Positions 1-64,000 of a stretch of 64,000 nucleotides of DNA are shown here, one piece after another. Numbering within the stretch: position 1 is the stretch's first letter; every line of letters starts with the position of its first letter. The position numbers and the translations under genes are program-made. The notes beneath the pieces are model-generated. The model saw only the letters and a program-made list of their open reading frames with translations. It was not told where the DNA came from and searched no databases. The stretch is taken from the NCBI GenBank assembly GCA_015039365.1, contig WION01000091.1, forward strand, positions 1 to 64,000, read 5' to 3'. Source of the DNA: Amanita rubescens. Its lineage: Eukaryota > Basidiomycota > Agaricomycetes > Agaricales > Amanitaceae.

Positions 1-736
1 TAGATCAGATCAACCATCGGTTCGTGAGCAAAGCATAAACACAACCAACCTTATCATGTGTGGGATCTGTTTTCCAGTACTGGCTTTTCGACGTGTTCGC
101 AACACAATCGGTCTCCTCGAGAAACGCTTGGCGAGATCGTCCAGGGATATACAAACTCTTCGCTCCCGTGTGTTCGAAAACATGCGCAGCCTGGCCCGCC
201 GTGTATAAATCAAAAACCGGATGGGGAGCCGCCAGGTGTAGAATCGTTCCTAGTGCGCCATTTCCGTATTTTCCGGTGGGTACGACGAAAATACCCCAGC
301 CTTTTCCGTACTCCTCGCTGTCCCCACGACGGACAGTGCCAACTTCGACCAACGCGCAGAGCTTGCCGTTGTCCAACTCCATGACGGTGTAGATTCCTTG
401 CAACGCGTCGGGGATAGCCTCCTGGATGGAAAAACAGGCAGAGCTCCCACCGCCAGTAGCTACGTTCAACAGGGAGGTCACGACGTTGCGCCATGAGACC
501 CTTTGTAAAGGTGTAGGTTGGATTGCTGCATATGTGTCCAGTGTGAGGTTGCTTTGGATGATCAACGAAAGGTGGTTTGCCAGGAGAGATGATAAATCTT
601 GAACCGGAGTCTGTACTGGGAACTGGTGACTGGGTGAAGAAGTTGTCGGCACGTTGGGGTTGTCAAAGGGGTATCCCAAGAACGAGGGTGTCGTAAAACA
701 GGACAGCAGGGCGGTTACGAAGGAAGAAAGGATCAT
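1..736 (-). CDS. Secreted protein of unknown function, 5' exon, gene runs off the left edge
   Basis: The reading frame starts at 736 and is open to position 5, but AAG|GTTGGT at about 50-45 looks like a splice donor, so the first exon is probably 50..736 and the rest lies outside the window. The first ~20 residues (MILSSFVTALLSCF...) are hydrophobic and look like a secretion signal. A Ser/Thr/Pro-rich linker follows. The body carries the run AAPHPVFDLYTAGQAAHVFE and then GRSRQAF, a pattern I associate with conserved but uncharacterised secreted proteins of fungi and bacteria. I do not recognise a catalytic motif. The exon has no internal intron, unlike most neighbours. A tRNA-Glu gene on the same strand lies upstream. 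Confidence that this is a real gene is high; its function is unknown. Confidence 0.7.
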
Positions 737-965
737 TTTCGAAAGAAATAGAGATATCTGCGATACAGTGTGGTGGATGGATCTTTTGAATGAATGTAGG
801 ACTCACGTATGCCGTCAAAGTGGAAGGGCTTGATAGCAGATGAACACATCCAAAGAAAGGAGAGCGGGACTGCGAGAGGGAAAATTCGAAGAGCTAGTTG
901 TTTGAGACCTATCGACGGCCTCACGCTCGAAAGAAAGACATGAAGGGTAGAAAGTTGAAAAATAT

Positions 966-1051
966 TCGGATACGGGGAATCGAACCCCGAGCTGCCGCGT
1001 TCAGTCTCTCACGGTGAGAGGCGGCAATGTTAGCCTTTACACCATATCCGA
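966..1051 (-). tRNA. tRNA-Glu (CTC) with a ~14-nt intron
   Basis: Read on the minus strand, the 86-nt element begins TCGGATA and ends TATCCGA, a perfect 7-bp acceptor stem. The T arm contains GGTTCGATTCC. The anticodon stem GCCGC/GCGGC encloses a loop with CTC followed by A at position 37, and an intron follows that base. Without the intron the length is 72 nt, as expected for tRNA-Glu. It lies about 325 bp upstream of transporter copy A in divergent orientation, the arrangement also seen at copies B and C. Confidence 0.93.
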
Positions 1052-1376
1052 TATGGTAAGTCCTTCGTATAGCCCCCCATCTGATGAATGACTCGATCTA
1101 CCCTCGACTCTCGAGTCAACTTCACGTTTTACGTTTGGACTGTCCAAAATTGAGCAGGCTGGCATCAAAACTCCGTACAACTGATCATTTCTATCCGAAC
1201 ACCGGCAGTTGATCCGACTCAACCGATCACGAATTACGACTGCTAAATATGTTATATAAACCTCATTTTTCTGCATTGTGCCGGCAGGGACAGGGCGATC
1301 TAAATCGCTTCCCCCTCTTTGCTCCCCACCACTGTTTTTGTAAAACTTGGGCGCTGTCAACAATCAAGGCCACAGA

Positions 1377-2861
1377 ATGCTACGAGCCCTAGTCAAGAAC
1401 AATGCCGGTCTCCTCCTGGTCGTAGCGTCCGAAGTGTTCTTTGTATTCATGAATGTATCAGTCAAGGTTCTCACGACAGACGGAGAGTCTGAGGTTTCTA
1501 TTTTGGAGGTATCTTTCTATCACAGGTCTTTTACGTACCAGATCCTTACCCGAGTTCCTTAGATTATATTGCTCAGGATGGTGAGGTCTGAAATATATAG
1601 AGGAACAGGCTAAACATAAAATTGTGCTACGAAGATTGTAACTTATGTTTTCTCGGTTGCGTATATGTGAGTCCTGACCCGAGTTAGCTAACACAAGCGA
1701 ACTCACCCAGGATAAGGTATTGCTCAGGAATAAGCGATCCAATCCTCGGCCCACCGGGGGTTCGGTTGTTACTTATGAGCCGTGGTTTTTTTGGGTATGC
1801 ACTGAATTCGAATCGTTGATGATAGCTTACTATTTTCTAAGATTTATTGGTCTCTTCGGGATCTACTACACACTGCAATTCCTTTCGCTCTCCGATACCA
1901 TTGTCCTTACTTTCCTTGCGCCGTTATGCACAGCAATTGGAGGTTCAATCCTTCTCAAGGAGAGATTCAGAAATGGAGAAGCATTGGCAGGGAGTTGCGT
2001 GCACCTATCATCTATTTTGGTTTTAAGATGCTCACGTCGTTCCAGTGGTTTGTCTACTCGGCGTTGTTTCTGATAGCTCGACCACCGTTCATCTTTGGTT
2101 CCGATGATCATCCAAATGAGAAAGACTTAGGGGCAGTGATTGAAAATGGTGTGACCGCAGAACAGCGGATGGCTGCTGTTTGGTGTGTGTTCCCGTTATT
2201 ATCTATCAAGTTTTGGGCTCACCCTGGCTATAGCGTTTCTCTAATTGGTGTCATCGGGGCTGCCGGTGCATGTAAATCTAAATCCGTATCCTTCAAGTGG
2301 TCCTATGAATTGACTGCGTTGCTCAGTCATTTCAATCCGCGCAATAGGAAGCGTGCCATCCCCTCCATAACATGGTCTATTTTTCTTTTTGGAGCATCGT
2401 TGTGTCTTCCGTTGCGTGAGTTCATTGTCGAAGTTATATTCCCTTCTATTTCTGACATGACTAGCTTAATCGCAACACGTACTCCCATCATCATCCCAAG
2501 ACAGAAGCTATTTCTCGCCATGCTTTCCCTGATCGGCGTCTTTGGATTTATCGCCCAAACGCTCATGACCATGGGCTACCAAATTGAAGCGGCAGGCAGA
2601 GCCTCCATGGGTGTATACACCCAAATGATTTTTGGAGTGATTTTAGAACGACTTGTGTTTGGGACTGTACCAGGTCCTTTGTCGATTCTCGGGACATGTC
2701 TAATTCTGGGTTCAGGGTTGTATGTTACGATGACGAAGGCGACGGAGGGAAACGGCGCTAGTACCGACGGCAAGATCGCATTACCGGAAGGGGAGGATGT
2801 CGAGAATGGCCCGACTTTATTTGAACCATACGAGGATGGGGATATGGATACCAACGAATGA
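1377..2861 (+). pseudogene. EamA/DMT-type membrane transporter, copy A, frameshifted
   Basis: The copy starts MLRALVKNNAGLLLVVASE and follows the exon plan of intact copies C and D: LGPPGVR, the SLQ/TLQ-FLSLSD helix, LARPP-like and EAAGRASMGVY segments, ending in an acidic tail at 2861. The family is the ten-helix drug/metabolite transporter superfamily (EamA domains), fungal SLC35G-like members; the substrate is unknown. Splice sites after VSILE, RM, AYM and the glycine before FIGLFG can be placed. Three indels against the other copies break the frame. There is an extra T at about 2069 (GTTGTTTCTG), and a lost A and a lost C in the IGKRAHP segment at about 2349-2360. The 3' part is open from 1926 and could still make a fragment. 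It is probably a decayed gene, and the tail is well preserved. Confidence 0.65.
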
Positions 2862-3879
2862 ATGTCGAAGCGAATAAACTTGGGAGTCTGAAAATTTATA
2901 ACTTACCCCAATTAGAAGTGATGAAAAGAAACAGATGAAAACGTCCATGACGAGGTCCCGTACATCCACTCTCCTGGTGTTCAGCAGACACACTTCATCA
3001 AAAAGATGTTATGTGGTTCTTGAATCACATTCCAAGCTACAATAGCTGATGATCTCGAGCTGCTGCTCTCGATAACATTATCCTGACCGAGCAAGTAGCC
3101 GCAAAGGTGACACCAGCAGGAAGTTCTCTGCAGTTCGAGACGCCGAATCCCAATCAGCATAAAAACATATACTGAGTCTGAGCGGCTTTCCACGTCCTTC
3201 GCCAGCAGCAAGAATTTCCGCTTGTCAACTGGTCCATAGTAGCCTACCTACCCGCCCGCGAACCTTATTCTCTCGACACGGCAATTGGGTTTCATACGGC
3301 ACATTGGAACCGTAATCCCGCGTCTAGAAGAAAGTGGACTTACTGGGGCAATAGAGTGTGTCAGTGATATACTGTTTAGAGGTTGAATCAACGTACGTAA
3401 TTTTTATTTGTTACGTTACCGATGCCCAAACATATATCATAGAGGTCACCTCTTGAATAGTTGCTTGCCAGAGCTTGGGATGTGCTGGATGCTGTTCAGG
3501 CCAGTACAACCATAGACAAATATGCCGCAAGTGCTGTGGGGAACACCAGCGTCGAGGACATTAATAGATCCGCAGCCAGCGGATAGCGAGATGGGCGTCG
3601 CTGATCAAGGTACGCGTCATGATAACAACGCAAGGTGACATCGTGAATGACGTTAAAGGCCACTTTAGGGATTTGAATGCACGTAAGTGAGTAGGAACTC
3701 ACTCGGGCCACCAAGTTCGCCTCCGGGCTTGGTGAGAAACTGACAAAATCATTGGAGTGGCATATGGGCTTGAGTGCCGATTCGACTAAGTAGCTTTTAA
3801 TGGTTGCACGTATCATTTACGTACTGAAGTGGTTGACAGTGACTCGATGGTGCGAAAATGAACATCGAAAATGATCATG
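2862..3879. other. Intergenic stretch with no recognisable gene
   Basis: About 1 kb between transporter copy A and the tRNA-like relic. Open frames are short, lack family motifs and do not splice into anything coherent by eye. Confidence 0.5.
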
Positions 3880-3957
3880 ACAGGAATCGGGACCCGAGGT
3901 GACGCGGTTAACTCCTTCTAATGAGAGGCGGCGATGCTAGTCTGACACCGTATCCGA
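3880..3957 (-). pseudogene. Decayed tRNA-Glu copy
   Basis: Minus-strand similarity to the tRNA-Glu genes of this window is clear at the 5' end (TCGGATACGGTGT), in the D-arm/anticodon side (GCCGCCTCTCAT) and in the T arm (TCGGGTCCCGATTCC). The 3' half of the acceptor stem no longer pairs and the anticodon arm is eroded. Its place upstream of transporter copy B mirrors the intact tRNA upstream of copy A. Confidence 0.75.
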
Positions 3958-4513
3958 AGAAGTGTTTAATACTCGTTTGCTTTCTGCGGCACAATAACAT
4001 ACCCGTCTCAAGTTTCTATCTAGGCTGATCGACTCCACAGTCGGCTCCACGGATCTGGCACCAGTGTGAGAAGCATGCTAAACCGAATAAGATCCTAGTA
4101 TCTTATCTTATCTTCTCGCCTTGGCGCTTAGTGCAGCATCAACGTACTTACCACTGGCATTATCCACACGCCATCCTCAATTTATCCGCATTGCCCCCCT
4201 GGATTGGATCAATGAACTTGAGTGTGACTATCTTGCGAGTAGCCGTGACGGTTAGTGCCATCAGTGGTGTCACCGCTGGCAGCTTGCATAATTGCTCACA
4301 AGCTCGTCTAGGAACAAAGCTATGTATCATGCCCTAAATTCAGCCGCCCCGGACCACCTTTTTTCGGTTCAAGTTATTTCTAGCTATCCCCCGCTCGCCT
4401 ATAATTAAGGAACTGTTGAACTGAATAGCAAGGCCTCAATCAGTTCCCTCGTTGTTTCGCTCATAAAACCCCAGCGAATGCCAGCTATCCAGTTGAACGA
4501 CTTCAAAACATAA

Positions 4514-5862
4514 ATGTTGCGAGCTCTAATCAAGAATAATGCTGGCCTCTTCCTGATCGTCGCATCTGAAGTGTTCTATGCGCTCATGAATGTATCGGTC
4601 AAGGTTCTTACGACACACTGGCAAGAAGAATTGCAAGTTCCCGTTTTGGAGGAATTTTTATAACAAATCAAATCCCGTACAGTTTCTTACTTACGTTTCC
4701 AGATTATATTGCTCAGGATGGTGAGTTCTGATAATTACCCGATATCCTAGGAATGAGCTAAACATAAAATCGTCTGAAGATCGTAACATACGTTTTCTCT
4801 GTTGTGTACATGTAAGTCTTAATTCGACGCCTAATACCATCGAACTTATCCAGGGAAAGGTTATGCGCGAAAATAAACCAGCCAATCCTGGGCCCACCTG
4901 GCGTTCGATGGCTGCTCATGAGTCGTGGTTTCTTTGGGTAGACGCTGAATTCAAATCATTGATGACCGATGATGGCCACTCACTCTACCTCAAGATTCGT
5001 TGGTGTCTTTGGGATTTATCACGCATTGCAATACCTTTCGCTCTCCGATTCCATCGTCCTTACTCTCCTCACGCCCTTATGCACGGCCGTCGGTGGCTTA
5101 CTTTTTCTCGAGGAGAAATTCAGCAGGCGAGAAGCATTGGCAGGGAGTTGCGTATATTTACATTTTTGACTTTAAATAAGATGCTGACCTTTTTTTATTC
5201 TAGTCGTCAGTCTAATTGGTAATTTTGATCGCTCGGCCTTTTGGACTCGACGGGCACACTAACAGAAACGATAATGACGAGACCATAGGACAGCGGACGG
5301 TGGCTGTTTGGTGCGCTCTTGACTCATTCTTTATACTTTTCTAGGCTTAAACTTGATGTAGCACGGCTTTACTTAGCGTCCTTGGAACTTCCGTCGCATG
5401 TAAATCAAATTTCTTATCTATAAAATGGCGCTATAATTGACAGCATTATCTAGACGTTTCAATACGAGCGATAGGAAAGCGTGCTCATTCCCTCCATAGC
5501 ATGACCTATTTCTCCTTTTGGAGTGTCGTTATGTCTTCTGTTGTGTAAGTTTCTCTCACGTCAAATTCCCCAGTATATCTGACATGGCCCCCAGCTTGAT
5601 CGCAACACGTACACCCATAGTGATCCCCAGACAAGAGTCATTTGTCTACATGCTCTTCCTGATTGGCATCTTTGGATTTATCGTCCAAACGCTCATGACC
5701 ATTGGTTACCAAATTGAAGCGGCGGGTAGAGCTTCGATGGGTATATACTCCCAAGTGGTTTTCGGAGTAATTTTGGAACGCCTTGTGTTTGGGACTGTAC
5801 CAGGCCTTTTGTCGATTTTGGGGACGTGTTTGATTTTGAGTTCGGGTTTGTATGTAAATATA
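4514..5862 (+). pseudogene. EamA/DMT-type membrane transporter, copy B, decayed
   Basis: The start is MLRALIKNNAGLFLIVASEV, and the exons can be followed through NILGPTW-like, SLSDSIVLTLLTPLCTAVGG and IGKRAHSLHS segments to GTCLILSSGLY near 5850. Three faults argue that it is dead. The first intron donor reads GA instead of GT (ttggag|gaattt at about 4652). The exon after the EALAG junction has lost two bases (ATTGGTAATTTTGATC, ~5215-5230). The acidic C-terminal tail is missing after about 5860. It is closest to copy A, so the pair probably came from a tandem duplication that also carried the tRNA-Glu. Confidence 0.72.
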
Positions 5863-6480
5863 ACGATGAATAGACCGGATTGCACCAGCAAATTAAGGCA
5901 ATCGTCACGTTGTCAAGCAAGGCAGTAATTGGGCGAACCGAGTTTAACTCAATGATAGGTAGACGCGATTATCAAAATAATGTCCCACCAGGATTGATAC
6001 GGCATGGCTTTAGCGATGCAACATGGGCTCTGATCCGTCGGATTGAATGCCTACGACTAGTCAGCATTGAATTAGTGACAAACATTTCCCCGCTTGTAAT
6101 TCCCAATCTTGCAGTCTGCTTCAGAGCTATTCTAAGAAATGATGGCAAGAGCCACTGCCAGAGTAAACCTCACGACTCTACGGGCGGGTGCAGAAAAGCA
6201 GGGATGTGATGAGCATGTACCGGTTAGCCGGAGGGAACTGTACGTGCGTTATAGAGAGGAAAGAACTGTTTATCACCGTGGGATTGAGGGAGTAAACAGA
6301 TATAGTACTCTGAATGAAAATTATCCGACTGCCTCAAAAGAGAGGGAGTAGGGCATTTCCGGAAGGCAACAGAGAGCTAGTAACATCTATAGCACGACGA
6401 GGGTGCTATGGAGCGCTTAACGTGGTGGCTATGTGACCGTGACGGACGTCACACGGTAATGACCTGCCGGGCCTGCCCAT
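5863..6480. other. Intergenic stretch upstream of the TFIIIC gene
   Basis: Short frames only, without motifs or convincing splice partners. It should contain the promoter of the TFIIIC subunit gene; no clear TATA element stands out. Confidence 0.45.
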
Positions 6481-9400
6481 ATGATTTCATCGGAACCTGA
6501 ACACGCCAGCCTTGAATCCAGTGAAGAAGACGCGCTAGGTGTGCATTTCGCTTCGATGCGCTCTGAATTTAAATTTCACTCCATAAGGGTCGAGCGAGAG
6601 TGAAGTATCTGAAAGTGAGGAGAGCGAGTTCGACCAAGCGGATGCAAGCGCCGAGAGGGAAATCGAGGGAGACTTCAAGTGTGTCTCATCATATCTATTT
6701 TCACCTTCCATTGGACTCTAACCGATCTGAAGTCGACTTGTGCAGAGTATCAGATTCAGAGACGCGTCAACTGCGGGTGTCTTGGCGAAAGATTGGGATA
6801 TCAGTATTGAAGAGCGAGAGGCCGAGTTTCGGGATGACCTTCGCGAAGCTTCTGGTATTGGACGCAGGAGGAAGAAGGTGCGTTACAATTCTCTTTCAAT
6901 TTACTATCTGCTAACAGCAGCAGCGAGGGCGGGCCGCAGGGCCAACACTGTCTCTCCAAGTCCGCTCATTGATCGGTGAAGGAAACCAAGCTTACGTCGA
7001 CAACGACCTCCCCGAAGCCATCCGCATCATGCAAGAAGTCATTCGGATAGAGCCACGGGCAGTAGCGGCCTGGTCTGTCCTTGCGCAGTGCTACTCTGAC
7101 ACAAACCAACAAGAAAAGGCTCTCCAGTTGAGAATCATGGGGGCTCATCTGACACATGACGCGGAGGAGTGGGATCGTTTGGCCAGGCAGTCACGGTGAA
7201 TTAATTGCTGTTACATTTCGCCCTAATAAATCATATAGAGACGTGGGGCTCAAACAACAGGCTTTATATTGCTATCGCAAAGTGTACAGTCTGGACCCAA
7301 CAAACGTAGATGCACTCTGGGATAGAGCTTCTCTAGCCATGGAGATGGGAGAACTCAAAACAGTTACGTTTTCTCGCGTGCTTACTTTATCGTGAACTCA
7401 TCGTTTGTTCAGGCACGCAATGCATACATCGGTATCCTCAAACAAATACCTCATGACATGGCCGTCCTGACCTCCCTCCGACCAATCCTTATCGAGCTAT
7501 CTGACCTTCCAACCTGCACTATCTTCTTCCAACAAGCGTTCGATCACTACCAGACGATGTATCCCTCGGGCCGCCTCATAGACATGTCGTCGACACCTGC
7601 TAGCGATATTCCTGGAGGTGGATTTACGCTTCTCGAGATCCTCGTACTTGCGGACCTGTACAATACGCAAGGGGAGTACGAAAAGGCAATAGTATCCATC
7701 AGAAAAGGTTGTCGATGGTTACAGGGACGCGCAGATCAACGGTATTGGGACCTGTGCGGGGATGATAGAGAATATGACGGAGAAGAGATTCCGCTAGGGA
7801 CGAGAAGCGTAATGGGAGAGGGTGTCGCGGGTGTCGAACAGGGACATTACTTGTTGGATATTAATGCACGGCACAGATTGGCTGTGGGAAGGATCAAGAT
7901 GGGGGACGTGGACGAGGGCAAGGTACTTGCTTCTGATATTCTTTTTTTTGCAGCGATATCCAACTCATTTCGTGTCCCGACGTCAGCTTCATGCTAATGT
8001 AGTCTTGTCGCAAGACGTACTGGACTACGCACCCCTGTTTTGTGAAATTGCGGATGCTTATTTTGATCGCAAAATGTATGCGGAGGCTAAACCGATATAC
8101 GAGATGCTCGGCTCAGATGTTGCGGTGCGTATCGTTCATATCCAATTAACTGATCGGAATTGACTTTTCCTCTCCTGATGCTAAGACGAGTAGCATATAC
8201 ATTTTACTGCAAACAGCTGCGTGCCTGCGCATGCTGAACGAATTGAAGGAGGCAGCTGAAGTATACGAGCATGGTTCGTACATCTTTGATCAATCACGGA
8301 CAGATGATTTTAGTTATAAACAGTGCGACTGGCTGATCCAACGAATAACGATGCCAAAATGAAATTGGCGGAGATATACGAGATCATGAATGAACCTCGT
8401 AAAGCTTTGGAGCTCGTTTACGAAGGTAAATGACCTCTCCCTCCCTATACCTGACTCGTCTCAATGCTCAACTTTTTATTCTTAGTAATCGACTCTCGTA
8501 AAAAACGGCCAAGAGAAGCTGCTTCTGCAGCGACAGCCGGACCTTCTACAGGAACAGCATCTACATCGCTATTTCACGAAGACCGCATGATGGTGAAGAC
8601 AAAAACGACCAGTGGAGCCGCCGCTCGTCCGCAAAATCGACTTACGCACGCGCAGTTAAGGGAGCTAGAGGCCGAAAAAGAAAGGGAGGTATTAAGGGGA
8701 TGGGCAAGGGTGCAGGACTTGTGGAGTGAAACGTTGACGAGTATGCATAGAGAAGAGCCCACGCAAGAGGAGAGGGAGTGGTTGCTCGAGGCGGAGAAAT
8801 TGGTGGAGACGTTTAGAGAGACGAGGAATTTGTTTTTGACAAGTAGAGTGAGTCGATTCGTTGCCTCGATTGGACGTATCAGCCATAATACGGCACATCG
8901 CAGAACTTGCCATTCAGGGGAATGTTTCCGAGGAGTAAAGCTGCCAGGCAACAGCAAGCGGAAGCGGAGAGAGAGGCGGCTGAGGAGCGGATGGCATCGA
9001 GGCTGCATCTCAATCTTGGTATGTGTTCAGCGGATCTAGAGTAACGGGATGGCTAATAGGGTCTACTTAGAGTACGATAGTATGTCGCGAAGGGCAGGAA
9101 AGAGTAAGGTTATCGGCGTTCAGGTGTTCCGTAGCGTCAACTTTGATGACTGGCTAAGGTTATTCATGCAGGTAAGGATAATGTCGTGTTTCATATCAGT
9201 TGGCTGACATGAACGTAGTACGCATTTCTTCTGACAAAGCGCGGACAACACGAGGTCGCAGATGAGGTCCTTCGACATATTCTTGTTTCCAATGCCTATC
9301 AATCAAGGGAGAGGCAGGACTCAATTCGGCTGGCGTTGATAAGTAAATCGTATTATTTATCGAATTTTATGGACCTCACGATGGTTTTTAGCGTGCGCTA

Positions 9401-10401
9401 TTCATGCTGAGCGGCACACAGCAATCGTGGAGCATGCTCGAAAGCTTATCACAACACATCAGTTCAACAATGAACCATTTCGCATATTGCTCGCCTCTCT
9501 TTCTAGCGGCCTGCGCGCTACAGACGCATTCATCACATCCACACTTCAGAAGCATTTGTTCAGGGAGATCAAAATGGCCGATGCCGCCGTGAAGGATCCT
9601 GGATCATTAAAGTGGAATCCTATCAATAAGAGATACGCGTCAGCATTACAAGGCAAAGCGTCCGGTATGGGAGCGGGAGAAGAAGAAGATGCTGGAGAGG
9701 ATGACGTAGATGATGCGGCTGCATGTGCCGGCGGAGGAGAATCACAGGAGATTGTCGGTGCACCGAAGATACCAGCAAAGCACAATCCGATCATCGTCAC
9801 GATTTATGGGCAAATATGCATCGCTGCACGGAGCTACCAGAGTGCGATATGTATGTTTTCAAGTGCTTTTTCCACTTCACAAGCTGACGCTGTGATGTCA
9901 GTTTATCTTCTCCATGCTTACGATTATTGCCCCGATGATCCTATGATATGTCTCTGCTTAGCTGTGGCGTCCATTGGGCGTGCGATGCAGAGACAATCTG
10001 ACAATCGCCATCATCTCGTGACGCAAGGGATGGCGTTCCTGTCTAAATACCGAGAATTGAGGAATGAGGAAGAAAACGCGATTGGAGAAGTAGAGTTCAA
10101 CTTTGGACGAACGTTTCATCAGTTGGGTAAGCAGCGAGAGTGTAACGTCTTAAGCTTTAAAGCCATTCATTGTCATAGGACTCTATTCTTACGCCGTAAA
10201 ATACTATGAAAAAGTTCTCGAGCTAGCTGAGAAGGTAGAATCTATCGTGAGTATTGTTTGTTACTCAAACGGTTAGGAGATTGACCATTGCAGGAGCACA
10301 CCTTAGCTCGCGAGGCAGCCCACAACCTCTCTTTGATATTCGTACAAACTGGGGCTGTTTCTTTGGCGGATCAGCTGTACCGTCGGTGGCTTTCCATATG
10401 A
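6481..10401 (+). CDS. sfc4: TFIIIC subunit, TPR protein of the Tfc4/sfc4/GTF3C3 family
   Basis: This is the RNA polymerase III initiation factor TFIIIC tau-A subunit that contacts TFIIIB at tRNA and 5S genes in the nucleus. The start at 6481 gives an acidic N-terminus (MISSEPEHASLESSEED, then SESEVSESEESEF). A TPR superhelix follows: GEGNQAYVDNDLPEAIRIM, IRIEPRAVAAWSVLAQCY, QALYCYRKVYSLDPTNVDALW and ARNAYIGILKQIPHDM. The middle has an LHANVVLSQDVLDYAPLFCEIADAYF-type helical block in pieces and a charged linker. The C-terminal TPRs end in LARE-AAHNLSLIF and a TGA at 10399. I can place about 15 exons, for example 6481..6538, 6588..6678, 6754..6877, 6924..7195, 7239..7362, 7413..7922, 7954..8124, 8186..8273, 8324..8425 and 8486..8847, each with GTRNGN donors. 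The frame stays open throughout and the length, near 1,000 residues, suits the family. It appears complete. Confidence 0.88.
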
Positions 10402-10683
10402 TCATAGTAACTATTTCGATGATCTGCTAGTCATGCATTTTACGAGCAAGGAACTATTGCCTAATGATGATCACAATGACGGCACCTAGATCTGACCATT
10501 CGTGTCAGTCAAGCGGGACGTTATTCTTGGCGGAGAAGAAATGGTGTCAAGTGACATTGAACTCCAATAGTAGTGGGAAAAATTAAGGCGGGGTATTCAT
10601 TTTAGGGCAGTCGAGATGCCGCTCAAAATATATCGATATCGTACACAGCGTAATTATATGTAGAAGATCCCTTATGGAGGTAA

Positions 10684-10907
10684 GAATACGCATTCACTTT
10701 GACAAAGCGTGGGCAAGTAGTACGACATTGCGGATGAGGTCCTTCTCGTTTCTAACGCTTATCAATCAAGAGAGGCAAGACTTGGCTGCCTCCTTGATAT
10801 TTGTACAAGGGCTGTTTCTTCAGTGGCGGATCAGATCGATCAGATATACCATCCAAATTGGTGGCTTTCCATACAATCATAGTAGTAACTATTTCGATGA
10901 TCTGCAC
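10684..10907 (+). pseudogene. Relic of the TFIIIC gene: two distant exons joined and decayed
   Basis: Bases 10684-10770 match the exon at about 9220-9310 (tacgcatt..ctgacaaagcg, gcggatgaggtcctt, gcttatcaatcaag.gag). The next part, to 10907, matches the last exon and its downstream flank at 10312-10430 (ttgatattcgtacaa, ggctgtttct, tggctttcca, aactatttcgatgatctg). About 1 kb of the parent lies between these two segments and is missing here. No long frame survives. It sits immediately behind the functional gene on the same strand. Confidence 0.78.
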
Positions 10908-10940
10908 ATTACATATTCTGCAACTTTGACCTCCTATTGC

Positions 10941-11653
10941 CTACTTATGATTCGTCGTCTCCCAACGCTCAACTCTATAGATCTTCTCCTTCAGTTCAGT
11001 CGCGGGCCCAACCTCAGTCTCCTTGTACCCTTCCTGATGGCGCCAGTACGGAGCCGTTTCTTTGAGAGTTTCCGCGTGCATCTTGAAACCTCGAATACCA
11101 AAGCGCCACGGTTCTTCGCCTGGATGGTCTCGATTAGGATCCTTTCCCCAATAAATCTCGGCGCCAATGTGAGCTGCTTGTTTTAGGGTCGTATTCGCTG
11201 GATCCGAGTCGATTTCGAACCCCATCTCCTTGTATTTATCCCCTCCTTCTTTACGTTCCTGAACGATAATCCCGTTCTCAACTACCTTGTTGTCCTTGTT
11301 GCGGGTTGCGAAGCTGTCGATTATAGGGCCCACAACTTCTATGCACACTTTGCGCATAGTCCCAGTAATTTGCTGTTCCTTGTTGAGGTACGCAACAACC
11401 TGTTTCTTGATTTCAACGACCGCTTTGGCCGGGCTGTCGACCTTAACGTCTGTACCATCGACTTGAATGGTAATCTAAAAACGATAGCATTAAGTGACAT
11501 CTTGTTACGAATACGAGTAGTAGAATGCGAAATACCTCTCCAGCGGCGGCGTACTGGACCTAATGTCGACGTTAGTCGCAACTTTTTAGTCAAGGAAATT
11601 GACTCTACCTCGTCAGACATTGACGTGGGCGGAATATCAGAGTCGTCGGACAT
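10941..11653 (-). CDS. Unknown 200-residue protein, paralogue 1 (three exons, one of 24 nt)
   Basis: I splice this as exons 11609..11653 (MSDDSDIPPTSMSDE), 11536..11559 (VQYAAAGE) and 10941..11474, giving 200 residues. The paralogue at 14451-15152 has exons of exactly 45, 24 and 534 nt in the same phases, which strongly supports the model. Visible features are an acidic start, a helical stretch with KAVVEIKKQVVAYLNKEQQ, and a long conserved body containing NKDNKVVENGIIVQERK, FEIDSDP, GAEIYWGKDPNRDHPGEEPW and YRVERWETTN at the end. There is no signal peptide or membrane segment, so a cytosolic or nuclear protein is likely. I do not recognise the family. Promoter similarity to paralogue 2 extends several hundred bases upstream. 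Confidence 0.75.
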
Positions 11654-12620
11654 TGTGCGGGCGATGTGAGGTATGCGAAGTGATTGTAGCGAGACGGGGT
11701 GGTAATGCAAGAGCCTGGAGCTCAAGGCTCACGCATCGCAAGGTATATATGCGAAAGAGCTTCTTGCGGATTTGTCGGAAATTCAAGCTGTCGGATAACT
11801 GTGGTACACACGCGGTGAAAAGCGGAAAAAGTTAGTACGACATTCCTACCCTCGAAAGGCTGAATACAGCGGCACGTTTGTCAATCAATGCCAGTCGATG
11901 TGAAAGTACGACGCCCAACTAAGGACGGTACCCATTTATAGGTGTCCAGACCACTCCAATGCCAACGGGCCGGGCGTGGATCAAGCCTATCTGTCAAACG
12001 ATATGAAGGAAGGCGAAGAAGGAATGGTGTCAAGTGACATTGAACTCCTATAGCGCCACATTCAAATTTCCAATAGTCTGCCAGTTTCAAGTTGGTGCCA
12101 AGACCAATCGAATGCAGGATTGATCTTGTGAATTGCACCGCAGCCTCAGGCTGATCAAGTGGTGGGAGGTAGCATGAGGTTAACAGGTAGGCCGTCGCAT
12201 CCCGATTCCGAAGGTATCGTTGATTGATTGAAGTATTTGTGTTCTCGTTCAAGTTATATAAATATCGACTCGAACCTTGCTTGACATATTGTCCTTCGCA
12301 AGGTTCCATTACTTAACAACTGTGGTTGGAGTGAGACGGTATTTGACCGCTTGCGGCCGCGGCATCAGCTTCTCTTCCTCGAGGCACTGGCTGTGGGATT
12401 GGTGCATCGTTGTGCCTTTGAAGTTCGTTTCCCCCCTCCTAGTCTCAAGATTCTTCATACATAATACAAGCCATAATATGGTCGTAAAACATCGTTTATA
12501 TTCTGTCCAAATCCCGAGGGATACTAGTGTCTGTTAGTAGTAGATGTAATCATGCGAGAAGTCATGATGAAAAGTGAAAAACAATGAAGGAATGTCATCG
12601 CCACGGTAGGCTGCAGAATT
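11654..12620. other. Duplicated upstream region of paralogue 1, no gene recognised
   Basis: Bases 11654-12300 resemble 15153-15900, for example gtacacacgcggtgaaaagcgg and ggtgtcaagtgacatt. This is the duplicated promoter side of the two unknown genes. The element ggtgtcaagtgacattgaactcc also occurs at about 10551 and 12031. No coding unit is supported. Confidence 0.55.
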
Positions 12621-12639
12621 GCGAACATCAGCCAACCGC

Positions 12640-13440
12640 CACCGTCAAGTGTTGGCAAGAACATCACCTTTGCCTGCCAACTGGACCTTGAGCTCCGCGA
12701 GCTGAGGTTACAGCTCTTCGGTGTGCATTCTCTCTTCTGCAGCACGACACAACTCGCACTTCCTCCGCATGTTTTTTCTCCGCCTCCGCCTGCTCTTTAG
12801 CCTTCCAAGTATGCACGTTATGCGGGTTATTAATAAGATTATCAATCTGCCAAAATTCATTCAAGTTAGACCCGTCCTCGCCCCGGATCACAAAAAACGC
12901 ACCTCCTGTCAAATCAAAGTTGTTCCATATTCGACAACCCCCTTGTTTCCCATCAACCGACTGAGGCTTCCCCAAATGGTGTTGCCTAAGCGCCTCCACG
13001 ACTAGTTTAGGGAGCGGGGTTAGGCACAATACGTCCGATGAGCATCTACCATTTTGCCTCCTGTTTGTTCTTAGGGTCGTTGAGGGTGACTTCGTCCTCG
13101 TCCACGGCGTTCATTTGATTTTTTTTGCTTTACCCCTCGTTGATGGTCGTCGTCGCGTCCTCCTGTTTAGAGTCAGAGTCAGAATCGGCGTTGCTACAAG
13201 GAGCGGGTTCACTGCGTGAGCGGCTTTATGATGGCCTTTCCGAAGACTTTGGCGGAAGAGCCCTGCGGACGGCGCTCGATACAGGGGAGAAAGGTCCCTC
13301 CAGCTCCGCCGTTGAGTCAAGCACTCGTGCCTGTCTGAGGTTATTTTGTCCTGGTAGAGAGGTTGGAGTTTGTCAGCCCGGCGTAGAGCAAGCAGAGGTA
13401 GTCGCGGTAACTGGACGTCAATGCGGTGAACGCTTGTTGA
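12640..13440 (-). pseudogene. Decayed gene of unknown family
   Basis: On the minus strand, stretches with protein-like composition follow one another but are separated by stops and frame changes. They are NNLRQARVLDSTAELEG, SNADSDSDSKQED, MNAVDEDEVTLNDPKNKQEA, LVVEALRQHHLGKPQSVDG, CRIWNNFDLTGGAFFVIRG, then a charged coiled-coil-like run KAKEQAEAEKKHAEE. A possible intron (gtagat...ctaaactag, ~13050-13003) does not restore the frame. I do not recognise the family. It lies between the two unknown paralogues. It could be an active gene with odd splicing, but several stops argue for decay. Confidence 0.35.
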
Positions 13441-13449
13441 GCTGGGGTT

Positions 13450-14440
13450 CGAGCCCTTTGGATTGGAAATGGTTGGGTTGTTGCAGGATTCGAAAAAAGA
13501 CGGGCGATGGAACTTAAGGTATAACGGGGGAATATGCCGGGATTTTTCTACGTACCACCTGCAACATGACCAGACAATCTTCTGCGGTCGCCCGGTATAA
13601 TGGGCATGATGATTGCCACAAGGTGGGATGGGCGCAGTTGATTCATGCGCTTTAACGGATTCGTGGTTTCAAAAGCAGTTTACATGAATATTTTGATCAG
13701 GCGGGAGTCCAACGTGACAAATCTCACAGAGTCACACGATCCGTCGGATTCCTTTTGAGTCCGATAAGTTATTTGTCGGGCTATGGCCAATTGTGAAGGA
13801 GTGAGCTCGAGATAAAGGTTATATATCTCTCGCAAGTTGTATTGTGTTGTTTTAGTCCTTTCCAAAGTTTTATGTTTTATTATAATACTTTAGTTTGGGG
13901 GGTGAGCCGGCGTGTGCGCTCACGTGGCATTTCCGTTTGGGGAAGGCCCAGATCGGGAAGTCGCGCCAAATTGGGAGGTCCCAAAGTGGTAGTGGCGCGA
14001 TTGGGAAATGCCCGAAGCGGTATGGCCCGAAAAGGCTCAGAAGTCAGGGCGAACCCGTGCTAATGAGGGGATAAGTGCTGCGGCACGGGCTTGCTGCCCA
14101 GACCTATAGAGGGAGAGGTGGGTGGGTGAAAAATGTTATTGCGAGTGTACGAGCTGCAGAGAGGAGAATGAAAGAGAAAGAAAGATGGGGAAGACGTGTT
14201 GGGGCGCGCGCCGCGTCTTTCGGTTCGGGAACTTCCGTCAATTGTTCGGCGCCCTCCGAACTTATCCTTAGATAATGCTGCGCATTATCGCGGATCACCG
14301 TCCGGACTCCGGCTCGTTCCTTAACCTGATGGTGCTTCTCGACGTGGGAAATTTTCGTACATGGACATGGTGGTACATACGGTAGAAGTTGGTAGAAGGG
14401 GATACACGAGGGCAGCGCGGCTGGGTCAGCGGCCGTCACC
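13450..14440. other. GC-rich intergenic region
   Basis: Around 13890-14060 the sequence is G-rich with repeated short motifs (gggaagtcgcgcc, gggaggtccc, gggaaatgcccg). Several overlapping open frames exist on both strands, none with a recognisable motif. Confidence 0.4.
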
Positions 14441-14450
14441 CGAAGATTTC

Positions 14451-15152
14451 TCACCGGGGATGATTCGTCGTCTCCCAACGCTCAACTCTATAAATTTTCT
14501 CCTTCATTTCCTTCTCCGGTCCGACCTCAGTCTCCGTGTATTTATCCTGATGGCGCCAGTACGGAGCCGTTTGTTTGAGACATTCGGCGTGCATCTTGAA
14601 ACCTCGAGTACCAAAGCGCCACGGTTCTTCGCCCGGATGGTCTCGATTAGGATCCTTTCCCCAATAAATCTCGGCGCCAAAGTGAGCCTTTTGGTCTCGG
14701 GCCTTGTTCAGTGGATCCGAGTCGATTTCGAACCCCATCTCCTTGTATTTATCCCCTGGTTTACGTTCCTGAACGATAATCCCGTTCTCAACTACCTTGT
14801 TGTCCCTGTTCCGGTTTGCAAAGCTGTCGATTAAAGGGCCCACAGTTTCTATGCACACTTTGCGCATAGTCCCAGTGATATACTGTTCCTTGTTGAGGTA
14901 CGCAATAACCGCTTTCTTGATTTCAACGACCGCTTTGGCCGGGTTGTCGACCTGAACGTTTTTTTCCTCGGCTTTCGCGATAATCTAACGATAGCATTAA
15001 CGACATCTTGTTACGAATATGAATAGTGAAATACCTCTCCAGCGTCGGTCAACTGGACCTAATGTTGACGTTAGTCGCAACTTTTTGATCATGGAAATCG
15101 ACTCTACCTCGTCAGCCATTGAAGTAGGCGGAATATCAGAGTCGTCAGACAT
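14451..15152 (-). CDS. Unknown 200-residue protein, paralogue 2 (three exons, one of 24 nt)
   Basis: Exons are 15108..15152 (MSDDSDIPPTSMADE), 15035..15058 (VQLTDAGE) and 14451..14984. Lengths and phases match paralogue 1 exactly, while the introns have diverged. Differences cluster after the microexon (IIAKAEEKNVQVDN replaces the ITIQVDGTDVKVDS region) and around DPLNKARDQKAHFG. The long C-terminal block with WGKDPNRDHPGEEPWRFG is almost unchanged, so it is probably the constrained functional part. Divergence in coding and flanking DNA suggests an older duplication than the one that copied the 16-20 kb block. Function is unknown. Confidence 0.75.
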
Positions 15153-15889
15153 TGTTCGAGACTTCGAGTGATGTGAGATGTGCGAAGTGGTTGTTGCGAG
15201 ATGGGGTGGTAATGCAAAGTAACTGGAGCTCAAGGGTACGCATCGCAAGATTTATATGCGAAAGAGCCTCTTGTAGATTTGTCAGAACATTCAAACTGTC
15301 AGATAATTGTAGTACACACGCGGTGAAAAGCGGTGAAAATTAGTACGACCCTCGAAAGGCTGAACACAGCAGCACGTTTGTCAGTCGATGAGAATGTACG
15401 ACGCCGAACTAAGGACGGTGCCCATTTAGACCAACGGGCCGGGTGTGGATCAAGTCTTTCTGTCAAACGATGTGAAGGGAGGCGGGGAAGCAATGGTGTC
15501 AAGTGACATTTAACTTCTCCGATAGGGTGCCAACATTCCAGCGGTCTGCTCATTCGTATGAAAAACTTGAGGTTCAACTTGAAGTTGATTCTGCCAAGAC
15601 CAATTGAATGCGGAATTTATCTTGTGCGGAGGTAACATGAGACTAGCAAATGGCTTGTTGACAACGTTTCTCCTGTAGTATGGTTAGCGTAACCTCGTTG
15701 CCCGTCTCGCCCGTTGATTGATTGTATGTGTTTGTATCCACATTCAGGTTAATGGTTGTCGAAGTGGTCGAGCTGACCACTCCCGTGGCAAACGGGCCGA
15801 GCGTGCATCAAGTCGACCTGTCAAACAATTGAATGAATGCGAAAAAGAACTGCGTCAAGTGACATCCCAAAACATTCCACCACCGGTGT

Positions 15890-16790
15890 GTTCAGAGGCA
15901 TTGTGATTGCCTGCATCAAGTCCGCCTGTTGTTATGCTCATGTGGTCGGAGATAACAAGTGCCATGCCGGCATATTCCGATCAGACCCGTTGCGCACGTC
16001 AAGCCATGTCCGAGTTCGATTGTGTGTGTTTGTTCGCATCATCCATATCTGGTACGCTCACCCCTGCTCTCGCCCAGGTACGATGTTATGCAAAGGCTCC
16101 AGCATTTTCGTCGCGCTGACGCGTTATATACGCATATAACTTCAAGTCTAGGGAAGGATTTGACCGGAATCCTGTGAAACGCGGTCATTCAAACGACTCC
16201 CAAGAAACGCAAGATTCGCCATTTGGTTCCAGCCTTGCGACGCCTCTCGATCCGGATGACGTTAGTCTGAGGAACACCTCGACTTCCGCAGGCTCGGCGT
16301 TGCGGTTTCTCGCTGGGGCTGGGGACGCCCCTCTCCTCGACTATTTTAAATTCAAGAGAAATGGTTCGCCTATCTTATCGATGGCCCGCAATTTGAGCTC
16401 TGAGGGCAAGTTAACTGCTGAAGACATTGCCTCGGATTACACGAATGCAGGAACATCGCGTGTATGCAGCGCGATCGGTACACCCGCCGAGGACACCCTC
16501 GTCCGCAAGAAGGTAGGCACCTATGAATTACACGATTCCGTCCTAAATACCGGAGATGATAGAGCATATACAACTTGCCTAACCCGCCTATCGGTGTACA
16601 AGCCCGGCATTTTAGGCGCTCAGCTTCAGAGAGTTCTTCTGTGTTCGACCCGATGGACGACACGCGGGACGCTTGTATCTCGGAAGATAATGGGACGCAT
16701 ATACTACTGGTTGATTCCTCAGAGACAGAAGACTGCACTCCTGGCGACGACTTCGCTTTCGCCGATGAAGATCTACTATTTTGCCACAAA
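15890..16790. repeat. Segmental duplication, matches 20690-21580
   Basis: The two segments are nearly identical over the signal-like exon, intron and main exon of the two-TM gene. The left copy contains about 20 extra bases (aagccatgtccgagttcg) before the shared tgtgtgtttgttcgcatc. The match stops near 16785 where the left copy jumps into monooxygenase 3' flank (matching 28095 onward). Confidence 0.85.
16006..16790 (+). pseudogene. Truncated copy of the two-TM membrane protein gene
   Basis: It carries the first two exons and part of the third exon of the gene at 20840-22029, with only a few substitutions (for example FKFKRN for FRFKRN). After the codons for ADED the sequence passes at about 16780-16790 into DNA that lies downstream of monooxygenase copy 2 (ccacaaaacaaacaac, matching 28096). 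Both membrane segments are therefore lost. Relative to the arrangement at 21-28 kb, a single deletion of about 6.5 kb, the interval that holds the GTPase gene there, would create this junction. The frame continues for a few dozen codons into the non-homologous DNA. Confidence 0.72.
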
Positions 16791-16943
16791 ACAAACAACA
16801 AAACAAATTCTGATTAAGAGGTTGCAGCGAGAGGAAGTAAGGACTTCCATAATCTATCAGCATCTTGTACATTCTATAGAACCATTTATATCATTACATT
16901 GATTCAATATCCGATCACACTCTCTGCAGGGGATGGCAGGTCA

Positions 16944-19508
<2,565 letters not shown>

Positions 19509-19639
19509 TGAAGGGGGTTGCGGGGAAAGTTGGTCGACTCCTTCGCTCGTTATGTAGCCTGAGAGCGCCTCCGGACCTTTTCGGATACGCATACCAAGGC
19601 ATTGGCGCAAGAGGTTCCATGGCGTGTTGACACGTGCTG

Positions 19640-20420
19640 TATCTCATGGAGAGAGATACCAACCATCATTGCGTAACGAGCTCAGTAAGAAATGTATTGC
19701 GGCTATAAATAGGTCGGTCATGTCAATTCTGTGTAAATGTCCGTGTCAAAGGAGATCAAGGCTCAAGAGATAAACGAACCTATTTTTGGACAAGGCGAGG
19801 AGTGAAGGCGAGTGTAAGGAGCAAAGAGAGCGAGGTTGGCGGACTCTACCCAATATGTCGAACTTTTCACTGGTGGTTTGTCATGGTTTACCAAAATCAA
19901 CAATTTTAATTAGACCTTGCAAAAAAAGTACGGTTCACGAGAGATCCCAATAGTGGATGACTTTACCCACTATCACGTCGCGTAGTATTCCGTGATCGGA
20001 CCTAATGTTCGTTGTAATGGGTTTGTAATCGCATAGTAGGGTATAGGACGGGCAAGGACCCGTGACTGGGTAAAGTTGAACCTGCAAGCTATCGAAGAGC
20101 CCGTAATAACAAGATTCGCCTCAAGATTAGTAATGGCATCCTGCCGTCTTCTTCTCCTGTCATACTTTCGATAGCTCGTTGTGAAGCACGTTTTGCCCGC
20201 CACTCGGCGCTTCCTTTCTACTCCTGTCAATTCGCGCTTTTGTCGGGGAGATCATCATGGTGATAAGGACTGCGTCACAAATAAGAGCAAATGATGGACG
20301 ACGAGGCGATCGCTTTAGTTGAATCTTTGGGTCCTGAGGATGGCGAGGACCACGACGAGGACGAGGACGTTGGCTATGATGCACTATGAACGACATTTGG
20401 CTTGCGGCCAGGTATTGGTT
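19640..20420. repeat. Duplicated upstream flank of the monooxygenase gene
   Basis: The region from the monooxygenase 5' side through aaatgatggacgacgaggcgatcg is repeated at about 30965-31740. Part of it is repeated in inverted orientation at about 40620-40920. It should contain the promoter. It holds no recognisable gene of its own. Confidence 0.7.
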
Positions 20421-20544
20421 TCATTCAAAAAGCGACCCACATACGTAGTTATTATTAACAGTAACTTGAAGTACAAGCGTCGAGATACATGTATATACGA
20501 CTCGGAATTACTATAATTGTAATTGGGCGCTACTACCTCCCGAT

Positions 20545-20660
20545 GCCATGGTGTCAGCTGCCAGCCTGCTACAAGCCTTGCCAGGCGGATGTGAGGCTGG
20601 GAACACCCTTGCCAGGCGGGGCAGAGCCTGGAACTGGCCTGGCCAGGGGCACAGCCATTG
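20545..20660. repeat. GC-rich patch with repeated TTGCCAGGCGG
   Basis: The motif ttgccaggcgg appears twice 33 bp apart (about 20579 and 20612), among further gcctgg/ccaggc words. It lies at the junction between the two duplicated blocks. Confidence 0.5.
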
Positions 20661-20839
20661 ATCCATGTTCGAGCCGTTTTGTAGATGGACTAAGCTAACA
20701 TGCAAGGTTACGCGTTACGAAAAGGAAACTGCTTCGATCGCATTACTTATGCTCATTTGGTCGGAGATAGCAAGTGCCATGGCGGCATATTCCGATCAGA
20801 CTCATTGCGTACGTCTGTGTGTGTTTGTTCGCATCATCC

Positions 20840-22029
20840 ATGTCTGGTACGCTCACCCCTGCTCTCGCCCAGGTACGATGTTATGCAAAGGCTCCAGCAT
20901 TTTCGTCGCGCTGACGCGTTATATACGCATATAACTTCAAGTCTAGGGAAGGATTTGACCGGAATCCTGTGAAACGCGGTCATTCAAACGACTCCCAAGA
21001 AACGCAAGATTCGCCATTTGGTTCCAGCCTTGCGACGCCTCTCGATCCGGATGACGTTAGTCTGAGGAACACCTCGACTTCCGCAGGCTCGGCGTTGCGA
21101 TTTCTCGCTGGGGCTGGGGACGCCCCTCTCCTCGACTATTTTAGATTCAAGAGAAATGGTTCGCCTATCTTGTCGATGGCCCGCGAGTTGAGCTCTGAGG
21201 GCAAGTTAACGGCTGAAGACATTGCCTCGGATTACACGAATGCAGGAACATCGCGTGTATGCAGCGCGATCGGTACGCCCGCCGAGGACACGCTCGTCCG
21301 CAAGAAGGTAAGCACCTATGAATTACCCGATCCCGTCCTAAATACCGGAGACGATAGAGCATATACAACTTGCCTAACTCGCCTATCGGTGTACAAGCCC
21401 GGCATTTTAGGCGCTCAGCTTCAGAGAGTTCTTCTGTGTTCGACCCGATGGACGACACGCGGGACGCTTGTATCTCGGAAGATAATGGGACGCATATACT
21501 ACTGGTTGATTCCTCAGCGACAGAAGACTGCACTCCTGGCGACGACTTCGCTTTCGCCGATGAAGATCTGCTATGGTTCCTTCGTCCCGAACATTTTTCT
21601 TCTCTGGATATAAAAGCATCGATTACAAGAGTCATTTGCTTCGTTCCTTGGTGTATCTGTGTTGGCGGAACGATGCTTCTATGGCCCGATAAACTGGAGC
21701 AGGTCGCTTTCGAAGCCGGATATATGGATTCTACGCAAGGCATACGCAGGTTTGCGCACTGGGCGGACGTAGGCCATCAATTCGTTATGATATTTTTGGC
21801 GTTCCTTGCAACTGCTCTCTGGGCTTTACCCGTAACTGTCGGTGCTACTCTTTTCGTTGGTCTCGCCACCCGTTTCGGATATGTTTGGCGGGGATTCCCA
21901 GTGGACCACTCTATGCCCTTGGGAAATGATGACCGGCAGTCACTATACCTTTTGGCCACAGTAGGGCGAGACTTGATGGAGAAATCGGTCCTTGCCAAAA
22001 CCGAAGCAGGGTTTGTTATTATCGCGTAG
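20840..22029 (+). CDS. Two-TM membrane protein of unknown function, complete copy
   Basis: Spliced exons are 20840..20872 (MSGTLTPALAQ), 20942..21307 and 21427..22029; all three are multiples of three and the joined frame is open. The first half is Ser/Asp-rich and looks disordered (NDSQETQDSPFGSS, MDDTRDACISEDN). The second half has two hydrophobic segments, one around VICFVPWCICVGGTMLLW and one around FVMIFLAFLATALWALPV, with a basic-acidic tail ending GFVIIA. The intron after RKK is 119 nt, longer than usual here, and its acceptor (cttcagag at 21426) is the least certain part. The start uses an ATG that the truncated copy lacks (ATG versus ATA). I do not recognise the family. Confidence 0.6.
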
Positions 22030-22518
22030 TGAGCGTAAACTCGGAGATTGGTGGGTCGAGATGTCGTTCAAACTAATCGTACACTGGCACAACCTAATTA
22101 TATGTATAGTGTCCATTGAATAGTAGTTACTTTAATTATAGCACCCCAGCTCGCTATTCTACCTTCGTTAAAACCTCAGTTCTCGCAACTCGTCATGTGT
22201 CAGCCAATGCTGAAGTTACAGATTGATTACTTGCTGGTCGTGATGATCAACGCTTCAAAAGGGACACATTTACATTACAAACTTGAAGGCAGAGCATCAA
22301 TATACAAGTCAACAAAGGCTGCAGTACCCATGTTGAAAAGAAAAACAGCTTTAAATGAAATGTATGGATGCCAGACAAAGGAATGATATACAGACAAACA
22401 AAATGGGCAGACTGGGAAGAAAGATAGGTAGTTGAACATGTCATAGTCTTTAATATCCCATTCTGACCTGTAGCATATTTGAGCATATTTCCCATGCAAA
22501 CTGTGCATGCACACACCA

Positions 22519-25500
22519 TCACTGGGTCACATGGGTAGTAATCTGTTCATAGAGAAATGTATACAAATCATCCTCATCAGAGGGTATAGACTTTGAAGTC
22601 ATCTGAATCTTCAGGTTCTCTGCACAGTCTTGTGTCTTGAACTGGTCCAAGGCATCCAAGATTGAAGCCTGGATTGGCTTCTTGATAAAGAATGATAGCT
22701 TGGCAATGATATTGATTGCTTTTGGATATTAGCCCAGCAAGTAAATCCAACATAATTGAACACATTACCAACTAGGATTTGGCAAGCTGTGATCTGATCA
22801 CAAGAGGGTTAATTGCATATTGTATATCAAAGATATGTAGGTCTTACATCCTTGAAAAAGCTTGTTTTTGCATCTCCAAATGAAGAGAAAAGCTCAGACT
22901 TTGAATGATGATGGGCAATACTCTTCAATTGAAATTTAGATGTGAACATACCAGCTATGTAAGAGATGAATTAGCATGTTCATTAAAACCATTAATAATA
23001 TCATTTCTCACCTAAAGGGGTGAAAGAATAAATCTGTCACAAAGGGGTGTAAATAATATCTTACAATCTATGAATATACAGCAGTAAAATCAATGAAGAA
23101 AAAAAAATATGAGTAGGCTAGTCTTTACTTACTTTCTGATGAGTTTACACATGTCACTAAGTTGTACACTTTGGGAAAAACTTGATCCACTTACCTCCTA
23201 TTGACAATGGATGAGATATTCATGCCCAAGTGTGTGCATTGCCACTCACTGCCTGTTAATCATGTGCTGAAGTTACCTATAAAACAAGAATTGTGGCACT
23301 CACTGCCTAACACCATGCAATGCAGTATAATGACACTGTCTAGGAGAAAAAATACAGTGGCACTCACTTCCTTTTCCAGGTGATAAATTGTAATAAGAAG
23401 TTGGCATGACCGTATTGTATTACTCACTTCCTGATGGTCATGGGATGAGATGATAAGATATAAGTCTCAAGAGAATTTTGTCTAAAATCACTTACCACCT
23501 ATTGGACATTGGATTGGAATCAATTAAGACTGTCCAATAAAAATATGATATTGCTTACTTCCTGTTGATGAGGATTCACATTTGATAAGGTTTCCAAAAT
23601 GACAGAATCACTTACTTCCTACTCCATCAATGCAATGTAATACTATGATGAGACAGCTGAGGAAAGGAATATGGTGTCACTCACAAACTGTTCATGATAG
23701 AATTGAATGTGATGACATTAATTGGCAGAATAAATGCATCATCACTCACAAACTGACAATTATTACATACAGTAATGAGAATGTGCAGAGATCAATGCTG
23801 GTGTCACTCACTGCCTGGTCATTAGTATGGGATAGGAGTTTGCCTGGTAAAAGATATATGTTTCGTACCATCTATTGGTTATGGATGAGACTTGGACTAC
23901 ATAAGTGGAAATATGTGCAATATGACTTACACTCTTTTGGTCATGCAATAAAACTATGTAGAAAAGGAAAATGCATTGTTACTCACTTTCTGAAGGTCAA
24001 TCATGTCATGAGCTGTTTAAGTTGAAAGAAAGAGGATATTCAGTGATACACACAAGCTTTTGTCATGAGGTGAGTGTGTTTAACAAAAAAAGAAAGGTAT
24101 AGTGGTGCATACTTGCTGTTCATTGTATTGCAATGAGATGAACTGAGGAAAATGTAAAGTATCACTTACCATAGTGGCTCCCTATTGATCTGTTGAAAGA
24201 TCACCTGGTGGGGAAATGTCCAATTTGACTCACATGCTGTCATGTATGATGTGAGATGTGAAAAAACTGCCTTTCAGAAAAAATTGATAACACTTACTTG
24301 CTATTGGTCATATTACAGTAAAAATGAATCAATAGAAATATGTTACAGCATTCCTTACATTCTGTTGCCATGGGACAAAATGAGACAAAACTATTTGAAG
24401 AAAGATTCCTTCTTACCACCATCTGTTGGAAATGCAACGAGACATAATGGGAAAACTTGCCAACCAGTGTCACTGCACCACTTACATACTGTTCACAATG
24501 CACATTGCTTAACACAACACAAGGCGGCTATCATTCACTATCACTCACTCTCTGTTTGATTTATGACATGACTCAGATAAACCTATCTGAGAGATATGGA
24601 CTGATGCTCACTGTCTGTTGGTCATGGGATAAGACCATCTGCCATAAAGTTTATGCTACCACTCACTCTCTGTTGGTCAATGTATGAGATATGATATTAT
24701 AAATGAGGCTCAGAGTTACTTACTGTCTGTTGTTAATAGAATGAGACTAAAAAAGAAAAATATAATGTACATATCACTGACTGTCTATGACCAAAGAAAA
24801 TCATAAAAACACGAGGTTAGGCATGATGTCACTTACAAACTGTTTGCCATTGAATGATATATTCTTTAGACTAGCTAAGGAGATGTGCATAACATCACTC
24901 ACTTTCTGTAGACCACAAAATTTGGCAGATGAGATTGCCTGACAGGAATAGATGCAGCATTGCTTACATCCTGTTGGAATAAGATATGGAGACTGCCTGA
25001 GAGATCACAGCCCACTTACAGACTGTTATGACAGTGTATGCCAAGATCTTTGAGGTTGCAGTAGAACAAATCTACAGTACCACTCACAAACTGTTGGCTC
25101 ATAGTCTGAAAACTGCCTGACCACCACAAATTGTATGCTTACAAGCTATTCATCATGTGGCATGGGAACAGTGTTTCATGGGAAATAGCAGTGTGACTCA
25201 CTGTCTATTAGTCACAACATTTTAATCAGTGAGGCTGCCATCTAGCAAACAGTTGGTGTTACTCACTTTCTATTGGTGATATACATGATGAGATGGCCTG
25301 GAAAAAATGTGCAGATTCACTTACAAACTATTGTGATCAGATGAGGTCAGGAGTGAGTGCTTGGCAGAGACTCTATTGGTTAATACTCACTTCCTCCTGG
25401 TCATGAAATGAGATCAGGTGTTCTACAATAAAGGGTTACATAAAAACCCACTGTCTATTTGGCATAATGTTGAACACCCAAGAGAAATGTACAAAGTCAC

Positions 25501-27650
25501 TCACTGGCTGTTGGTCATGAAATGGGATGCAGTCCAAGTGATTAAAACAAAGTATGCTCACCTGCTATTGACAATAGGATAAAATGAAATGAGATCCCTA
25601 CACAAAACAGGGTAAACTTACTGTCTGTTAGTCACACAGTGACTCAAATGAGATGCCAGATGTTCCTAGCAGTGAAATGTACAGCACCACTCACTGCCTT
25701 TTAGTCATGTGGCATCAGATGCAAAGCCTCTGGTAGAGAATGTGGGTATACTCACTTTATTCAGTTGCAAATTAGGATATGCATGGTGCATCTTTGCAGA
25801 AAAAAAAGTGATACTTACAGTCTGTTGGAATTGAGATAGCATGATAATGTGTGGTGTGGAATATAACACACTCTCTATTTGTTGTACAATGCTTATGTAA
25901 TCAAATGGCCTATCAGAATATAATTTTGCTCACTGGAGTTCTGGTGGGGCCATGGATGAAAAGCATGGCAGAAAAATGGGCCATGTCACTCACAAACTGG
26001 TGATGGTAAGATGAACACTTAGTATCATGGTCATGGCTACTTCTTACCCACTGTTATCAATGTCATTAGATAACTGTAGAAAATGTTGCAGTTTCACTCA
26101 CATTCATTTCATTATCCTGTTTTCAAGATGTTGTTGCCTATCAGACCTTCCTACAGGTCAAGGGAAAAGTGTAACATACATCCTGATTATCAGTCAACCA
26201 AGCATTTGTTTTGGAAAATCATACTCACGTCCTATTTCAATTTTCCCAACAGTCCATGCATCTTTGCACAAATGGAGCTCACATTTCTGTCTACCTGATT
26301 TTTACTTAGCTTTGTAGATCCACATCACAATATTTTGCAAACCTACCCAATAATGGGGAAACTTGCTAAGAACCATGCTCATGACTGTACTCCATGAGAG
26401 TTCACTTTGAGCCAAGATATGTCTAAGGGTAGTTAATATCTGAAATTAACATTCTGAATCTGATCCTCACTGAAGTGCAGTATTTGAACAAAGATCAAGA
26501 TTGTTCATTTGTGTTGAGACAAAGAGTTCTTGTAGGCTACTATCATCAATTGCTTCTGCTGTCACTGTAGCTAATTCAGGACAGTCCTTCTCTGGCAAAT
26601 CCATATCTGCCAAAAATCATTACTTTTGCAACAAGGATTATTTGTTTTCCCTCCCTTCCAATTGTACATATGCTTTTGGAGGATGTTTAGTGTTCAAAAC
26701 CTTGGGCAGATAAATTTGCTGGAAAGCAGCATTAGCATTTATCCTAGCTTCACCCCACTTATCTTTATCTTCTCCTGAATCACACAATTTTCCATATTCT
26801 GCAATGATTTGGCCATCAAATTTAGTGAATATAGTCACCAAGGGGACTATTTAGATGAAATTTATATGTATGTAGACTGCAGTTGGCCTTGGACAGGACT
26901 TACCCTTCCCAGTTCCCTTGCTGAAAAATTCAAGTTCTGCAGATAAGAGAGGGCGAGGGCTGTCCATGGGTATACAATACCTATGAAAATTCATTCATTC
27001 ACAGCAATGCAAAGAACCAGAATAAAATACCAAATTGCATGTAGCTGATCTCTTAGCTCAATTGAAGCAGAACGCTTTTCAATGAATTTCCAAACAAGCT
27101 CCAGCTCCTCAGTACCACCAGATTCAAATCCTTGGGAATCATGGAAGACAAAGTTGCTGCCTTTATAAGTAATCTGGTGCTCAATCTCATGGAGACCCCT
27201 CTGAAGATTGTTGCAATCCATGAAAGCATCCATATTCCTTTATTTGACTCACTTCAGCAGATGGCATCAAATGTGTTTTAGAGGGTTCCAGTTTTTCACC
27301 TAAAAATCCTGAATGTCACAACAGTAGAAGCCTTTATTTTAGCTCAGCTTACCATTCTGGTCATATATCATGGAGATTGTCCCCCGTGCCACACTACAAA
27401 CCTTCTCAAGAATGGTTGTTTTTCCAGCATTAGCCCTCCCTATGACAAGGATACGAAAATAAGGGCATCTGTATCGATCTTTAAGTGTCCTAAGCAAGAA
27501 GTCTGCATCGGTTAGCAAGTCAAATTCAGATCCAAACAACTGATGATAAAACTCACTGGACACCTTGCCGGAATTGTAGTTTAACTTTGAAATCTCTGCC
27601 AGCCTTGATTGACGACTCGGATGTGCATCGGTGATCTCCGAGTCTGCCAT
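22519..27650 (-). CDS. P-loop GTPase-like protein gene with ~51 single-codon exons
   Basis: Large exons give a G domain: 27353..27650 (P-loop GRANAGKTT), 27253..27299, 27031..27200 (FHDSQGFESGG, the DxxG motif), 26904..26980, 26655..26846 (TIFTKFDGQ, the N/TKxD motif), 26471..26606, 26347..26422 (ends KFPHYW) and 26283..26294. From 26231 to 23065 the transcript strand reads YAG-NNN-GTRAGT again and again: about 51 three-base exons plus one of 15 nt and one of 12 nt. The 3' exons 23012..23033, 22848..22954, 22769..22793 and 22519..22718 encode SFTPLAGMFTSKF, HHHSKSELFSSFG, ITACQILVA and SFFIKKPIQASILDALDQF. Summed, the exons give 514 codons with the frame kept and no stop among the triplets. 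Weak points are a GG donor at 26654 and poor acceptors for triplets 25934 and 25756. The role is unknown; such G-domain proteins are common in agaricomycetes. Confidence 0.68.
23065..26231 (-). repeat. Intron/single-codon array inside the GTPase-like gene
   Basis: Triplet positions include 26229, 26180, 26048, 25994, 25872, 25819, 25695, 25622, 25562, 25505, 25452, 25391, 25325, 25267, 25202, 25143, 25088, 25020, 24968, 24903, 24837, 24782, 24724, 24667, 24612, 24549, 24486, 24420, 24359, 24298, 24234, 24113, 24054, 23987, 23931, 23869, 23812, 23750, 23685, 23616, 23559, 23496, 23428, 23368, 23304, 23250, 23195, 23133 and 23065 (lowest base of each). Almost every one has AG immediately before it and GTGAGT/GTAAGT (or GTATGC, GTGTGT, GTCAGT) immediately after. 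Introns are 48-70 nt and share a loose 3' end resembling CATGACCAACAG but otherwise differ, so this is no young minisatellite. Confidence 0.8.
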
Positions 27651-28256
27651 AACTATTGTTTGATCTAGCAAATACTAGTGAGATGCTCGCAATAAGCACA
27701 GGTAAAGAACGGAGAGCCTGAAAGTTAAAGAGCACGCAGAAGGAGCTGCGGCATGTGATTAGTAATCGTCACTAACAAATTTCCTCGTTCTCTCACCCTT
27801 TGATCTGGCATTTGGCGCTCCTGTGAGCTAACTACTGCGTCCGTATACGATCACATATATCCTCCTACGATCCTGCCAGCTCGATCGGACCCAATAAAGC
27901 AACCCAGTAAGAACGTAAGATGTTCACGACGGTCGGCGGCCCGGGAGCGGCGACTGATATCGCAATCATGGGCTCTAGACACTCTCTAACGGACTGATCC
28001 TGTCTTTCGGGTGATAGGTTATGCGCATCAAAGGATTATTTGGAACTCCACCAAATGGGCAACATGAAATCAGCGGAGCGCTTCTCGGTAAGCTTTTAAC
28101 CACAAAGCAAACGACAAAACGAATTCCGATTAAGAGGTTGCAGCGAGAGGAGGTAAGGACATCCATAATCTATCAGCATCTTGTACATTCTATAGTACCA
28201 TTTATATTACATTAATTCAATATCCGGTCACACTCTGCGCAGGGGATGGCAGGTTA

Positions 28257-30826
<2,570 letters not shown>

Positions 30827-30964
30827 TGAAGGAAATTGCGGGGGGAGTTGGTCGGCTCCTTCGCTCGTTATGTAGCCTGAGAGCGCCTCCGGACCTTTTC
30901 GGATACGCATACCAAGGCATTGGCGCAAGAGGTTCCATGGCGTGTTGACACGTGCTGTCATCAT

Positions 30965-31740
30965 AAGTATCTCATGGAGAGAGAGATACCATCATTGCGT
31001 AACGAGCTCAGTAAGAAATGTATTGCGGCTATAAATAGGTCAGTCATGTCAATTCTGTGTAAATGTCCGTGTCAAAGGAGATCAGAGCTCTAGAGATAAA
31101 CGAACCTATTTTTGGACAAGGCTAGGAGTGAAGACGAGTGTAAGGAGTAAAGAGAGCGAAGCTGGTGGACTCTACCCAATATGTCGAACTTTTCACTGGT
31201 GGTTTGTCATGGTTTACCAAAATGCAACAATTTTCACCTGACAATAATTAGACCATGCAAAAAAAGTACGGATGGTTCACGAGAAATCCCAATAGTGGAT
31301 GACTTTACCCACTATCACGTCGCGTAGTATTCCGTGATCGGACGTAATGTTCGTTGTAATGGGTTTGTTATCGCATATTAGGGTATAGGAAGGGCAAGGA
31401 CCCGTGACTGGGTAAAGTTGAACCTGCAGGTGGTGTCACGCGTGAGTCTTATGCTGCAACTGTTCCTCAAGCTATCGAGCCCGCAATAAAAAAATGTCCA
31501 GGATGGTTCGCCTCGGGACTTAGTAATGGCCACCCGCCTTCTTCTCATGCCACACTTCCGATAGCTCGTTGTGAAGCACGTTTTGCCCGCCACTCGCTTC
31601 CATTCTACTCAATCTGGACGGCATTTTCCCCTCTTTGAGCTGTCAGTTCGCGCTTTCGTCGGGGAGATGGTGATAAGGACTGCGTCAAAAATAAGAGCAA
31701 ATGATGGACGACGAGGCGATCGCTTTAGTTGTGACTAAGC
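30965..31740. repeat. Duplicated flank, second copy
   Basis: It matches 19640-20420 closely apart from small indels, including an additional ~45 bp (tggtgtcacgcgtgagtc...) near 31430. No gene of its own is recognised. Confidence 0.7.
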
Positions 31741-31882
31741 TAACATGTAAGGTTACGAAAGGAAACTGCTTCGATCGTATTATGTACATGAGCGCAGCAA
31801 GCTTTTTTGGGCTGCATATCACCAGCATATGCTAATCTCAACGTAATGGTAGTAATAAATTGGCGTAAGCTCAATCAATAAG

Positions 31883-31968
31883 TCGGATATGGTGTAACGG
31901 CTAACATTGCCGCCTCTCATATTGCGAGATGGAACGCGGCAGCTCGGGGTTCGATTCCCCGTATCCGA
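31883..31968 (+). tRNA. tRNA-Glu (CTC) with a ~14-nt intron
   Basis: TCGGATA...TATCCGA acceptor stem, D arm TGGTGTAACGGCTAACA, anticodon CTC in a GCCGC/GCGGC stem with an intron after position 37, and T arm GGTTCGATTCC. The exon parts match the gene at 966-1051; only the intron (ATATTGCGAGATGGAA region) differs. Confidence 0.93.
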
Positions 31969-31974
31969 ATATTT

Positions 31975-32503
31975 TTTTGTCACTCATCAATCAGACTGTT
32001 AACTGTTGCAGTGTATGTGAGCAGTCCATAGACTATGATGCGCTCGATACGCACTTATCGACATGTTATCTATGCCTAACGCGTTTTAGTGTAGTCTTCC
32101 GAGGGCCTATCTTACGAACAGAAATAGCGTCACTTTTAGCCGCGGACATTACCGTGGGCGCTGATGGGTTGATGGCGTCGGAATGAGACGGATATATCAA
32201 GCTCCCCGAACGACTCTTCGGGAGACCGAGAAGTCTAGATCCATTTGGTGGTAGGCGGTGGTGGAGCAAAGTATAAGTGCACACAATAGCGAGGACGCAG
32301 TTAGACTGCGCCAGAAGGATAAGGACAACCGCATGAGCGACTTAGGAGGTTCAGTCGCACGTTCATTGCCACAGGATCCGATTGCCAAGCCAAATATATC
32401 GAGGACGAGCGGAAACTGGGAACAACACCCAAATAAGGACGACCACTGAAACAATTGACATCTAGTAAAAAGGCTCACTATGGCTTCCTAGTCTTTATCC
32501 CTC
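31975..32503. other. Intergenic region before the trehalose synthase gene
   Basis: Only short frames without motifs. The 5' flank close to 32500 is pyrimidine-rich, consistent with a leader region. Confidence 0.45.
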
Positions 32504-35500
32504 ATGTCTTCCTTCAAGACCCATCGCGTCCTAGTCGCCTCACTCTTCCTCCCAACCACCGCCGTTCAAGGCGAATCCCAGCCTTCCACCCCAGATCTCT
32601 CATATTCCTATCCTATCTCAATATCCATTGCCGCTTCTGCTGTCGCCGCGGGCCTACCCGGAACAGAGGTATCAAAGCTCGGTGTTCCGCCAACTTCGCC
32701 TGCTCCCAAGCGATCCTCTTTTGCCACCCATTCTCGGAAGCCCAGCAACTCTGGCGGCGCGGCACTCGGTAGCAGCCTAAGCCCTTTGAAGAGTATCGTC
32801 GATGATCTCAAAGACAAGGTACGCACACTATTCGAGCATATATACGCAACACAGATAACACTTTGTTGTTCTAGACGAGGTTTTCCACCCCCAGTTCTCG
32901 CTCACCCACAGCGGAAATAGCCAATCCCTTTGCCAAAGTTCTTAGGTTCAGCACAGACGTCGTCGTCAACGCGGCAGGCAAGACAATTGAAGAGATCCGT
33001 GATGTTGATGGCGACACAGTTTCTTCACCCGTTGACTTTGTGCCTCCTTCCGATTCTCCTGGAGCCGGCTCTCGGTCTGCTTCACGCAGGCATATAACCA
33101 CCCATTCTGACCTCGGTTCCGGACCCCGTGTTAAGCGCAAAAAGTCTCGCTCGTCTTCTCGACGCGTCACGGACACGGATACGGCCACCTCTTTGCGCGC
33201 TTCTGTTTCGAACGTTTCCTCTTACGCCAACAGTATCAATGGCGGGAATGAGAACGCCTGGCACTTTGTAGACAACTCCCACTGCAATGGAGGGCTCAAG
33301 AACGCTATTCAAAGTGTTGACAAGTTGAAGAATCTACTGTGGGTTGGCACTCTCGGTACCCATACCGACGGCTTTAGCGAAGCTATGCGGAACGATATCG
33401 ATACCAGAATGAGTGAAGAACGCTCCAGTGTCCCTGTTTGGATCCCAGACGACGAATTTAACAGCTTTTATGACGAGTTTTGTCATCAGGTTTGTCACTC
33501 TATTTGTTCCGCCATGTTTCGACTCATGCTTTGGTAGGTATTGTGGCCGTGCTTGCACTATGCAGTTCCCGATGCTCCAAAGACAAAACTGTTTTACGAG
33601 TCTGCGACCTGGAAGCAATATGTCGCTGTTAACCGTCGATTTGCAGATGTCATCATGGAGCACGTTCGAGACGGAGATATCAGTATGTTGCCTTCATTCT
33701 TAACAGCTAGTTTTTCGGCTGAACATAGATGTAGTTTGGGTCAACGATTACCACCTTATGCTTCTTCCTGCGCTCATCCGCAATCACCCCAAATATTCCT
33801 CCTCACACGCTATCGGGTTCTTCATGCACGTCGCATTCCCCTCTTCCGAGATTTTCCGGTGTCTTAGTGTCCGTGAGGCGCTATTAAACGGAATACTGGG
33901 AGCAGATCTCGTTGGCTTCCAAACCGCCAACTATGCGCGGCACTTCCGTCAGACTGTTAGCCGTATTCTTGCTTATGAAGCGTTGCCCAAAGGAATTCAA
34001 ATCATTACTGATACCGAAACTGATCAAACCGAAGCGAACAACTTTAGGAATGGAAAGACTAGAGATGAAGCTGGAATGGGAACAGCTAGCATGGGTCGGT
34101 TTGTTGACGTCGGCGTTTTCCCTATGGGAATCGATGTAACGGCCTTGAAGGAAAAGAAGTAAGATTCTGCTGCCCGGTTTTCATTAGAGAGATGCTAACT
34201 TGTTCGTTTCATAGGAAGAACCCCGAAGTACGTGAATGGGTTCAGGTTTTGAAGCAACGGTATGCAGGCAAGAAGATTATCGTTGGAAGAGACAAGTTGG
34301 ACGAAGTTCAGGTACTATATTCAGGTTATGAGTTATATAGATCTGCTGAACCAGCGGGTAGGGTGTACGGCACAAGATTCTGGCGTTTGAACGGTTCCTG
34401 GACCAAAATCCAGAATTTCAGGAGAAGGTGTGCTTCTTCCTTCGTTAATCGATACTTTGACTCACTTTCTTGACAGGTTGTGCTTATACAGGTTGCACTT
34501 CAAACGACTGAAATTAACGAATTTCACGGCGGAGTGGCTGATGTCGTGTCAAGGATTAATTCGAGATACTCGACGCTGACATATCAACCTGTGATTTTCT
34601 TGCACACTCAGGTAATATTCATGACCCGTTCACATGGATTTTCGAACTCAGTCGTGTACAGGATTTAACTTTTAGCCAATATCTTGCGCTTTTGATTGTT
34701 GCGGATGCTTTCATGGTGACAAGTCTGCGAGAAGGAATGGCGTTGCGCACGCATGAATACGTCATTTGTCAGGAAGGCAACTACCATCCGTTGATCTTGT
34801 CCGAGGTAAGCATTCATCCACTGCTTTTCATACGCAGACGCTTAGTGTAGCTTTTAGTTCACCGGCAGTTACAGTTACAGCGGATTCAGATCTTGCATCG
34901 CGGTTAATCCATGGGACAAAAGAGACACCGCGAATGCTATACATCAGGTATTCCAGAACTTTCTTCGCTCGCATCCGTTTTGCTGATGCACCTTCGAGGC
35001 CTTCACCATGGATCGCGAGCAAATGAAGACCCGTTGGGAGGTGATTGTTTCCCCAAAGTAACTTACAAGTTTTCTCAGAACAACCTGGTTTTAGGAACTT
35101 CATAGCCACGTCGTTGCCCAAACGGCACAGGCGTTTGTCACATCTTTCTTGACGCGCTGCGTCCGGGCTCATACGGAACACATGCTGCACGACCTTTCAG
35201 AAGTGCCCACCTTTGATGCGCCGCTCGTAATTCCTAGATGGAAACACTCGAGTCGAAGAATAATTCTTGGTTCGTAAGATGGCTGACCTCTTAGTTTATT
35301 GACTGACAGTTATGTAGTTGACTTTGAGGCAACATTATGGAAGAGAGATCTCACGAAGGAAGGTTTGGCGACAGTCATGGCGGGTGAAGTTGAAATACCG
35401 GAAGAGCCGCTCAACGTCCTGAAATCTCTCGCGGAGAATAAGAATAACGAAGTATGGCTTTTGAGTGGGCTTCAAGTCAAGGGCGTCCTGGACCGTGTGG

Positions 35501-36325
35501 CAGAGAAAATACCTAAACTTGGTATTGTGTGAGTAACACGCCCGTTTTTTGTTTGGTTCGGAAGTGATCGCTGAACGTGCGGCTGGCAGCGCTGAAAATG
35601 GATGCTTCATCCGTCCTCGTCCGAACGCACGCAAGAACACTGGTGAATGGTTGAACATGGTGTCTAACCTTGACATGTCCTGGAAAAATGCTTGCTTGGA
35701 AATGTTGCACTATGTCTGTGCCCTTTTTCTTGATAATATGATATTGATCGGTTGACAAGTTTTATTCAGTTCACTGAGCGAACCCCTGGATCGTTCGTCG
35801 AGGAACGTGAGGCTTCGGTCGTATGGCGCTACTGGACTGGAGAGACGAAGGACGGTTCAGTCAGACCTTGGGCGAGGCGACAAGCCGCCGAAGCTCAAAA
35901 CCACATTTTTGACAGGTAACGGGATTCACGACTTGTGTGTACAACCACTTACATTGTTTTCTAGTCTTGGCGAGCGCTTTGGGCTCCGTATCATTCCCGG
36001 GAAGAACAGCTTCCTCGTCCTTCCTAACAACATTTCGAGATCCACAGCCGTGGGTGCCATCCTCCATCCCGGTGGACCTGCGCGTTCTCCGTTGTCGGGA
36101 ACTCGAGGCCCTTGGCTTTCGTCTGATTTCGACGAGGTCACCAATGTAGGCGAAGACCTGGATCTACTCGTCGCCATCAGCTCGGACGAGAAGTTACTCA
36201 GACGCCTGAACGAGTTTGATAGGTCTGAAACGTGCTCCACTAGTGGCAGAAGAACAGACGCTAAATGGAAGTTGGATCCTAGCGAGGCCAAGAATGTGCT
36301 TGAACTGTTCATCCGTGCGAATTAA
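32504..36325 (+). CDS. Trehalose-6-phosphate synthase complex subunit, Tps3/Tsl1-like
   Basis: The protein has three parts: a Ser-rich N-terminal extension of about 200 residues, a glycosyltransferase-20 domain (WHFVDNSHCNGG, NLLWVGTLGT, VWVNDYHLMLLP, GFFMHVAFPSSEIFRCL, GADLVGFQTANYARHF, FPMGIDV) and a HAD/trehalose-phosphatase-like C-terminus (LLSGLQ, AENGCFIRP, ERFGLRIIPGKNSFLV). Two catalytic signatures look degenerate. The donor-site LDY-x-KG segment reads KLDEVQG, with Gln for Lys, and the HAD motif DxDGT reads DFEAT. Loss in both halves is typical of the regulatory subunits of the fungal trehalose synthase complex rather than Tps1 or Tps2. About a dozen introns can be placed, all GT-AG, and the frame runs cleanly from MSSFKTHR to the TAA at 36325. 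Confidence 0.85.
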
Positions 36326-36483
36326 TGTATGAAATAGAGTCTGTTGTTTGTATAGAGGTAGTTGCGTAGTAATAAGATAACAATGAATTGTAGAGTTGTT
36401 CAGATATCTGATTGTGATGGTTGAAATCGATGGATTCGTGGAAGGTTGCTCTGGCTTACCTTATTGATGTCAATATCCTTCAA

Positions 36484-36568
36484 TCGGATATGGTGTAACG
36501 GCTAACATTACCGCCTCTCATTGAGCGAGATGATCGCGGTAGCTCGGGGTTCGATTCCCCGTATCCGA
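36484..36568 (+). tRNA. tRNA-Glu (CTC) with a ~13-nt intron
   Basis: TCGGATA/TATCCGA acceptor stem, ACCGC/GCGGT anticodon stem (a compensated pair relative to the GCCGC/GCGGC copies), CTC anticodon, and a conserved T arm. It lies ~160 bp downstream of the trehalose gene. Confidence 0.92.
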
Positions 36569-36854
36569 AATTTTTTTCTCCTCGCAATCCTTTTGGCCCA
36601 CAAGAACGTTAATGCTACTTCAAGTTACTTGACTTGCGAGTTGCAAGGTGTCTGAAATATGGGTGACTCGTTTTCGTTCCCAAAGGTATGCTGTCGACTC
36701 GGGCGAATTGTAGGTCGCTTCGCTTGTCAAAAAAGAGCAAGTACGCAATGGCTTTCGGCGATGTGAATGAAACTCTGCCCCAGTGCTGACTGCGGGGGTT
36801 GAAAAACGGAAATCAGGAACGGAACATGACCTTGTGGTAGGAAGAGAAAAAAAT

Positions 36855-36941
36855 TCCGGTACGGGGAATCGAACCCCGAGCTGCCGCGTTCTGGTCAATC
36901 ACATTGAAAGGCGGCAATGTTAGCCGTTACACCATACCGGA
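36855..36941 (-). tRNA. tRNA-Glu (TTC) with a ~15-nt intron
   Basis: On the minus strand TCCGGTA pairs with TACCGGA. The anticodon loop reads CTTTCA, giving TTC, and the intron follows the A. The T arm GGTTCGATTCC is shared with the CTC genes. It is the only TTC isoacceptor in the window and lies tail-to-tail with the CTC gene 286 bp away. Confidence 0.92.
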
Positions 36942-37550
36942 TGTGTTATAACAGACTAGTCTGTGGTACACGATACGGGCAAAAGATCACATTGGAGGCT
37001 TTTTACCGTAGTCAACCACCCACGCTAGTACCCTCAGTGCCATTTACTTTGGACTCCCGCGTGTGCGTCATGACCCTTCCAGCCCCAGAAGTCTGTTTCT
37101 AGCCCGAACCTGACCGCTCGCACTCAGAATCATGGCACGAGACGAAACCAAAAAAATTTAGTAAGCTCAATGCGCGTTGACGTGGGTAATATCGTTTAAT
37201 TTCTGCCTCACCCTGACGGCGTTCTAGGTGTTCTATCTCCACATCTCAGGGACAGGGAGGCAGGGAAGATACGACGTGCGGATTTCTAACATTACAAATC
37301 TCATCTTTGGCATTTTTTCATGTCAGCCGCCACCCCCGATAAGGTTAAAGACGGCTGATATAGGGGCCTTTCCTTTGCTAGTGACAGTCTTTTCTTCAAC
37401 GACATAGGAGATCATTTCAATGGATTGTGCCTGTCCTGTTTCCCAGTACACGTCCATATGGACGCTTTCCAAGCTCAATTCTGTATAACGGAGATTAATT
37501 CCTTGAAAGCGAGGCTGGGCCCGAACAATTGCGTTTTTCGATATACCTTC
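36942..37550. other. Promoter side of transporter copy C
   Basis: No gene recognised. It is flanked by the divergent tRNA-Glu (TTC) and transporter copy C, the same geometry as at copies A and B. Confidence 0.4.
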
Positions 37551-39068
37551 ATGCTCGCATCTAGTCTTGGGACGTTGAAGGCGTACGTTGCGAACAACGA
37601 AGGCCTTTTATTCGTTATGGCCGCAGAGGGATTTTTTGCGTTGATGAACCTCTCAGTTAAAATTCTTGGAGAGGATGTATCTGTTCTAGAGGTAATTGTC
37701 GATCAAATGACGCGGTTAATCTTTATTCTGATGCTCTCCGTACTAGATTATGTGGATTCGAATGGTAAGCCTAGCCACCGAGTAAAGAAGGAGCTGATTT
37801 TTTTGCTTCCAATTTCAAGATAATAACTTGCCTTTGTGCAGTCGCATACATGTACGTGCGTCCGAGTGCTCCGAACGAGGTGGTAATTAACACATCTCGG
37901 AAGGCACTTTGCAAAAATAAACGATCCCGTGCTTGGGCCACCGGGCATTCGTATTTTGCTCTGCCTTCGTGGATTTACGGGGTAGGTATCCAAGTTGTCT
38001 TCAATCACCCTGCCTACCTTCCCTCATTGTAGATTCTTTGGCATCTTTGGTCTTTGGTTCTCGTTACAGTACCTATCCCTCTCCGATGCAATAGTTTTGA
38101 CGTTCCTTACCCCGCTATGTTCCGCCGCTGTCGGATCCTTTCTGCTTAAAGAAAAATTTACGATGAAAGAGGTACTAGCGGGAAGTAAGTATTAATTTTT
38201 TCCGAGACGATGTTAGACTTATTATTGGTAGTTGTGAGCCTCGTAGGCGTCGTGCTTATTGCACGACCACCTTTCATTTTTGATGCTATCCGAGTCGGAC
38301 ATCTTCCGGGAGAGAAAGAACTGTCGTTACGCGCGTTCCAAGTCGACGCAGCAAAATTGGTCACAACGAGAGAGAGAATGGTTGCGGTCGGGTACGTGCT
38401 AGTCGATCTTGGAAACTATTTAAACAACTTTCATAAACAGCGTTGCATTGTTGGGAGTCGCCGCAGTGACTTGCGAATGTAAGTTCCTCACCGAGATGCA
38501 TTACCGTCTAAACGAACGAACGACAGACAACATACTCCGCGTCATCGGAAAACGCGCTCATCCGTTTCATAACATCGTATACCTCTCCTCGTTTAGCGTC
38601 ATCGCCTCTTCTTTCGGGTACGTACATAGTACTACACATCCCGCGTCCACTTTAACCCACTTACACGCTAGCATGGCCATAACACAAACCCACCTCACCA
38701 TCCCTGCGACCTCCCAAAAATGGCCACTATTCGCCGCTCTCCTCCTGCTGGTCACCTTATTCGGCCTTTTCGCGCAGATCTGCATGATCCTCGGATTTCA
38801 ACGTGAAGCAGTAGGCCGCGCGTCGACGGGCGTGTACTCTGGAATCATATTCGCGCTGATTTTGGGAAGGGTAGTGTTTGGGACTGTACCTGGGGCGTTG
38901 TCTGTCATTGGAATTGTGTTGATATTGGGTTCGGCGGTGTTTGTGGTGGTGATGAAGCAAGCGAGGGAGGGTGAGGAGAGTAGTTCAGGTACGGAAGGAT
39001 TGAGTGAGAAGAGGGGTGTTGAGGATGTTGAGGTGGGGTTGCTGGAAATGGCCGAAGTGGAGGGATAG
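37551..39068 (+). CDS. EamA/DMT-type membrane transporter, copy C (intact, intron-rich)
   Basis: Start MLASSLGTLKAYVANNEG. Splicing at eight positions gives an open frame: after VSVLE (exon ends 37691), an 18-nt exon 37747..37764 (IMWIRM), then ITCLCAVAYM, LGPPGIRILLCLRG, FGIFGLWFSLQYLSLSD, GVVLIARPPFIF, VIGKRAHPFHNIVYL, and the last exon from MAITQTHL to the acidic tail (GLLEMAEVEG) ending at 39068. Ten hydrophobic segments and two EamA repeats fit an integral transporter of the plasma membrane or endomembranes; the substrate cannot be told from sequence. All donors and acceptors are GT-AG. This is the template I used to judge decay in copies A and B. Confidence 0.78.
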
Positions 39069-39104
39069 CCCCTGTGCTGGACAGTGGAAAGCTAAGGTTT
39101 TGCA

Positions 39105-39515
39105 AATGCAAACAGCTTGAATTCGATTCTCGCGTCCGGACATGAAAACTCACAAGGCACTTGAGATTTTCCCATCTGAGTAAGTAATGAGAAAGGGGTC
39201 GTGCACCCCCCACGCCTTAGAAGGACCTAGAGCAACATCTCGACTCGCTCTGAGCTCATATTCCGAGGCTTCGGTCTTTTAACCCTTTTATATCCCGGTT
39301 ATTGATAGCCGAAACGCAGGGTATCGACCGGGTATATTGGCCAGCTATACCCGGAATCCCGCGCTCACTTCACCGGGCTTTCTAGTGAGAACGAAAAACA
39401 AAGGGCCCCGATTTGCCACGTCAAGAACAACGAAGGTCTTGTGTGTCGCGGTCAAATTTCTCGGAACGGAAGTTCCCGTCTTGCAAATCGTATGGATGAC
39501 CACTCCCGCTCTGGC
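39105..39515 (+). pseudogene. Relic of a fifth transporter copy (5' end only)
   Basis: Bases 39105-39210 match the upstream flank of copy D at 43630-43800 (gaattcgattctcgc, tccgg.catgaaaactcaca, cccatctga.t). Bases 39417-39510 match its first codons (aagaacaacgaaggtct, then an internal deletion, then gtcaaatttctcggaacg and cagatcgtatgga-like sequence). The remaining coding sequence is missing. It lies just behind copy C, so the last dupl­ication apparently left a broken copy there. Confidence 0.7.
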
Positions 39516-39519
39516 AGCG

Positions 39520-40430
39520 ACAGCTCCGGTGACTCTAGCTCAGGCCACGACCTGTCTCATTGCTCAAGTCGCTCTGGGATGCACGGTGCACTACTTTTAA
39601 TGGTGAGTGTTATCTCCCACTGCTTTATTTACTGCTGATGGTCCCCGCACCACGGTTGACTCCGAGCCAACACAACCTTCCTCGCCGCCGCTGTTCTCCT
39701 TCGCCGTAGCCTTTACTCACTGCTTGCAGACGTGCCCAGTCCCTCCACGCCTGCTACCACGCCCCAGTGCTCCAATCCGCAATGAACAACGACTCGCTGC
39801 TTATTGATGCCACCCTTCCACGCCCACTGATTCCAGCCGCCTGCTCACCCTCTTGCGCGGGATGCTCGCCACCGCCGCATGCTATCTTCACCATTGTTGC
39901 TATATGTGCACTCTCTGGCATCTATGAAACAATTTCGAAGAAAAAGATACCATTGGAGATGATATTGCCTCGTCGTACGACCTCGAGGTGGAGGTCAGAA
40001 TTTAAAATAGACAATCGACGTGTTAGTGATTAGATTCAACATATAAATCCGCAGCCTGGGGTTTCATGCCATTCGGCGAATATATTCACTTGCATGTAAA
40101 ATTCGACAAATTGAACAGCCCTATCTCATTGGATGATGACGGGACAATGTTAACATTGGCGGATGACTAAATAACTTGCGTATTCTTGAGATTGTATTAG
40201 TACGAAATTTGTCATGTGCTAGGAGCATGACGGCAGACTCTAAGGTTGCTGCGGATGAAGGCAGCGCTCAGAAACAAATTCCTGTTATACATTGTAGTGG
40301 TCTATAACTTCATCTTGGAGTCGCACAGATTTCCATCCAGATGATAATACAGTACTTGACTTTGAATCACGATCACGATTTGATCAAGTGATAACAATAA
40401 CTAGTCACCTATTCCACGGCCGTTCACGAG
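39520..40430. other. Intergenic region, no gene recognised
   Basis: Open frames up to about 90 codons (for example 39767-40033) show no motif and no paralogue in the window. From about 40370 the sequence becomes rich in GATCA words. Confidence 0.4.
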
Positions 40431-40431
40431 C

Positions 40432-40465
40432 GATCACTAATGATCATTGGTGATCATTAGTGATC
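40432..40465. repeat. Perfect 15-bp inverted repeat with 4-nt loop
   Basis: GATCACTAATGATCA, then TTGG, then TGATCATTAGTGATC. Each arm is itself built from GATCA/TGATC words, and the surrounding 200 bp hold more (for example gtgatcacgcgatcacgcg near 40557). Confidence 0.85.
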
Positions 40466-41030
40466 ATTCCCCACTCACTACAACCTCCGAGGGTCATATA
40501 AACGTTGTCGATGATGAGCCGCTCAGCCGTCACTTGAGGAATGTTACGTCAGCGATTGTGATCACGCGATCACGCGACTGATCGCGTCCACTTTTGGCAT
40601 GCCATCCACGACCGAGCCAGCGCGACGGTTCTTTTTTTGCAGGTCTAATAATTATTCTCCAATTAAAATTGGTACATCACGAGCATGATGATAAATCACC
40701 AGCTTCGCTCGCTTTGCTTCTTACACTTATCTTCACTCCTTGCCTTGTCCAAAGATAGGTTCGTTTACTTATCTCTCCGAGCGTTGACCTCCTTTGACAA
40801 AGACGTTTACACAGAATTGGCATGACTTGCCGTTATTTATAGTCGCAACACATTTCTTACCGAGCTCGTTATGCAATGATATCTCTCTTACTACGACGAC
40901 GGCACGTGTCAACACGCCATGAAACCTCTTGCACCAATTCCTTGGTATACGCATCGGAGAAGGTCCGGAGGCGCTTTCACACTACATAAAGAGCGAAGCA
41001 GCCGACCAACTTTCCCTACAATTTCTTTCA

Positions 41031-43597
<2,567 letters not shown>

Positions 43598-43780
43598 TGA
43601 TAGATAGCATCGTAACCCCTTTGTTGTAAAGTTAAGGTTTTGCAAAAACAGCTCGTTCCTGAATTTGATTCTCGCCAAGCCGTATACATATACTTGTCAT
43701 ATGTCCATGTCCCTGGCATCACATCAGACTCAGAAACCCGTATGTCCGGCATGAAAACTCACATGGGACTTCCCATCTGA

Positions 43781-44967
43781 ATGAGTAATGAGTATTCCAC
43801 GTCTTATCATACCATGAAGAACCACCTCGACTTGCTCCGAGCTCATATCAAGAACAATGAAGGTCTCCTTCTAATCATAGCCTCTGAAGCGTTCTTTGCC
43901 TTGGTAGGCGTCGCCGTCAAATTTCTCGGAACGAACGTTTCCGTCCTACAGATCGTATGGATTCGAATGACGATAACCTACATCTGTTCCATCGCCTACA
44001 TGTTCTACGCCCAAATCCCTTCCCCCCTCCTCGGCCCTCCCGGAACTCGAATCCTACTATGCTTTAGAGGACTAACCGGGTTCTTTGGGATCTTTGGACT
44101 CTACTTTTCCCTCCAGTATCTCTCGTTATCGGACGCTATCGTGTTGACGTTTCTTACTCCATTGTGTTCGGCGATAGTTGGGTGGGTTTTTCTCAAGGAA
44201 AAAGTGGAGGTGAGAGAGGTTGTGGCGGGGTTGGTGAGTTTGGTGGGGGTGGTTTTGATTGCTCGTCCGCCGTTTTTATTTTTGAGCGCGGTGCCGGCGG
44301 GACTCGGAGGTTCTACTACTGATTTGAATTCGGAGTTGCGTCGGGCGGTGGTCGTCGAGAATGGAGTGACGACGGCGCAGAGGATGGTGGCGGTGGGGGT
44401 TGCGTTGAGTGGCGTTGCTGGGGTGACGTGTGAATGTGAGTGGCCAGGTCTGTTGAGGGTCGTGGCACGGATCTGACTCCGAGGTGCAAGACAATTTGAT
44501 CCGCGTTATTGGAAAACGTGCGCATCCGTTACACAATATCGTGTATCTCGCGGCTTTTTGCGTCGTTTCGTCATCCATAGGGTGACTCGTTTCTTCCCAT
44601 CTCGGACCGCTGAGGGCTAACTGGCATGGTTAGGATGGCTATAGCGCGTACGCCGATCGTGGTTCCCACGCGGTGGTCGTTGATTGGTCTTTTGGTGTTG
44701 GTTGGGGTGTTTGGTCTTTTTGCGCAGACGTTGATGACGATGGGGTTTCAGAGGGAAAAGGTGGGACGTGCGTCGATGGGGGTGTATACTGGGATTGTGT
44801 ATGCCTTAGGGTTTGGGTGGGTGTTTTTTGGGAGTGTGCCAGGGGTGTTGTCAATGCTTGGGACGGTGTTGATATTGGGTTCAGCGGTGTATGTTGTTTT
44901 GGCAAGGGGTCCGGAAGAAGAAGAAAAAAGTGATGTTGAAGTAGGTTTGTTGGAAGGAGAAAAATGA
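43781..44967 (+). CDS. EamA/DMT-type membrane transporter, copy D (intact, intron-poor)
   Basis: Exon 1 is 43781..44435 (or from the second Met at 43814, MKNHLDLLRAH, which lines up better with the paralogues). Exon 2 is 44491..44581 and exon 3 is 44634..44967. The two introns kept are the last two of the family; the six introns that split the 5' half of copies A-C are absent and the coding sequence is continuous there. Visible features are ten hydrophobic helices, GPPGTRILLCFRG, FGLYFSLQYLSLSDAIVL, IARPPFLFL, VIGKRAHPLHNIVYLAAF, AQTLMTMGFQREKVGRASMG and the acidic C-terminus VEVGLLEGEK. The stop codon lies five bases from the stop of the convergent ribosomal protein gene. Confidence 0.82.
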
Positions 44968-44972
44968 CAAGA

Positions 44973-45350
44973 TTATTTTTTATTGCTAATATCCTCGCTC
45001 TCCTGACTCGCTGCACTTCCCAAACCTTCAAAACGTCTACGAAACCTGCCCAGTCTGCCCGTTGCCTGTTCCTCGTCCTCCATGCTGCTGTCTGTGAGCC
45101 ACATGCGGGTGTTCCATACAGGGTTGTTTGTTGTGTCCCGCGTAAGACGGATACGGGAACGCGGGGATGTGGTCCAGTGAGTGAACGAGGTGCCGTCTGA
45201 GCGAATGACGAGTTGTGGGTATTTTGGCACGACTGGATTTGGAAGGGTTGGCCTGCGCCTGCGCCAGACGTGGGTACGTCCGTAGGGAGAGGATGAGACG
45301 GGACGGACGAAAGGCGGGAGGATGATGACGGGGACAGAGAATTTGAGCAT
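44973..45350 (-). CDS. MRPL36: Mitochondrial large-subunit ribosomal protein bL31m (L36)
   Basis: Motifs typical of fungal mitochondrial bL31 are visible: YGRTHVWRRRRPTLPNP, FPQ-like VPKYPQLVIRSDG, FTHWTTSPRSRIRLTRDTT and NNPVWN, followed by a basic and acidic tail (GRLGRFRRRFEG). The start at 45350 (MLKFSVPVIILPPFVRP) gives an N-terminus suitable for mitochondrial import; an in-frame ATG at 45479 would overlap the divergent PH-CRIB gene and is less likely. There is no intron. It converges on transporter D with only five bases between stop codons. Confidence 0.82.
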   Translation of the reverse strand: MLKFSVPVIILPPFVRPVSSSPYGRTHVWRRRRPTLPNPVVPKYPQLVIRSDGTSFTHWTTSPRSRIRLTRDTTNNPVWNTRMWLTDSSMEDEEQATGRLGRFRRRFEGLGSAASQESEDISNKK

Positions 45351-45407
45351 GGGATATTTGGTGTTGTTTGTGTCCTTTACAGCTGTGCGTGAGCTAAATA
45401 TATCAGC

Positions 45408-45939
45408 ATGGATCTTGTAACCTATCTGGTCTGTGCTCGCCGGTCTGCGGCTGAGCCACCGTCCAACGACGAGCCACATGAGGTCGTGCGCAGTGGAATT
45501 GTGCGTATGAAGCGCGATGGACTGTTTGCGGGGTGGAGAGAAAAGTGGATGGTGCTCCAGGGCGATACTCTGACGTTCTACAATACTGGGGTGGGTGTTG
45601 CTGTGCTGAGTTGAGTTGACTTTTGCTAATTCTCCGTAGACACCGCGCCGGATAAAGACGGGTGTGATCCAGTTAAAGGATGTGGACCGAATTGAACGAG
45701 TGGATGCAAAGCCATATTGCCTCGAACTAGAAGCAAATGGGCGGCGATACTTGGTTGCATTGAAGAGCGACGGGGAGTTATATGAATGGCAAGATGAAGT
45801 TTACGTTCGAAGTGGAAGTGGTGGATTCAGTCAACCATTTGGTTTTGCTCACGTAGGTCATGTTGGATGGGACGCACCATCAGGTGGATTTACGGTCGTC
45901 GGGGCAACGGCACAGGCCGCCGCCCGCCTCCTTAGTTAG
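45408..45939 (+). CDS. Stand-alone PH-CRIB protein (kinase-less Cla4 paralogue)
   Basis: Two exons, joined after FYNTG (donor GTGGGT near 45591, acceptor CGTAG at about 45641). The PH domain covers most of the protein (VRSGIVRMKRDGLFAGW-REKW, LKDVDRIERVDAKPYCLELEA, ELYEWQDEVY). A CRIB-type Cdc42/Rac-binding motif follows (FSQPFGFAHVGHVGWDAPSG). The chain ends soon after with AAARLLS and a TAG, so no kinase domain is present. The next gene, 27 bp downstream on the same strand, has the same PH-CRIB order plus a kinase domain, so this is a 5' partial duplication. If expressed, it could bind Cdc42 and membranes without signalling. It begins 58 bp from the divergent ribosomal protein start. Confidence 0.68.
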
Positions 45940-45965
45940 CGTGGGAATGTATTGTAGCTTCTCTC

Positions 45966-48558
45966 ATGTCATTCCATCCCATCTCCGCCTCATCGCTTAC
46001 TCCTTCCCGCCCCGCTCCCCCAGCTCCTAATAGGCGTCCAACTGACCCGCTCAGTGGCTCTTACTCGGGCATCGGAGCAACACCAGGAGGTGATACTTTC
46101 GCGACAGGCATCATCAGAAGTGGCCTCCTCACCATCAAAGAGGAGGGTGGCTTCTCGAGTTGGATATGGAAGACAAAATGGGTTGTTCTCAAGGAGCAGG
46201 CAATCACAATCCATAAATCAGAGGTCCGTCGCTTCTATTTTCCTTCTTTTGTCTTTCATGCCCTCCCTAGTTCGCTCCGCCTCAGCTTATCATCTACCTC
46301 CGTGACATTTCAAACATCGAGCGCATCGACCTCAAGCCCTACTGTCTGCTTCTAGAAGCAAAGGAAAAACGTTTCTATCTATCCCTTAAAGGCGACGAGG
46401 AGCTTTACGGATGGCAGGACGACGTCTACGCACGCACACCAATGGGCGCTAGCGGTCCCACCAATTTTGTCCATAAAATCCATGTCGGCTTCGACCCTAT
46501 CTCAGGCGCGTTTACCGTGCGTGTTCATCTATCAAATCCCGACTTTTTTTACTTACACCCCCCCCATCAGGGTATGCCCGATCAATGGGCCAAATTGCTC
46601 ACCAAATCCAACATCACAAAGGAAGACTATGCCAGAGACCCTCAAGCTGTGCTCGACGTGCTCGAGTTCTACACCGATCATAAAAAACGCGAGATGGATG
46701 ATCTAGGCGCTCCACCCCGCTTTGATCGCGGCACGGGGCTCGGCGGACTCGCCGCTACTGCCTCCCGTTCCGAGCCGACCTTGAACACAAACGAAAGTCT
46801 ATCCAACTCTGCCAAAGCCGCGCTCGAACTCGTCAATGGATCGAGCAAGTCAACGGTTCCGAGGTCGCCTTTACCCCCAACGCCCCCTCAACAACATGCC
46901 ACAGCAGCGGGATCTCTCCAATCTTCTAGGCCTGCTCCGCCTAGACCGACCTATGCCGGCTCACGACCTTTACCTCCTACCTCGACTACTTCGTCTACGC
47001 CGGGTAGTGGGCCCCCGACACCCAAGCTCGAACACGTGCCCTCTACGGCGGATCTTCAGGCTAGGCAGAAGCAGGCGGTCAAGGTCGGTGCCGTTCCGAT
47101 GAGGAAGGAAACTTCGACATCGGAGAGGGATCTGATGTGGACGCAGCAGCAATCGTCGGTGGAAGATTTGGAGAGGCAGAGGAAGGAAAAGGTTTTGGAG
47201 CAGAGAGCGAGGGAGGAACAGCGGTTGCAAGAGCAGCGACAGCGGGACAAGGAGCGTGAACGAGAGCGAGAGAGAGACAGGGAAAGAGAGAGGGAGAGGG
47301 ACAGAGAGAGGGAGAGGGACAGAGAAAGGGAGAGGGAAAGAGAAAGGGAGAGGGAGAGGGAACGCGAAAAGGAACGCGAACGCGAACGAGCTGCCACTCC
47401 TAACATCCCTACGACGACTATTAAACCTCTTCAGCCTGTCAAAAAAGTACACATTCAACAGGACGAAAAGCCCGTCAAGGTGGCGATGGCTCCTGGATCT
47501 GTGGCCGCAGCAGCCGCCGCGCTCGAGAAGCCCAAGGAGAAGCCCAAGGAACAGAGGATCAGCACGATGACCGAGGTGCAGATTATGGAAAAGCTTCATA
47601 ATGTCGTGTCGAAGGATGATCCGAAGCAGCTCTACTCCAAGATCAAGAAGGTCGGACAAGGCGCGTCTGGGCACGTGTACGTCGCCAAGACGTTGCTTAC
47701 CGGCAAGAAGGTGGCGATCAAGGAGATGGATCTTGCTCAGCAACCGCGCAAGGAGCTGATTGTGAATGAAATCATGGTCATGAAGGAGAGTCAACATCCG
47801 AACATTGTGAATTTTTTGGATTCGTATCTTGTGAAGAATAACGAGTTGTGGGTGGTGATGGAGTATATGGAGGGGGGCGCGTTGACGGATATTATTGAGA
47901 ATAATTCGTTGGAGGAGGATCAGATTTCGAGTATTTGTTTCGAGGTGAGTGTCGGTTTTTCGTTAGTGTTCGTGGCTAATCCGACTGTGCGGTTAGACGT
48001 GCAAAGGTTTGGGACATTTGCATAGTCAGAGCATCATCCATCGGGATATCAAGTCTGACAACGTGTTACTCGACGCTCAGGGACGAGTCAAAATCAGTGA
48101 GTTCGCGCGTCCGCACTGATCCTTTTCTGATACCCTCGCCCACAGCCGACTTTGGGTTCTGCGCCAAACTGACTGACCAAAAATCGAAACGAGCCACGAT
48201 GGTCGGTACGCCGTACTGGATGGCGCCTGAAGTGGTCAAACAAAAAGAGTACGGGGCCAAAGTCGACATTTGGTCTCTCGGCATCATGGCGATCGAGATG
48301 ATCGAGAACGAGCCTCCGTATTTGGACGAAGAGCCGCTGAAAGCGCTATACCTGATTGCGACGAACGGGACGCCGACGCTCAAGAAGCCAGACGCGCTGA
48401 GTCGGGAGCTCAAATCGTTTTTGGCCGTGTGTCTCTGCGTGGATGTATCGAGTCGAGCGACGGCTGCCGAGTTACTTGAACACGAATTTTTGAGAAAGGC
48501 GTGTGCGCTTTCGGGGTTGGCACCGCTTTTGAGGTTTAGATCGAAGCAGGCTACATGA
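45966..48558 (+). CDS. cla4: p21-activated (STE20/PAK) protein kinase, Cla4 type
   Basis: Order of domains: PH ([20 protein letters not shown] to [15 protein letters not shown]), CRIB ([28 protein letters not shown] when cut at its introns), a Pro/Ser-rich linker, a long Glu/Arg alternating run at about 47220-47390, then the kinase. Kinase features are [19 protein letters not shown] (catalytic Lys), [30 protein letters not shown] and [13 protein letters not shown]. Introns fall after HKSE, after GAFT, after the CFE codons (~47945) and after VKI (~48097). Cla4-type PAKs act downstream of Cdc42 in polarity, septation and budding. The frame is open to a TGA at 48558. A short piece of its kinase domain recurs twice in the array downstream. 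Confidence 0.86.
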
Positions 48559-49107
48559 AGAAGTTATTAATTTTTTTTGGAAGTGGATTTGGTACGTATA
48601 ACGAGGATATACCAGATGATTGACGGTGTACGCTTGTTGTTGTTTTTTACGAGTATACCTATACCTACACCTACATATATCTCTCTTTATTTTTTTCTTT
48701 TTTGGATTTGATTGTTGTGTGAGGCGAGCTGGTTACATAAGGGTCGCTTGCGTGCATTTCGGAGTGGGCCAAGCGGAGTTGAGCTGGTGGCAGTAGTTTC
48801 GCACGATCGATCAACTTCGACGTTCCAGACTTTCAACAGAACCACGCGATGTGTCACGGTCTTTACACACAATGCCATGGCCTGAATACAGATGGACGAT
48901 TGGAAGATTCAGACGAGGTCATGAGTTGATTACTTCAATAATTGGTCGGTATTCGTCAAGTACGCGTTTAACGCGTGCTCAGCGCTCAGGAAAGGTACAG
49001 CACAGTTTAAGTAAGTGCGCACAGCCTCCCACTGTTCTAAAGAGAATAGATCCACGTTCAGGCACTCACCTATTCTTCCACATCTTCCTCCGCTCTGTAG
49101 AGCCCTG

Positions 49108-50368
49108 ATGCTAGCGGCCGTCACCATCCTTGCTCAGGATTCAAGCAATGTACCAAACTGTACAGATAGCCAATACATCTGGGTAAGCGCGCGCCTAGTA
49201 CATTCCTCCTGCTGGATCAACACTGGCCGGAGTAGACATATAACTCGCTGGATCAGAGTCCCTGTTACGTAGCTGTCGCCCTAATCTCGATGGTCAACGC
49301 TGGACAAAGTGGGATACTTTTCTGATAACTGTATCTATTCCTCAGTTGAGCTAATGTGGTTTTTCTAGCATATACACTCCCCTCTGTTACATTTCTGGGA
49401 CAAATCTACGGCCTCGCGCCTGGTTCAAACAACTTATACTTTTGTAATACCGTCTGGTACTCCTTGCTTTCGGCGTGTGCTCTGTGTCAGGATGGGTCCT
49501 GGTTCACGTACGTTCGCCTGCATTTCCAGGTCAGAATCGTGGACTTGACTCATTCATCAGATGGCCGATTTACTCACAAAATTGCAGCCAGACGTATTTG
49601 ATGGTGTAAGTTCAATCATTGGCAGTGCAAGATAGCACTATTAAAACAGATATCTAGGTATCCCGGTCCCATCCCTTCAAATACTACTGTGCCAACTTGG
49701 GCTTTTTGAATGTGACGGTGTGTACTACTGGACGACAATTTTGCGTCTTCTGATGAGTTACTGAGAAATGAAGGTAACCAACGACAATTTTGACCCTGCA
49801 AAGGCATCTAGCCTCGCTGGTGCGTCTCACTAGAATTGAAGCTCAGGCGCCTTGACTGATATCTATTGGTATAGTTGCACCTAGTCCGACTTCTTCGGCA
49901 TCAACTTCTTCGGCAGCGACATCTTCAACATCGACATCTTCGACATCGACATCGACATCCCATCCAACTCCTAACACATCTAAGGTTGGTGCTATCGCAG
50001 GTGGTACCATCGGAGGTTTCGTCATAGCGTTGCTCGTTCTGACACTCATGTTCTATTTCCATAAAAGGCGCAAGGGGACTATTCCGGCCCCCGATCCGCT
50101 AACCGAACGTCCAATATCTATGCGGATTGGGTCTAGGGATGCCTCTCAGGAACTCTACGTGAGTATTTCCGTTGTCGCTGTTTTACTTGGGATGCTAATC
50201 CAAAGACGATAGAATTCGGACGAAATCTTTCCCATCCCACCGACAAGGACCGAACGCACACCGCAGGACGAAGTGGTTTCTGACCCTCGGCGTCCATCTG
50301 GGCAACCCCCACGACGTTTAGTGCACTCCATACAAACGGATTCCGGTACAACGTGGTATTCAGAATAA
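49108..50368 (+). pseudogene. Array member 1: single-pass membrane protein gene with a 1-nt frameshift
   Basis: The gene plan matches member 2 (signal-like start MLAAVTILAQDSS, NCTDSQYIW, CNTVWYSLLSACALCQ, WPIYSQNCSQTYL, Ser/Thr stalk, GAIAGGTIGGFVIALLV helix, basic KRRK, cytosolic tail ending TTWYSE). In the exon before the stalk the run after PTWA has five T instead of the six in member 2 (49712), which turns TTT TTG AAT into TTT TGA. All other splice sites and exons look sound, so this is either a very young pseudogene or a homopolymer sequencing error. Confidence 0.62.
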
Positions 50369-50940
50369 TTCAAGTTGTAGTTTAAGGTATCCTTCTTTTC
50401 CAAGTGGAGCGATTGTTTCAGGGAGTCGACTGGTTATTCACCCATCTTTAAGGATACGTGGCTACTATGTGGGGAAGTTATTGTCAGCGAAAGACAGTCC
50501 TAGTTATGTGCGAGACTCTTTGGCCTTTGTTGTGTTTTATGAGTATACCTATATACCTCAGTGTGACCCTTTGACCAAGAACCACATATGGCCTTTTTAC
50601 AAATTCTGTTCCCTTTTTTTTACCAGTAGCTTGGTTTCTCAGTATCGTGACAAAGGGGAGTTGTGTATGAATATAGACGTTGCACAGCTTGTAACGTAAC
50701 CTTGTATGATAAAACTTTATTGTCGGGCCCGGGACTCGGAATGTTCAGACGGTCATGACCTCCAGTCGACGGCAAGTTCTTATGGACTACGCAGATTCTC
50801 AGCCAGTGGTACTATTCGCCCTGATACTGAAATTTTACAGTGACTTGCTATTTATTCGGTATTTCGCGGGCTCGATAACGTTGTTTGTAGGGAATGAATC
50901 AAGCATGTAGACAGGCTCAGGAAGTGCGCCAAAATTCGGC

Positions 50941-51783
50941 ATGTCCAAACCTGTCCAAACAAAATACCGCTGTGATGGTGTCCTCCCCACCATGGAGTCG
51001 CTCCTTATCGAACATTACCGCTACCTAGCTCCTCATTGTGCAACAATACCTATCCCACAGTGCCTCCAAAGTCGCATCTCCTACATACTCGACCTCCGAA
51101 ACTCCACCTTTCCCCGGCACTTCTCGAACGCGATTCACATCTTCCTTCGCGATTCCTTCATTGATCATGACATATCGACCTTCACAAGCAATCTTTTAAA
51201 GCATAGTACCTTATCCAGTGTCGAGGCCGACTCTACAACACCAGCTCAGCGGAAGGGTTGCATTCACATTATTTCCTCTCGTGAGCCACCCTTACTCCTA
51301 CATCACGAGGGGATTTCTGTTGTCGTCTCGCATCCATCGTACGCACTGCGCTGGTGTCAAGGCAGGGTCGTATCGATGCGTTGCCAGCATCCCTCCAACG
51401 TCGTCATTCAGGACGGGACATGCTACTTTAAAGCACGCTTTCCAGCAAAATCTACACTCCCCAATAACGAGACAACTCTGGTACTCTCCCTTTCTGGAGT
51501 TCCTGTTGCCCACATACAGTTCTTATGTATGACCTCGCACACGAATGCACATGCCAATGAGGGTCTGACACTGATAACCGGACTGGAGGTAGAAGAGGAG
51601 TATCGTGGTCAGGGATACGCAAGACTCCTATGCGGACATGTCATTGCAGAACATAGTGCGCATGGAGATGTGTGGGTAGCAGCAGACGTGAGCAACTTTG
51701 AGGCAGTGGGACTCTACGCTCGTATGGGATTTAGAATTGAGGGAATGTGGTACGATTTAGATGTCTTTCTAGCGGTGTCGTAG
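50941..51783 (+). CDS. GNAT-family N-acetyltransferase, intronless
   Basis: A single open frame of 280 codons without introns. The C-terminal third has the acetyl-CoA-binding GNAT motif A ([20 protein letters not shown], with RGQGYA as the pyrophosphate loop) followed by the motif B pattern [21 protein letters not shown]. The N-terminal ~180 residues are not recognisable and may be a degenerate second GNAT fold or a substrate domain. The substrate is unknown. It stands alone between array members 1 and 2, where every other gene has six to eight introns, so a retrocopy or an acquired gene are both possible. Base composition looks similar to the surroundings. Confidence 0.78.
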
Positions 51784-51810
51784 TGGTGTGCACCGGTTGA
51801 TTTGTAGTCG

Positions 51811-51960
51811 CTGGATGGCGCCCGAAGTGGTCAAACAAAAAGAGCCCGGTGCCAAAGTCGACATCTGGTCTCTTGGTACCATCGCAATCAAGACGATCGA
51901 GATGATCGCGAACTGGAGGCATTTGGACGAAGAGCCGCAATATACACCTATTACTTTTGC
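51811..51960 (+). pseudogene. Shard of the PAK kinase domain (subdomains VIII-IX)
   Basis: The sequence [23 protein letters not shown] is the counterpart of 48218-48290 of the Cla4-type gene; it then continues with degenerate IEMI and LDEEP words matching 48290-48345. Nothing else of the kinase is present. The array member 2 flank follows directly. Confidence 0.82.
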
Positions 51961-52538
51961 CCTACTATTTTTTCTCTTTGGAATCTTGTCGGATTTGATG
52001 TCGTTCGGAGTCCGCCAAGCGGAATTTACGTAACATGGTCAGTAGTTTCGCACGATTGATCCAATGTTGTATAAGCCGCTTGCTCCAAGACTGCTCCGTA
52101 AGACTGGGTAGGAGTCTGGATGTAGCCTCCGATTTTGTTCGTAGCCTAGTTCTCCCACACACACACGTCCGCCCCTGCCAAGCGGAGTTGAGCAGTTTCG
52201 CACGATCGATCAACTTCTTATTTTATTAACTTACTCGATTCAGGCGACGTTCCAGACTTTCAGTCGAATTGCAACAGAACCACGAGTTGTGCCACGGGTT
52301 TTACACACAATGCCATGGTCTGAATACAGACGGACGATTGGAAGATTCCGACGAGGTTATGAGTTGATTACTTCAATAATTGGTCGGTATTCGTCAAGTA
52401 CGCGTTTAGCGAGTGCTCGGGAAAGGTACCGCACAGTTTAAGTAAGTGCGCACAGCCTCCCACTGTTCTAAAGAGAATAGATCCACGTTCAGGCACTCAC
52501 CTATTCTTTCACATCTTCCTCCGCTCTGTAGAGCCCTG

Positions 52539-53727
52539 ATGCTAGCGGCCGTCACCATCCTTGCTCAGGATTCAAGCAATGTACCAAACTGCACAGATAA
52601 CCAATACAACTGGGTAAGCACGCGTCTAGTACATTCCTCCTGCTGGATCGACACTGGCCGGAGTAGACATATAACTCGCTGGATCAGAGCCCCTGTTACG
52701 TGGCTATCGCTCTGATCGAGATGGTCAGCTCTGGGCAAGGTGGGATACTTTTCTGATAACTGTATCTATTCCTCAGTTGGTTTGTCTAGCATATAGCCTC
52801 CCCCCTGTTTCGTTTCTGGGTCAAATCTACGGTCTCCCGGCCGGTGCAACTACCGTATACTTTTGTAATACCGTCTGGTACTCCTTGCTTTCGGCGTGTG
52901 CTCTGTGTCAGGATGGGTCCTGGTTCACGTACGTTCTCCTGCCTTTCCAGGTCAGAATCGTGGACTTGACTCATTCATCAGATGGCCGATTTACTCACAA
53001 AATTGCAGCCAGACGTATTTGATGGAGTAAGTTCAATCATTGGCAGTGCAAGATAGCGCTATTAAAACAGATCTCTAGGTATCCCGGTCCCATCCCTTCA
53101 AATACTACTGTGCCAACTTGGGCTTTTTTGAATGTGACGGTGTGTACTACTGGACGACAATTTTGCGTCTTCTGATGAGTTACTGAGAAATGAAGGCAAC
53201 CAACGACAATTTTGACCCTGCAAAGGCATCTAGCCTCGCTGGTGCGTCTCACTAGAATTGAAGCACAGGCGCCTTGACTGATATCTATTGGTGTAGTTGC
53301 ACCTAGTCCGACTTCTTCGGCATCAACTTCTTCGGCAGCGACATCTTCAACATCGACATCTTCGACATCGACATCGACATCACATCCAACTCATGACAGA
53401 TCTAAGGTTGGTGCTATCGCAGGTGGTACCATCGGAGGTTTCGTCATAGCGTTGCTCGTTCTGATACTCCTGTTCTATCTCCATAAAAGGCGCAAGGGGA
53501 CTATTCCGGCCCCCGATCCGCTAACCGAACCTCCAATATCTATGCGGACAGTGACTTGGGTTGCCTCTCAGGAACTTTACGTGAGTATTTCCGTTGTCGC
53601 TGTTTTACTTGGGATGCTAATACAAAGACGATAGAATTCTGACGAAATCTTTCCCATCCCAACGACAAGGATCCCCCCACAACACTCCATCCAAACGGAT
53701 TCCCGTTCAACGTGGGTTTCAGAATAA
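52539..53727 (+). CDS. Array member 2: single-pass membrane protein with S/T stalk (reference copy)
   Basis: About eight exons. Order in the protein: short hydrophobic start (MLAAVTILAQDSSNVPNC), a Cys-bearing ectodomain (NSLDQSPCYVAIALIEMV, YFCNTVWYSLLSACALCQDG, WPIYSQNCSQTYL, YPGPIPSNTTVPTWAF), a Ser/Thr-rich stalk encoded by TCGACA-like hexamers, the Gly-rich membrane helix GAIAGGTIGGFVIALLVLIL, the stop-transfer KRRK and a ~70-residue cytosolic tail ending WVSE. The intron before the WPIYS exon ends at ctcattcatcag. The C-N-T-V-x-Y-S-L-x-x-A-C-x-x-C-Q pattern recurs in agaricomycete membrane proteins with no assigned role. The start codon choice is the weakest point. Confidence 0.7.
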
Positions 53728-54103
53728 TTCAAGTTGCGTCGTTCTAGGTATCCTTCTTTCGATGTCCCTTCCGAGTTCTTTCAGGTCGACTGGTTATTCA
53801 CCTATATTTAAGGGTACGTGGCTACTATGTGGGGATGTTATTGTCAGCGAAAGACAGTCCTAGTTATGTACGAGACGCTTTGGCATTTGTTGTGTTTTAT
53901 GAGTTTACCTATATACCTACACCTAGTTTTGGTATCTTCTTTGGAGACTTGATGTCGCAGGACGAATTATGGGTTGCGTGGGTATTGGATTGGGCCAAGC
54001 GATGTTTTGGTTAAATTTTCTCAGTATAGTTAATTCTGATGTAATCACGCGTGCAACCAAACCCTTCCTTATACGTTCCGCAAGCAACATATGCACAGCC
54101 CTC

Positions 54104-55432
54104 ATGTACCTCTCGATCTGGAGAATAGGCCCACGTTCACCTATTTTTCGTCCGCTCCATCGAGCTAGTACGATTCTTTATCTTCAATATTGGCTTGGTC
54201 TAGTAGCTGTTCCTGTCATCGTTGCTCAGGATTCAAGTAATATAGCAAACTGCGCAGATAGCCGATATGACTGGGTAAGCGCACGTCTCGTATCACTGCT
54301 GGCTCAACACTGACCGGAGTAGACATTCAACTCACTGGGTCAGAGCCCCTGTTACGTTGCCAACGCTATATCGGAGGAGTGCACTATACAACTTGAAAGT
54401 AGGTTACTTTTCTGATAACCTGAGTCAGTTAAGTAACCGTGGTTCGTCCAGTCGGTCCAGTGGTTAGTGTCACCCCTCTTACCGGGCCGGGAACACACTA
54501 CAACCCGCTCCCTTCATACTACGCCGAGTTCAGATGCTTTTGTAATACTGTCTGGTACTCCTTGCTCTCGGCGTGTGCTCTGTGTCAGGGTGGGAACTGG
54601 CTCGCGTACGTTCGCCTGCCTTTCCAGGTCAGAATCGTGAACTTGACTCATTCATCAGATGGCCGGATTACTCACACAATTGCAGCCAGACGTATTTGGA
54701 GAAGCAAGTCCGATCTTTGGGAGTGCCAGAAATATTAAAATAGACCTCTAGGTATCCCGAACTCATCCCTCCAGATACTAGTATACCAATTTGGGCTTAT
54801 CTAAATGTGACGGTGTGTATGGATGATATTTTTGCAACTTCTGACGAGTTACTGAGAAATGAAGGCAACCAACAACAGTTTTGACCCTGCCGCGGCATCT
54901 AGAGTCGCTGGTGCGTCTCACTAGAACTGAAGCACAGGCACCACGACCAATATCTACCGGTATAGTTGCAGTTAGTTCGACTTCTTCTGCATCTTTAACA
55001 TCAACATTGACATCGACATCGACATCCCATTCAACTCCTAACATATCTAAGGTTGGTGCTATCGCAGGTGGTTCCATCGGAGGTTTCGTCATAGGGTTGC
55101 TCGTTTTGATATTTCTAGGACGTTCCTATATAAAGCGCCACGGGAGTCCTCAGGCCGCGTTGCCTCCGCCAACCGGACCTCCAATATCTATCCAGACAGA
55201 GTCTTATGCCTTTCAGGATGTGAGTATTTCCATTGTCACTGCTCTACTTGGGATGCTGATACAAAGACGATAGAATACTGACGGAATCCCTACCTCGACT
55301 CCCATCCCACTGACAAGAATTGAACGCACGCCGGCGCAGGACGAAGTGCTTTGGCGTCCGCCTCGGCGATCCCCACAACCTTTAGTGCGCTCCATACAAA
55401 CGGATTCCCGTACAACGTGGTTTTCAGAATAA
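54104..55432 (+). CDS. Array member 3: single-pass membrane protein with S/T stalk
   Basis: The start at 54104 (MYLSIWRIGPRSP) leads into the signal-like ILYLQYWLGLVAVPVIVAQDSS. Mature-part features are NCADSRYDW, SLGQSPCYVANAI, CFCNTVWYSLLSACALCQGG and WPDYSHNCSQTYLEK. The intron after that block has a GC donor (AA|GCAAGTCC at ~54702) where members 1 and 2 have GTAAGT. The stalk is shorter (SLTSTLTSTSTS), the helix reads GAIAGGSIGGFVIGLLVLIF, and the tail carries ITRIERTPAQDEVLW-type sequence ending TTWFSE. Confidence 0.68.
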
Positions 55433-55758
55433 TCCATGTTGTAGTTTTGCGTCGCTAAAGGTATCCTTCTTTCGATGTCCCTTCCGAGCGGAGCGGTTGT
55501 TTCAGGTCAACTGATTATCCACCTATCTTTAAGGATACGTGGCTACTATGTGGGGAAGATATTGTCAGCGAAAGGCAGTCCTGGTTACTATGTACGAGAC
55601 GCTTTGGCCTTTGTTGTGTTTTATGAGTATATCTATATAACTACACCTAGTTTTGGTATAGTGATGTAGTTTGATTGTATCACGCGCGCAACCAAACTTC
55701 AAGCTTACTGCCTTCCTTATATGTTCCGCAAACAACATATGCACCGCCCTCATGCATC

Positions 55759-57066
55759 ATGTACCTCTCGATCTGGAGAATAGGCCCACATTCACCTATT
55801 TTTCGTCTGTTCCATCGAGCTACGATACTTTATCTTCAATATTGGCTTGGTCTAGTAGCCGTTCCTGTCATCGTTGCTCAGAATTCAAGTAATATAGCAA
55901 ACTGTACAGATAGCCGATATTACTGGGTAAGCCGGCACGTCTTGTATCACTGCTGGCTCAACACTGACTGGAGTAGACATTCAACTCACTGGGTCAGAGC
56001 CCCTGTTACGTTGCTGACGCTTTATCGGAGGAGTGCACTGGACAACGTAGGTTACTTTTCTGATAAGCTGAGTCTTGGGTAACCGTGGTTCGTCCAGTGT
56101 TTGGTGTCCCCCCTACCGGGCCGGGAGAAAACTACAACCCTCTCCCTTCATTTTACGCCAGCTACACATGCTTTTGTAATACTGTCTGGTACTCCTTGAT
56201 CTCGGCGTGTGCTCTGTGTCAAGGTGGGAACTGGCTCGCGTACGTTCGCCTGCCTTTCCAGGTCAGAACCGTGAACTTGACTCATTCATCAGATGGCCGG
56301 ATTACTCACACAATTGCAGCCGGACGTATTTGATGGAGTAAGATAAATCTTTGGTAGTGCAAGATATATTAAAACAGATCTCTAGGTATCCCGAACCCAC
56401 CTCTCCAAATATTAGTATACCAATTTGGGCTTATCTAAATGTGATGGTGTGTATGGATGACAATTTTGCAACTTCTGACGAGTTACTGAGAAATGAAGGC
56501 AACCAACGACAGTTTTGACCCTGCCCAGGCATCTAGCCTCGCTGGTGCGTCGCACTAGAACTGAAGCACAGACACCACGACCGACTACTGGTATAGTTGC
56601 AGTTAGTTTAACTTCTTCTGCATCTTTAACATTGACATCGACATTGACATCGACATCGACACCGGCATCCCATTCAACTGCTGACATATCTAAGGTTGGT
56701 GCTATCGCAGGTGGTTCCATCGGAGGTTTCGTCATAGGGTTGCTCGTTTTGATATTCCTAGGACGTTCCTATATAAAGCGTCACGGGAGTCCTCAGGCCG
56801 TGTTACCTCCGCCAACCGGACCTTCAATATTTATCCAGACAGAGTCTTGGGATGCCTTTCAGGAACCGTATGTGAGTATTTCCATTGTCGCTGCTCTACT
56901 TAGGATGCTGATACAAGGATGTTAGAATACCTCGGCTCCCATCCCACTGACAAGAATCGAACGCACACCGCAGGAAGAAGTGCTTTGGCGTCCGCCTCGG
57001 CGATCCCTACAACCTTTAGTGCGCTCAGTACAAACGGATTCCCGTACAACGTGGTTTTCAGAATAA
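55759..57066 (+). CDS. Array member 4: single-pass membrane protein with S/T stalk
   Basis: Closest to member 3. It starts MYLSIWRIGPHSPIFRLF, then ILYLQYWLGLVAVPVIVAQNSSN. Ectodomain marks are [43 protein letters not shown] and WPDYSHNCSRTYLME. The donor after this block is a normal GTAAGA. The stalk is SLTLTSTLTSTSTPASHS, and the helix is identical to member 3. The last intron ends at GGATGTTAG and the tail ends TTWFSE at 57066. Confidence 0.68.
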
Positions 57067-57184
57067 TTCAAGTCGTAGTTTTGTGTCGTTAAAGGTATCC
57101 TTCTTTCGATGTTCGAGCGGAGCGGTTGTGTCATGTTCTGTTATCCATTTAAATCTCGTTTAATCCTTCCTCATTACATCCAAT

Positions 57185-58050
57185 CAAACAAAATTACACG
57201 AGACATAATGAAAGTGTGTACCAATCCCCGTCGTGGTCAATGGAGTGACGGGGAATCGCTGCTTCGAGACATCAGCAGGCTACAACTTGAGCGGTCGGAC
57301 ACTAAACAAATACAGGGAGACGGTGCCTTGAGGAATACTCCTGGGCGTGAGTGGCGGCATTTGTTGTGGAACGGAGGGTAACGGTTGGGGCATGAACGGC
57401 CCACCGTTCTCCGATGCGACCATGTTCGCAATAGTGGGGGAAGTGGCTGCTGCGGCAGCTCGGCAAGACGGAGCAGCTGCGGTCGCTGCAAAAGCCGGAT
57501 GGCCAACGAGGAACGGCGATGCTTGGTGGGCTTAGAGAAGTGGGAGGAGTAGCGGATAAGCCTACGATGGTAGGGGTCGTGGCAGGACGGACAACAAGGG
57601 CGACCTTAAGGTCGAGTTTGTCTTGCTCCTCCTCATCATTGGCGAAGTGGGAGGGGATGGATTCAGCGGACAGCGGGGTGATGATTTTGGGTGCTGGGAG
57701 CAGCAAGCGGTGGGGAGAGGAAGTAGACAAGAGGTGCGTCGCGGTGGAATGTCGACATAATCGAGCATCATCAATGGCACAGAAGAGGTGAACTTGCAGT
57801 TGCCGACCACAACGAATCTGACTCCGCGCCTCTACAACCATGAATGGTGCGGATATGACCGGTTTGGGCTATGCATCGTTTGATGGGGACTATGCTCCGG
57901 TACGCGTTTTAGCGATTCCACATTCCTCTGAGGATCTCCTGGAAGCGCAGCCGTCGAATCATCATGGATCCAGTTGTATCCACCACACGGCCCATCATTT
58001 ATCCCGGACTATTAGAAGTGTGCGGGCCAGAGTAGATGGAGCGTGAGGGT
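57185..58050. other. Non-family insert between array members 4 and 5
   Basis: The sequence resembles no other part of the window. The longest frame is 57302-57841 on the minus strand (179 codons, Ser/Pro/Arg-rich). Two further minus frames and a plus frame overlap it, and none has motifs or a paralogue. An Ala/Gln/Pro-rich reading (TIANMVASENGGPF) is the most protein-like but has no clear start. I cannot assign a gene. Confidence 0.4.
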
Positions 58051-58350
58051 GGAGATAGCAAAACGGGAGCCGGTTGGGGATGGATACTAGACGTTGGACG
58101 ATGCGGGGACGGTGTTGAGGAACACGATGAAGCGTCAACAAGCCTCGTACGGGTTGTGTTGAGATATCTTCGTTTGATGTCGCGAGGCGAATTATGGGTT
58201 GCGTGGGCATCGGATTGGGCCAAGCGACGTTTTGGTTACATTTTCTCATGCGCGCAACCAAACTTCAGTGTAATGATGGTCTGGGCTTCAAGCTTCAAGC
58301 TTACTGCCTTCCTTATACGTTCAACCGCAAACAACATATACACAGCCCTC

Positions 58351-59721
58351 ATGTACCTCTCGATCTGGAGAATAGGCCCACGTTCACCTATTTTTCGTCT
58401 GCTCCATCGAGCTACGACACTTTATCTTCAATGCTGGCTTCAAGTTGGTCTAGTAGCTGTTCCTGGCATCGTCGCTCTGAATTCAAGTGATGTAGCAAAC
58501 TGCACAGATAGCCGATATGACTGGGCAAGCGCATGTCTTGTATCACTACTGGCTCAACACTGACCGGCGTAGACGTTCAGCTCACTGGGTCAGAGCCCCT
58601 GTTATGTTACTGCAGTTTTAGCGGACCAATGCACTGGACAAAGTAGGTTACTTTTCTGATAATCTGAATCAGTTGAGTAACCGTGGTTCGTCCAGTGATT
58701 GGTGTCACTCCCATTTACCCAGGACAACACTACGACACACTCTCTTCATACTACGCCAACTTCACGTGCTTTTGTAATACTGTCTGGTACTCTTTGCTCT
58801 CGGCGTGTGCTCTTTGCCAGACTGGGAACTGGTTCGCGTATGTTCGCCTGCCTTTCCAGGTCAGAATCGTGAACTTGACTCAATTCATCAGATGGCCGGA
58901 TTACTCACACAATTGCAGCAAGACGTATTTGGCGAAGCAAGTCCAATCTTTGGGAGTGCAAGATATATTAAAACAGACCTCTAGGTATCCCGATCCCATC
59001 CCTTCAAATACTATTATACCGAATTGGGCTTATATAAATGTGTCGGTGTGTACAGTGGATGACAATTTCGCAACGTCTGATGAGTTCTGAGAACCGAAGG
59101 CGGACGCCGACACTTTTGACCCTTTGGCGGCATCTAGCCTCGCTGGTGAGTCGCACTAGAACAGAAGCACAGGCACCATGACTGATACCTACTGATATAG
59201 TTCCGGCTAGTTCGACATCTTTAACATCACCATTTTCGAGAACTTCAGCGGCGACATTTTCAACATCGGCATCCTCAACATCAGCGTCTTCGACATCGAC
59301 ATCCCATTCAACCCTTGACACATCTAAGGTTGGCGCTATCGCAGGTGGTTCCATCGGAGGTTTCGTCATAGTGTTGCTCGTTCTGACACTCTTGTTATAT
59401 CTCTATAAAAGGCGCAACGGGACTACTCCGGCCCCCGTGTTGCACCCGCTAACCGAATCTCCAAGATATATCGAGACGGAGTCTTGGGATACCTTTCAGG
59501 AACCGTACGTGAGTATTTCCGTTGTCGCTGCTCTACTTGGGATGTTGATACAAGGATGATAGAATACTGACGGAATCTCTACCTCGGCTCCTATCCCGCT
59601 GGCAAGGATCGAACGTATACCGCACTGGCGGGACGAAGTTCTTTCTGACCCTTGGCGTCCACCTGAAACCGGAGTGCGCTCCATACGAACGGATTCCGGT
59701 ACAACGTGGTTTTCAGAATAA
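58351..59721 (+). CDS. Array member 5: single-pass membrane protein with S/T stalk
   Basis: Start MYLSIWRIGPRSPIFRLL. The signal-like region has a small insertion (LYLQCWLQVGLVAVPGIVA). Two introns use GC donors: after RYDW (GCAAGC at ~58527) and after TYLAK (GCAAGT at ~58937). Ectodomain: SSLGQSPCYVTAVLADQC, FTCFCNTVWYSLLSACALCQ, WPDYSHNCSKTYL. The stalk contains TSPFSRTSAATFSTSASSTS, and the helix GGFVIVLLVLTLLLYLYKRR is followed by a tail ending TTWFSE. Frame open throughout. Confidence 0.66.
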
Positions 59722-60039
59722 TTCAAGTTGTAGTTTTGTGTCCTTAAATAAAAGTATTTTTCTTTTCTAAGCGGGGGCGGTTATTTCAGGTATACTGGTT
59801 ATTTACCTATCTTTAAGGGTACGTGGCTACTAGTATATGGGGAAGTTATTGTCAACAGAGGGCAGTCCTGGTCATGTACGAGACTCTTTGGCCTTTTGTG
59901 TTTTACGTATATACCTACGCCTACCTTTGATATCTTCTTTGGACATTTGATGTCGCGGGAGACGGATTATGGGTTGCGTGCATGCGTATCGGATTGGACC
60001 AAGCGGTATTCTGGTTAAATAATTAACTCTGTGACGGCC

Positions 60040-60425
60040 TAGGCTTCAAGCTTACCGCCTTCCTTATACGTCCCGCAAACAACATACGCACAGCCCTCAA
60101 GTAGCTGTTCCTGTCACCGTTGTTCAGAATTGTAGCGAACTGCACATAGTACTGGGCAAGCGCACGTCTTGCATCGAGTAGACGTTCAGCTCGCTGGGTC
60201 AGAGCCCCTGTTACGTTACTGACGTTTTAATGGACCAGTAGACCGGACCAAAAGAGTTACTTTTCTGATAACCCGAATCGGTTGAGCTGAGGGTGGTTCG
60301 TCCAGTGTATGGTACCTCTTACCCCGACAACCCGCTCCCTTCAAACTTCGCCAACTTCACATGCTTTTGTAGTACCGTCTGGTACTCCTTGATCTCAGCT
60401 GCTTGCCAGAATGGGACCTGGTACT
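60040..60425 (+). pseudogene. Array member 6: broken 5' half
   Basis: It keeps words of exon 1 (gtagctgttcctgtcaccgttg), exon 2 (tcgctgggtcagagcccctgtt) and exon 3 (ttcacatgcttttgtagtaccg, tggtactccttgatctcagc). Exon 1 is shortened by a deletion, and the CNTV codons read TGT AGT. At ~60424 the copy runs straight into a PAK kinase shard, so the stalk, helix and tail are gone. Confidence 0.75.
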
Positions 60426-60570
60426 TGTAGTCGCTGGATGGCGCCCGAAGTGGTCAAACAAAAAGAGCGCGGTGCCAAAGTCGACATCTGGTCTCCTGGT
60501 ATCATGGCGATCGAGAACGACCTCCCGGAGGTATTTGGACGAAGAGCCGCAGTATACACATTTTTTCTCA
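60424..60570 (+). pseudogene. Second shard of the PAK kinase domain
   Basis: Counterpart of 48218-48345, reading [20 protein letters not shown] and then degenerate words around GIMAIEN and YLDEEP-like codons. It shares the substitution pattern cgcccgaagtggtcaaacaaaaagagc with the shard at 51811 rather than with the parent gene, so the two shards probably share one origin. Confidence 0.82.
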
Positions 60571-61158
60571 GTGTGGAATTTACGTAACATAGTCAGCCAC
60601 TAGTTTCGCACGATCGATCAACTTCTCGCTTACGCCAATTACGCAATTCAGACGACGTTCCAGCCAGATTGCAACAGAACCACAAGGTGTGTCACAGTCT
60701 TTACGCACAATGCTGTGGCCTAAATGGAGACGGAAGATTGGACGATTTCGACGAGGTTATAAGGATGGCCTCGCGTGGGTATGGTTTCCGAGTAGACCAA
60801 GCGGAGTTTTTAGCCGCCAGTACTGGTTTCGCACAACCAACTTGAACTTGTCCTCTTCTACTTCCAAGAATGACGGCCGGGTACATGTTCAAAGGATCAC
60901 CGTGAGGCACAAGTCGATGCCGACGATGAGTGGTATTTTGAAGTGATAATCGGACGGCGGTGTTACTCACGGTTAGTCTTTAGATGTTGAATTAGCACGA
61001 GGGATCAGTTATTCCTGAGTTTGCGTTTTAGTGCACGCAAAGCTCCGGAGCGTGCGGCCTTGCGGAGAGCCGAACTAAGTGCGCATTTAGGGAAGAAGTC
61101 CACGCTTACCTTCTCTTCCTCCGCTCCTCAGGACTATGTCTATCGGCTTGGTCTAGTA

Positions 61159-61565
61159 ATGGCACTTGTCAACTTAGCTCAGCTTGCTGCTGTACCTCCT
61201 GTACCAAGTGAAAACTGCACAGATCCCCAATTCTTCTGGGTAAGCACACGTCTTCCATTTTGCTGGCTCAACTCTGACCGGAGTAGACGTTTAACTCGTT
61301 GTGTCAGAGCCCCTGTTCCGTTGCTCCTCTTTTAATCTCGCAGAGCACTAGACAACGTGAGTCACTTTTCTGACAACTTAACTGTATTTAATTAAACTAA
61401 CGGTGGTTCATCCAGCGTATATCATGGCCCCAATCTCATACCAGAGAGTAGCGTACCACGTAAAAATCGAACCGACCTTCGCCAATGCCACGACCTTCTG
61501 TAATACGGTCATGTATTCGTTGATCTCGCCGTGTGCTGCCTGTCAGTTGGGGGCTTGCTACTTTC
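61159..61565 (+). pseudogene. Array member 7: 5' half fused to the leader region of member 8
   Basis: Exon 1 MALVNLAQLAAVPPVPSENC, exon 2 TFNSLCQSPCSVAPLL and exon 3 with FANATTFCNTVMYSLISPCAACQ are intact and spliced in frame. After CQLGAC the sequence changes into the upstream flank seen before members 3 and 5 (ctttccttatctgctccgcgaacaacatacgcacagccc). The frame happens to continue through it into the start of member 8. Whether a fused product is made is unknown. Recombination inside exon 3 would explain it. Confidence 0.6.
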
Positions 61566-61663
61566 CTTATCTGCTCCGCGAACAACATACGCACAGCCCT
61601 TACAGCCTCTCGCTCTGGAGAATAGGTCCGCGCACAGCTATTCGCCCTCCGTCCCGTGGGGCT

Positions 61664-63130
61664 ATGATGCTTTATGTCTGTTGGCTTGGTCTAGTAGCCA
61701 CGCCTGTCATCGTTGCTCTGAATGCAGCAAGCTGTACAGATAACCAATATTACTGGGTAAACGCGTGTCTTGTATCCCTGCTGGCTCAACACTGACAGGA
61801 ATAGACATTTAACTCGCTGGGTCAGAGCCCCTGTAACGTTGCTGACCTTTTAATGCTTTATTGCACCGGACAAGGTAGATCACTTTCCTGATAACTCAAG
61901 TCAGTTGAGCTAACGCCGGTGGTTCGTTCAGTGGTTGTTATCCCCGCTATAGCCCCAGGAGAACAATACGTCCCGCTCGGTTCAACCGGCGCCAACGTCA
62001 AATGTTTTTGTAATACTGTCTGGTACTCCTTGATGTCGGCGTGTGCTGCTTGTCAGAATGGGTACTGGCCTACGTACGTTCGATTTGTCGTCGGCCTTTC
62101 CAGGAATCGTGAACTTGACCCATTCATCAGATGGCCGAATTATTCAGCAGTTTGCCCCCAAATATATTTGATGGAGTGAGTTCAATGGTCACTGCAGACT
62201 GCCCTATTAAAGGAAACCTTTAGGTATCCCAGTCCTATCCCGTCAAATACCAGTGTGCCAAACTGGGCATATGTGAACGTGACAGTGTGTATGATTGATG
62301 ATTCCACCTGCTTCTAACTAGTAGTGACTGACAAATGAATTCAGGCAACCAACAATACTTTTAACGTTGCTGCTGCGTCTATCCTCGCAGGTGCGTCTCA
62401 CTAGAATCAAAGCGCAGGTGCTGTGATTAACGAATTTTCTTGTATAGCTGAAGATACTCCAACGGATTCTGTATCTCTCACCTCGACATCTGCGTCGACC
62501 TCGTTTACGTCAACGTCGGCATCCACATCCACATCGACAACACCGGCATTGATATTAGCATCAATAACACCGGTACCAACATCAAACTCAACTTCTGATT
62601 CATCTAAAACTGGTACTATCGCAGGCGGTACTGTCGGAGGTCTTGTCATAGGTTTGCTTGTTGCGACATTCCTGTTGTGGCTCCGTATGAGGCACAGGCG
62701 CTCCAGAATCGTTGTTCACGCATCGCCACAAGTGAATGTACAAGTGAATGAACGTGAACGAAGTATTATGAGCGTGCGTTGCTCATTGACTGAGTCTCCT
62801 TCATCTCTTGTATTACGTCCTCTACCAACCGAATCTTCAACATCTATGCAGCCAATGTTTTTGCACGCCCATCGGGAGCCCTGTGTGAGTATTTCCGTTG
62901 CTGCTGTCCGACTCTGGATGCTGATAAAAAGACCATAGGATACTGACGATATCTCTAACTCATCTCGCATCCCACTGGCAAGGGTCGAGCGCACGCCGCG
63001 GAGCGAACTGCTTTCCGACGCTTCATGTCCACTCGGCGAATCCTCGCAACCTTTAGGTAGTGGAGGGTTTTACCAACCCGGAGGGGGCTCCTGGAGGGAT
63101 TCCTGTGTTACGTGGGTTTCAAGGGAATGA
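61664..63130 (+). CDS. Array member 8: single-pass membrane protein with S/T stalk (most diverged)
   Basis: A clean start, MMLYVCWLGLVATPVIVALN, gives a convincing signal peptide. NASCTDNQYYW, SLGQSPCNVADLLM, VKCFCNTVWYSLMSACAACQNG and WPNYSAVCPQIYLME follow. The stalk (SVSLTSTSASTSFTSTSAST) is long, the helix is GTIAGGTVGGLVIGLLVATF, and the cytosolic part is longer than in other members (MRHRRSRIVVHASPQ, ERERSIMSVRCSLTES) and ends GSWRDSCVTWVSRE at 63130. Frame open after splicing seven introns. As the rightmost copy it may be close to the ancestral member. Confidence 0.7.
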
Positions 63131-64000
63131 TTCAAGTTACCATAGGAATCTGACGACATGCTTGTCACATCCTCTACTATTAGCCCACGGTTCAGAGGTG
63201 AGGGTCCGCGTGGACTGCTTCACAACACGGTTTATAATTGGGGTCGAGTTGGACAGTACGATACTGATATCCCTAAGCTAATAGCATTTACGAGCATGTT
63301 GATAAGCGTCGTGTCTGCATCGGCGAGGTTTATTTCAATCGTATTCATTTCATTTCGGGTTGGGGCTGACCGTCAAGTAAGTATCTTGTTTTCTATGGTC
63401 AACTTGTGCCACACGTTGAAAGTGAAAGAACAATCATTTTACTAATGCCCTCTGCTCTTCTCACGAGTGGAAGCGCGAAGCAGGATGCGTAAGACGGGCT
63501 TACGCGTGGATTTAATTTTGAAATTTTGAGTTAGTACAGGTGCCGGACTCGACTGACGGCACTGGTATGGGATTACATATATGCCATGATTTTTGTTTTA
63601 TGAGTGCTAGCTATACCTACTATATATTTACTTTTTTGATATATCTTGTTTGGAGATTTCAAGTTGATGTTAGGGGTCGCGTGCGCGCGTTTCGGTGTGG
63701 GCCAAGCGGGGTTTAGCCACGCTCGATTCGATTTGCTCTAGTAGGACACGGTCCCGGGCAGGCTATTCTCCTCTCCGCAGTCCCTCCACGCCCCTCCACG
63801 ATCGCCACTATACCAGCAGTCCTCATCCTAGCCTCATCAACAGCAACTAAAGTTCGACTCTCCTCCCTACTATTCAATCGACTCTGCATTCCCCATCCTG
63901 CTTCCCAGTGCCAGACTTGTCTCACTTCGCACATCATGGGCAAGCAGAACTCGATCTGGGTTCATTCATGGTCCAGGCACGGTTGAACCGAACGCGACGG
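63131..64000. other. Right edge: array flank and a possible gene start
   Basis: To about 63720 this is array flank. From 63760 the plus strand is C/T-rich, like a leader, and reaches an ATG at 63936 (MGKQNSIW), so the first exon of a gene may begin here. There is too little sequence to support it. Confidence 0.3.

Follow-up and report, generated by a model that had tools for sequence, protein, structure and literature searches.

The window, the 64,000-nucleotide stretch of Amanita rubescens contig WION01000091.1 analysed here, carries on its minus strand a gene for a septin/IRG-like G-domain protein in which an array of predicted one-codon exons lies between 5' exons of ordinary size and exons for a helical C-terminal region. 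All features below are on the minus strand, with the basis of each in brackets.

22519–27650: whole gene, a septin/IRG-like G-domain protein with one-codon-exon array and helical C-terminal part (splice model, homologues, sequence)
27650 and 22521–22519: start codon ATG and stop codon TGA (sequence, splice model)
26347–27650: 5' exons of ordinary size, the G domain as far as KFPHYW (splice model, homologues)
27414–27440: P-loop GRANAGKTT in the G domain (sequence; Pfam matches below curated cut-offs)
26607–26654: G-domain intron with donor GG instead of GT (GG in five of the five copies listed)
22899–26346: codon-exon array (splice model guided by P0001)
23065–26231: array core, the span of the preliminary description, with 46 of the 47 one-codon exons (splice model)
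26231–26229 and 23067–23065: first one-codon exon, GAC, and last one within the core, ATT (splice model)
25562–25564: additional CAG triplet on a NAGNAG acceptor, readable as one-codon exon (Gln) or as intron (pattern scan, splice model)
22955–23064: introns 23064–23012 and 23011–22955, abutting at AG/GT as a zero-length exon or recursive-splice-like site (splice models)
22952–22954: final one-codon exon of the array, CTG (Leu) (splice model)
22519–22898: 3' exons, the helical C-terminal region SELFSSFG...THVTQ (splice model; structure model of the relative P0003)

A zero-length AG/GT exon near the array end also recurs in the models of several paralogues.

Splicing of the array

The pattern YAG-N3-GTR(A/T)G(T/C) matches 37 times on the minus strand between 26500 and 23000, whereas otherwise identical patterns with spacers of 0–2 or 4–12 bases match 0–2 times each, and only three spacer-3 sites occur in the rest of the window on both strands. 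The preliminary description had proposed an intron after nearly every codon and about 51 three-base units. The splice model guided by protein P0001 bears out the former and comes close to the latter, with 55 introns (26346–22899; all GT..AG, 46–121 nt, median 56) and 47 in-frame exons of exactly 3 nt, 46 of them within 23065–26231. The remaining inner exons measure 12, 15, 6, 6 and 12 nt, two further junctions carry a zero-length exon, and two array introns, each some 120 nt long, may conceal additional ones of these units. As had been claimed, none of the 47 triplets is a stop codon; three stop-reading matches of a relaxed pattern were discarded as overlap artefacts, each beginning 4 nt past a true unit. 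Ab initio splice runs likewise keep the frame throughout, giving 65, 68 or 70 exons depending on the prior (485, 484 or 457 codons including the stop), with 45 three-base exons in each run. The earlier exon model stands for the array but calls for correction at its 3' boundary and at the G-domain intron at 26654, which has no GT donor. Its SFTPLAG exon is probably intronic, as intron-free homologues read ..REIL-PELFSVFG, with which the window aligns as K/I//L/SELFSSFG.

The branch-site motif YTRAY is no commoner in the window introns than in shuffles (18 of 55 vs 17.9), and it occurs in 29 of 61 introns of the paralogous locus L053 (20.2 in shuffles). TRAC near the intron 3' end, a test picked only after the YTRAY outcome was seen, is enriched roughly twofold (15 of 55 vs 6.9 in the window, 14 of 61 vs 7.7 in L053, 11 of 54 vs 6.6 in L039).

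Arrays across the genome and their intron-free counterparts

A pattern scan of the 75.7-Mb Amanita rubescens assembly yielded 5,766 unit pairs, compared with 9 for the version with 4-base exons and 4 for a reversed-pattern control. TAA or TGA stands as the second codon in 3 unit pairs, where extrapolation from the base composition predicts about 507, and 360 sampled triplets contain no stop where about 34 are expected from base frequencies. In viral and prokaryote collections the three-unit pattern was found in 1 and 6 stretches, six of the seven repeating one single triplet and the seventh holding two. Chance or an ordinary satellite is ruled out by the spacer, reversed-pattern, viral and prokaryote controls, and the genome-wide unit pairs rule out an oddity confined to the window, correcting the view of a single odd gene. 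The arrays are present in two GTPase groups and in NACHT-type genes. Among the open-access papers searched, none was found containing "single-codon exon" or pairing Amanita with introner or microexon.

In sister genes, the triplets of such arrays can be read from short intron-free JGI sequences, likely transcripts of those genes. In spliced alignments, P0061 matches 56 of 57 one-codon exons of L053 (z 19.3) and P0003 matches 41 of 49 in L039 (z 20.0), while P0123, P0124 and P0004 match 45, 41 and 29 of the 52 in L055 (z 29.9, 26.2 and 12.0). For the window gene, the search turned up only distant relatives as intron-free matches, the best reaching 12 of 47 (z 8.0). Weaker alignments were obtained with P0016 (z 1.3 on the window, 0.1 on L043), P0001 on L043 (z 4.5) and P0121 (z 5.6–8.5); P0015 and P0004 gave z 0.9–1.2 on L041/L042 from a bad anchor, and a later alignment of P0015/P0037 there gave z 4.8–7.5. 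L048 was rejected as the P0061 locus, a region search with P0003 returned no match besides P0003 itself, and L045–L048 served only to count triplets, measure divergence or check anchors. Because the intron-free sister sequences spell the triplets in order, the one-codon exons appear to be joined codon by codon in frame, and splicing of the arrays is near certain.

These sequences also bear on two other readings of the arrays. A non-coding array, either a satellite or a single large intron, is hardly credible: young arrays do form tandem repeats, and database gene models break off at the array in P0006 and P0053 and jump across it in P0028, but stop avoidance, conserved splice sites and the codon-by-codon match to intron-free sequences oppose this reading, which is already contradicted where the sister genes are concerned. 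Skipping of the whole array as one intron, the outcome singled out beforehand as counting against the one-codon exons, is not what the intron-free sister sequences display, as they include array residues. Between KFPHYW and the C-terminal part, where homologues were expected to have residues, P0001, P0002, P0003 and P0016 do carry them, but P0028, an annotated A. rubescens protein, passes from FPHYW almost directly into the C-terminal part. In the genome, however, 1.9 kb separates the two parts of P0028, and in the sequence taken from there (L071) all 16 unit-like sites are on the coding strand, so the P0028 gene model probably treats an array as an intron. It is also improbable that single-codon exons are skipped at will, generating very many variants from one gene by alternative splicing. 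The array exons modelled for the window gene and L053 have lengths divisible by three, so skipping any one would leave the frame intact, and a NAGNAG site is present; however, intron-free sequences hold nearly every array codon in order (57 exons in L053, 49 in L039), which favours constitutive inclusion.

Growth and divergence of the arrays

In young arrays, which form tandem repeats of 64–72 nt, one and the same 68-nt intron, identical to the letter, stands after five different codons (21 occurrences in L056, 18 in L060). A five-fold ACA run has an intron variant of its own, in a 72-nt unit, and a four-unit block is present twice, indicating that codon and intron duplicate as a unit. Outside the array, P0001 and P0002 are identical at 273 of 286 and 87 of 92 positions; inside it, 32 of 60 are identical and there are 17 gaps. 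Recombination of the units is well supported. An origin of the introner type, in which near-identical introns were copied singly after each codon of an old coding stretch so that only the introns multiplied, would yield identical introns beside differing codons as a direct outcome of insertion into existing sequence, and introners are described in fungi (PMC4457414; PMC9860276). This origin nevertheless seems rather unlikely, given that codon and intron variant move together, that P0001 and P0002 differ in array length though otherwise 95% identical, and that insertion alone does not explain the exact 3-nt pitch.

Between the window gene and its copy C10, 220 of 2698 intron sites and 4 of 141 triplet sites have changed, the latter without a gap; all 55 AG acceptors and 54 of 55 GT donors are kept (one is GC), while in C10 one of the longer exons is missing a 3-nt piece and two donors are missing their sixth base. 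Corresponding counts are 5 of 141 triplet and 107 of 2698 intron sites for C386, and 0 of 141 and 5 of 2760 for C772. Near-identical pairs differ at 0 of 87 triplet and 0 of 1148 intron sites (L043/L044), 0 of 135 and 1 of 1847 (L053/L054), and 0 of 60 and 8 of 832 (L045/L046, with large gaps elsewhere). Among distant paralogues, triplets differ at least as much as introns, at 0.36/0.32/0.20 vs 0.20 for L041/L042 and 0.37/0.26/0.11 vs 0.23 for L043/L045, both with uncertain register. Codon constraint between copies is thus mixed. The weak conservation of codon identity between window-gene copies, and a structure model in which the array segment is of low confidence and partly loop, would suit a neutral ratchet, in which, thanks to efficient intron definition, selection hardly sees an added codon plus intron and the arrays themselves serve no function. 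Such a ratchet is on balance unlikely, because the splice sites of the 55 window introns are retained despite 8% intron divergence, array residues are identical to relatives' likely transcripts at 41 of 49 and 45 of 52 positions, and the arrays examined, in few genes, are all in receptor-type families.

Encoded proteins, known systems and proposed mechanism

The G domain of the window protein, which follows its N-terminus, carries GRANAGKTT and FTKFD; on these motifs the protein is a P-loop GTPase, GxxxxGKT together with TKxD being the TRAFAC signature. Its Pfam match to MMR_HSR1 is below the cut-off; Pfam returned nothing for P0061 or for a 223-aa downstream piece of a NACHT-type gene, and nothing above cut-off for the other sequences submitted. 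IRGs come first among the full-length structure matches listed, sharing the G-domain fold but only about 10% sequence identity with a high rmsd, and septins, EngB and dynamin-like G-domain families likewise match structurally. Judging by the motifs GPAGSGKST and IDGLDEC, which denote NACHT, a NACHT-type NTPase may lie upstream of the repeats in L059/L056 and L060; the window gene has none. Between the GTPase domain and the helical domain, the array is predicted to encode an insert that is both flexible and variable.

Several known systems resemble these arrays in part. Micro-exon genes (MEGs) of schistosomes have very short exons of 3–81 bp and comprise 35 S. mansoni genes for secreted proteins, with mixed exon sizes and introns up to 5 kbp, as described in PMC10526429. 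Very short exons divisible by three are shared (47 in the window gene, 57 in L053), but in A. rubescens they form an array and not the whole CDS, stand consecutively by the dozen at exactly 3 nt, number thousands of units, and lie in GTPase and NACHT-type genes; the window gene is not classed as a MEG because its introns are short (46–121 nt, median 56). Microexons of plants and vertebrates are mostly single, between ordinary exons, whereas those of A. rubescens follow one another in runs exceeding 40, seldom interrupted by a longer exon. Such exons of a few nucleotides are described as often missed in annotation (PMC8831610). Introners, like the A. rubescens introns, are near-identical families multiplying within one genome, yet they insert at scattered sites in many genes, whereas the A. 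rubescens units are tandem and codon and intron co-duplicate; introns are similar within arrays and among paralogues, and the three gene groups have different intron types. The zero-length exons near array ends recall recursive splicing and stwintrons, but the arrays run in tandem without nesting, and each step leaves a single codon. In fungal NLRs with high internal conservation (the WD40 repeats of het-d/het-e), tandem units evolve in concert while individual codons are hypervariable and diversified by selection, according to PMC12222747. Tandem units are kept alike in both, and NACHT-type genes carry arrays in A. rubescens; however, the homogenised unit there is a translated WD40 repeat, whereas here it is the intron, which the model reads as such and not as a WD40-like protein repeat, and only the variable codon is translated.

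Taken together, the reading preferred here, with a probability of about 0.78, is a one-codon-exon array that is joined codon-wise in frame, edited at single residues by duplication and recombination of codon plus intron, and likely to form a recognition surface. The ordinary spliceosome would remove each short intron singly by intron definition, so that exon size would hardly matter. The codon-plus-intron unit would duplicate and recombine unequally, letting arrays grow, shrink and reshuffle. With introns interchangeable in a young array and nearly every exon one codon, a single residue could be added, dropped or moved in frame, and receptor-like proteins can likely change one amino acid at a time through this layout. 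In old arrays, the window's among them, introns have diverged while splice sites and frame are retained. The association with the IRG/septin-like GTPase family and NACHT-type genes suggests an immune role, in which the array segment may be a fast-changing recognition or interaction surface of immune-type (self/non-self) proteins. Only tentatively, the arrays may constitute a codon-level diversity generator, in which the variable segment of an immune-type receptor, one residue per exon, is edited in frame by recombination between interchangeable introns in hundreds of gene copies in one mushroom.

The arrays point to a spliceosome that joins more than 50 single-codon exons in a row, which puts both intron definition and the fidelity of splicing to an extreme test, and they suggest a new route of protein evolution by single-residue steps without frameshift. 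Because some gene models end at arrays or jump them, databases lack parts of the proteins of an expanded fungal family. Should strains differ in their arrays, these could be the fungal equivalent of hypervariable immune receptors and a source of self/non-self specificity.

A predicted array of one-codon exons in the window gene

On the minus strand, which carries the gene for a septin/IRG-like G-domain protein, splice acceptors and donors are separated by exactly 3 nt at 37 sites, versus 0-2 sites for every other spacer scanned between 0 and 12 nt. These sites lie downstream of the exon whose last residues are KFPHYW and upstream of the helical C-terminal exon, and the region contains or adjoins the following features:

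26346-22899, minus strand: array of one-codon exons (splice model with the homologue P0001 as guide)
22955-23064, minus strand: two introns meeting at AG/GT near the array end, with no exon between them (splice model)
26607-26654, minus strand: G-domain intron with a GG donor in place of GT, shared by copies L009, L010, L011 and L013

The P0001-guided model contains 55 array introns, all GT..AG and 46-121 nt long (median 56), together with 47 exons of exactly three bases, remaining inner exons of 12, 15, 6, 6 and 12 nt, and two zero-length junctions. Since the exon 5' of the array closes on a full codon, each three-base exon represents one codon. The preliminary description had reported that none of these triplets is a stop and that the frame is preserved, and both claims held: stops number 0 of 47 in the splice model, and the frame stays open in ab initio splice runs, which, whichever of the three priors was used, yielded 45 three-base exons, with 65-70 exons in total. 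Three relaxed matches reading as stops were register artefacts, located 4 nt behind real units. Zero-length exons near the array end were also modelled in the related loci L039, L040, L041 and L043/L044, and the L042 model has none there. The AG/GT meeting of two introns recurs in L039 and L053, and the sequence of P0061, an intron-free match to L053, is continuous across it. The GG represents a rare non-canonical donor or else a defect common to the subfamily. Elsewhere in the window, two plus-strand ORFs (16174-16902 and 20969-21613) are nearly identical along about 190 residues (MKRGHSNDSQETQDSPFGSS...), which indicates a local duplication.

The arrays are missing from database gene models of A. 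rubescens: P0053, the model for the L039 gene, stops within its array, and P0028 passes from FPHYW directly to the C-terminal part across a genomic distance of 1.9 kb on contig C650. This region (L071, C650:814200-816700) carries 16 scattered unit-like sites on the coding strand versus 0 on the opposite one, and the gap skipped by P0028 is apparently an eroded array. In the JGI homologues P0056 and P0057, a highly charged or His-rich low-complexity segment occupies the position of the Amanita array; possibly, these segments represent arrays in other mushrooms.

Codon agreement with intron-free sequences

A large protein collection, searched three times, returned in two of the searches short intron-free JGI sequences from source contigs of about 1-1.9 kb, which, judged by their look, are likely assembled transcripts (cDNA). 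Joining was tested by protein-to-genome spliced alignment, with z calculated for P0061 on L053/L054 against 20 shuffled proteins each, and the intron-free proteins recovered the genomic triplets in order. P0061 matched 56 of 57 one-codon exons in each of L053 and L054 (61 introns; z 19.3 and 20.3), and P0003 matched 41/49 on L039 (z 20.0); for both L053 and L039, an intron or some units close to the start of the array escaped the aligner, which ran on through a stop at that point. On L055, agreement was 45/52 for P0123 (z 29.9) and 41/52 for P0124 (z 26.2), both aligned with short prefixes added, and 29/52 for P0004 (z 12.0). For the window gene, the matches were distant relatives only: P0001 (12/47, z 8.0), P0002 (10/45, z 5.0), P0003 (10/48, z 3.9), P0016 (11/46, z 1.3) and P0121 (10/46, z 7.3). 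P0015 and P0037 match L041 and L042 at the beginning of the array (W-F-E-x-G-K-K), with z of 4.8-7.5.

Genome-wide abundance and codon content

In the 75.7-Mb assembly containing the window, the two-unit pattern YAG-N3-GTRAGT-(40-70)-YAG-N3-GTRAGT has 5,766 matches, versus 4 for the reversed-pattern control. The same pattern with a 4-nt exon gave 9 matches (reversed control, 63), and a pattern pairing a 6-nt exon with a downstream 3-nt exon gave 66 (control, 2). The strict pattern recovers 23 of the 47 window exons, about half of what the model finds, which places the number of one-codon exons in the assembly probably in the order of ten thousand; extrapolated from 308 strict pairs in 17 fetched stretches, the 5,766 pairs correspond to about 300 arrays, both figures being rough estimates that rest on a non-random sample and count near-identical contig copies. 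Several contig pairs, C31/C220, C46/C124 and C117/C778 among them, are almost identical over kilobases (with 3 differences between C31 and C220 across about 6.2 kb outside array units). Probably, then, both nuclei are represented in the assembly or some contigs are duplicated, and the genome-wide counts include copies. For the G-domain family, 150 P-loop-exon matches were scored from 262 first-look candidates, and a P-loop exon identical to that of the window across 96 residues occurs on three other contigs.

Stop codons are avoided. Among 360 triplets sampled from 14 loci, with near-identical copies L045, L062 and L063 dropped and one triplet in the L057/L058 overlap counted twice, there were 0 stops, versus about 34 predicted from position-wise base frequencies. 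Only 3 of the 5,766 pairs have TAA or TGA, the two stops covered by the count, as second triplet, versus about 507 extrapolated from the sample's predicted rate. At the third codon position, the sampled triplets have A (0.52), T (0.41) or G (0.067) and never C, and NAG codons, which would create a second acceptor, are rare (8/360). Young arrays (L056, L060 and L057) each use a small codon set, mostly with one codon per amino acid, such as TAT GAT GAA AGA ACA CTT GGT TTT in genes called NACHT-type by motif, as though a founding alphabet of units had supplied them. In L056 (C321:97000-101000), three consecutive 4-nt exons near 99870-100026 sum to 12 nt and regain the frame within an array otherwise of 3-nt exons.

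Divergence and change of the arrays

The comparison covered three additional copies of the window gene. Relative to the copy on C10, introns differ at 220/2,698 sites with 63 gapped bases, and triplets at 4/141 with no gap; AG is kept in 55/55 and GT in 54/55 cases (one GC). The C386 copy differs at 107/2,698 intron and 5/141 triplet sites (AG 55/55; GT 54/55, with the same GC), and the C772 copy at 5/2,760 and 0/141. By these counts, splice sites and frame are held, and the encoded residue less firmly.

In young arrays, identical introns stand beside different codons. A single 68-nt intron occurs letter-for-letter 21 times in L056, after TAT, GAT, TTT, GGT and AGA, and 18 times in L060 (C223), after TAT, AGA, GAA, GGT and GAT. 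Runs such as those of seven GAT and of five ACA, each ACA with the same distinct intron variant, show that a codon is duplicated together with its intron, and a four-unit block, length variants included, is present twice in L060. Between the L056 and L060 genes, flanks differ at 4/583 sites, introns at 13/1,654 and triplets at 21/96, the register being uncertain. The NACHT-type genes of L056/L059 and L060 have near-identical NTPase parts followed by quite different codon arrays. A similar intron pattern appears in pattern lists for C557, C746 and C605. P0001 and P0002 agree in 273/286 residues before the array and 87/92 after it, versus 32/60 with 17 gaps inside.

Introns of this kind, short and bounded by strong GTRAGT donors and YAG acceptors, are recognised by intron definition; a three-base exon would therefore be no obstacle, provided that introns are removed one by one. 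No earlier report of single-codon exons, or of Amanita microexons or introners, was found in the open-access papers searched. Schistosome MEGs are described as mixing 3-bp exons with exons of other sizes and separating them by long introns (PMC10526429), whereas the A. rubescens genome has more than 40 one-codon exons in succession, and this in several groups of genes, as far as known a different architecture. The nearest parallel is the WD40 repeats of fungal NLRs, which are described as kept alike by recombination except for a few hypervariable codons (PMC12222747); in A. rubescens the homogenised part would be spliced away and the variable codon alone would remain. With one codon per unit, a unit that is gained, lost or exchanged alters a single residue and always leaves the frame intact. 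We infer that ongoing recombination through interchangeable introns is probably the engine of array change and keeps the codons diverse, and that the array segment may serve recognition.
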